The notes beneath the pieces were generated by a model that searched no databases, had not been told where the DNA came from, and was given only the letters and a program-made list of their open reading frames with translations. From positions 1 to 30,595 of the IMG/VR virus record IMGVR_UViG_3300038422_000050: DNA of 30,595 nt, one strand, 5' to 3'. Of the stretch, positions 1 to 30,595 are shown one piece after another. Positions within the stretch are counted from its first letter, which is position 1, and every line of letters begins with the position of its first letter. The translations under genes were made by a program, and so were the position numbers. Source of the stretch: a virus.

Positions 1-456
1 GAGGGCGATGCCGTCGTAGTTGCCCGTCTTGTGGTTTTCCTTCTTGATGATGGTGAAGTCGGTGTCGGTGGCTGCGGGCACGTTGTCCTTGCAGTCGAGT
101 AGCTCCCAGTTGGGGGCTTCGCTGAGGCTGTTGTCGTTCTTGAAGAAGGCTCCGCTGGTGACGGTTATGATGGGGCGGTACGGGGGTACAACGAGCCTGC
201 CCTGCTCCGTCTCTGGGAGCCCCTGTATCCACCACGCTACGCTGCCCCTGCTGACGGCGTGCGTCGGCTCCACGAGGATGATTGTGCCTGATACCGCCGT
301 CTGGCTGCCCCAACCCTCCTTGAGCATGTCGTTCTCCACCTCCTCTATGAAGTCGAGTACTTGTGCGTTGCTTGGCTTGGTGTTGGAGTCCAAGTCTATT
401 TGGAGGTATCTCTCGATGTCCTCTACGCTCGTCCAGCGAACCTGAACCTCAGACAT
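1..456 (-). CDS. Partial connector/adaptor-like virion protein (3' end outside window)
   Basis: The minus-strand frame opens with ATG at 456 and stays open to the window edge, giving 152 residues without a stop. The N-terminus (residues 7-45) has the pattern of gp6-type head-tail connectors: a W-T-S-V-E-D-I-E-R-Y-L start followed by a helix rich in E and D. The rest is beta-rich (for example the PPYRPIITVTSG stretch). Its start overlaps the end of the endonuclease gene by 8 bases, so without that insertion it would directly follow the BppU-like gene. Base composition and codon use match the GC-rich virion genes. The connector role is inferred from the N-terminal pattern only; a tail or baseplate protein is possible. 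Being a real coding frame is much surer than the role. Confidence 0.7.
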   Translation of the reverse strand, partial: MSEVQVRWTSVEDIERYLQIDLDSNTKPSNAQVLDFIEEVENDMLKEGWGSQTAVSGTIILVEPTHAVSRGSVAWWIQGLPETEQGRLVVPPYRPIITVTSGAFFKNDNSLSEAPNWELLDCKDNVPAATDTDFTIIKKENHKTGNYDGIAL

Positions 457-1246
457 ATTGTTTCAACTCCTCTTCTATTACATGTTCTACTGTATAACCT
501 TTTTCCATTAAAAACCAATCTCTTTTTTTAGTTTTTTCATCATCATCATATTTATGAAAATATCCATCCACTTCTATTATGTGGTATTCTAAAGGTAATA
601 AAAAATCTACAACATATCTACCTATTCGTTCATTATGAAGAAAAACCCTTCCCGCGTCTACCAAATATTTTCTCATAATGTCTTCCAAACTACTGTAATT
701 ATCAAACTTAAGTTGATGTTTGATTTTTTCTTTTACCATTTTTATTATTGTTTTTTCAGGCATTTCTCTTCCTTTATTCCAAGCGCCATTTTTTTTAACC
801 CATTTTTGTAGAACCCTCATTCCATTTTCATAAGATTCATATGAACGTTTTTTATGCCCATTTATAACTCCTAAACGCCAATTAGGGTTTCTGTTTTTAG
901 CAACCCATTTATTTTTACAAGTAATAGAACAAAATCTTTTTTTCTTTAATGGGAAAGATACAAGAAATTTTTCTCCACAGAAATCACAAATTCTTATACA
1001 ATCTTCATATCTGGCTTTTAAAGACTTTGAATAACATTGGTGAGAACAGAACCGGGCTTTTTCTTTTCTATTGGGATAAACCTTAAATTCTTTGCCACAA
1101 AATTCACATGATTTTGTTATTCTATTATCAATATTTTCTCTTTGAAAGGCATACCAACATTCTCTAGAGCAAAAACGAGATTGACCCCATGATGGTCGAA
1201 CATTATATTCTTTCCCACATTGCATACAAATTAATTTTACGCTCAT
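449..1246 (-). CDS. Free-standing homing endonuclease-like protein, three zinc fingers plus DUF559/Vsr-like nuclease
   Basis: 265 residues. The N-terminal half has three repeated C-x2-C ... F-C-x3-C modules (Cys near residues 8/11/26/30, 47/50/67/71 and 86/89/104/108), then an NPNWRLG linker. The C-terminal third reads R-Y-V-V-D-F-L-L-P ... I-I-E-V-D-G-Y-F-H, then D/R residues and a late GYTVEHV segment. That is the PD-(D/E)xK layout of DUF559/Vsr-related nucleases (D and E-x-D as likely metal ligands). The gene is strikingly AT-rich with poly-T/poly-A runs, unlike the GC-rich genes on both sides. It starts one base after the stop of the upstream gene and ends 8 bases into the next. These traits fit a mobile homing endonuclease inserted between virion genes; cleavage activity is inferred. 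Confidence 0.85.
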   Translation of the reverse strand: MSVKLICMQCGKEYNVRPSWGQSRFCSRECWYAFQRENIDNRITKSCEFCGKEFKVYPNRKEKARFCSHQCYSKSLKARYEDCIRICDFCGEKFLVSFPLKKKRFCSITCKNKWVAKNRNPNWRLGVINGHKKRSYESYENGMRVLQKWVKKNGAWNKGREMPEKTIIKMVKEKIKHQLKFDNYSSLEDIMRKYLVDAGRVFLHNERIGRYVVDFLLPLEYHIIEVDGYFHKYDDDEKTKKRDWFLMEKGYTVEHVIEEELKQYV

Positions 1247-1247
1247 T

Positions 1248-1562
1248 CTATATCACGTTCCCCACGTGTAGTTGGTGTGTTTCTGTGAAGGTTTTGACTC
1301 CGCTCATCACCAGTTCTAACTCGTAGTTTGCGGTGCCGGTGTAGGGGAAGTCTCCGCTCCCCATCGTGTAGTAGATGTACCCGGTTGTGGCGCTTGCGAT
1401 GATGCAGGTTCCGCTGACTAGCAGGGTTGAGCCTTTCTCCACTTTGAGTGTGATTGTGTAGCCGGATACGTTCTTTGGGATGTACCCTGATGTGTCGTTG
1501 TACTCTTTTACGGTGAAGAACTGGTTTTCGCCGTATGTCCACTTCTTTGAAGCCCACGTCAC
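1248..1562 (-). CDS. BppU-like baseplate/fibre N-terminal domain protein
   Basis: 104 residues, GTG start overlapping the stop of the LamG gene (GTGA overlap). The order is W-T-Y-G-E-N-Q-F-F-T-V, then a SGYTITLKVEKGSTLL strand pair, a polar turn, then YYTMGSGDFPYTGTANYELEL and a final THQLHVGNVI strand. This single Ig-like beta domain with a 'range of allowed values' arrangement resembles the N-terminal domain of phage baseplate upper proteins (BppU family). It sits between a lectin-like fibre and a connector-like gene, which fits a tail or fibre attachment protein. A longer-looking frame at 1243-1557 is a shadow: it is full of Arg/His and has no domain pattern. Family assignment is by pattern only. 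Confidence 0.75.
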   Translation of the reverse strand: MTWASKKWTYGENQFFTVKEYNDTSGYIPKNVSGYTITLKVEKGSTLLVSGTCIIASATTGYIYYTMGSGDFPYTGTANYELELVMSGVKTFTETHQLHVGNVI

Positions 1563-2320
1563 TGCGCTATTCTCACCTCTAAGTCTCTTTTCAGCGTTTT
1601 AACGGTTAAGTCTCTCTTTAGGGTGTGAACCTCTATGTCCTTTTTCAGCATTCTGACTTCAACATCCCTCGTTCTATCGACGGCACAGTATAACCCCTCT
1701 TTATAGAGAGCAAATATTTCTGATGGATTTAAAGCATAATTATAAACATAAACCTCATCTATTATGCCTTTCAAAGGGTAGGATGAAGCAAAGCCGCCAA
1801 CTGTAATAGATTTAGTGCTAACAGGCAGGGTTGATCCTGCCCCCCATACATCACTATCCACTTGCGCGGTGTCAACGTAAAGTTTACCATTACCCGAAAC
1901 CTCATCAAAAGTTAATGTGATCATGTGATATAATCCATCATTTAAATCAACTGCTCCATTCAAATATTTGGCGGTTCCATCATCGTCTTTTATATATGCT
2001 CTAGCTTTAGCAGTTCCACCACCTTCTATATATCCCACATATATTACATCCGTATATTTCCAATTCATAATAAATTGATATGTCCCAGTTAAACCACTAA
2101 GTTTACACCATGCAGATATAGTAATAGATGTTGGATCAACTCCAACCATATTACTAATGATTACAAGATTATTTTGTCCATTAAAACTTAATCCTGCCCC
2201 ACACTTTCCATCAACCCACGTAGCACCAGTTATAGTTCCTGTGCGTTCATTCCCCGAGTAATCGGCAACTGTGTCACCCGAACCCTCATTCATCGGATAG
2301 TGGAGAACGCATCCCTGCAC
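1559..2320 (-). CDS. LamG/concanavalin-like lectin domain fibre protein with C-terminal 9-residue repeats
   Basis: 253 residues from a GTG start at 2320. The N-terminus (V-L-H-Y-P-M-N-E-G-S-G, then D-Y-S-G-N) and later GLYHMITLTFD, KLYVDTAQVDS and GIIDEVYVYNYALNPSEI are classic LamG/concanavalin A-like jelly-roll signatures. The domain covers roughly residues 1-215. The last ~36 residues are four 9-residue repeats: RDVEVRMLK, KDIEVHTLK, RDLTVKTLK, RDLEVRIAQ. They probably form a beta-helical or trimeric stalk. The domain part is more AT-rich than its neighbours, suggesting an exchanged receptor-binding module. The gene is preceded by a TATA promoter identical to that of the portal gene. Likely role: glycan binding at the tail tip or fibre. 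Confidence 0.82.
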   Translation of the reverse strand: MQGCVLHYPMNEGSGDTVADYSGNERTGTITGATWVDGKCGAGLSFNGQNNLVIISNMVGVDPTSITISAWCKLSGLTGTYQFIMNWKYTDVIYVGYIEGGGTAKARAYIKDDDGTAKYLNGAVDLNDGLYHMITLTFDEVSGNGKLYVDTAQVDSDVWGAGSTLPVSTKSITVGGFASSYPLKGIIDEVYVYNYALNPSEIFALYKEGLYCAVDRTRDVEVRMLKKDIEVHTLKRDLTVKTLKRDLEVRIAQ

Positions 2321-2340
2321 AGAGTATCAACTCTGTTTGC

Positions 2341-2365
2341 CGTTGTTCATCCTTATAAAGAAAAG
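2341..2365 (-). promoter_or_regulatory. Duplicated 25-bp promoter block, copy 1 (LamG gene)
   Basis: On the minus strand this block holds the TATA box CTTTATAAGG (2351-2360), flanked by CTTTT upstream and ATGAACAACG downstream. It is base-for-base identical to 23498-23522 in front of the portal gene. The start codon at 2320 lies about 36 bases from the TATA centre, so the leader would be only about 10 bases. It overlaps nothing coding; the upstream glycosyltransferase gene ends at 2373. Confidence 0.8.
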
Positions 2366-2372
2366 CGGGTGC

Positions 2373-3455
2373 TCACCACTCGTTGTTCTCGTATACAATT
2401 CTTTTATATAATTCCTCGGTTCGCGCACCCAGAGCACCCAACGAGAACAGCCTCTCAACGCGCTCACGACACCTATACGAGTCAAGCGAGTCAAGCCTCT
2501 TAACGGCGTCAACCATCTCATCCACGGAGTTGCAGACGAACCCCGTCTCGTCGTGCGCCACCACCTCGCCAGCCGCGCCGTCGTTCGTGGTTATGACCTT
2601 TGTACCACAACTGCCAGCCTCCGCGAAGTGGAGCCCGAAGGGTTCGCCAAACGTTGATGCGGCTATCAGTGCCTTCGCGTTCTGTAGGTACTTAACCTTG
2701 TCCTGGTGGCTGACCTCACCTACGAAGCGGGCGTACTTTGACTCGGCGCACCGCCTCCGCATGTCCTCGACGTACTGCTTGTTGGCTACGAACTCGGTTG
2801 CGCCCACGATGTCGATTGGCGTGCAAGACTTCTCGGCTACCTCTATGGCGGTGTGGACGCCCTTGATGGGGTCGATTCTCCCGAGGAACAGTAGCCTGTC
2901 GCCTTTGTCTCTCTGGTAGGGGTAGAGGCTGGTGTCTATGCCGTTGTAGCAGTACTCGCTCGGTATCCGTGGCGCGGCTCCGTTGTAACCCGAGTCGTAG
3001 AGCCTCTTCATGTGCTGAGAGATGGCTATCATGTTCAGTTTGAAGGGGGCGGGCTTGGCCCACCAAGGGTTCTTGCGCTCCGCGTCGAGCCAGTAGTTGA
3101 TGTGCCCGTGGTGGCGGTGACAGACTTTCAATGAGGGGTTACGTACCTTGCTGCGGTACTCGAAGCCGAACCAATTCGATCCCTCAATTATGTCGAAGTC
3201 GTCCAGCGCCCTGTCGCACTTCAGCCACATTCTCTGCTCCTCTTCGAGCCAGTTAACATCCACGCGGGTTAGCGCCTGCCCTATGTTGTAGTGGAACCCG
3301 CCTTTAGGGGTTTGCGTAGGAGTGGGGCTGAAGCATACAACCTTGTGCCCTCTGCTGAGCAGCCCCTTCCACAGGTTGTGAACCACGGTTTCCAAACCTC
3401 CGTAGTTTGGGCTTGGGCATCCGAAGAAGACGCTGCTTATTAACGCTATCTTCAC
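2373..3455 (-). CDS. Glycosyltransferase, GT4 family (GT-B fold)
   Basis: 360 residues; GTG start in a GTGA overlap with the aminotransferase gene. The N-terminal MKIALISSVFFGCPSPNYGG followed by L-E-T-V-V-H-N-L is the acceptor-side start of GT4 enzymes. The C-terminal half has LLFLGRIDPIKG (nucleotide-sugar domain) and a TFGEPFGLHFAEAGSCGTKV segment, the conserved E-x7-E motif (Glu271 and Glu279). It should transfer a sugar from an activated nucleotide donor to a glycan acceptor on the cytoplasmic side. It closes the 11-kb sugar operon and is followed by the duplicated late promoter. Donor and acceptor cannot be read from sequence. Confidence 0.92.
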   Translation of the reverse strand: MKIALISSVFFGCPSPNYGGLETVVHNLWKGLLSRGHKVVCFSPTPTQTPKGGFHYNIGQALTRVDVNWLEEEQRMWLKCDRALDDFDIIEGSNWFGFEYRSKVRNPSLKVCHRHHGHINYWLDAERKNPWWAKPAPFKLNMIAISQHMKRLYDSGYNGAAPRIPSEYCYNGIDTSLYPYQRDKGDRLLFLGRIDPIKGVHTAIEVAEKSCTPIDIVGATEFVANKQYVEDMRRRCAESKYARFVGEVSHQDKVKYLQNAKALIAASTFGEPFGLHFAEAGSCGTKVITTNDGAAGEVVAHDETGFVCNSVDEMVDAVKRLDSLDSYRCRERVERLFSLGALGARTEELYKRIVYENNEW

Positions 3456-4495
3456 TTAGAAGCCTCCTTGAATATGTTACACACGTATTGCACGTCCTCG
3501 TCTGTGAGTGTGAAGGATGAGGGCAGGTAGATTCCCTCTGAGGCGTACCTCTCCGCGTATGGGTACTCCTCGCCTACAGGGTAGTGAATATGTATTGGTT
3601 TGGGGAACGGCTGAACGTTGACGCCTTGTTCCCTCATGTTCTCAATCACTTTATCTCTCTTGTTGGCTGGAACCTTGACAGTTATACGCCATGGTAGAAC
3701 CCCTAATGGAGGAAGTTTATGAATGCCTTCTGTGTTATATGCCCCAACTATTTCACGCACCCTTCTTATTCTTTGTGGCAATCGCTTCATCTGTGATAAT
3801 GCTAATGCGGCGTTCAACTCCGTCCACTTAAGATTATAACCCTCGCCGAGGTAGGTGTCTGGCGAATCAATGCCACGGAAGTTGCCTTGGTTCTTCATCC
3901 TCTGAAGATACTCGTAAGTATCATACTCGTCTGTTACCACGACACCGCCCTGTCCAGAAGTTAAAATTTTTGTGGTTGCCAAACTAAAACACCCCATTCC
4001 AGAAATTGATCCTAATGGCTTGTCAACATTATAATGTGAACCAATGCTCTGGCAGGCATCCTCAATGACGCTCTGTCTCCCGAAGTGGCTTATAAGTTCC
4101 TCTATGTCGCATGGATGCCCGTTGTTGTGGACGGCTACCACGTGACTCACGTTGCTCGCCTTAGCCTTATCGACATCAATGTTGCCCTCGTCATCCACAT
4201 CCACGAGTATCGAGTATGCGCCCGTGAGTTGGATCGCCCGAATCGTGCCTATCGCGGTGAAGTCCGGGACAGCCACGCGGCTACCTAGATTTACATTCGC
4301 CGCCTTCAACGCCATGAACAGCGCCATCGTTCCACTGGTGGTGGCAACCGCGTACTTGGAGCCGACTAATCCGGCGAACTCTTGCTCAAACTCCTTTGTA
4401 AGACGATGCTCGTTTACATATCCTGAGCGAAGCACACTAGAGACGGCTTCCACATCCTCCTCGGTGAATCCGGGTTCAAACACTTGAAGCAACAT
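3452..4495 (-). CDS. DegT/DnrJ/EryC1-family sugar aminotransferase
   Basis: 347 residues, near the usual 360-400 of this PLP-dependent family. It contains TTSGTMALFMALKA (cofactor phosphate region), VIEDACQSIGS (Asp146 contacts the PLP ring nitrogen) and SLATTKILTSGQGG, in which Lys176 is the Schiff-base lysine. It would convert a keto-sugar nucleotide to an aminosugar, using an amino acid donor. The substrate could come from the dehydratase or epimerase encoded nearby, and the hexapeptide acyltransferase at 8869 is the usual next step. It overlaps its upstream neighbour by 20 bases. The stretch around 3650-4050 is somewhat AT-richer than its surroundings. Confidence 0.93.
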   Translation of the reverse strand: MLLQVFEPGFTEEDVEAVSSVLRSGYVNEHRLTKEFEQEFAGLVGSKYAVATTSGTMALFMALKAANVNLGSRVAVPDFTAIGTIRAIQLTGAYSILVDVDDEGNIDVDKAKASNVSHVVAVHNNGHPCDIEELISHFGRQSVIEDACQSIGSHYNVDKPLGSISGMGCFSLATTKILTSGQGGVVVTDEYDTYEYLQRMKNQGNFRGIDSPDTYLGEGYNLKWTELNAALALSQMKRLPQRIRRVREIVGAYNTEGIHKLPPLGVLPWRITVKVPANKRDKVIENMREQGVNVQPFPKPIHIHYPVGEEYPYAERYASEGIYLPSSFTLTDEDVQYVCNIFKEASK

Positions 4496-5438
4496 AATCC
4501 CCCGCGTTAGTAAATGATGAGGAATCGCTACTTTGCTCTAGGAACGCCTTAACCTCGCGCACGCCCTCCCAGGGGCTAACCTCTGGGTGGAACCCGAACG
4601 CTCTCCTTATCTTGTCGAACGAGACGCGGTAGCTCCGTGGATCGCCCTTCTGCACGACTTTAACCTCGCCCCCGACCTCGCTCTTGATTATCTCGGCGAG
4701 CGCCTCCTTGGTGAAGTTGTAGTCGTTGCACCCCACGTTGAACACCTGGTTCTGGGAGTGCTGTAGGTTATCCAGGATTCCTCTGATGGCTCTGGCGGCG
4801 TCGCGCACGTGGACTATGGGGCGGCAGGCCGTCGGCTGGTACACCTCCACATACTTGTTGAACAACATGTCCTTCGTCCACTCGTTGAGCATCAGGTCGA
4901 GCCTCATGCGCGGGGAGACGCCATACAGTGTGGCGAATCGGAGGATAGCGTGGAAGTAGAGTTGTGATACGGCTCGCTCCGCCTCAACCTTGGATTTGGC
5001 GTACAATCCCTGTGGGTTAAGTGGAGTCTCCTCAGTCGCCCATCCATCGGTGACACCGTAATTACTACAGGTACTCGCCGCAATTAGAGGAAGATGCTCG
5101 TCTCTAGCGAGTTCAACAAGACTCTGCGTGCCCTCAACGTTTACCCGCCAAGTTTCCTCGGGGCGGCTATTGCAGAGGGATTCCCCAACCAGCGCGGCTA
5201 GGTGAACTACGCAATCGGTTTTGCCTAGAAGTCTCTGCATCTCGGCTGTGTCGGCTATATCTAGTTTGTGGAAACGGTAGCCGCGTTTCCCCGTGTGGAA
5301 CTTGATTCCTGCGTCACCGTAGTTGAGCCGATCAACCACATCAACCTCATACCCGTTTTTGAGTAACTCGCCCGCGAGAGTGGAGCCAAGATACCCTCCG
5401 CCGCCCGTTACTAGAACTCTACCCTTCATCGCCTGCAT
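4476..5438 (-). CDS. NAD-dependent sugar epimerase/dehydratase (extended SDR)
   Basis: 320 residues. It has the Rossmann motif TGGGGYLG (residues 11-18), a D-R residue pair after beta-2, CVVHLAALVGESLCN, the active-site serine region AASTCSNYG and Tyr146-x3-Lys150 (GLYAKSKVEAE). RPIVHVRDAARAI and FNVGCNDYNFTKE are typical of GalE/WbpP-like enzymes. It acts on a nucleotide sugar, probably as an epimerase or dehydratase. The start is ATG at 5438, or ATG at 5429, which would shorten the 20-base overlap with the upstream dehydrogenase. It is co-transcribed with the aminotransferase and dehydrogenase. Exact substrate unknown. Confidence 0.92.
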   Translation of the reverse strand: MQAMKGRVLVTGGGGYLGSTLAGELLKNGYEVDVVDRLNYGDAGIKFHTGKRGYRFHKLDIADTAEMQRLLGKTDCVVHLAALVGESLCNSRPEETWRVNVEGTQSLVELARDEHLPLIAASTCSNYGVTDGWATEETPLNPQGLYAKSKVEAERAVSQLYFHAILRFATLYGVSPRMRLDLMLNEWTKDMLFNKYVEVYQPTACRPIVHVRDAARAIRGILDNLQHSQNQVFNVGCNDYNFTKEALAEIIKSEVGGEVKVVQKGDPRSYRVSFDKIRRAFGFHPEVSPWEGVREVKAFLEQSSDSSSFTNAGDYVASSV

Positions 5439-6696
5439 TCCTCCCTACGGGAACGTATTTGACGCCTCTGACTTTAAGCATCTCTATGTCCGCCTTGTCG
5501 AACTGCCTCCAAACGTCGAGCACCACGGAGCCGCTTGGGTACGGGTAGTTGGCTACCCACGGCTCGTTTATCGCGGCGAGGAACACGTGGGGCTCGGACG
5601 GGTAGTATTCTAGGCTAAGCATCGGGTCGTGGTAGTGTGTCTCCACCCCCAGCGCCGTCGCTATGGTGTTGACGAGGATGCTGGCGGAGTCCGTGGTGAG
5701 GTTGCTGTTGCTCTTGAAGCGCTTACCGAGTATGACGGCGGGCAGTTTAGCGTTTACAAGAAGGTATGCGAGCCACCCCGCCTGTAACTCCCGCGCCTCC
5801 ATTATGAAGTTAAATATGTTTGACGACACGTTCAATTTGTTGCACAGGTAATCTAGCGCACGGTTGTCCCTTGGGTGACATTCTCCGCCGTCTCCCATTC
5901 CGCCGCGCAGGTACTTGCTTCCTATTATGCGTTTCGTCGCGTGCTCAAAGGCGTCCACCACCACATCGCAGTTCGCGTAGGGTATGTTGTGACACATCTC
6001 CATGATGGAGTTCCCTATGATTATCTTCGCCCCGATGATTGTGTTGTACAGAACCTTGGTGGCTTCGGCGTTCTCCCAAGTCATGTGCAGGAGAGGGGGC
6101 TGAACTGGCTCATCCTCGTAGATTGAGGAGTAGAACCTTATCATGGTATCCATCGCGGGATTATCCTTGGGGTTGTCGTATCCCAGCAGCACGAACTCGG
6201 GTGCCTTGTAGTCCTCGACGACGGTGCCCATGGCTATGAAGAACGGATTGTAGACTATCTGGTATTCCTCAGCGCATGGCGCAAACTTTTCTCGCATCGT
6301 CATTGGTAGAACCGTGCTTATGACTGAGAGCACTGGCTTCTTGCACCCCCTCATATTACAGATAAACGTGAAGCCCTCTAACGCCCTCTCAACATAACTT
6401 GAGTCAAAACTGTTATCGGGCAGACTTGGTGTAGGCACCGCTATGAACACTATGTCGCACTCTGCCTCAACAATTCCCGCCATGCTAAGGTCGAATGTGA
6501 GATTGCCGGAGTTTAAAGCCTCGGTAAGTTGCTCGGAGAGGTGGGGCTCGTAGCTCCCTGTATCAGGTATCCCGACAGCATATTTGTGTAGTTTCCCCCC
6601 ATTAATATCATACCCGTAGACTCTGTGTCCTTTATTAGCGATAGTCGCCGCCACCGGCAACCCCAATTTCCCCAATCCTATAAACCCTATTTTCAT
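5419..6696 (-). CDS. UDP-glucose/GDP-mannose dehydrogenase family (NDP-sugar 6-dehydrogenase)
   Basis: 425 residues, normal for the family. The N-terminus KIGFIGLGKLGLPVA is the NAD-binding motif, and IAVPTPS (about residues 85-91) is the family signature after beta-5. The central helix has WENAEATKVLYNT (Lys214 region). Catalytic Cys273 lies in the GGMGDGGECHPRDNRAL segment. It would oxidise the C6 hydroxyl of an NDP-hexose to a uronic acid with two NAD+. The start is supported by a strong Shine-Dalgarno (AGGAGATGA, 8 bases before ATG). The C-terminal domain is short and divergent in places, so the sugar (glucose, N-acetylglucosamine or mannose type) is not certain. Confidence 0.92.
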   Translation of the reverse strand: MKIGFIGLGKLGLPVAATIANKGHRVYGYDINGGKLHKYAVGIPDTGSYEPHLSEQLTEALNSGNLTFDLSMAGIVEAECDIVFIAVPTPSLPDNSFDSSYVERALEGFTFICNMRGCKKPVLSVISTVLPMTMREKFAPCAEEYQIVYNPFFIAMGTVVEDYKAPEFVLLGYDNPKDNPAMDTMIRFYSSIYEDEPVQPPLLHMTWENAEATKVLYNTIIGAKIIIGNSIMEMCHNIPYANCDVVVDAFEHATKRIIGSKYLRGGMGDGGECHPRDNRALDYLCNKLNVSSNIFNFIMEARELQAGWLAYLLVNAKLPAVILGKRFKSNSNLTTDSASILVNTIATALGVETHYHDPMLSLEYYPSEPHVFLAAINEPWVANYPYPSGSVVLDVWRQFDKADIEMLKVRGVKYVPVGRNAGDEG

Positions 6697-6707
6697 GTTT
6701 TCATCTC

Positions 6708-7409
6708 CTAGAACTGTAGCACGAGGTGACTCCCATTCCGGTACACCACACCCTTAGCGAAGGACGCAAGCCAGTCGTACACCTGATCGTTTATCTCCCA
6801 TATGTGGTCGTTGCCGTTCACAGGTATTGGGTGGAAGTGAACCCAGTTAGTCAGTATGAATACCCCTCCAGTTTCGCTTAACACATCCACGGTGTTGCCC
6901 CACGCCTCCTCAAACTCTCTCCTCGGTATATGCTCAATGGTTTCACACAATATAATAGTATCGGGCTTCAAGTCACGCATCAGGCGGGAAGCCTCCACAA
7001 AATCCACGTTCAACCCCTCCGGTTTGATGCCCCAGAGCACCCCAATCCTATCAAGCGCCTTGTCAAAGTCATCCATGAAGTCCGAGGCAATGCACGGGAC
7101 GCTGGACGCGGTTAGGGCGGCGGCGAGTTCACCTCTGCCGGAGCCAACCTCGAACACGAGGCGGGGGACGCGCCGCGCCTTGCCAAGCAGAGCCTCCATC
7201 TGCTCCATGTAGGTGCATGAGTCACCCAGGTTTACCGCGAAGGCGGTTGTTGTCTCCCCGTAGTCGCGCAGCCCGAGGGCGTACCCTATGGCGGACACCA
7301 TGCAGTCCTTCAACTGCTTCTTCCAGTACTGCCCCCGCTCGCTGTTCGTGTAGTCGTTCTCCACGCCGAATATGTATTTCTCCGTGTAGACTCTCTTGCG
7401 GTGGAGCAT
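6708..7409 (-). CDS. SAM-dependent methyltransferase (class I), YTNSERGQYW type
   Basis: 233 residues. The motif I region is RLVFEVGSGRGELAAAL, motif II is CIASDF, and the post-motif is DTIILCETIEHIPRREFEEAW, all standard class I methyltransferase features. A 60-residue N-terminal extension before motif I (with YTNSERGQYWKKQLKDC) has no recognisable motif. The gene lies between another methyltransferase and the sugar dehydrogenase, so methylation of a sugar or of a glycan terminus is the likely task. No good Shine-Dalgarno precedes the ATG, and only 7 bases separate it from the upstream stop. Confidence 0.87.
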   Translation of the reverse strand: MLHRKRVYTEKYIFGVENDYTNSERGQYWKKQLKDCMVSAIGYALGLRDYGETTTAFAVNLGDSCTYMEQMEALLGKARRVPRLVFEVGSGRGELAAALTASSVPCIASDFMDDFDKALDRIGVLWGIKPEGLNVDFVEASRLMRDLKPDTIILCETIEHIPRREFEEAWGNTVDVLSETGGVFILTNWVHFHPIPVNGNDHIWEINDQVYDWLASFAKGVVYRNGSHLVLQF

Positions 7410-7416
7410 GGTTTCG

Positions 7417-8082
7417 CTAAGCGGCTGAGACGTGGCTATCCAACCTTATACACGCTACTTTATAGTGTTCCCCGCCCGCCGTCGCCCTGTGGATGGCGTC
7501 TAGGGGAACCTCCGGAACTGTGAACCCAAACCTCTCCCCGAGTTGGTGAAGCACCGACGGGTTAAGCAACTCCTCGCCGTACCCAACATCCGTGGTTATC
7601 AGCACTGGCCCCTTGGTTACTCGGAGCAGTTCACATATGATCGCCTCCGCGTCTCTGCCGTGCTCTATCACGGATACGCAGAGGCTCGCATCAAAGGTTT
7701 TATCCTCCACGAAGGGCATCTCAGCCAGGTTGCCTTTCGCGGTGACGATGTTTCCGAACTTCCCTGTAACCCGCTTAACATTCTCTACCTTATCAATCCA
7801 CTTAGAGTTGATGTCGATATTATACACCTCTGGTACGTACTTGGAGAGGAGATACTGGAACGTCGCCGGTCCGCCGCCCGCGTCAAGCACCCTCTTAGAG
7901 TTCTCGGGTATCTGTAGGAACGCCCAAGGGTACTCGAAGCGCCGTGGCGGGTAGAGGGCGTCAGTCTGTTTCTCAAGCCCCGCCGCCGCTATCTCACGCT
8001 CAGCGTTTAGGATGGCCTCCGAGACGAGGAAGAAGTTCTCATCTGCGAGCCGCGAGTAGCACGCCCATATCACACCATTCAA
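7417..8082 (-). CDS. SAM-dependent methyltransferase (class I)
   Basis: 221 residues. Motif I is KRVLDAGGGPATFQYLL, followed by VYNIDIN and DKTFDASLCVSVIEHG, the acidic loop and Glu/His typical of UbiE/Methyltransf_11 enzymes. The start appears to be TTG at 8082 overlapping the upstream stop as TTGA; the next in-frame choice is GTG at 8073. It is part of the sugar operon. The substrate is unknown; a glycan hydroxyl or carboxyl is the inference from neighbours. It is not closely alike in sequence to the methyltransferases at 6708 or 9359. Confidence 0.88.
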   Translation of the reverse strand: MNGVIWACYSRLADENFFLVSEAILNAEREIAAAGLEKQTDALYPPRRFEYPWAFLQIPENSKRVLDAGGGPATFQYLLSKYVPEVYNIDINSKWIDKVENVKRVTGKFGNIVTAKGNLAEMPFVEDKTFDASLCVSVIEHGRDAEAIICELLRVTKGPVLITTDVGYGEELLNPSVLHQLGERFGFTVPEVPLDAIHRATAGGEHYKVACIRLDSHVSAA

Positions 8083-8888
8083 CTCCGGTGCATCTCCTTA
8101 AGGTTGAAGCAGTTCGGGGCAACGGTATTCCAGTTCACGTCCTTCGCTTCCTTGAATTGCCTGCCGCGATAGGTGTTGTTAATCCACCACAGCGCATCGC
8201 TCCCCGTCGTCCATCTCCGATGGTCAATCAAATCGATGACGTTCTTCGTGTCAACATAGAACTCGAAGCCAGCCCTCTTGCATATGGGAATCCATATCAT
8301 CGCGGGCCACGTGTTCCAGTAGTCAAGCCTCTCATCCATGCCGTTCATCGCTTCCCACGCGGGCATGGAGATTCCGCTGTAGAAGAACTCGAACTCGTCA
8401 GGCTTCCACGTACCCATGTGGGAGCACTTCGAGGTGTCTCCGCTGAAGGGCTCGTTCCACGCGGTTATCGGGTCTATCTTCTCAGGGGGTTTGTAGTCCC
8501 AGTACTCGCCTACGCCGCTTATCAGTGTGCCTGGCCCCTTCTCCTCGAATACCTCGCACCAACGCTCAAGGGTCTTGGGGCGTAACCACGCATAGTCCTC
8601 TATGAGTATGGTGATGTCCCCCGTTGCCTTTATCACGCCCGTGTTGATGGCGTTCACCTGGTTGAAGGGGGTGTCGGGGTAGCACTTCTTCTTTGAGGGG
8701 CCGTAGTAGCGTAGGGGTATGCCGCAGTCCTCGAAGTACGTTGTGAGGTTGCGCCCCGGCATGTCGTCCACGACTATCAGTTCGTAGTAGTCGTAGGTTT
8801 GCTGCATGAGAGAACCTGCGAGCATATCCATGGCGCCCGGCCTGTACGTGAAGTAGATTAAACTTAATTTAAATTTTGTTGGTTTCAT
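8079..8888 (-). CDS. Glycosyltransferase, GT2 family (GT-A fold)
   Basis: 269 residues. The N-terminus LSLIYFTYRPGAMDMLAGSL and YYELIVVDDMPGRN form the nucleotide-binding start of GT2 enzymes, with an acidic pair at residues 41-42. Residues 93-99 (TILIEDYAW) hold the DxD-equivalent metal site, and the later WEAMNGMDERLDYW matches the acceptor-side region. It overlaps the acyltransferase gene by 20 bases upstream and the methyltransferase by 4 downstream, so translation is coupled. No membrane segment is visible; it should act in the cytoplasm on a lipid- or protein-linked glycan. Confidence 0.9.
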   Translation of the reverse strand: MKPTKFKLSLIYFTYRPGAMDMLAGSLMQQTYDYYELIVVDDMPGRNLTTYFEDCGIPLRYYGPSKKKCYPDTPFNQVNAINTGVIKATGDITILIEDYAWLRPKTLERWCEVFEEKGPGTLISGVGEYWDYKPPEKIDPITAWNEPFSGDTSKCSHMGTWKPDEFEFFYSGISMPAWEAMNGMDERLDYWNTWPAMIWIPICKRAGFEFYVDTKNVIDLIDHRRWTTGSDALWWINNTYRGRQFKEAKDVNWNTVAPNCFNLKEMHRS

Positions 8889-9369
8889 GTTGTCTCTTCT
8901 TCTCGTCGTATATGTCTCGCGTGCAGTGGAAGCGGGCGGGTACGCCGAGCCACACCTCCCCGGCCGGTACGTCCTTGGTGACTACCGCGCCCATGGCTAT
9001 CACTGCTCTGTCGCCCACGTTGACTCCTGCGAGCAGCCTGACTCCGTTGGCTAGAACCACGTCGTCCCCTATGGTGACGGGTTCGCGTGGCGGGTTCTTC
9101 TCCGCTGACAGGTACTTGATGTCCGTGAGTTGGACTCCGCCTGCGACGAACACTCGGCTGCCCATTTTCACGTTGCTAGTTAAATATGAGTGGGGCTGGA
9201 AATTGCAGTCGTCGCCTATTACGCAGCCGTCGCCGATGTGAACCCAGTTGGTGATGTGGCACCGCTCACCTATCTTGCATTTGCCGATGTAGTTCCAACT
9301 CCATATGTCGGTGCCCTCCCCTATCTCAGCGTCGGGGTGGATGTCGTTCCACTTGCCCTTAACCTGCAT
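8869..9369 (-). CDS. Left-handed beta-helix (hexapeptide-repeat) acyltransferase
   Basis: 166 residues composed almost entirely of hexapeptide turns: IHPDAEIGEGTDI, KCKIGERCHI, WVHIGDGCVIGDD, NVKMGSRVFV, VTIGDDVVLANG, VNVGDRAVIAMGAVV and the closing VTKDVPAGEVWLGVPARF. The architecture matches the WbpD/FdtC group of nucleotide-aminosugar N-acetyltransferases, which use acetyl-CoA. Together with the DegT aminotransferase it gives a plausible amination plus acetylation pathway. The ATG is preceded by GAGGAGGGA at a good distance. O-acetylation instead of N-acetylation is possible. Confidence 0.92.
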   Translation of the reverse strand: MQVKGKWNDIHPDAEIGEGTDIWSWNYIGKCKIGERCHITNWVHIGDGCVIGDDCNFQPHSYLTSNVKMGSRVFVAGGVQLTDIKYLSAEKNPPREPVTIGDDVVLANGVRLLAGVNVGDRAVIAMGAVVTKDVPAGEVWLGVPARFHCTRDIYDEKKRQHETNKI

Positions 9370-11167
9370 CCTGGCTTCCCTCCTCTAGTTCTCCGCTCAG
9401 GTATCGCTGGTATGGCTGAAGTTGTTTGCCCGTGGTAATAACTGGTGTTCGCTCCTCTTTATCAACGTTCGCTGTTGGCGAACTGGGTTTGGTGGCTTCA
9501 AGGTAGAATGAGTGATCGGGGAAACTGTCAACTGTCTCGGTGAGTATCGCGTTGCTGCGGCTCTGTCCCGCCTTCACCCTCTGAATGCCCGCGAAGCCTA
9601 GCCTAGCCATCTTCTCGCTTAGCGTCCGATAGATATACATCGTCTTATGCCCCGAGAAGGCGAGGCGGAAGAACGCGTCGCTGTCATCCTCGCTGTGTTG
9701 AACCTCATACTCATTGCCGTACACGAGTTTGAAGCGGGGCAGCATCTCTATGAACCGCTCAAGGTCAGGCGTGCTGAGGCGTATGGTTCCCCCAGGTTTA
9801 AGGACACGCAGACACTCCTTGAGCATAAGGTCGCCTTCACGCCTGTCGAGGTGCTCTATCAGATGGTGCGCGGTTATCACGTCAACCGTGCTGTCACCCC
9901 ACTTAAATGGCTGTGTCACGTCGCAGTGTTCGTAGATGTGCCCCTTAGCCTCAAGCGCGGGTTTGATATCATCACGTATGTCGCAGTTCACCCAGCCGTG
10001 CCCGAAGCTGACGGTGAACGAGCCGAGGTTTAGTTTGACTTGTTTTTCAGTGTTTTTCTCGACGCTCTTATAGGCATCCACGTAAACGTCCGCCGCCTTT
10101 GGGTCGGGGCTGTCGGTGAACACGACGCTCTGGAAGCCTGCTTGTTTAAGCATTTTCTCCAGTAGCGGGCGGGAGGTGAACCACTTGTGGTAGTCGTTCC
10201 CGTGCTCCTGTACGCCGAACAGCATGTGGCTGTCGCTGAAGTCTATGTCCTCGGGTTTCTTGCTGGTTATCTTGCCCGCCTGCTTGTAGGTGTCGGGTAT
10301 GACGAAGATGGCGTGCGTCTGCGGTTTGAGGATGGCGTAGCAGTCATTTATGAATCTCTCGACGTTGCGCCAAGATATGTGCTCCAGTGCGTAGGAGCAG
10401 AACAACCCATCAAACTTACCGATGTCAGCGAATCCCTCCTCAAGGTTTCTGACGATGTTTACTGTGGGTAGTTGGCGGGCGTCAACGTTGATGATGTTAA
10501 ACTCCTCTATCCGCAGCGGGTTGTCCCCTCCGCCGAGTTCAACTATGGTTTCGCCCTCCTTGAACGGAAGGGCGTAGTTGTAATCCACGTTTATAACGCC
10601 TCTCAACTGGGGCTTATCCTCTTTCTCAACCATCTTTGCCTCTCCTCTGTACGCCTCCACGAATATGTCACGGGCATCTGGGGCTGGGTGCGTCGTGAAC
10701 CTGACTTCGCTGAACCCCGCCTCGCGCAGCAGCCTCTCAAGGAAGGGGCGCGATATAAGCCACTTATGTGTATTATCCGTAAAATCCTGTCCACCGAATA
10801 TGAAGCTGCTGTCCTCAAGCGTTATGTCTTCCGGCTTCTTCTGCAACACCTTCTGTAATTGAGCGTAGGTATCGGGTACAACGAAGAACGCTACTCCGCC
10901 GGGCTTAAGTATCTTGTAGCACTCCTCTAGGAAGTGTGGCACTTTGCGCCACGATATGTGTTCTAGGAGGTAGTTCGCAAACACCCCGTCGTACTGCCCT
11001 ATGTCGCTGAAGTCTCCCTCAAGGTCACGGATAATATCAACCTCTGGCAAGGGGCGGATATCGACATTTATACTCTTTAGACCCGGTATCTGTTTAATTA
11101 GGGGGCGTTCTCCGCCGCCAAGTTCAACAACGGTGTCACCCCCCCTAAAGGGTAAAGTTATACTCAT
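9359..11167 (-). CDS. Three-domain tandem SAM-dependent methyltransferase fusion
   Basis: 602 residues containing three class I methyltransferase domains in one frame. Domain 1 (about 8-185) has TVVELGGGERP and NYLLEHISWRKV; domain 2 (about 195-370) has TIVELGGGDNP and SYALEHISWRNV; domain 3 (about 382-560) has WVNCDI, AHHLIEHLDRREG and LRVLKPGGTIRLSTPD. Domains 1 and 2 align over their whole length, including the KWLISRPFLE/KWFTSRPLLE segment, so they come from a recent internal duplication. Domain 3 is of a different subgroup. The C-terminal ~40 residues are a polar tail. ATGA overlap with the upstream glycosyltransferase and a GAGGAG Shine-Dalgarno support the start. Likely multi-site methylation of a glycan. 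Confidence 0.9.
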   Translation of the reverse strand: MSITLPFRGGDTVVELGGGERPLIKQIPGLKSINVDIRPLPEVDIIRDLEGDFSDIGQYDGVFANYLLEHISWRKVPHFLEECYKILKPGGVAFFVVPDTYAQLQKVLQKKPEDITLEDSSFIFGGQDFTDNTHKWLISRPFLERLLREAGFSEVRFTTHPAPDARDIFVEAYRGEAKMVEKEDKPQLRGVINVDYNYALPFKEGETIVELGGGDNPLRIEEFNIINVDARQLPTVNIVRNLEEGFADIGKFDGLFCSYALEHISWRNVERFINDCYAILKPQTHAIFVIPDTYKQAGKITSKKPEDIDFSDSHMLFGVQEHGNDYHKWFTSRPLLEKMLKQAGFQSVVFTDSPDPKAADVYVDAYKSVEKNTEKQVKLNLGSFTVSFGHGWVNCDIRDDIKPALEAKGHIYEHCDVTQPFKWGDSTVDVITAHHLIEHLDRREGDLMLKECLRVLKPGGTIRLSTPDLERFIEMLPRFKLVYGNEYEVQHSEDDSDAFFRLAFSGHKTMYIYRTLSEKMARLGFAGIQRVKAGQSRSNAILTETVDSFPDHSFYLEATKPSSPTANVDKEERTPVITTGKQLQPYQRYLSGELEEGSQDAG

Positions 11168-12228
11168 TTAATTAACTCCTCGTACAGCTTCACATACATC
11201 TTTTTAACCTTATCCCATGTTAACCCCCACGCCGTCTCCCTCGCCCTCTTGCCCACGTCGAGGTAGTCCCTGAAGTTCAGCCTCAAGTCGTCTATCCTCG
11301 CTGCCAACCCGTCAACGTCACGCGGCTTGAAGGTGAAGCCGTTCACCCCGTCCTCGATGTGCATGGATGAGCCGGTGCCCGTGGATGCGACAACCACCTT
11401 GCCGTAAGCCATCGCCTCCAGCACCGTTATGCCGTAGCCCTCTGAGACGCTGGGGTGAACATACACCGAGAACAGGGGCATAACCTCGTCGAGGCTGCTG
11501 AAGCCACCGTACAGGTTATATCGTCCGCCGCGTGCGAAGTGCTTCACGAATGGCTCCGCGCCCTCCGCGTCTCTGCCGAAGAACACCAGAGTCGAGTCCG
11601 GGTAGTTGAGCCTGCTCCACGCCTGAATCAGGTATTTGAGCCCCTTGTCTGGCCCCCACGCGCCGATGTAGCCCACGTTGCCGAACTCCTTTGGGTAATA
11701 GGGCTTCATAGGGTAGTCTACGCCGTGTGGGATGACGACTACTTGCTGGGGCTTGATGTTGTCCTGTATCCAGTCTCGGCTGCTGTTGCTGGGGGTGATA
11801 ACCGCGTCGGCGTTCTTGAGGTGTGTCCACAATGTGTCGCGCAGGTACGGGTCGGTGTTGTGGGCGAAGGGGTATGGCTGCCCGGTGAGCGCCTCATGCT
11901 CCTTTACGCTGTCCTCAAGGTTGTGGGCGGGGCAGTTCACCACGTAGTGCTTCGGCTTGAGTTTTGCCAGTATCGCGTTGGCGGGGCTGCAACTCAGGTG
12001 GGCGATGTCTACGGCTTCACAGTTTACTAGGGTTGAGGCAAAGTAATCATAGGTGAAGGGGCTGAACGGGTAGAACCTGTCTATCCTTGCGCCTATCTCA
12101 GCCTTGGTGATAACCTGCTTTATGTCGGTGGTTTTGCTGAGGGCGTCTATCTCGTTGATGCATACCTGCCCCGCGCCTGAAGCCTTGTTGAGGTGGTCAA
12201 ACGTGATGTAGACTGAGGATGGCATCAT
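11164..12228 (-). CDS. Glycosyltransferase, GT4 family (GT-B fold)
   Basis: 354 residues. Features are ADAVITPSNSSRDW and VVVIPHGVDYP in the middle, VGYIGAWGPDKGLKYLIQAW at the start of the donor domain, STLVFFGRD, and VHPSVSEGYGITVLEAMAYG with Glu263 and Glu271 forming the E-x7-E motif. The C-terminal helix is normal, so the protein looks complete. The start is an ATG-ATG pair overlapping the stop of the 43-residue microprotein. It probably extends a glycan with a sugar made by the same operon; the donor is unknown. Confidence 0.93.
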   Translation of the reverse strand: MMPSSVYITFDHLNKASGAGQVCINEIDALSKTTDIKQVITKAEIGARIDRFYPFSPFTYDYFASTLVNCEAVDIAHLSCSPANAILAKLKPKHYVVNCPAHNLEDSVKEHEALTGQPYPFAHNTDPYLRDTLWTHLKNADAVITPSNSSRDWIQDNIKPQQVVVIPHGVDYPMKPYYPKEFGNVGYIGAWGPDKGLKYLIQAWSRLNYPDSTLVFFGRDAEGAEPFVKHFARGGRYNLYGGFSSLDEVMPLFSVYVHPSVSEGYGITVLEAMAYGKVVVASTGTGSSMHIEDGVNGFTFKPRDVDGLAARIDDLRLNFRDYLDVGKRARETAWGLTWDKVKKMYVKLYEELIK

Positions 12229-12356
12229 TCTCCCTCAAATAGGCGTCTTATCTCCTCTTTAACTGTATCCCTCACAATCTTGGGGATGGAGGATAGGAGA
12301 ACCACGTTTATACATAGAATCGCTAGAATCAGCAATAGGAACAGTTCAAGCATCAT
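12225..12356 (-). CDS. 43-residue single-pass membrane microprotein
   Basis: A small frame links two glycosyltransferase genes by stop/start overlaps at both ends: its ATG-ATG overlaps the upstream TGA (12353-12355), and its TGA overlaps the next ATG (12225-12228). The product starts MMLELFLLLILAILCINVVL, one hydrophobic segment of about 20 residues, and ends in a charged amphipathic tail (KIVRDTVKEEIRRLFEGE). The tight double overlap is strong evidence that it is translated. It could anchor a glycosyltransferase at the membrane or bring enzymes together; this is inference. No family is recognised. Confidence 0.78.
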   Translation of the reverse strand: MMLELFLLLILAILCINVVLLSSIPKIVRDTVKEEIRRLFEGE

Positions 12357-13123
12357 ACCCGTGGCACCCTGACGTTCCCAGTTGACTCTATAACCACGTC
12401 ACCCATGTGGCTTAAACGCACGTCCGCTAGGCACCACGTCTTGTACCCCAGTTTCGCGGCTTTAACGAGAAAATCGAAGTCCTCGCTCATCGAGTCGGGG
12501 TGCTCCCAGTGGAAGAAGGGCTTCTCATCTGTGCCGTAGCCCGCGCCCCGCATCGCCTCAAGGACTCTGCGGCGCATCATCATCATGCCCATGCCTGCTA
12601 CGTCTACGGCGAAGAAGTTTGCTGTGAGCGGCTCCCAGTTCTGCACGTGCACGAAGCTCGGCTTGCCCTCGGGGGTGACGGCGTGGTTCCATATCGCGTA
12701 GTTGAAGCCGTGCTGCTGCTTGGCGCGGTAGAGGGCGGTGACGATGCTCTCCCCCGACTGCTCTAGGGCACGGTAGAGATGGTAGGCGGCTAGGTTGATG
12801 TCCCCTACCTCTATGGTTTTGCCGTCCTTATCCTCACCGATTTTGACGGTGGGCTTCTCAACGACGTGATCATGATCTATCCAGAGGGCGTACTCCGCGT
12901 TGCCCTCTAGGAATATCTTGGCTAGGGTGTTGCGGGCGTTGGGTAGGCTGGGTATGCGGCAGAGGTTGAATATCTTCTCGCACCATGGTGAGGGCTGGCA
13001 GAGGGGCTTCCACGTGGCTTCCACCCACTCGGCGTGCCAGTTGTCGCGGTGGGGTAGGAGCACGTGGATGAGTGGCTTCTTAGGTTGCTGAGAGGAATCT
13101 GTTGTTGGCTGTGTCCACGCCAT
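12353..13123 (-). CDS. GT-A-type glycosyltransferase (phage/virus-type, DxD)
   Basis: 256 residues. After a polar N-terminus comes HVLLPHRDNWHAEWVEATW, then ARNTLAKIFLEGNAEYALWIDHDHV with Asp83-His-Asp85 as the metal-binding DxD. GMGMMMMRRRVLEAM and SMSEDFDFLVKAAKLGYKTW form the catalytic E-D region typical of this fold, and ADVRLSHMGDVV carries the late His. It is the first gene of the long sugar operon and has its own TATA box centred 27 bases before the ATG. Membership of a GT-A family is clear; the specific class is not. Confidence 0.88.
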   Translation of the reverse strand: MAWTQPTTDSSQQPKKPLIHVLLPHRDNWHAEWVEATWKPLCQPSPWCEKIFNLCRIPSLPNARNTLAKIFLEGNAEYALWIDHDHVVEKPTVKIGEDKDGKTIEVGDINLAAYHLYRALEQSGESIVTALYRAKQQHGFNYAIWNHAVTPEGKPSFVHVQNWEPLTANFFAVDVAGMGMMMMRRRVLEAMRGAGYGTDEKPFFHWEHPDSMSEDFDFLVKAAKLGYKTWCLADVRLSHMGDVVIESTGNVRVPRV

Positions 13124-13145
13124 ATGGGGTTAGAGTGGTGTGGGA

Positions 13146-13164
13146 GATATAAAAGAGTATTTAA
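13146..13164 (-). promoter_or_regulatory. TATA/BRE promoter of the 11-kb sugar operon
   Basis: On the minus strand the sequence reads TTAAATACTCTTTTATATC: a BRE-like AAATAC followed by the TATA box CTTTTATATC. The TATA centre is 27 bases from the ATG at 13123, so the transcript should be leaderless. The ATACTCTTTTAT core is shared with the promoter at 28083-28097. Confidence 0.78.
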
Positions 13165-13173
13165 GGTTTGTGG

Positions 13174-13641
13174 TTACTGGGTGGCTAGGATGACGCTGGC
13201 GGTGCCTGAGAATCCGGCTTGGAGGTTGGCGACGCCGACTTCGATGTACTGATATGCGCCGGTGACTGTGAGTGTTCCTTGGTTGCCGGAGGTTGCCACC
13301 ACGCCTGAGCCGATTATGGCGGGCGCGATGTTCTGTATGGCGTGCCCCCGCACGCGGTAGGATACCCCGCTTCCGCCTCCGAGGTAGTCCACGACTACTG
13401 AGGCTGTGTTCTTGTCGGTGAAGGCTGCGCCGCTGTAGGTGTAAGTGTCCATCGTGGCGAGCCCGGAGGCGAGGATGACTGCGCTTGTAGCTTTACGGGT
13501 TACAACCTGCTCTCCGCTGATTTTGACCACCTGTGTGGCGGGCAGAAATACGCCAACGCCGCTGAAACTTGTGGTGGTTACTGTGCCTGAGATTGTAACC
13601 GGTATCGGCGTGTCAAGGTTCTGCTTAAGAGTGTAACTCAT
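13174..13641 (-). CDS. Beta-rich virion protein, candidate capsid decoration/spike (paralogue of 13645-14010)
   Basis: 155 residues, almost all beta-strand and Ser/Thr/Gly/Val. It contains the pattern SYRVRGHAIQ ... TVTGAYQYIEVGVANLQAGFSGTASVIL. The neighbouring gene has the same core order (Y-T-V-R-G ... I-D-V-G-x-x-N-x2-S-N-Y-S-G-R-V-T-V-I), so the two look like diverged duplicates. Position at the end of the capsid module suggests an abundant virion surface protein (decoration, spike or tail tube). No named family is recognised. The ATG has a GAGGATGAT site just upstream. Confidence 0.75.
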   Translation of the reverse strand: MSYTLKQNLDTPIPVTISGTVTTTSFSGVGVFLPATQVVKISGEQVVTRKATSAVILASGLATMDTYTYSGAAFTDKNTASVVVDYLGGGSGVSYRVRGHAIQNIAPAIIGSGVVATSGNQGTLTVTGAYQYIEVGVANLQAGFSGTASVILATQ

Positions 13642-13644
13642 CTA

Positions 13645-14010
13645 TCATCCTCTCCTCTTCATTGTCGCTATGACTGTAACCCTGCCGCTGTAATTCGACG
13701 CCGTGTTCTTACCCCCAACGTCAATCTTGTCATACGGGTTCGAGAACACCAAGTAGTGAATGTCCCCGCTGACCATCGCCGTGTCAGCCTTAATCGTGTT
13801 CGTGTACCCCGGCGCGAGAAGCGCGGCGAGAGCCGGTCCCTCGCTGGACGGGTAGCCGCGCACAGTGTAGGTTACGCCGCTCTGCGACTGGTTCGCTATG
13901 ATGGTGAGGGCTACCTCGCTGAAGCCCTTCACGTCTTGTTTCGCCGTGTACGCGTACGCGTTGCCTGTCACGTAGCTGCTCCACAGAACCTCGCTTCTTC
14001 CGCCTGACAT
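13645..14010 (-). CDS. Beta-rich virion protein, candidate capsid decoration/spike
   Basis: 121 residues from ATG at 14010, chosen because GGAGG lies about 9 bases upstream; a GTG at 14025 would add five residues and overlap the preceding gene. The product has VLWSSYVTGNAYAY, VALTIIANQSQSGVTYTVRGY, DIHYLVFSNPYDKIDVGG and GRVTVIATMKRRG: a compact beta sandwich sharing its core pattern with the next gene downstream. It is probably an external virion protein and a possible acceptor for the virally encoded glycan (several N-x-S/T sites such as NQS and NYS). No family recognised. Confidence 0.75.
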   Translation of the reverse strand: MSGGRSEVLWSSYVTGNAYAYTAKQDVKGFSEVALTIIANQSQSGVTYTVRGYPSSEGPALAALLAPGYTNTIKADTAMVSGDIHYLVFSNPYDKIDVGGKNTASNYSGRVTVIATMKRRG

Positions 14011-14011
14011 C

Positions 14012-14281
14012 TTAGGTTCCTCCACCGAAAATCTTTATGATGTACGCCGTGATTAACGGGCTGATTATCCCCGCGAATATTGCGCCGATTATCCCCATGA
14101 ACTTTATCCACATCTTCAAGTCGTGGATATCCTTAATCATGCCGTTGGTGCCCTCCGTACCCCACATCGCGTTACTGATGTGCTCATGGTCCCTGTCATT
14201 CTGCTCGCAGTACTTGTTGAACTCGCTATGAGTCACGAACCCCGCCCCACCGTTACCGTCATCATCCCCGGTCACAGTCAC
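14012..14281 (-). CDS. Small single-pass membrane protein
   Basis: 89 residues from a GTG (14281, or GTG at 14275, two codons on). The N-terminal half is acidic and soluble with a helical D-R-D-H-E-H-I-S-N segment. Residues about 60-82 (FMGIIGAIFAGIISPLITAY) form one strong membrane helix, ending in a short basic/Gly tail. This is the layout of XhlA-type haemolysin/holin accessory proteins, but it lies in the capsid module, so a virion- or membrane-associated assembly role is equally possible. The GGTGGAGGAAC at its 3' end provides the Shine-Dalgarno of the next gene. Confidence 0.72.
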   Translation of the reverse strand: MTVTGDDDGNGGAGFVTHSEFNKYCEQNDRDHEHISNAMWGTEGTNGMIKDIHDLKMWIKFMGIIGAIFAGIISPLITAYIIKIFGGGT

Positions 14282-14326
14282 ACCCTCTCAACGCCCTCTC
14301 AAACCCTGTGCGGCGCATTAAGAAAC

Positions 14327-14341
14327 GGCTCGCCGCGAGCC
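14327..14341 (-). terminator. GC hairpin followed by a weak T tract
   Basis: A perfect 6-bp inverted repeat (GGCTCG ... CGAGCC, 3-base loop) lies 33 bases after the stop of the 14374-14742 gene; the minus strand continues GTTTCTT. It could attenuate or terminate transcription between the capsid gene and the small membrane protein, or stabilise the mRNA end. The T tract is short, so termination is uncertain. Confidence 0.4.
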
Positions 14342-14373
14342 CCACGGAAACTGAATCTACCAGGCTAGTCAAC

Positions 14374-14742
14374 CTATACGCGCCCCGTGGCCTTCCACAG
14401 TATCGGACCGGCGGTGCTGGTGAACTCCACAGTGAAGTTCCCGCTCGCAAAGTGCTTCTCGCTGGACGTGACCATCGCGGCCTTATCGTACGCGGGCCAC
14501 ACGGTTGTGTCGCCGCTCCGGTACACAGGGTAGGTTACGCGGGGGGTCACAATGCCGCTCGCCAACTGGGCGTTCGACTGTTCCCACACCTCAAGCCTGT
14601 CCACCACGCGCAGACCCGTCTTAAGCTCGCGGATTACGCTGGGGTCTCCGCTACAGTCTCCGCTGACCATGGTGAACTTCCCGTAGTGTACGTTGCGGTT
14701 GCCCTCCTTCGCTCTCCGGGTTATGGTATAAGTGACGCCCAT
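14374..14742 (-). CDS. Unknown virion-module protein downstream of the major capsid gene
   Basis: 122 residues, ATG at 14742, 11 bases after the capsid gene stop. It is beta-rich with scattered charged residues: GVTYTITRRAKEGNRNVHYGKFTMVSGD, VVDRLEVWEQSNAQLASGIVTPRVTYPVYRSGDTTVWPAYDKAAMVTSS and FTVEFTSTAGPILWKATGRV. The position directly after the capsid protein, and the length, fit a small capsid-stabilising, cement or head-completion protein. No family is recognised and no membrane segment is present. Confidence 0.72.
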   Translation of the reverse strand: MGVTYTITRRAKEGNRNVHYGKFTMVSGDCSGDPSVIRELKTGLRVVDRLEVWEQSNAQLASGIVTPRVTYPVYRSGDTTVWPAYDKAAMVTSSEKHFASGNFTVEFTSTAGPILWKATGRV

Positions 14743-14752
14743 ATCGTATCGC

Positions 14753-15889
14753 CTACTTTATGTCCGTCACTTTGCCCTGAGCAGCGAAGTTGTAGCACTT
14801 CAGCTCGCCGACCGTTATGTAGTGCCCCTCCATGCCGTGCCCGTTCAGCGGGATGCTGTCCTCGGGCCACCTCGACTCGTAGTACGTGGTGGGTCTGAGT
14901 ACAGCGAACCGCAGGAAGCGGGTGTCCGCGAACATGATTGGGCCTACCTCGCCGGTTCTGGCGGTGGCTCTGCTGCTGTTGTAGTCCGGCGTCGGGATTA
15001 TCGGGATGCCGTTGTAGGTTGCGACGTTGAAGCCGACCTCGAAGCCAGGCCCCACGCCGACGGCTCCGTTGAACCGGGGCACGAACTTGGCTTCTCCGAG
15101 CGGCGCGTACCTGAGTGCACCCTCAAGCAGGCTGCTCCACACCTTGACGGTGTTGGCCCGCGTGAATATCACGTCGGTTCTGCCGCCTGCCTCGGATACG
15201 CTGTTGTACACGCCGTCGATGAGGCTTACAGTCAGTTCGCGCAGCGTCGCCGCTGAGCTTCCTGAGCTTGCCACCTTCGCGTCGTAGGCTGTGCTTCCGT
15301 CCCTGTCCTTGCCGTAGATGTCGGGGTCTGTGGCTGCGCTACAGTGCCCCGCCTCTGCGCTGGATGAGGCTGCCCTGTCGATGCTCTCGACGCTGTTGCT
15401 GGCGGGCGTGTCTACGTCCTGGCACAGCGCGGCGTTGAGCGCCCTCGCGTGGGCGAGCCCCTTCTGCTCGCGCAGGTAGGATACTGGCACGCTGTCGTCT
15501 CTGCCGTCCAGCAGGTATGGGAGCCACGTTAGGCCGAAGCCGTGGTCTGTGAGCTTCGGGGTGGCGGTCATGCTTGCCAGGGTTGGGTGCGTGGTGTCGG
15601 CTATGTCGGTGAAGTTGCTGGCTGCGCCCTCGGCTAAGCCTCCGCTTGGGAAACTGTCGCCTGCGGCTGTCTCAACCCTCCAGCTCGTAGTGTTCATGGG
15701 CTCCTTGGGGAGTCCTGTTAGCACGTTGGGCTCATAGCTGAGGTAACTCCAGACTTTTGCTCCGAGTATCTTGTGCCACACGGCTGTGTCGCTTGACAGC
15801 AGCGCGTCCTTCGCCTTCAGCACTGTGTCGTAGTTGATGTCGCCGTAGTATGCTCTCTCCATCTCCTCAATGGTTTTAAACTGTTGCAT
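14753..15889 (-). CDS. Major capsid protein, HK97 fold
   Basis: 378 residues, within the 300-400 range of HK97-type capsid proteins. The N-terminal helix (FKTIEEMERAYYGDINYDTV) is followed by an E-loop-like stretch. The central TLRELTVSLIDGVYNSVSEAGGRTDVIFTRANTVKVWSSLLEG is the typical P-domain spine helix with the 'find the name of a residue' strand. The C-terminus has YNGIPIIPTPDYNS and GPIMFADTRFLRFAVLRP, the usual A-domain strands. It follows the protease/scaffold gene by 17 bases and has the strongest Shine-Dalgarno in the window (AGGAGTGAT, 8 bases before ATG), as expected for the most abundant virion protein. Four or more cysteines are unusual for an exposed shell protein. Confidence 0.88.
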   Translation of the reverse strand: MQQFKTIEEMERAYYGDINYDTVLKAKDALLSSDTAVWHKILGAKVWSYLSYEPNVLTGLPKEPMNTTSWRVETAAGDSFPSGGLAEGAASNFTDIADTTHPTLASMTATPKLTDHGFGLTWLPYLLDGRDDSVPVSYLREQKGLAHARALNAALCQDVDTPASNSVESIDRAASSSAEAGHCSAATDPDIYGKDRDGSTAYDAKVASSGSSAATLRELTVSLIDGVYNSVSEAGGRTDVIFTRANTVKVWSSLLEGALRYAPLGEAKFVPRFNGAVGVGPGFEVGFNVATYNGIPIIPTPDYNSSRATARTGEVGPIMFADTRFLRFAVLRPTTYYESRWPEDSIPLNGHGMEGHYITVGELKCYNFAAQGKVTDIK

Positions 15890-15906
15890 CTTGTGTCATC
15901 ACTCCT

Positions 15907-17301
15907 TTACTTTCTCTTCTGCGAGGCTTCCATCGCCTCGTGTATCTCGCTCCAAGTCACCTTTGAGTAGAGTTCCCCTAGGTTCAGCCCCACGTTGCCT
16001 GGTGCTGGCGGCTGCGTCACGCCCCGCGTCTCCACGGGCTCCTCCTTCGAGGGAGGGGCTGCGGGCGCCGGTGGCGGCGCAGGCGCGGGCGGCTCCGCTG
16101 GCTTCGCCTCAGCCTTGGGCGGCTCCACGGGTGGTGCCGGTGTTGGCGGGGGCGGAGTTTCCTTCGCGGGCTCAGCCGGTTTAGGCGGCTCAGCCTGCTT
16201 GGGCGGCTCGGTGGGCGCAGCGGATTTCCGTATCTTCTCCATGTCGTCCAGCCTCGCGGTTACGCGGGCTAGCTCCGCCATGAGGGTCTCTAGCGTTATG
16301 GGGGCTACTGCTCCCTGCTCCGGTGTCTTGGGTGTTTCAGATTCGTCTTTCTCAGACGGCTCTGTTTTCACTTCCTCTGGTTTCTTCTCTTCCAAGGTTA
16401 TCCCACTTGGGGGGTTCGGTGTGTCAGGCGTTGCCGCCTGTAGGGGAGACGGGTTGACACCACCGCCCACATCTGTCCCCGTTAGGGCCGACTCCGGCCT
16501 TAACAATGCGATGTCGAAGAGGCTCACGTACTCCTCCCCCTCGACGGTTTTATCTGTTAGCGCGAACTTGTCGGGGCTGAACAGTTTGGAGGCGTCTATC
16601 CCCGCGCCTACAACCACCCTGTACTTGCCCGTCATGGGGCACGGGCGCTTGCTTATCTTCACCGCGCCCTCCGCGAGAATCTGCTCCCCGAGGCCCCTCG
16701 TCGCCTCCGCGAGTTTTGCCAAGTCGTCGCTCTTAACCATGTTGAATAGACTCACCTCGTTAGCGGGCTTATCCACGATAGCCACCTCGTACAGCTCCAG
16801 GTTCGTTATCTGCCTTGAGCACTTGTCCCCCACGCACTGTGTGGGCTGCGGGTTGAGGTTTCTACCGCCGATGCTGTACCCCCGGAACTCGCCGCTCTCG
16901 ATCTTCCGCCACACGTCGTCAGCCACCGTCACGTCGTCGCGCACCTCAGCGACCACGTAGAGCCCGGTGTCATTCACGCCGCTTCGGTGTGTGACGCCTT
17001 TGCTATCCACGACATCCTCGAACACGACTTTCGCCAGGGGGATGTTGCTGTGGAGGAGGGATAGGAGGCAGAAATCCGGGTTCGCGCTCCACTTACTCCA
17101 CGCGTTTCTGAGTGCCTCAAGGGTTATGATGTCGCCCTGAGAGTCCTGTATGTTGGCGACGTTCGCGTAGCCCGCGATTATCCGCCTGCCTCCGCGCTCC
17201 TCCCGCAGGTCGAGTTTCCTGATGACTGCGTTCTTGTCCACTAGCTGTGATAGGGAGTCATTTATAGGATTAACTAGGGTGGCTGCCGTGGAGTCAGGCA
17301 T
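15907..17301 (-). CDS. Prohead protease fused to scaffold domain
   Basis: 464 residues. Residues about 25-185 form an XkdF/S78-like maturation protease: RRIIAGYANVANIQDSQGDII, then LLSLLHSN with His84 and GEFRGYSIGG with Ser143 as the catalytic pair, and ELYEVAIVDKPANE. Residues about 300-345 are acidic, a short coiled coil (LETLMAELARVTARLDDMEKI) follows, then a 60-70 residue Pro/Ala/Glu-rich linker, and a final helix (LGELYSKVTWSEIHEAMEA) likely binds the capsid protein. Such protease-scaffold fusions are cut after assembly. The gene has its own TATA box 27 bases before the ATG and directly precedes the capsid gene. Confidence 0.87.
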   Translation of the reverse strand: MPDSTAATLVNPINDSLSQLVDKNAVIRKLDLREERGGRRIIAGYANVANIQDSQGDIITLEALRNAWSKWSANPDFCLLSLLHSNIPLAKVVFEDVVDSKGVTHRSGVNDTGLYVVAEVRDDVTVADDVWRKIESGEFRGYSIGGRNLNPQPTQCVGDKCSRQITNLELYEVAIVDKPANEVSLFNMVKSDDLAKLAEATRGLGEQILAEGAVKISKRPCPMTGKYRVVVGAGIDASKLFSPDKFALTDKTVEGEEYVSLFDIALLRPESALTGTDVGGGVNPSPLQAATPDTPNPPSGITLEEKKPEEVKTEPSEKDESETPKTPEQGAVAPITLETLMAELARVTARLDDMEKIRKSAAPTEPPKQAEPPKPAEPAKETPPPPTPAPPVEPPKAEAKPAEPPAPAPPPAPAAPPSKEEPVETRGVTQPPAPGNVGLNLGELYSKVTWSEIHEAMEASQKRK

Positions 17302-17323
17302 CCATTACCCTTGGTTTTGTTCA

Positions 17324-17332
17324 ACTTAATAA
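17324..17332 (-). promoter_or_regulatory. TATA box of the capsid operon
   Basis: Minus-strand sequence TAATTACTTATTAAG; the TATA element CTTATTAAG is centred 27 bases from the ATG at 17301. A leaderless transcript for protease/scaffold and capsid genes is expected. It lies back-to-back with the promoter of the plus-strand gene at 17388. Confidence 0.72.
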
Positions 17333-17349
17333 GTAATTATAGAGGGTAA

Positions 17350-17359
17350 CGCTTTTAAC
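17350..17359 (+). promoter_or_regulatory. TATA box of the sulfatase-like gene
   Basis: The element CGCTTTTAAC is centred about 33 bases before ATG 17388, which favours that codon over the three GTG codons at 17361-17369, since those would fall before the expected start of transcription. An alternative TATA at 17324-17332 would serve GTG 17361. Confidence 0.55.
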
Positions 17360-17387
17360 CGTGGTGGTGACTATTGTTTTCGATTAC

Positions 17388-18107
17388 ATGCTTGAGCAGT
17401 ATGACTTGATTCACAACACGGAGTGGAACACGCTTATACTCTTAGATGCCTGTCGCTTCGATCTGTTTAAGAAGTTGAATAAGATTCCGGGTAAACTTCA
17501 GGAGGTTCACAGCGAGGGGCACCACACATGGGTGTGGCTCAACAAGACGTTCCCCGGCAAGTACCCGTGGACGTACTTCTCGGCGCACCCATACGTGAAT
17601 GCTGGCTCGGGGCAGAAGTGGAATGCAGTGAATCACTTTGAGAGGATTATCCCAATATGGAGTTTCGGGTGGAACGACAAACTGGGCACCGTTCACCCAG
17701 ACACTGTGGGGCAGGTGGCTAAGAATATCCCCTACGAGAAGGCGATTGTGCATTATATTCAGCCGCATGGACCGTGGATAGGTAAGACGAAGTGGCTTAA
17801 CCCGTGGACGCTCGCCGACTACTCGCGCAGGCAACTCATGGGTGACTGGATTGCTGTTCTGGCGAAGCCCGACCCCGCGTTCTTCAGGCAGTGCTACAAG
17901 GATAATCTCCGGCTGGTGCTCGACTCGGTTGAGAAGTACCTGCCCTTCTTCAGGAGGCCGGTGGTTGTGTCCGCTGATCATGGTGAGTTGTTGGGTGAGA
18001 AGGGGCTGTACCTTCATGGCGCCGTTAAGAAGGAGGATGAACATAAACCATATCCAGTGGAATGTATTGATTTTTTGAGGCGTGTACCGTGGTTTGAGGT
18101 AGAGTAA
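17388..18107 (+). CDS. Sulfatase/alkaline-phosphatase-superfamily hydrolase or phosphotransferase
   Basis: 239 residues from ATG 17388 (a GTG-initiated form would add nine). It begins with TEWNTLILLDACRFDLF, where Asp20 and the following Cys22 match the metal ligand and nucleophile region of sulfatases. Near the C-terminus PVVVSADHGELLGEKGLYLHG supplies the second D-H metal site. In between is IVHYIQPHGPWIG. Length is shorter than full sulfatases, as in the small superfamily members found in archaeal and viral surface-glycan loci. It is the only plus-strand gene between the two sugar clusters. It probably modifies (or strips) a phosphate or sulfate group on a glycan; which one cannot be told. 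Confidence 0.83.
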   Translation: MLEQYDLIHNTEWNTLILLDACRFDLFKKLNKIPGKLQEVHSEGHHTWVWLNKTFPGKYPWTYFSAHPYVNAGSGQKWNAVNHFERIIPIWSFGWNDKLGTVHPDTVGQVAKNIPYEKAIVHYIQPHGPWIGKTKWLNPWTLADYSRRQLMGDWIAVLAKPDPAFFRQCYKDNLRLVLDSVEKYLPFFRRPVVVSADHGELLGEKGLYLHGAVKKEDEHKPYPVECIDFLRRVPWFEVE

Positions 18108-18109
18108 CG

Positions 18110-18114
18110 TTTTT
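18110..18114 (+). terminator. Oligo-T terminator after the sulfatase-like gene
   Basis: Five T residues start three bases after the TAA stop (AACGTTTTTATATTC), the usual archaeal intrinsic termination signal. Two further TTATTTTTAG runs follow at 18131-18140 and 18234-18243, each within an exact 12-base copy of CCTTATTTTTAG. Confidence 0.55.
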
Positions 18115-18148
18115 ATATTCACACAGCCCCTTATTTTTAGTAGTGTAA

Positions 18149-18218
18149 GGTTCGGTATGGTGCGGCCAGGTTTGGTGGGGTTAGGTGGGGTATGGTTGGG
18201 TATGGTATGGTAAGGTTT
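18149..18218 (+). repeat. GGYNN pentamer tract 1 (14 units in perfect 5-base phase)
   Basis: Fourteen consecutive 5-base units, each beginning GG, with T (once C) at position 3 and variable bases at positions 4-5: GGTTC, GGTAT, GGTGC, GGCCA and so on, ending GGTAA GGTTT. There is no slip in phase over 70 bases. It is preceded by CCTTATTTTTAG (18129-18140) and ends in GGTTTAAATAG, a TATA-like sequence. It is non-coding: the frames contain stops, and unit length is not a multiple of three. Not a simple microsatellite because two positions vary freely. Confidence 0.9.
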
Positions 18219-18252
18219 AAATAGTTAACCACCTTATTTTTAGACTATCCGT

Positions 18253-18337
18253 GGTGTGGTATGGCGTGGTTCGGTCCGGTGAGGCATGGTTTGGCACGAT
18301 GCGGTTGGGTGTGGTGAGGTCGGGTATGGTATGGCGA
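18253..18337 (+). repeat. GGYNN pentamer tract 2 (17 units in perfect 5-base phase)
   Basis: Seventeen units, 16 of them starting GG (one GATGC), position 3 always a pyrimidine in the GG units, positions 4-5 variable. A second copy of CCTTATTTTTAG (18232-18243) precedes it by nine bases, so tracts 1 and 2 look like two copies of one module about 103 bases long whose pentamer bodies have diverged while keeping phase. The tract ends 9 bases before the stop of the minus-strand dehydratase gene. Confidence 0.9.
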
Positions 18338-18345
18338 GGGAAACT

Positions 18346-19317
18346 CTAAGTAGAGTGAGTTGCACTACACCAGAACCACTTATTATCCATGAACCACTGG
18401 ATCGTGTCTTTCATGCCCTGCTCAAAACTCGTCTTTGGTTTCCATTTTAACTTGTAAACGAACTTGGAGCAATCTAAGGCATATCGTTCATCGTCTTTGA
18501 GTCGTCTGCCTTTGTAGCCGTCAAACAACTCATGCTTGCCCGTTAAGTCAAGTATTTTCTGTGCTACTTCAGACACAGTGAGGTAATCATCAGGCGGAAT
18601 GTGGTATATTTCTCCGGGGATGCCTCTCTCAGAAAGTAAATCTAATGCCGCACAAACATCCCTCACAAACGCCCACCCCCGCACCGAGTTACCCTCATAG
18701 AGCGTGAAGTGAGTGTCGTTGATACATCGAACAATTATTTTTGGTATAAGTTTCTCTGGGTGTTGGTACGGGCCATACATATTCATACTTCGAGTAATAA
18801 TGACGGGAACCTTGAAACTGTGATAGTATGCGTTGCAGAATGCCTCGGCTGCTGCTTTGCTTGCGCTATAAGGATTTCGGGGGGATAAAACATCGTCTTC
18901 ACGACAGAATTTTTCAGGTACGTCTCCGAACACCTCGTCGGTGCTCATCATTATCATCAGGGGCTTCTCCTCTAGGTGTTTCAGGACTTCAAGTATGGTG
19001 AAGGTGCCGTAGGTATTGGAGTCCAGAAACTCCTTCGGATAGTCGAATGAGCGGTCTACGTGGGTTGAGGCGGCTAGGTGGAATATCTTCTCTACCTTGT
19101 GCTTCTTTATGGTTTCTAGGAGCAGCAGTTCGTCGCGTATGTCGCCCTTCACGGCTACGTAGTTGGGGTTGTCGCTTAACTCTAGTGTGGAGGATGGGTT
19201 GTCGGCGTAGGTGTGTTTCGAGTATCCGATTACCGGGGTGCCCGGATGTGTTTTCAGCAGGTGGCGTACAAGGTTATTCCCAACGAAGCCCGTGCTGCCC
19301 GTAACAATTATGCTCGT
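18346..19317 (-). CDS. dTDP-glucose 4,6-dehydratase-like enzyme (RmlB family), apparent ACG start
   Basis: The body from 19152 has KIFHLAASTHVDRSF, MMSTDEVFGD (catalytic Thr-Asp-Glu), NPYSASKAAAE (YxxxK) and RSMNMYGPYQHPEKLIP, the signature set of RmlB-type dehydratases. The Rossmann start IIVTGSTGFVGNNL is encoded just upstream in the same frame, but no ATG, GTG or TTG lies between it and the preceding in-frame TGA. The best fit is ACG at 19317, exactly where an ATG would give M-S-I-I-V-T-G, with GGAGAGG about 10 bases upstream. With that start it has 323 residues, normal for the family. It converts an NDP-hexose to the 4-keto-6-deoxy sugar, which could feed the DegT aminotransferase. The start overlaps the upstream gene by 10 bases. 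Confidence 0.88.
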   Translation of the reverse strand, partial: TSIIVTGSTGFVGNNLVRHLLKTHPGTPVIGYSKHTYADNPSSTLELSDNPNYVAVKGDIRDELLLLETIKKHKVEKIFHLAASTHVDRSFDYPKEFLDSNTYGTFTILEVLKHLEEKPLMIMMSTDEVFGDVPEKFCREDDVLSPRNPYSASKAAAEAFCNAYYHSFKVPVIITRSMNMYGPYQHPEKLIPKIIVRCINDTHFTLYEGNSVRGWAFVRDVCAALDLLSERGIPGEIYHIPPDDYLTVSEVAQKILDLTGKHELFDGYKGRRLKDDERYALDCSKFVYKLKWKPKTSFEQGMKDTIQWFMDNKWFWCSATHST

Positions 19318-19652
19318 TGCCGCATCCTCTCCTCAACCATCATCCGGTACGGCTTGTAGTAGTTCACTGGGTTCTCAAGGGGCTTCTCGCGCCACTCGAT
19401 CATAACCGAGTCGGTGAGGGACTCCATCATGTGAGGCATCTCCGCCTCCGTGACGAACAGGGCGGGGGCGGCGTACGTCGCGTCCTTCTTTCTTAGCGTC
19501 ACCCACCGCACGGTGCCCTCCACGAGGACATTATACTGTCTCCCGGCGTGTATCTCTCCGCCGCGCATGTAGCCCTTCTTGGTGTATATCACCAGGTAGT
19601 CTCTGCCCATGAACGGCGTGACTGAGACTTCTCCACGTGTGTCAGACGCCAT
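19308..19652 (-). CDS. Unknown 114-residue protein in the second sugar cluster
   Basis: ATG at 19652 lies 26 bases after a TATA box (19675-19682), so it is the first gene of a transcript and probably leaderless. The protein is beta-rich at the start (VSVTPFMGRDYLVIYTKKGY, YNVLVEGTVRWVTLRKKD) and helical and charged at the end (IEWREKPLENPVNYYKPYRM, then a Met/Arg-rich tail). No cysteine pairs, membrane segments or known motifs. It is coupled to the dehydratase by a 10-base overlap. Function unknown; the first-gene position and charge suggest a small virion or assembly protein rather than a sugar enzyme. Confidence 0.7.
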   Translation of the reverse strand: MASDTRGEVSVTPFMGRDYLVIYTKKGYMRGGEIHAGRQYNVLVEGTVRWVTLRKKDATYAAPALFVTEAEMPHMMESLTDSVMIEWREKPLENPVNYYKPYRMMVEERMRQRA

Positions 19653-19673
19653 GTCTAAAGTGGTGGCTGGTGA

Positions 19674-20648
19674 CTATTTATGAGTATCCACGATCTGCTT
19701 GATTTTATCCATGTCGATGAGCCTCCGCACCGCCTCGCTGATGTTGCCGTCAACCTTCGGGTGGACATAGACGCCCTTCTCACGGTTCAGCGCCCGCCTA
19801 GCCTCCATCACGGGGTCGAGTTCAACCGCTATCTTCATGACTTCCTGGTGAGCCACGTTGTATCCCCAGTGGTGAACCATCAAGCCGAAGTCGCCTATGA
19901 AGCGGTGCCCCCTCTCGCGTGCCTTGAGGCAGAACGCGGTGTCGTCCGTCATCGTGGTTCTGGTGGGGAAGAAGAACTTCTGCTCGTCCAGCAACTCGCG
20001 TTTAACCAATAGGCAGCCGCAACTCACCGCGTCCATCCAGAGCCGCCTGCCGAACATCTCCAGTGGGAACTCGCCGGTGCGCCCTGGCATGGAGAAGTGC
20101 CTCATAACGTTGTCGTGTAGGAAGAAACTGGTGAAGCCGACGCGCTCCTTGCCCTCGTTGTCGAACTGGCGGAACATGTATATGCCAGCGGCTCCGGATG
20201 CGCCGAGGCGTAGCCCGTTGTAGAGGCGCTTGATGCTCACCGGCGGGTTGAAGTTGTCCGCGTCGTTGAAGAACACCATGTCAGGTTTGCTCCACCCTAT
20301 CATGAGGTTCCGCGCCTGAACCACGTTGCGGACGTGGGGCATCTCGCCGCCGAGAACCTGCTTGACGCTCTTAACCTTTATGCGGCGGTAGTCGTCGCCG
20401 TATGTTGCGGCGAACTCCTTGAGGGCTTGGTAGGTACCGTCGTCCCCCGATACGGCGAAGTTCATACTGAACAGGTCGCGGGGCCAGTCGTACATGAGGA
20501 CGTGGGCGAGGTAGGTGTCTAGGAACTGTATGGCGTTGTAGACGGGTGTGCAGAGGGCTACTGGCTCTGGCTCTATTGGGGGTAGGTCTTTTAGGGGTGT
20601 CTCGTCTACGTAGAGTTTGCGTATGTAGTCTAGGGTTGCTACGCCCAT
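19674..20648 (-). CDS. Glycosyltransferase, GT2-like (GT-A fold)
   Basis: 324 residues. PVALCTPVYNAIQFLDTYLAH opens the nucleotide-binding fold, MVFFNDADNF gives Asp129-Ala-Asp131 as the DxD, and MTDDTAFCLKARERGHRFIGD with FGLMVHHWG is the ED-x-x-F/late-His region of GT2-type enzymes. The start ATG 20648 lies 26 bases from a TATA box that itself overlaps the stop of the preceding gene. It shares fold and motif order with the transferase at 12353 but is not a close copy. Donor and acceptor unknown. Confidence 0.9.
   Translation of the reverse strand: MGVATLDYIRKLYVDETPLKDLPPIEPEPVALCTPVYNAIQFLDTYLAHVLMYDWPRDLFSMNFAVSGDDGTYQALKEFAATYGDDYRRIKVKSVKQVLGGEMPHVRNVVQARNLMIGWSKPDMVFFNDADNFNPPVSIKRLYNGLRLGASGAAGIYMFRQFDNEGKERVGFTSFFLHDNVMRHFSMPGRTGEFPLEMFGRRLWMDAVSCGCLLVKRELLDEQKFFFPTRTTMTDDTAFCLKARERGHRFIGDFGLMVHHWGYNVAHQEVMKIAVELDPVMEARRALNREKGVYVHPKVDGNISEAVRRLIDMDKIKQIVDTHK
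19675..19686 (-). promoter_or_regulatory. TATA/BRE promoter of the 114-aa gene and dehydratase
   Basis: Minus-strand GGATACTCATAAATAGT, matching the window's promoter core (RATACTC then an A/T-rich box). The TATA centre is about 26 bases from ATG 19652. It lies across the stop codon of the glycosyltransferase gene. Confidence 0.68.
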
Positions 20649-20670
20649 GGTTGTATGGGTGTTCTAGCCG

Positions 20671-20686
20671 CTTTTAAGTGTATTTA
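20671..20686 (-). promoter_or_regulatory. TATA/BRE promoter of the 19674-20648 glycosyltransferase
   Basis: Minus-strand TAAATACACTTAAAAGC: BRE-like AAATAC followed by the box CTTAAAAG, centred 26 bases from ATG 20648. It overlaps the last codons of the 20674-20925 gene. Confidence 0.72.
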
Positions 20687-20925
20687 GGCTTTCTGCCCCG
20701 CCTCATCGCCGTCTTTATCTTCTCGTCGATTTCCTTTATGATTGGTTTAACGGGTATAGTTACGTGGACAGCTACATCCGTGAGAAGAACTCTTAACTCT
20801 TCAACTGTTTCTCGTATGGATTTGTTGCCGAGTCTGCTCAGTTTCATGTCGGGTGACGTGTCGGGCGGAAACCCCATAAGCACTATTGCTTGCTTTATCT
20901 TATCTTCTGTTACCGTCTGGTTCAC
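20674..20925 (-). CDS. Unknown small helical protein of the packaging module
   Basis: 83 residues with a GTG start directly behind AGGAG; the next Met is residue 17, so the true start could be internal. Mostly helical: TEDKIKQAIVLMGFPP, then LSRLGNKSIRETVEELRVLL, a short IPVKPIIKEIDEKIK segment and a very basic tail (RRGRKPKYT). The stop of the preceding gene is in the same frame six bases upstream, so a former read-through fusion is possible. No family recognised. Location between glycosyltransferase and portal-linked genes suggests a DNA-binding or scaffold-type accessory role, but this is only inference from charge. Confidence 0.65.
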   Translation of the reverse strand: MNQTVTEDKIKQAIVLMGFPPDTSPDMKLSRLGNKSIRETVEELRVLLTDVAVHVTIPVKPIIKEIDEKIKTAMRRGRKPKYT

Positions 20926-20928
20926 CTC

Positions 20929-21330
20929 CTACTTCTTTCTCCTGTGCTTGCGCCACGTGCTTCCGCAGATAGCCACGGCTTGCTTCTTGTCCTCGTACTC
21001 GCCGCCTATCGCCTCCATGCACCGACTGATGTAGTCACTCTGGGACTCGCCCTCTCCGGGTGTGGGGATGGGCTTCGTCAACATGTCGTAGAAGTCGTAT
21101 TTCCGCAAGTCCTTGTCGATGGCGAGGTCGGTGTTGAAGGGCACGTACTGTCCGCGCTCGCCGAGGGTGTCAATCACCTGGGTGTACCGCTGCAACTTGG
21201 TGGGGCACTTGCACGCCTCGTACTCGCTTCTGAGAAGCTCCAACTCGTAGTATAGGCGGAGGTTCCCTGCGTCCGTGTCAGGTATCTCCCGTGGGTGCCG
21301 GGTGTAGTCTACCTTATTCATCGTCCTCAT
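20929..21330 (-). CDS. Phage-type unknown protein with a C-terminal small Cys domain
   Basis: 133 residues, ATGA overlap with the upstream gene. The C-terminus reads PGEGESQSDYISRCMEA, then GEYEDKKQAVAICGSTWRKH. This short 'P-x-E-S-x2-D-F/Y-I-x-R-C-M ... Q-A-x-A-I-C-x2-W-R' module is found in many head-module proteins of tailed phages. Its exact function is not known to me. The N-terminal part (YYELELLRSEYEACKC) is helical with two Cys. It sits between portal and smaller genes of the packaging module, supporting a head-assembly role. Confidence 0.72.
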   Translation of the reverse strand: MRTMNKVDYTRHPREIPDTDAGNLRLYYELELLRSEYEACKCPTKLQRYTQVIDTLGERGQYVPFNTDLAIDKDLRKYDFYDMLTKPIPTPGEGESQSDYISRCMEAIGGEYEDKKQAVAICGSTWRKHRRKK

Positions 21331-21725
21331 ACGTCATGCACCGTGAAGTTTGGCTCAAGCGGCGTCGGCTTAGGCACGTGCCGCTCCCTTATCTCCCTCT
21401 TCGTCTCAGTTCCCTCGAAGCTGCCCTTCATAGCTATCCTCCCACACTTCTTGCACTTGAGGCGTGGAATCCCCATGATGAAGCCCGTCTCCCATTGGTG
21501 GCGTCCGTCGCGGCATGAGAGGGGCGGGTTGAAGAACCGTGGGTGGTGGATCACCGTGGCGGGCGGCGTGGGTTGTATACCGAGCACCTGCTCGCGCACC
21601 TTCATCATGTCGAGCACGTGGGCGGTGTGCTTGCGCTGACGCTTAACCTCCTTGGAGTACAGCGTGTTGGTTGCGCCGAGGCGCTTGAGCGCGTAGTCTA
21701 AGGCTATCTGGTTCGGGTGGCTCAC
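21327..21725 (-). CDS. Small zinc-binding protein of the packaging module
   Basis: 132 residues; GTG start in a GTGA overlap with the portal stop. The central part has SCRDGRHQW and, 18 residues later, LKCKKCGRIAM, a likely Cys/His zinc knuckle. The N-terminal 50 residues are helical and basic (ALKRLGATNTLYSKEVKRQRKHT). A nucleic-acid or portal-associated role is plausible because the portal itself carries similar zinc knuckles. No named family recognised. Confidence 0.7.
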   Translation of the reverse strand: MSHPNQIALDYALKRLGATNTLYSKEVKRQRKHTAHVLDMMKVREQVLGIQPTPPATVIHHPRFFNPPLSCRDGRHQWETGFIMGIPRLKCKKCGRIAMKGSFEGTETKREIRERHVPKPTPLEPNFTVHDV

Positions 21726-23482
21726 TCCTTGTCGTCCTCCGGCTCCTGTATGGGAACCCCGTCGCCCTCGCCGCTGGGCATGGTTCTCTTCGGCGCTCCG
21801 TCTAAGTCCTGCGGAATCTTGCCGTCCTCAAGCCTGCTCCGCGCCTCCGGCGGGTTCGTCGGCTTATTCGACGTGGTGAAGGTTCTGCCGTCCTCCGAGA
21901 GGTCAACCTCGAAGCCCGCCGACAGCAGGAGGCTCACAGCCTGGGCGTTGGTCAGGATTATCTGCTTGTCGCGCAACTCGTCGCGGCTCTCAATCTTGCC
22001 GAAGCGGAGGCACCAGTCGGTTATCCCGAAGCGGGGGAGCAGGAAGTCGTTGAACGGGTTCTCTATGTCGTTCATGTCCTGGCGGGTGACGCGGTTCTGC
22101 ACGTCGATGTTGGGGCGAGCCGCCTGAGCGTTCTGCCCCGGCTCAACGATGTTGATGAAGGTGGGGGTGACGCCGAATAGCCCCGCCACTTTCTCGACGT
22201 AGAGGCGGTAGAACTCGATGCTCTGCATCTCGCTGAGCTTGGGGCTGATGTCTACGGGTATGATGCGTTTGCCCTGGTCGAGCCCGATTATCACCATTAT
22301 GGGTTCTAGGCTGAACTCTGTTTCGCCGGTGCGGGCGTCGCGCCTTATCTTGCTCTGAAGCTGGTTCTGGATGTGGGCGCGTATCTCCTCGGCCTTCTGC
22401 TTGTCGGCTCCCTCGATGCCTAGTATCTGGTTGGCGTGCCCGTGGCTGGTTATCTGTAGGTTGTACTCGTCGTAGAAGTCTATGACGTAGAGTAGTTTGA
22501 CGGCGGCTACCACCTTGCTCATGCCGAACGTCTCGGGGTCTACGCGGTCTGCGCTGCTGTGTATAACCTCGTCCTTGGTGAAGCGTGCCACTATCTTTCC
22601 GCTGAGTTTCTGGATGTACGCGGTCTGCTCAAGGGGTTCGCCGCATTCGGGGCACCGAGGGTCATTCGGGTTCACCCGGTTGTCGTTTGCCCTCAAGTCG
22701 TAGAATGTGTCCATGCCCGTCTTTATGCGCTGCGCCTTGTAGCATGTGCGGCAGAAGTACTCGGTGCTGGTGAACTCACCGTACTCGTTCATCACTGGGA
22801 ACGTTATGCTGCCGTCGAGCACCCCTATCTCGCGGGGGGTGCGCTTAACTGTCTGCGTCTCGGTGTCGAACGTCTTTGTGTGCCTTAGCTCCCAGTAGAA
22901 GTCGTCGAGGGCTATCTTGTACCAGAGGGTGCTGTAGATGAAGTTGTTGAACGTCCTGCCCTCGCCCATCAGGGAGCGTTTGCCGCGTTCAAGCCCGAGG
23001 AGCCTGCGAACGTTGTCGTACTGGTCGATGTCAGGCTTGTCGAAGCGCTTGCTGCCGCACACGTCGCACTCCTTGATGTCCGGGTTCTGGAACTCCTTCT
23101 TGCACTTGCGGCACTTCAACTTGAATCTGGGCTGGATGTCCCACCCCGGCGTAAGCACCTCGCCCACGCGGGCACGCATGATTGTCCTGAGCAGCCAGTG
23201 AATCTTGCTCATCTGCATGAACTTTGGGTACAGGTACTCGGGGGTGCGCTCAACCGCCGTTTCCCCGCCCTCGGCGAACACGGGTGCGCGGCTGTCCTTC
23301 ACTATTAGGCTTCCGCCCACGAGGTCTGTGAGGAGTCTGCTCGCCACGCGCTTCAGCACGGGCATCCGCTGTAGGGCTGACTCGTGTACTATTTGGCCCT
23401 CCCACATGCCGCGTCCCACTATGTCGTCTACGCTGGTTATGGGCCACACCCGGTCAAGTATCTTTTCGCTGTTTGCGCCCAT
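21722..23482 (-). CDS. Portal protein with two inserted zinc ribbons
   Basis: 586 residues, somewhat longer than common portals. Portal features are the early helical KRVASRLLTDLVGGSLIV region, DEVIHSSADRVDPETFGMSKV (wing/stem with the typical 'H-x-x' strand), SKLSEMQSIEFYRLYVEKVAGLFGVTP (clip/stem helix, where the exact text begins PKLSEM) and VQNRVTRQDMNDIENPFNDF. Two zinc ribbons interrupt the wing region: Cys124/127/139/142 and Cys244/247/277/280. The C-terminal tail is acidic. It follows the terminase by 47 bases with its own TATA promoter, identical in 25 bases to that of the LamG gene. ATG 23482 gives a leader of a few bases. Confidence 0.85.
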   Translation of the reverse strand: MGANSEKILDRVWPITSVDDIVGRGMWEGQIVHESALQRMPVLKRVASRLLTDLVGGSLIVKDSRAPVFAEGGETAVERTPEYLYPKFMQMSKIHWLLRTIMRARVGEVLTPGWDIQPRFKLKCRKCKKEFQNPDIKECDVCGSKRFDKPDIDQYDNVRRLLGLERGKRSLMGEGRTFNNFIYSTLWYKIALDDFYWELRHTKTFDTETQTVKRTPREIGVLDGSITFPVMNEYGEFTSTEYFCRTCYKAQRIKTGMDTFYDLRANDNRVNPNDPRCPECGEPLEQTAYIQKLSGKIVARFTKDEVIHSSADRVDPETFGMSKVVAAVKLLYVIDFYDEYNLQITSHGHANQILGIEGADKQKAEEIRAHIQNQLQSKIRRDARTGETEFSLEPIMVIIGLDQGKRIIPVDISPKLSEMQSIEFYRLYVEKVAGLFGVTPTFINIVEPGQNAQAARPNIDVQNRVTRQDMNDIENPFNDFLLPRFGITDWCLRFGKIESRDELRDKQIILTNAQAVSLLLSAGFEVDLSEDGRTFTTSNKPTNPPEARSRLEDGKIPQDLDGAPKRTMPSGEGDGVPIQEPEDDKE

Positions 23483-23497
23483 GCTAGGTGAAGTGGG

Positions 23498-23522
23498 CGT
23501 TGTTCATCCTTATAAAGAAAAG
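23498..23522 (-). promoter_or_regulatory. Duplicated 25-bp promoter block, copy 2 (portal gene)
   Basis: Identical to 2341-2365. The TATA box CTTTATAAGG (23509-23518) is centred 32 bases before ATG 23482. Conservation continues past the box (ATGAACAACG), which is farther than a TATA element needs, and suggests a bound regulator or a conserved initiator. Confidence 0.8.
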
Positions 23523-23529
23523 ATGGGGG

Positions 23530-25299
23530 CTACCCTCGCGTGAATATGTCGGGCTGGGCGCTGGGCAGCTTCACTGTGGCTACCCCGATGTCGAAGACGC
23601 GCTTCCACGCGATGAGTGACAGGCACAGGCTGTCCGCGTAGTCGTCGGTGATGGTTGTCTCTATTCTGAGTGTGCCGTGGAGTGTGGTGCCGAAGTTGGT
23701 CATCTTAAGCTCGTTTATGAGCCTGTCCGCGTTTCTGGGTATCTCAAGGTCGCCTGCCTCGATGATGTACTTGGTGTGGTTGTACATGTCGAGTTTGGCT
23801 TGGAGGCTGCGGTTCTCATAGGGCTTCACGGTGCCGAAGCGGTGCTCCTGCTTCCACAGTGCCTCAAGTCTGTCGCTGAGGGGTATGCCCATGCCGCTTG
23901 ACTCGGGGATGATGTGGTGGAAGTGGAATCTGTTGTCGAGTACTTGTATGTAGGCGAAGTGGTGGTCGAAGGTGCTGGGCTCCGATCCTTCGGGGCTGAA
24001 GCTGAAGAGGTGGAACACCTTGAAGTCGGGTTCGCCTTTGAGGTGTATGCGGCGCTTGCCGGTGGCGGTGAGCACGCACGTGTCTCTTAGCCGAGCCCAG
24101 TCTATTCCGAGGCTGTAGTCGTACTCGGGCTCCGGGTTCATGCCACGGTAGTCGTACTCCGTCTTGCTGCACTTGTCTATGGCTAGCTCGCTGAAGTAGC
24201 TGCTGCCCGCGTCCGCGAACTCGCCGAGGTACTCTATCTTGAAGAGGTCTGGGCTCAGCGTCGCTAGGTCGTCGGCGTACACCTGCTTATCAAAGTACTT
24301 GTTGCGGAACGTGGATATCTGGAACGCCTTGAAGCGCGGGTTCTTGAGGCACTCCGAGTAGATGTCCCAGAAGTAGCCCTGCCTGAAGCGGGGGCGGCTC
24401 AGCACGTAGAGCTTGCCCCCGGCGACGCCTAGAAGCGGCGTGACGCGTGTAACCTCCTCTTCGCGGATGTCCCTCGCCTCGTTTATCCAGACGCAGAGGA
24501 TGTTCGTCTTGCCAGCGATTCTGCTCTTTGCGGTGAGGTAGTAGATGCGGCTGCCGTTGGTGAAGTAGAGGACGTACTCCGGCTTGCGGGCTATGTTGGC
24601 GACGCAGGCGGCTAGCTCACTGTCCATGTTGATGTTCTCAAGAGTCCTATCCATGAGCCCCACGCTCTGCGTCTGGGTGCTGCACAGTATGAGTTGGCTG
24701 CTGCCAGGGTTGGTGAGGGCGAGCCATAGGCTGTACGAGAGAATCATCAAGTCCTTGCCCACTTGCCCTCCGGTGCAGACGACGACGCGGGTGTAGTCCA
24801 TGAACGCCTGAGCCACCTCGCGCTGGTAGTCCTGAAGCTCGATGTGTATGCCGCGCTCGATAACCATGTCGCGCACGAACTGGTCGAAGCCGTCTACGCC
24901 GTTCACCCATGACATGAGCTTGGAGTCGTCCACGTGTCTCCGGGGCTCGGGCGGGGGCGGCTCCTTGCCAGTGAGTACCATGAGGCGCACACCGATGTCC
25001 TTCTCCTGCGCGTCCTCTTTTTTCGCCTTCTTCTCCCTCTTCGGCTTGGCTACGTATCTGCCGTCCTCTCCCCTGATGGGGTCGGGCTCCTCATCATCCT
25101 CGTCGTCGGGCTCCTCTAGGCTATTTCTGAATTTGCTGAGTACGTCGTGTTGGATGTGCTTGGACCTGTCCGTGGGGTAGCGCTCCTCAAGCATGTGGGA
25201 TACCGTCGTCGCGGGCTCGCCCTCCTCCAGCAGCCTCACAATCTCGTCGAAGTCGGGGTGGTTCTCAAGCTTCCGGTACTTGGATACGCCTCGTGGCAC
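23530..25299 (-). CDS. Terminase large subunit with N-terminal HTH-like extension
   Basis: 589 residues from GTG 25299. Residues 15-60 form a helix-turn-helix-like segment (FDEIVRLLEEGEPATTVSHMLEERY), followed by an acidic/basic linker to about residue 120. ATPase: Q-D-Y-Q-R-E (Q motif), Walker A CTGGQVGKDLM (Lys182, Asp183 in place of Ser/Thr), and a Walker B-like strand ILCVWINEARD in which Asn273 replaces the usual Asp before catalytic Glu274. Nuclease: Asp400 in YSLGIDWA, Glu466 in IIPESSGMG, and the Asp552/553/556 cluster. It packages viral DNA into the prohead. The TATA box is centred 26 bases before the GTG. No separate small terminase gene is evident, and the HTH-like extension might supply that function. 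Confidence 0.93.
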   Translation of the reverse strand: MPRGVSKYRKLENHPDFDEIVRLLEEGEPATTVSHMLEERYPTDRSKHIQHDVLSKFRNSLEEPDDEDDEEPDPIRGEDGRYVAKPKREKKAKKEDAQEKDIGVRLMVLTGKEPPPPEPRRHVDDSKLMSWVNGVDGFDQFVRDMVIERGIHIELQDYQREVAQAFMDYTRVVVCTGGQVGKDLMILSYSLWLALTNPGSSQLILCSTQTQSVGLMDRTLENINMDSELAACVANIARKPEYVLYFTNGSRIYYLTAKSRIAGKTNILCVWINEARDIREEEVTRVTPLLGVAGGKLYVLSRPRFRQGYFWDIYSECLKNPRFKAFQISTFRNKYFDKQVYADDLATLSPDLFKIEYLGEFADAGSSYFSELAIDKCSKTEYDYRGMNPEPEYDYSLGIDWARLRDTCVLTATGKRRIHLKGEPDFKVFHLFSFSPEGSEPSTFDHHFAYIQVLDNRFHFHHIIPESSGMGIPLSDRLEALWKQEHRFGTVKPYENRSLQAKLDMYNHTKYIIEAGDLEIPRNADRLINELKMTNFGTTLHGTLRIETTITDDYADSLCLSLIAWKRVFDIGVATVKLPSAQPDIFTRG

Positions 25300-25319
25300 A
25301 CTCCATAGTTAACAAAACT

Positions 25320-25342
25320 CTTATATAAGTGCATTTTAATAG
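25320..25342. promoter_or_regulatory. Divergent promoter pair between terminase and plus-strand genes
   Basis: The palindromic box CTTATATAAG (25320-25329) is centred 26 bases from the terminase GTG on the minus strand; upstream of it (minus) is AATGCA, resembling the BRE used elsewhere in this window. For the plus strand, CATTTTAATAG (25332-25342) is about 30 bases before ATG 25367. Both genes are predicted leaderless or nearly so. Confidence 0.7.
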
Positions 25343-25366
25343 TAGAACACACAAGTAGATAATAGT

Positions 25367-25756
25367 ATGACAGCACTCCCAGAGCGGGGATTCAAAACAG
25401 TCACCTTCGCCGAGTTTCGCGCCATGAAGATATCCCGCCTCACCCCTCGCCCCCTAGCCGTGTTCGTCAACAAGCGCACCGCGTTCCAGCCCCCGGCGGA
25501 CTCGCTGTGGAGAACCAACGACCTTAAGAGCCGAGCCAAACACGATAGATTCATAGACCCGTACCGGAAAGGCGCGTACGAGAGGGAGTATCGAGGCATG
25601 GTCGTCAGGAGCAGCAGGGCGCTCAAGGAGCTGCGCGAGATAGCGGGGGAGAGCAAGAGGCGGCTCGTCCTCATGGTGAGCAACGAGGACAGACCGGACG
25701 CCGCCATACTGGTGAAGATGGCGACGGAGTTTATGAACAAGGCGGTGTGGACGTGA
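25367..25756 (+). CDS. Unknown 129-residue protein, first gene of plus-strand cluster
   Basis: ATG follows a TATA box by about 30 bases. The protein is basic and mixed alpha/beta: PERGFKTVTFAEFRAMKISRL, then a strand-like RPLAVFVNKRTAF, a basic helical middle, and a C-terminal RRLVLMVSNEDRPDAAILVKMATEF that looks like a strand-helix of a small alpha/beta fold. No Cys pair, membrane segment or catalytic motif identified. It is overlapped by the next gene (GTGA). Its place opposite the terminase suggests a packaging or regulatory gene. Function unknown. Confidence 0.72.
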   Translation: MTALPERGFKTVTFAEFRAMKISRLTPRPLAVFVNKRTAFQPPADSLWRTNDLKSRAKHDRFIDPYRKGAYEREYRGMVVRSSRALKELREIAGESKRRLVLMVSNEDRPDAAILVKMATEFMNKAVWT

Positions 25757-26217
25757 GCGAGGAGAAGCGGGCGCCGTTCTCATCCCGGAAGGCTAAGCGC
25801 GTGGTCTTCGAGGACACGCCGAAGGTAGGACCATCACCCCCGCCGGTTGAGATTGAGGAGCCGCACCTGAAGACTGAAGCCCTCGGCGGAGGCATACCGG
25901 CGAAGGAGAAGCAGTTACCCCCCGTCCACCTCGGAGAGTACCACGACCCGGCGCACAGGTTCAAGCCAAGGGTGGAGCCGCCCCCAAAGAAAGTCATCCC
26001 GCTGAACCCCGCCCCGGCGCAGCCCGTGACGCAAGCCACGGAGACTAAACCCACCTCCGCGCACCTGTCAGAGCAGAGGGAGACAAACCTCGGAGGGTGG
26101 TCACAGGCCGCTCTGCGCTCCACCCCAGACTACACAGCGGCCACTGGGGAGAAACCCACGCGATCCAAGACGACGCCGGTGAAGAAGAATGTGGCGGGCG
26201 AGGAAGCGCAGCGCTAA
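25753..26217 (+). CDS. Proline-rich, basic, probably disordered protein
   Basis: 154 residues from GTG 25753 in a GTGA overlap (a GTG two codons earlier is possible). It is rich in Pro, Lys, Glu and Thr with no long hydrophobic stretch: PKVGPSPPPVEIEEP, FKPRVEPPPKKVIPLNP, APAQPVTQATETKPTS and a basic C-terminus (TRSKTTPVKKNV). Such proteins often act as linkers, scaffolds or nucleic-acid-condensing factors; no family is recognised. Regular codon use and tight overlaps with both neighbours support that it is a gene. Confidence 0.68.
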   Translation: MSEEKRAPFSSRKAKRVVFEDTPKVGPSPPPVEIEEPHLKTEALGGGIPAKEKQLPPVHLGEYHDPAHRFKPRVEPPPKKVIPLNPAPAQPVTQATETKPTSAHLSEQRETNLGGWSQAALRSTPDYTAATGEKPTRSKTTPVKKNVAGEEAQR

Positions 26218-26335
26218 ACCATACTCGGAGCAACTAGCCGAGGGGCTCGCAGAGTACCAGCGCCTCCTAGAGGAGTCCAAGAAGCCGGTGCCTAGACTCA
26301 ATTTCGGCTCACCGAGGGAGAAGAACCGGGTATGA
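26189..26335 (+). CDS. 48-residue basic microprotein
   Basis: A short frame from ATG 26189 to TGA 26335 overlaps the previous gene by 29 bases and the next by ATGA. The product starts M-W-R-A-R-K-R-S-A-K-P, then a helical YSEQLAEGLAEYQRLLEESKK and a basic tail ending R-E-K-N-R-V. The ATGA junction with a good downstream gene is the main evidence. It may be a small nucleic-acid-binding or regulatory protein. No family recognised. Confidence 0.62.
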   Translation: MWRARKRSAKPYSEQLAEGLAEYQRLLEESKKPVPRLNFGSPREKNRV

Positions 26336-26601
26336 AGGTAGCCACCAGCCAGCTAGTAGTGGAGACACTTGCGGGGCGCAGCGGCGTGGCGTTCATAGCC
26401 CACGAGATAAGCGACCTGCTCAGAAGCGTGTACAGCCGCGAGGCGTCGCCTAAAAGCGTGAGCCAGAGCCTCATCGTGCTGGGCGAAGACTACGATATGA
26501 TAAGCAAACGCGGCACCACGAACCATGAGAGGGGTCTCTACGGGTGCCGCTACATGTACCTGTGGGGCAGATTCGACCCCAAGACAGGGGAAGTAGCCTA
26601 A
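26332..26601 (+). CDS. Small winged-helix-like DNA-binding protein
   Basis: 89 residues. The order TSQLVVETLAGRSGVAFIAHEISDLL, SREASPKSVSQSLIVLGEDY and MISKRGTTNHERGLYGCRYMYLWG fits helix-turn-helix plus a beta wing, with SPKSVSQSLIVL as the recognition helix. Candidate transcription regulator or small-terminase-like DNA binder, last of a four-gene plus-strand cluster that diverges from the terminase gene. It meets a minus-strand gene tail to tail, with stop codons overlapping. Fold by pattern only. Confidence 0.68.
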   Translation: MKVATSQLVVETLAGRSGVAFIAHEISDLLRSVYSREASPKSVSQSLIVLGEDYDMISKRGTTNHERGLYGCRYMYLWGRFDPKTGEVA

Positions 26602-26774
26602 AAACCCTCGGAAACGTTCAGCAAAACGACGTTGTACACGGATTCTCGCTCATCCAAAAGCACAAATATGTGTTTCTCACCCGTTTTAAGGTCATTGTGG
26701 AAACCCGTCTTAACAAGGTGCACGCTTGGAAACTCCACGGTGCCGCCTCCCTCAACCCAGACGTTAACCTTCAT
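26598..26774 (-). CDS. 58-residue beta-rich small protein
   Basis: A frame from ATG 26774 to TAG 26598. The product begins MKVNVWVEGGGTVEFP and continues with VHLVKTGFHNDL, KTGEKHIFVLLDERES and VYNVVLLNVSEGF: an alternating strand pattern of a small beta barrel. The TATA box GGTTTTTAAGC is centred about 29 bases before the ATG, which places the gene in the usual leaderless promoter arrangement of this window. It converges with the plus-strand winged-helix gene, sharing stop bases. Function unknown. Confidence 0.7.
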   Translation of the reverse strand: MKVNVWVEGGGTVEFPSVHLVKTGFHNDLKTGEKHIFVLLDERESVYNVVLLNVSEGF

Positions 26775-26798
26775 GGCAACTATACGTGGGGCGTTGTG

Positions 26799-26808
26799 CT
26801 TAAAAACC
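26799..26808 (-). promoter_or_regulatory. TATA box of the 58-residue gene
   Basis: Minus-strand AAGGTTTTTAAGC; the box centre (about 26803) is 29 bases from ATG 26774. It overlaps the last codons of the 26809-27084 gene's 3' side. Confidence 0.6.
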
Positions 26809-27084
26809 TTACGAGGAAGAAAATCCGCCGAGTGCTTTACCGACGCAGCTTGCTATGAGTTTCATAGGTTCCCCACAATTGGGGCAAAAACCAAAGTGCT
26901 CTCTATGAAAATAATATTCATAGTGGGTTTTCGTTATATGTTTATTTGGGCAAGAGAAAACAAAACAATCGGCGAAACACAACGTTATATTCGCGTTTCT
27001 TTTATCCAACAAACACTTTTCAGTGTACCTTAACGGACAGTTCTCATTGTTATCATAGTTTTCTTCTGCTACCATATCACCCAT
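26809..27084 (-). CDS. Small cysteine-rich zinc-binding protein
   Basis: 91 residues from ATG 27084 (AGGTG six bases upstream); GTG 27090 is an alternative. Cysteines are in ENCPLRYTEKCLLD, LCFADCFVFSCPNKH and a classic GFCPNCGEPMK knuckle, so two zinc sites are likely. The remainder has KTHYEYYFHREHFG. It is AT-richer than neighbours. It follows the cysteine-hydrolase gene by 9 bases and probably belongs to the same transcript. No family recognised. Confidence 0.7.
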   Translation of the reverse strand: MGDMVAEENYDNNENCPLRYTEKCLLDKRNANITLCFADCFVFSCPNKHITKTHYEYYFHREHFGFCPNCGEPMKLIASCVGKALGGFSSS

Positions 27085-27093
27085 GCACACACC

Positions 27094-27792
27094 TTACGAT
27101 AGGAAGTATGCTAACTCCGTCTTATAGGTATCCTCGCCATAGTCTCCCGGGCCAGTCTCTCCGAGCCGACCGACAACCCCGCCGCTCATCGGGTCGTACA
27201 CCCTCACAGAGAGGTCGGGCATCATGAAGCCGCAGTAACTATGCGCCTTGCTGAGCAGCTTCAGGAACGCCCCCTGGTGGCTCAACCCCGCCCTCCTGAA
27301 CACCTCCTGCACCAGGAATATCGTGGCGTTCGTCCAGTTGTCGCAGTCGTTAACCTCGCTCCGGGGGAACCCGAGCACCCGCTTCACCTCCGCCTGAACC
27401 GGGGTGAGAATCCTGAGCCACTCCTCCTCCGGATACGCCAGGTACTTGTTGTCGCTGAGAAGCTGCGGTCTAACCCCCACCCACTGAGAAGGCGTCATGC
27501 CCCACGGGTCAACAAGAGAGCCGCCCACCGGAGCAATATCAGGAACCTTTATAGCCTTCCCAAGTTCCGCGTAGAACCGCGCCGCGTCAGCCTCAGCGGA
27601 CTCACACCGAGACACAAGAGAATCAGCTAAAGACTGGAGACGAATGCTCTCGGACTCAAAACCGTCCCTCTTCCTCCCACACTCAACAAGGGAGAGAGAA
27701 AGAGACTTAATCTGTTCATCCTGCTGCCGAATCCTCTCATCCTTCAGAGAACCCCCACAGAAAAAAGAGGATAAAGACTCCAGCCAGCCCAA
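27094..27792 (-). CDS. Papain/transglutaminase-like cysteine hydrolase, candidate lysis or exit enzyme
   Basis: 232 residues from TTG 27792 with GGTGG upstream. Residues 15-75 form a coiled-coil-like stalk. The C-terminal domain has NDCDNWTNA with Cys150 flanked by Asp, SKAHSYCGF with His184, and SVRVYDPMSGG with Asp200: a Cys-His-Asp order as in papain-like folds, including the Agglutinin_C group (DCD followed by an aromatic, H-A, then D/E-P). It directly follows a small multi-pass membrane protein in one operon, as endolysins follow holins. Substrate is not evident; some archaeal cell-wall endoisopeptidases are also Cys-His-Asp enzymes, but no sequence match to them is claimed. It might instead be a tail-associated or host-acting protease. 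Confidence 0.72.
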   Translation of the reverse strand: MGWLESLSSFFCGGSLKDERIRQQDEQIKSLSLSLVECGRKRDGFESESIRLQSLADSLVSRCESAEADAARFYAELGKAIKVPDIAPVGGSLVDPWGMTPSQWVGVRPQLLSDNKYLAYPEEEWLRILTPVQAEVKRVLGFPRSEVNDCDNWTNATIFLVQEVFRRAGLSHQGAFLKLLSKAHSYCGFMMPDLSVRVYDPMSGGVVGRLGETGPGDYGEDTYKTELAYFLS

Positions 27793-27795
27793 CGG

Positions 27796-28059
27796 TTAGC
27801 CACCAGGAGGCTTCGGAGCCATAGCCGCCAGCAGGTTCTCGATCACGTCACTCGCCATGAAGCCAAGCGCCACAGCCGACACATGACCCTCACCAAGCAA
27901 GTAACTAACACCGCCCCCAAGCCCACCCAGAAACAGCAGACTCACAGGACGAGGCAGAGCAGCAGGCCACTTGTCGTCACGGTAGATTTGCAGCGCAAGC
28001 CTACCAGCAGAGCCGACCAAACCCAGAGCAACCCAGACCAACCAAACAGGAAACTCCAT
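27796..28059 (-). CDS. Holin-like small membrane protein
   Basis: 87 residues from ATG 28059, chosen because the TATA centre lies 27 bases away; a TTG six codons upstream would precede the predicted transcript. It has a hydrophobic N-terminal helix (FPVWLVWVALGLVGSAG), a basic/aromatic turn (LQIYRDDKWPA), then two more hydrophobic segments (VSLLFLGGLGGGVSYLLG and SAVALGFMASDVIENLL) and a short Pro/Gly tail. Size, three membrane segments and position ahead of a hydrolase gene fit a holin. Holin families in archaeal viruses are poorly defined, so this is an inference from layout. Confidence 0.72.
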   Translation of the reverse strand: MEFPVWLVWVALGLVGSAGRLALQIYRDDKWPAALPRPVSLLFLGGLGGGVSYLLGEGHVSAVALGFMASDVIENLLAAMAPKPPGG

Positions 28060-28082
28060 ACATAAACACACACACAACCAAA

Positions 28083-28097
28083 CATAAAAGAGTATCT
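28083..28097 (-). promoter_or_regulatory. TATA/BRE promoter of the holin-hydrolase operon
   Basis: Minus-strand AGATACTCTTTTATG; the box CTTTTATG is centred 27 bases before ATG 28059. The ATACTCTTTTAT core equals that of the sugar-operon promoter at 13146-13164. It begins immediately after the last unit of pentamer tract 3, leaving no spacer. Confidence 0.75.
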
Positions 28098-28182
28098 AAA
28101 CCACACCCCGCCACACCACACCAAGCCAAGCCCCACCACACCCCACCCGACCAGGCCGAACCACACCAGACCCCACCTAACC
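28098..28182 (-). repeat. GGYNN pentamer tract 3 (17 units, opposite orientation)
   Basis: Read on the minus strand there are 17 consecutive units without a slip: GG always at positions 1-2, T or C at position 3, and two free positions (GGTTA, GGTGG, GGTCT, GGTGT ... GGCGG, GGTGT, GGTTT). It ends GGTTTAGATA, like tract 1 which ends GGTTTAAATA. It sits directly upstream of a TATA box. Orientation is inverted relative to tracts 1 and 2. Confidence 0.9.
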
Positions 28183-28254
28183 ACAACACACAAACAAACA
28201 CCCCAAAACATAAAAACATTACGCACCCCCCAACCCAATACACACAAACCGCGA

Positions 28255-28431
28255 TTTTCAACTAGCCCCTATTAGCGGGGTCTGGCTTCCTATTAGTTTT
28301 GGGAAAGCCTTGTGTTTGTGGCCACTGTTTAGCCTTGTTTATATATGGTATTTGTGTTTCAACTAGGATTAGCCTAGGGTCAGCTAGTTGATTGTGTGCA
28401 TACGCTCATTATTGGTGTCTACGCCAATAAT
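28255..28431. repeat. Cluster of inverted and direct repeats
   Basis: Direct repeats TCAACTAG at 28258-28265 and 28359-28366, the latter facing its perfect inverted copy CTAGTTGA at 28384-28391 (17-base spacer containing CCTAGG). CCTATTAG occurs at 28268 and 28289, each as the loop of a small stem: CCCC/GGGG at 28266-28280, and GGCTTCC paired with GGAAAGCC at 28284-28309 with one bulge. A strong hairpin at 28408-28431 has perfect 8-base arms ATTATTGG/CCAATAAT, extended by T-G and G-C pairs to a TCTA loop. Candidate origin, regulator binding region or structured RNA. Confidence 0.65.
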
Positions 28432-28515
28432 CTGATAAGGAAAAGCGGAGCTTAGTTATTGATGGGGTGTTGGTAGATTGTTGGTATGGTGTTGGTGGGG
28501 TAGGGTGTGTCCGTA

Positions 28516-28523
28516 ATCTTTAA
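28516..28523 (+). promoter_or_regulatory. TATA-like box of the coiled-coil membrane protein gene
   Basis: ATCTTTAAG preceded by CCGTA; centre about 38 bases before the GTG start at 28558, leaving a short leader that contains GGTGGTG as Shine-Dalgarno. Confidence 0.5.
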
Positions 28524-28557
28524 GTGTTGTTTGGGTGTTGTATGTATGGTGGTGTAG

Positions 28558-28812
28558 GTGGATCAGAGTAGGGTTATTAGTGTTGTTATGGTGGTGTGTT
28601 TCCTATCTGGTGTGCTAGTGGGTGCTTCTTATATGGGTGTTCAGTTTAACCAGGTTAAGGAATTGTTATCCGTCACTGAAAATCAGGTTGAGTTATTGCG
28701 GTCCCAAGTTGAGGTTCTTAAGGCTACTGTGAAGACTTTACAGGAATTGGTTAAGTTCTATGAGGATCTGCTAGGGATAACTAGGGTTCCCCGTGGTTTA
28801 CCTCAACTGTAA
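28558..28812 (+). CDS. Single-pass membrane coiled-coil protein
   Basis: 84 residues; GTG start with GGTGGTG just upstream, since an in-frame TAG immediately precedes it. Residues 7-27 (ISVVMVVCFLSGVLVGASY) are a membrane helix or uncleaved signal anchor. Residues 30-72 form a clear heptad coiled coil (V-K-E-L-L ... V-E-L-L-R-S-Q-V-E-V-L-K-A-T-V-K-T-L). A short Pro-rich tail follows. The design resembles envelope-spanning accessory or spanin-like proteins, but no family is recognised. It is a single-gene transcript ending at a T6 run. Confidence 0.75.
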   Translation: MDQSRVISVVMVVCFLSGVLVGASYMGVQFNQVKELLSVTENQVELLRSQVEVLKATVKTLQELVKFYEDLLGITRVPRGLPQL

Positions 28813-28822
28813 AACTTTATTG

Positions 28823-28828
28823 TTTTTT
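28823..28828 (+). terminator. Oligo-T terminator
   Basis: A run of six T (TTATTGTTTTTTCTCTG) begins 11 bases after the TAA stop of the coiled-coil gene; archaeal polymerases terminate at such tracts. Confidence 0.6.
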
Positions 28829-28879
28829 CTCTGTTTATCTACAAGTGTTAAGGTTTAGGAAAATAAAATAGGGGTTGGG

Positions 28880-28996
28880 TTAGTGGGGTTTTGAGGTTTT
28901 GCCTAGATATGTTTTACAGTGTTTACACAACCACCATTTAGAGCCGAAGGGCAGGGTAACTTTTACGGCTTCGTTTCCACATTCAGTACACTTCAT
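28880..28996 (-). CDS. 38-residue zinc-ribbon microprotein
   Basis: A frame from ATG 28996 to TAA 28880. The product begins MKCTECGNEAVKVTLPFGSK and goes on with WWLCKHCKTYLG: a minimal zinc ribbon with C-x2-C ... C-x2-C spaced 20 residues apart, then a basic tail. A TATA box (TTTTTTAAACC) is centred 27 bases before the ATG, and TTTTATTTTCC follows the stop on the minus strand. Complete zinc ribbon plus promoter plus terminator make this a convincing gene despite its size. Role unknown, probably nucleic-acid or protein binding. Confidence 0.75.
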   Translation of the reverse strand: MKCTECGNEAVKVTLPFGSKWWLCKHCKTYLGKTSKPH

Positions 28997-29017
28997 ATTA
29001 TGTTCCTGTATTTATGG

Positions 29018-29028
29018 GTTTAAAAAAT
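29018..29028 (-). promoter_or_regulatory. TATA box of the zinc-ribbon microprotein gene
   Basis: Minus-strand ATTTTTTAAACCC within an A/T-rich region; centre 27 bases from ATG 28996. A further CTTATATAT lies just upstream and might be the true box with a longer leader. Confidence 0.6.
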
Positions 29029-29044
29029 ATATAAGAGTTGGGGT

Positions 29045-29164
29045 TTATTTGTTGTTTGCTTCTATCAGGGTGTGGGTTTTATCTACGCCGTAGAGTTTCA
29101 CCAAGTAGGCTATGTTTAGTTTGTACTGTTGGGCGTCGCGGTCTTTGGGTGTCTGTGTCTGCAT
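29045..29164 (-). CDS. 39-residue hypothetical protein
   Basis: Frame from ATG 29164 to TAA 29045. The product starts MQTQTPKDRDAQQYKLNIAY and ends LVKLYGVDKTHTLIEANNK: a helical, soluble, slightly basic peptide. Codon use is normal and GC content is higher than in the flanking G/T-rich spacers, which supports coding. A CCTTAACCC box at about 26 bases upstream could serve as promoter. No family recognised. Confidence 0.55.
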   Translation of the reverse strand: MQTQTPKDRDAQQYKLNIAYLVKLYGVDKTHTLIEANNK

Positions 29165-29236
29165 GGTTTAGGGTTTAAGGTATGGGTTAAGGGGTTTGTG
29201 GATTTAGAATAGGGATTAAAAAAAGATGGGTTGGGT

Positions 29237-29437
29237 TTAGATGTATTGTTCCCAGTTGTCTGTTATCTGTTCTCCGTTGTCGCAGGGTTCGCATACTTTC
29301 CACGCTAGATATGGGTGTAGAGGGTTAGCCTCGCTCCAGGAGTAAAGAGTTTCTAAGAAGTCTTTTCCTAGTGGACAGGTTTTAAAGGAGCACCAGCACG
29401 CACCCTTTTCAACCTTATCTTTGTAGTGGCTCATCAT
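29237..29437 (-). CDS. 66-residue cysteine-rich (zinc-binding) protein
   Basis: ATG-ATG start at 29437. Cysteines at 14, 16, 21 (ACWCSFKTCPLG) and 49, 52 (KVCEPCDNG) suggest one zinc site. Between them is a helical YSWSEANPLHPYLAW segment, and the C-terminus is acidic (EQITDNWEQYI). It is last of a three-gene operon (29772 to 29237) of very small proteins. No family recognised. Confidence 0.7.
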   Translation of the reverse strand: MMSHYKDKVEKGACWCSFKTCPLGKDFLETLYSWSEANPLHPYLAWKVCEPCDNGEQITDNWEQYI

Positions 29438-29440
29438 GCT

Positions 29441-29638
29441 TCATTCGTCCTGGGGCGCGCCTATTTTCTCTAACTGAATCCTTATTTCAGCTAGTTGTTT
29501 GCATTCGTCTAGGGTCTGATATGTTGTTCGCTGAAGGTGTCTGATGGCGCTTTGTATATCTTCCATCGCCCAGCCTATGTGAACCAGGTCTTCAAGCGGT
29601 ATGTGTCTTTCTTCCACTGTGGCCACGTAGGTTGTCAT
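29441..29638 (-). CDS. 65-residue helical hypothetical protein
   Basis: ATG 29638 in an ATGA overlap with the upstream 45-residue gene; stop 3 bases before the next gene. It is nearly all helix: VEERHIPLEDLVHIGWAMED, IQSAIRHLQRTTYQTLDECK and LAEIRIQLEKIG, suggesting a small helical bundle or an antiparallel coil. Tight spacing on both sides supports translation. No family recognised; a regulator or inhibitor would be typical at such early-type loci, which is only inference. Confidence 0.7.
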   Translation of the reverse strand: MTTYVATVEERHIPLEDLVHIGWAMEDIQSAIRHLQRTTYQTLDECKQLAEIRIQLEKIGAPQDE

Positions 29639-29772
29639 TTCTCACTCACCTTAAACCAATTTGGGCAACTTGGACCCCTACAGCCTATTATCTTGGTTTC
29701 TTCTGTAGACCAGCATTTTAGGCACGTTAAGGTTTTCTGTTGTGTTACCCATTCTGGTAATTCTGTCTTCAT
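29635..29772 (-). CDS. 45-residue zinc-knuckle microprotein
   Basis: Frame from ATG 29772 to TGA 29635, overlapping the next gene as ATGA. It starts MKTELPEWVTQQKTLTCLKC and continues WSTEETKIIGCRGPSCPNWFK: a C-x2-C ... C-x4-C zinc site. A TATA box CATATATAG lies about 33 bases upstream. It is the first gene of a three-gene operon. Function unknown. Confidence 0.72.
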   Translation of the reverse strand: MKTELPEWVTQQKTLTCLKCWSTEETKIIGCRGPSCPNWFKVSEK

Positions 29773-29800
29773 TCTAATCGATCCTATAGGGAACCAAAAA

Positions 29801-29810
29801 CTATATATGC
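29801..29810 (-). promoter_or_regulatory. TATA box of the zinc-knuckle operon
   Basis: Minus-strand AAAAAGCATATATAGTTTT; box centred 33 bases before ATG 29772, so the leader is only a few bases. Confidence 0.65.
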
Positions 29811-29840
29811 TTTTTGTGATTACTGATAATTACCTTGAAC

Positions 29841-29876
29841 TGGGTAGTATATACTATTAAAAACAATAACTACCCA
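29841..29876. repeat. Perfect 8-bp inverted repeat containing a 12-bp palindrome
   Basis: TGGGTAGT (29841-29848) faces ACTACCCA (29869-29876) over a 20-base A/T-rich spacer. The left arm runs into the perfect palindrome TAGTATATACTA (29845-29856). It lies 30-70 bases upstream of the TATA box of the minus-strand operon, a position fit for an operator. Confidence 0.65.
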
Positions 29877-30110
29877 AACACCACACACCAACAGTTATCC
29901 ATATATATCCATGGATGGGGTTGTGCGAGCATCAATATGGTTGGATATGGAGCTTAATGACTGGGTTTTTATTATTAACGCGGCTTGAGCCAAAAAGATT
30001 TAGCGTTTTAAAACACAGGCTGTTTTAACACAATCTACTTATTTTGGTTTTTAGAAGGCACTTTGAAACTTTAGGGGTGGTATAGTTGGTTGTAAAATGT
30101 CAAAGCGATA

Positions 30111-30120
30111 GGTTTAAATA
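30111..30120 (+). promoter_or_regulatory. TATA box of the last plus-strand gene
   Basis: GCGATAGGTTTAAATATG; the box TTTAAATA is centred about 38 bases before ATG 30154. AGGTG in the short leader serves as Shine-Dalgarno. Confidence 0.65.
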
Positions 30121-30153
30121 TGTTTTTGTGTTTTTATGTTCAGGTGTATAAGA

Positions 30154-30573
30154 ATGAGTGAGTATGAGAACCAGGCGCGAAAGTTCCTTGAGGACCAGGG
30201 GTTAAGGCTCAGCATCCACTATAAGGATACGGTTAGCGATCCATGGGGCAACGCGGATGCAAACCACGGCGTACACGACAAATACAGGGTGACGCTGAGG
30301 CGTACGGATCAAAAGGGATCGTTCTCCTTTAACTTCTTTAACAGCATCGTCGCCCACGAGAAACACGAGAGGCCCACGGCCTATGATGTGTTAGCGTGTC
30401 TGTCCTTAGAATCCTATGAGCCTGAAGGCGATAAATACGACTTCTTTAAGGAGTTCGGGTATGAGCCGAGCCGCGAGAATGAGGCCCTTTACCACAGGGT
30501 TAAGCGGTTCGCCAAGCGGATAAACGCCTTCTTTACAGACCAGGAACTAGAGAAGCTCCGCGAAATCAGTTAA
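30154..30573 (+). CDS. Widespread phage/plasmid hypothetical protein (PTAYDVLACL family)
   Basis: 139 residues from ATG 30154, which has AGGTG seven bases upstream (an in-frame ATG at 30136 lies too close to the TATA box). It contains NQARKFLEDQGLRLSI, YRVTLRR, SFSFNFFNSIV, PTAYDVLACLSLE, FFKEFGYEPSRENEALYHRV and FFTDQELEKLREI. I recognise this order, especially PTAYDVLACL followed by F-x2-E-F-G-Y and a terminal E-x2-E-x-L-x-E-I, from many small phage and plasmid proteins of unknown function. It is compact and soluble. It ends at a T-rich tract, so it is a complete single-gene unit at the window edge. Confidence 0.85.
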   Translation: MSEYENQARKFLEDQGLRLSIHYKDTVSDPWGNADANHGVHDKYRVTLRRTDQKGSFSFNFFNSIVAHEKHERPTAYDVLACLSLESYEPEGDKYDFFKEFGYEPSRENEALYHRVKRFAKRINAFFTDQELEKLREIS

Positions 30574-30577
30574 ACCC

Positions 30578-30586
30578 TTTCTTTTT
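30578..30586 (+). terminator. T-rich terminator
   Basis: CCCTTTCTTTTTAAC directly after the TAA stop at 30573, a typical archaeal termination tract. Confidence 0.55.
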
Positions 30587-30595
30587 AACAGTTTG

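Follow-up and report, generated by a model that had tools for sequence, protein, structure and literature searches.

GGYNN pentamer tracts in a tailed virus of archaea as likely guide parts of VIPR RNAs

The window analysed here, a 30,595-nt stretch of viral DNA comprising positions 1 to 30,595 of the IMG/VR record IMGVR_UViG_3300038422_000050, contains three tracts of phased GGYNN pentamers which, with high confidence, we take to be the variable guide part of VIPR RNAs (vrRNAs). The tracts are read as guides because they match the form of a vrRNA, their 14, 17 and 17 units being strictly GGYNN with NN free to vary, and because tracts of this class are linked to the vipr gene. VIPR (Viral Interference Programmable Repeat) was described in a preprint from the Doudna laboratory in April 2026 (bioRxiv 2026.04.26.720920; PMC13142463). 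It consists of Vipr, a small Cas7-like RAMP protein with relatives among the CRISPR RAMPs, and of vrRNAs, in which 9–16 YNNGG (GGY/NN) pentamers with conserved GGY and hypervariable NN are followed by an invariant structured 3' tail; the NN pairs read double-stranded DNA with one base skipped per unit, and the system represses competing mobile elements (PMC13142463). The systems, which include an accessory gene called vap, occur mainly in phages, proviruses and archaeal viruses and fall into seven divergent types, and satellites with vrRNAs of their own have been reported (PMC13142463). Transcription, Vipr binding, the skip rule and repression have been shown for bacterial VIPRs, and tracts of the GGYNN type are transcribed and co-purify with Vipr (PMC13142463).

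An initial annotation of the window knew of no described viral element of such form. The tracts very probably belong to this published class, and that claim of novelty is superseded. A puzzling pentamer pattern is now tied to a newly described RNA-guided system, one thought to predate CRISPR, in a tailed archaeal virus.

Three phased tracts and their flanking sequence

The form of the tracts, their phase, their rarity by chance, their non-coding position and their viral archaeal context were observed in this analysis. Tract 1 (18149–18218, plus strand) consists of 14 GGYNN units without interruption, the NN series being, in order, TC AT GC CA TT GG TA GG AT TG AT AT AA TT; its final GGTTT may be part of a 3' tail. 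Tract 2 (18253–18337, plus strand) has 17 in-phase units followed by GGGAA, and is built from nine GGY units, a degenerate tenth unit, GATGC (18298–18302), and seven further GGY units. These two tracts, in strict 5-base phase and with a single GG violation, are as the initial annotation had described them. The scan of the virus for further tracts that it had proposed revealed a third, so that the window holds three and not two: tract 3 (28098–28182, minus strand) comprises 17 GGYNN units with zero violations and lies about 10 kb from tracts 1 and 2 on the opposite strand. It sits upstream of a small minus-strand ORF.

To compare the tracts with shuffled sequence, as had also been suggested, the whole window was dinucleotide-shuffled 300 times, which gave GGYNN runs of at most 5 units, compared to the longest observed run of 17. 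When the local G-rich stretches were each shuffled 2,000 times, runs did not exceed 6 units, compared to the 14 and 17 observed. The earlier proposal of selection on the phase stands. The pattern read backwards had no match anywhere in the window. The argument that the tracts are neither products of slippage nor coding repeats also held: tract 1 has 9 different units among its 14, the nine units before GATGC in tract 2 all differ from one another, and no ORF of at least 80 aa covers positions 18149–18342. This region is intergenic, with a gene at 17361–18107 (plus strand) on one side and an epimerase gene starting at 18346 (minus strand) on the other, and positions 28098–28182 overlap with unsupported ORFs only. 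The gene at 17361–18107, directly before tract 1, resembles by eye an alkaline-phosphatase/sulfatase-type hydrolase (LLDACRFD, SADHGELLGEKG) and has no match in Pfam or PHROG. An Rfam search gave no match.

Each tract is preceded by a TATA-like element that, as judged by reading the sequence, may represent an archaeal promoter: TTTTTATATT (18110–18119, plus strand) ends 29 nt before tract 1, TTTAAATA (18216–18223, plus strand) overlaps the last unit of tract 1 and ends 29 nt before tract 2, and TTTTTATG (28209–28216, minus strand) ends 26 nt before tract 3. The spacings of 29, 29 and 26 nt would fit archaeal promoters with transcription starting just before the first GGY. The exact sequence said to precede each of the first two tracts was found to be CCTTATTTTTAG, which occurs in the window only there (18129–18140 and 18232–18243, both plus strand); tract 3 is without it. 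The T-rich first copy, 8 nt before tract 1, is possibly a terminator of the upstream gene; the second lies 9 nt upstream of tract 2 and pairs with the end of tract 1 as the 3' arm of a weak hairpin (z = 0.1), and is possibly the tail, or a terminator, of vrRNA1. Tracts 1 and 3 have the ending GGTTTARATA in common. The predicted 3' tails of these two fold no better than shuffled sequences (z = 0.1 and –0.5, respectively) and that of tract 2 folds slightly better (z = –1.5), none of the values being significant.

The tract class, its partner protein and possible targets

Scanning the viral contigs of IMG/VR for nine GGY units gave heterogeneous tracts, i.e. tracts with variable NN, in at least 106 loci (106 of the 120 matches listed), and several tracts per genome were common among these. 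The same scan of cellular genome_contigs yielded heterogeneous tracts in 9 of the 120 matches listed. The reversed pattern, GGNNY, was found at 118 loci in IMG/VR, 30 of them heterogeneous, and most of these 30 turned out to be GGYNN tracts with a chance pyrimidine at position 5. Among 50 whole records, all tracts of a record had the same orientation except in two (G015 and G020), and matches to the reversed control were almost nil. A literature search on pentanucleotide repeats in phages found nothing.

Two further arrangements were seen within the class. At L012, L014, L017, L096 and other loci, the 4-nt unit GGCA connects neighbouring tracts, so that guide modules of about 44–69 nt follow one another head to tail with a phase step of –1. 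At L034 (6932–7168, minus strand), guide tracts are interleaved with sequences (GGTTCGACTCC) that look like tRNA 3' halves and may act as a processing signal.

Comparison of all ORFs from the tract loci brought out a single dominant protein family, its members being about 200 aa long; it corresponds to phrog_4652 and is annotated as of unknown function. Using an iterated HMM and loci with tracts of at least 8 units, we found this family encoded in 84 of 115 tract-bearing loci, compared to none of 56 background viral loci. The tract was on the same strand as the phrog_4652 gene in 241 of 241 tracts, a figure that makes the observations look more independent than they are, since co-orientation is frequent among phage genes and the tracts of any one locus are not independent of each other; 200 of these tracts were within 2 kb downstream and 41 upstream. 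One member of the family matched PDB entry 36pp, "SUSP1 Vipr protein", with E = 2.6e-12, and it was this match that led to the VIPR preprint (PMC13142463). phrog_4652 thus gains a likely identity as a Vipr-like family, and GGYNN tracts are genetically linked in other viruses to a gene of the Vipr family. The initial annotation had considered either a repeat-reading protein or an RNA structure (two-tier G-quadruplex, R-loop) as the reason for the pattern; it is the former idea that stands, in the form of a protein reading RNA, given that 84 of the 115 tract loci encode Vipr and given the published system (PMC13142463).

In the Felixounavirus VpaE1 (Felix O1-like group), taken as a positive control, GGYNN tracts flank vipr on both sides and each is followed by a similar tail-like sequence. 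One phrog_4652 member also matches 123 INPHARED records, mostly Felixounavirus-type phages of Escherichia and Salmonella, the others including Gordonia, Mycobacterium and Pseudomonas phages. A search of 394 genomes from the phylum of an archaeal MAG, in which binning errors are possible, gave one genome with a 17-unit tract directly upstream of vipr (E = 1.5e-40) on the same strand, another in which a short contig carries vipr, and a third with a lone heterogeneous tract. As judged by these matches, VIPR appears to exist in archaea independently of the window virus.

For the window virus we infer transcription, the positions of promoters and tails, the partner protein and the targets. The transcript would start slightly upstream of the first GGY, by a few nucleotides, and comprise the GGYNN units followed by a short 3' tail. 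Each subunit of Vipr, a Cas7-like RAMP protein, would then hold one GGY-containing unit and display the two variable bases, and the NN pairs would jointly recognise double-stranded DNA as NNxNNxNN, with one base skipped per unit. The target would be a competing virus or element, the transcription of which would be blocked.

Exact 8-unit cores of all three guides, with 1-nt skips, were searched against IMG/VR. Tract 1 matched 3 contigs, tract 2 matched 48 with its 5' half and 17 with its 3' half, and tract 3 matched 5, with its 5' half only. The many matches to tract 2 arise because its half-patterns are common coding motifs (reverse-strand ISGDTM and SI.RST[HQ]A); the reverse-strand coding pattern of the whole tract is S-I-I-R-S-T-[HQ]-A-V-[NK]-I-S-G-[DE]-T-[IM], to which there were half-pattern matches and none over the full length. 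No convincing target was found in IMG/VR, as the remaining units of the guides agreed with the matched contigs no better than by chance (the best case being 9 of 18 bases, in a pair of similar contigs), and none was found inside the window itself. When 250 guides were compared with a few megabases of loci, skips of 0, 1 and 2 bases performed alike, the sample being without power to discriminate between them.

The window virus, its missing vipr and other readings of the tracts

Genes for terminase, portal, prohead protease and capsid are present in the window, which therefore derives from a tailed virus. The capsid protein is closest to those of haloarchaeal tailed viruses (26–28% identity), the portal protein is 25% identical to that of a Methanofastidiosa virus, and the matches to the terminase include Halogranum tailed virus 1; as judged by these similarities, the virus is one of archaea. 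Scans of IMG/VR with terminase and capsid gave no close relatives.

No vipr homologue was found in the 30.6-kb window, either by a maximum-sensitivity HMM of the phrog_4652-like lineage or by translated search. The main uncharacterised ORF of more than 170 aa in the window (27094–27792) has no match in Pfam or PHROG and no meaningful one in PDB, and no glycine-rich C-terminus of the Vipr type was seen by eye. The record is perhaps a fragment, its Vipr may be a diverged one, or the guides may work in trans.

That the window virus lacks a vipr of its own, its vrRNAs working in trans with a Vipr from the host, from a provirus or from a virus co-infecting the cell, is a tentative variant of the VIPR reading and is compatible with it. 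It would account for the lack of vipr in the window, and among the 21 other tract records in which no vipr lies nearby, 18 gave no vipr match over their entire length, two of these being about 105 kb; the satellites that carry their own vrRNAs (PMC13142463) also speak for it. Against it, the window may be a fragment, given its 30.6 kb and that no tail module was recognised in it, the HMM covers the phrog_4652-like lineage as opposed to seven divergent Vipr types (PMC13142463), and the other orphan-looking records may be incomplete too. These 18 records may be incomplete, may carry Vipr types beyond the HMM, or may be true orphans, and comparison of the ORFs from vipr-less tract records revealed no other shared protein that was an obvious substitute for Vipr. 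The broader proposal that orphan vrRNAs, unaccompanied by vipr, occur in tailed viruses of archaea and in some large viruses infecting other hosts, the guides acting in trans with the Vipr of a host, provirus or rival or with an undescribed Vipr type, we consider rather doubtful. Guides are detectable from sequence alone even where vipr is unrecognised, which raises the question of whether vrRNAs can be stand-alone guides.

Genes for a nucleotide-sugar epimerase and an aminotransferase are common to the window and to the vipr-less records G011 (L024, L441–L445), G028 (L061, L446–L449) and G059 (L117, L458–L459), perhaps a coincidence in large genomes. In the 56-kb record G015 (L031, L450–L452), as in the window, both strands carry tracts and vipr is not recognisable.

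Readings of the tracts other than as VIPR guides fare considerably worse. It is very improbable that they are a DNA-level array for a sequence-specific DNA-binding protein, such as a partition, packaging or replication site. A GG contact every half helical turn, as suggested in the initial annotation, is possible in principle, but GG spacing does not predict a pyrimidine at position 3. Among 2,000 interior positions, each flanked by three good units per side, GG was kept at 1,876 and a pyrimidine followed at position 3 in 1,847 of these 1,876; the 124 breaks of GG were mostly single-base and preserved the phase, like GATGC in tract 2. The agreement in strand between tract and vipr (241 of 241) and the transcription of homologous tracts and their co-purification with Vipr (PMC13142463) also argue against a DNA-level array.

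Two-tier quadruplexes with 3-nt loops could form where GG recurs every 5 nt, and G-rich structural elements of this kind, or R-loop formers, would be compatible with the spacing. They would leave unexplained both the position-3 pyrimidine, as no GGR tract of nine units occurred among the 120 listed loci, and the genetic link with Vipr, and we find them hardly credible. A chance relic of pentamer microsatellite slippage can be dismissed almost entirely: simple GGYNN-type microsatellites do exist in cellular genomes, where they make up most of the matches listed, but the units in the window are heterogeneous, its three strictly phased tracts have lengths never approached in shuffles, and the tract class co-occurs with vipr.

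Comparison with known systems

TRAP-type RNA consists of 11 NAG triplets with 2-nt spacers. It shares with the tracts a triplet plus a free dinucleotide and a 5-nt period, whereas the triplet is another one and the protein to which the tracts are genetically linked is Vipr and not TRAP; a TRAP-like ring protein had been considered as the reader of the tracts and was dropped after the link with Vipr emerged. Class 1 CRISPR crRNAs on a Cas7 (RAMP) backbone resemble VIPR in having a RAMP-bound guide with periodic interruption of pairing, as argued in PMC13142463. In contrast to VIPR tracts, their period is 6 and not 5, and no CRISPR repeats, contiguous spacers or cas genes were recognised in the window.

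The closest likeness is to the vrRNAs of phage SUSP1 and the Felixounavirus phages. The window differs from these systems in that no vipr was recognised in its 30.6 kb, in that its tracts are separated by 10 kb and occur on both strands, in that two of them have 17 units as opposed to the 9–16 reported (PMC13142463), and in that its putative promoters, read from the sequence, are of archaeal type. In common with them, it has strict GGY/NN pentamers with variable NN, located between genes and present in several tracts per genome, in a tailed virus.

What the first reader, a model, noticed from the sequence alone, without database searches (positions are those of the whole stretch)
28098..28182. 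Third GGYNN tract, inverted, fused directly to a promoter
Seventeen perfect-phase units on the minus strand end GGTTTAGATACTC and run straight into the BRE/TATA of the holin-like gene. Tract 1 also ends GGTTTAAATA. The shared junction suggests the tract is an upstream activating or silencing element whose 3' edge is set by a TATA box, possibly timing lysis genes.
Basis: partly seen in the sequence, partly recalled or inferred. Interest (0 to 1): 0.82.

Follow-up and report, generated by a model that had tools for sequence, protein, structure and literature searches.

The report
VIPR-like guide-RNA tracts in archaeal virus
Three stretches of the repeating code GGY-NN in this archaeal virus look like guide RNAs of the newly described VIPR system, with which viruses silence rival viruses; each has its own promoter-like box, but the VIPR protein gene was not found on this fragment.

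Summary
The tract is real: 17 perfect GGYNN units on the minus strand (28098-28182), far beyond chance. It is most likely not an activator or silencer site for the membrane-protein gene. It has the repeat format of a VIPR guide RNA (vrRNA), described in a 2026 preprint (PMC13142463): GGY is scaffold, and the variable NN pairs base-pair with target DNA, skipping one base between pairs. I scanned viral contigs for GGYNN arrays and clustered neighbouring proteins without a reference protein. One ~200-aa family emerged in 88 of 116 array-bearing loci. It matches the solved SUSP1 Vipr protein (E=1.4e-40) and folds like CRISPR Csm/Cas7 RAMPs. An archaeal element also carries arrays plus this Vipr. 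The window virus is an archaeal tailed virus (capsid relatives HVTV-1 and HCTV-1). Each tract has a TATA-like octamer 33-38 nt upstream. Not met or unresolved: no Vipr of the searched family in this fragment, no common 3' tail, no convincing target. Best filed as vrRNA-like guides of a variant, possibly Vipr-less, locus.

The parts
28098..28182 (-). GGYNN tract 3, 17 perfect units; vrRNA-like guide. NN string TA GG CT GT TC CT CG GG GT GG TT TT GT GT GG GT TT
28208..28215 (-). TATA-like octamer TTTTATGT, 33 nt upstream of tract 3: putative promoter of the tract 3 RNA
   Evidence: identical octamer precedes the 27796-28059 gene; inference
28082..28089 (-). TATA-like octamer TTTTATGT, 30 nt upstream of ATG 28059: putative leaderless promoter of the small membrane-protein gene; tract 3 ends 8 nt before it
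   Evidence: inference
27796..28059 (-). 87-aa probable membrane-protein gene, downstream neighbour of tract 3; function unknown
   Evidence: no family match
18149..18218 (+). GGYNN tract 1, 14 units; vrRNA-like guide
18111..18118 (+). TATA-like octamer TTTTATAT, 38 nt upstream of tract 1 (same octamer precedes gene 12353-13123)
   Evidence: inference
18253..18337 (+). GGYNN tract 2, 17 units with one broken (GATGC); vrRNA-like guide. Part of its NN string reads, on the opposite strand at codon positions 1-2, V[NK][IM]SG[DE]T[IM]T
18216..18223 (+). TATA-like octamer TTTAAATA, 37 nt upstream of tract 2, overlapping the last unit (GGTTT) of tract 1
   Evidence: inference

Best explanation
The tract (and tracts 1 and 2) is the repeat part of a VIPR-type guide RNA (vrRNA). 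It is probably transcribed from its own archaeal promoter, whose TATA box lies about 33-38 nt upstream. GGY triplets would be gripped by RAMP (Vipr) subunits. The variable NN dinucleotides would together specify a double-stranded DNA target by non-contiguous pairing, with one base skipped between dinucleotides, so that the complex represses genes of a competing virus or mobile element. Shown here: the tract, its improbability, the identical grammar, and the association of such arrays with Vipr in other viruses and in one archaeal element. Inferred: transcription, Vipr binding, targeting and repression in this virus. Vipr would have to come from the missing part of this genome, from a divergent gene, or from another element.
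For: The window has three phased GGYNN tracts, not explained by composition. The preprint defines vrRNAs as 9-16 GGY/NN repeats bound by Vipr, with a 1-nt-skip DNA code. An unsupervised test in 116 array-bearing viral loci gave one dominant neighbour family in 88 loci. That family matches SUSP1 ORF 28477-29079 (E=2.2e-41), which lies between SUSP1's own arrays, matches PDB chain 36pp_D 'SUSP1 Vipr protein' at E=1.4e-40, and folds like Csm/Cas7-type RAMPs (pLDDT 91; Foldseek best E=1e-6). 252 of 259 tract-gene pairs are on the Vipr strand. An archaeal element, G174:C2, has three arrays, Vipr (E=3e-44) and repeated tails, so VIPR occurs in archaea. The window virus is archaeal: its capsid protein matches HVTV-1, HCTV-1 and HCTV-5 at E about 1e-24. 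TATA-like octamers identical to those before window genes lie 38, 37 and 33 nt before the three tracts; 3.5% of noncoding positions have one 24-40 nt upstream (octamer set chosen after inspection).
Against: No Vipr of the searched family in the window by two profiles (own HMM best E=2; phrog_4652). The three 3' flanks share no tail, and none folds clearly better than shuffles as a tail. No full-length target was found: best 25/34 (tract 2), 22/28 (tract 1), 23/34 (tract 3), which are chance levels. Two tracts have 17 units, one more than the published 9-16. Transcription was not observed.
Confidence: 0.85

Rival explanations
1. The tract is a cis-acting DNA or RNA element: an upstream activating or silencing site for the membrane-protein promoter, bound by a viral protein every 5 bp.
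For: The tract ends 8 nt before a plausible TATA box 30 nt upstream of ATG 28059.
Against: Tracts 1 and 2 do not precede a gene in the same way: tract 2 runs up to the 3' end of a convergent epimerase gene. Random NN between strict GGY is the published guide grammar. The same grammar is linked to Vipr in 88 of 116 loci.
Confidence: 0.06
2. The tract forms two-quartet G-quadruplexes (GG every 5 nt) that control transcription or replication.
For: GG repeats with 3-nt loops could form two-quartet quadruplexes in principle (established knowledge, not tested here).
Against: A quadruplex needs only the GG pairs, yet position 3 is C or T in all but one unit of the three tracts, and across the 88 Vipr loci it shifts from C towards T with lower genome GC (correlation -0.49). 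Strict Y and the Vipr linkage are not explained by quadruplexes.
Confidence: 0.04
3. A neutral, decaying simple-sequence repeat produced by slippage.
For: Simple identical pentamer repeats do occur in archaeal genomes.
Against: In the tracts the NN positions are varied while GGY is kept in 47 of 48 units over three separate tracts; decay would hit GGY too.
Confidence: 0.03

Closest known systems
VIPR vrRNAs (Escherichia phage SUSP1 clade; PMC13142463)
   Same: Alternating GGY/NN repeats in phase, noncoding, in a tailed virus, several guides per genome.
   Different: The SUSP1 arrays lie on the same strand beside vipr and share a 3' tail. The window tracts lie 10 kb apart on opposite strands, lack a common tail, have archaeal TATA-like boxes, and no vipr is seen.
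VIPR of archaeal element G174:C2 (found here; L409, L410)
   Same: Archaeal extrachromosomal or virus-like DNA with degenerate GGYNN arrays of up to 17 units.
   Different: Has a Vipr gene directly after an array and a repeated hairpin-like tail between arrays.
Single tract in archaeal element G201:C135 (found here; L408)
   Same: GGT-type tract in an archaeal provirus-like element without a detectable Vipr of the same family.
   Different: Only one tract, 11 units.
Class 1 CRISPR crRNA with Cas7/Csm3-type backbone
   Same: RNA guide held by repeated RAMP subunits; the family found beside arrays has this fold.
   Different: No CRISPR array, no contiguous spacer, no cas genes found in the window.

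Membership tests
VIPR vrRNA | Tandem GGY/NN repeats in phase with hypervariable NN (9-16 units reported) | tested here: met
   14, 17 (one broken) and 17 units; shuffles never exceed 6. Two tracts are one unit longer than the published range.
VIPR vrRNA | Invariable, structured 3' tail after the repeats (shown for the SUSP1 and P. fulva clades) | tested here: not met
   The three 3' flanks differ in sequence; tail folds have z-scores 0.87, -0.90 and -0.42.
VIPR system | A Vipr (RAMP) gene in the same element, usually beside the guides | tested here: inconclusive
   Not found by own Vipr HMM or phrog_4652. But this is a linear virus record with an ORF open at its left end, and other Vipr types were not available as profiles.
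VIPR vrRNA | NN string matches a competitor's DNA under the 1-nt skip rule | tested here: inconclusive
   No full match. Tract 2 units 1-9 match 19 viral contigs, all at one motif V[NK][IM]SG[DE]T[IM]T with the skipped base at the wobble position, but the match does not extend.
VIPR vrRNA | Transcribed as a ~100-nt RNA that co-purifies with Vipr | not testable with these tools
   TATA-like octamers 33-38 nt upstream are compatible with it.
Archaeal upstream regulatory element | Tract occupies the same position relative to gene promoters each time | tested here: not met
   Tract 3 precedes a gene promoter, tract 1 precedes tract 2, tract 2 precedes the 3' end of a convergent gene.

The most novel reading that the evidence does not exclude
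Guide-only VIPR: an archaeal tailed virus carries individually promoted, tail-less vrRNA cassettes scattered in its genome and uses a Vipr supplied by another element or the host, or a Vipr type not yet known. Compatible observations: no Vipr of the known family on 30.6 kb here, none in archaeal element L408, and none in 6 of 21 array-bearing viral loci with 3 kb on both sides.
Probability: 0.3. Interest if true: 0.78.

Novelty: new variant of a known kind. Interest (0 to 1): 0.62.

Why it matters
VIPR is a newly reported RNA-guided DNA-recognition system proposed as the ancestor of CRISPR. Candidate guides in an archaeal tailed virus, each with its own TATA-like box and with no known-family Vipr nearby, would extend it to another virus group. 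They would also raise the testable question of whether guides can travel without their protein. The decoded NN strings give explicit, checkable target predictions.

Tried and rejected
TerL search for relatives in viral contigs: none. TerL in 393 genomes of the archaeal phylum of L159: distant matches only (mostly 21-30% identity), so the host stays unknown. blastn of the region and of a 700-bp array in annotated phages: none. tblastn of a decoded peptide: none; the query is probably too short for it. Target scans of viral contigs with 8-9-unit patterns: nothing above chance except the tract 2 motif. Tract 2, 12 units with up to 3 mismatches, in 393 archaeal genomes: two matches with the same three mismatches, not taken as targets. 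Guide matches among 3.3 Mb of fetched loci did not exceed shuffled guides, so the 1-nt-skip code could be neither confirmed nor denied here. The genome contigs array scan returned mostly GC-rich bacterial loci that I did not follow up. A TATA-plus-tract pattern gave 10 viral loci, 8 of which carry the Vipr family. One unannotated 129-aa window protein (25367-25756) was folded as a possible Vipr: pLDDT 47.7, not interpretable. Self-targets in the window: none.

Full report
Observation. The tract is exactly as described: on the minus strand 28098-28182 there are 17 GGYNN units in phase, the last being GGTTT, followed by AGATACTCTTTTATG. Two further tracts lie on the plus strand, 18149-18218 (14 units) and 18253-18337 (17 units, one broken). 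Over the three tracts 47 of 48 units keep GGY, while NN is varied. Dinucleotide-preserving shuffles of the tracts themselves never gave a run above 6 in 5000, and shuffles of the window never above 5. The tracts do not lie in any recognised gene.

What carries such tracts elsewhere. After removing low-variety repeats, 313 degenerate arrays in 116 loci remained, many noncoding and some very long. Clustering all ORFs near these arrays, without any reference protein, gave one dominant family of about 205 aa in 88 of 116 loci, with a median distance to the nearest array of about 30-40 nt. 252 of 259 tract-gene pairs are on the same strand.

Identity of that system. A paper search led to PMC13142463 (2026 preprint), which reports VIPR: the Vipr RAMP protein plus vrRNAs made of alternating GGY/NN, where NN dinucleotides pair with double-stranded DNA with one base skipped, used against competing phages. 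The family found here by clustering matches the ORF between the arrays of phage SUSP1 (E=2.2e-41), the PDB sequence named 'SUSP1 Vipr protein' (36pp, E=1.4e-40) and PHROG 4652 in all 31 members tested. Its predicted fold (pLDDT 91) matches Csm/Cas7-type RAMPs. The guide grammar of the window is therefore that of VIPR.

The window virus. Its capsid protein is related to those of the haloarchaeal tailed viruses HVTV-1, HCTV-1 and HCTV-5 (26-28% identity, E about 1e-24), and its terminase to Halogranum tailed virus 1 among others. Several genes have TATA-like boxes about 30 nt before the start codon. It is therefore most likely an archaeal tailed virus; the host is unknown. That VIPR exists in archaea is shown by element G174:C2, found in a sample of the phylum of a haloarchaeal genome: three arrays, a Vipr gene (E=3e-44) and a repeated hairpin-like tail.

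Promoters and the shared junction. TATA-like octamers identical to octamers found before window genes lie 38, 37 and 33 nt upstream of tracts 1, 2 and 3. Only 3.5% of noncoding positions have one in the 24-40 nt range, although the octamer set was chosen after inspection. The box of tract 2 (TTTAAATA, 18216-18223) overlaps the last unit of tract 1. Tract 3 ends 8 nt before the putative TATA box (TTTTATGT, 28082-28089) of the downstream membrane-protein gene (ATG at 28059). A role in timing lysis has no support, and the gene is not shown to be a holin.

What is missing. No Vipr of this family is in the window by two profiles, but the record is linear with an ORF open at its left end, and profiles for other Vipr types were not available. 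The three 3' flanks do not share a tail. No target was identified. One suggestive point is that tract 2 units 1-9 match exactly in 19 viral contigs, all at one coding motif V[NK][IM]SG[DE]T[IM]T. It resembles the GDTMTG motif of phage tail-fibre proteins (own knowledge, not tested here), and the skipped base falls at the codon wobble position as the preprint describes. The match does not extend to the whole guide, and conserved motifs are over-represented in the collection, so this is weak evidence.

Verdict. The three tracts most likely are guide parts of VIPR-type RNAs in an archaeal tailed virus, carried in a form that lacks the shared tail and, on this fragment, the Vipr gene. They work like vrRNAs on present evidence; full membership in a VIPR locus is not shown.

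Noticed in passing
L409 and L410 (G174:C2, 37.5 kb): Archaeal extrachromosomal or virus-like contig with arrays near both ends of the contig, a Vipr gene (L410 16801-17340, minus) and hairpin-like repeated tails: a VIPR locus in archaea.
   Followed up: partly
L408 2304-2358 (minus): Archaeal element with one 11-unit GGT tract and no Vipr of the known family; another possible guide-only element.
   Followed up: partly
L033, L041, L068, L094, L099, L110: GGYNN tracts in viral contigs with 3 kb on both sides and no Vipr of the known family (6 of 21 such loci): orphan guides, other Vipr types, or coding tracts.
   Followed up: no
L417 13475-13524 (plus): A GGTNN tract lies antisense inside a viral ORF (13286-13906, minus) and encodes a linker-like stretch HTIPNHTQPYQTVPNQTV; coding and guide grammar coincide there.
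   Followed up: no
window upstream of 2320 and of 23482, minus strand: Genes 1559-2320 and 21722-23482 share a near-identical promoter-like sequence CTTTTCTTTATAAGGATGAACAACG.
   Followed up: no
window 18346-19320, minus strand: The sugar-nucleotide epimerase frame continues upstream of the first listed start codon (19152) into a Rossmann-like IIVTGSTGFVGNNL without an ATG, GTG or TTG start: non-canonical start or frameshift.
   Followed up: partly
window 18129-18140 and 18232-18243: The sequence CCTTATTTTTAG occurs just before both plus-strand tracts; it may be a T-rich terminator or part of the promoter.
   Followed up: no
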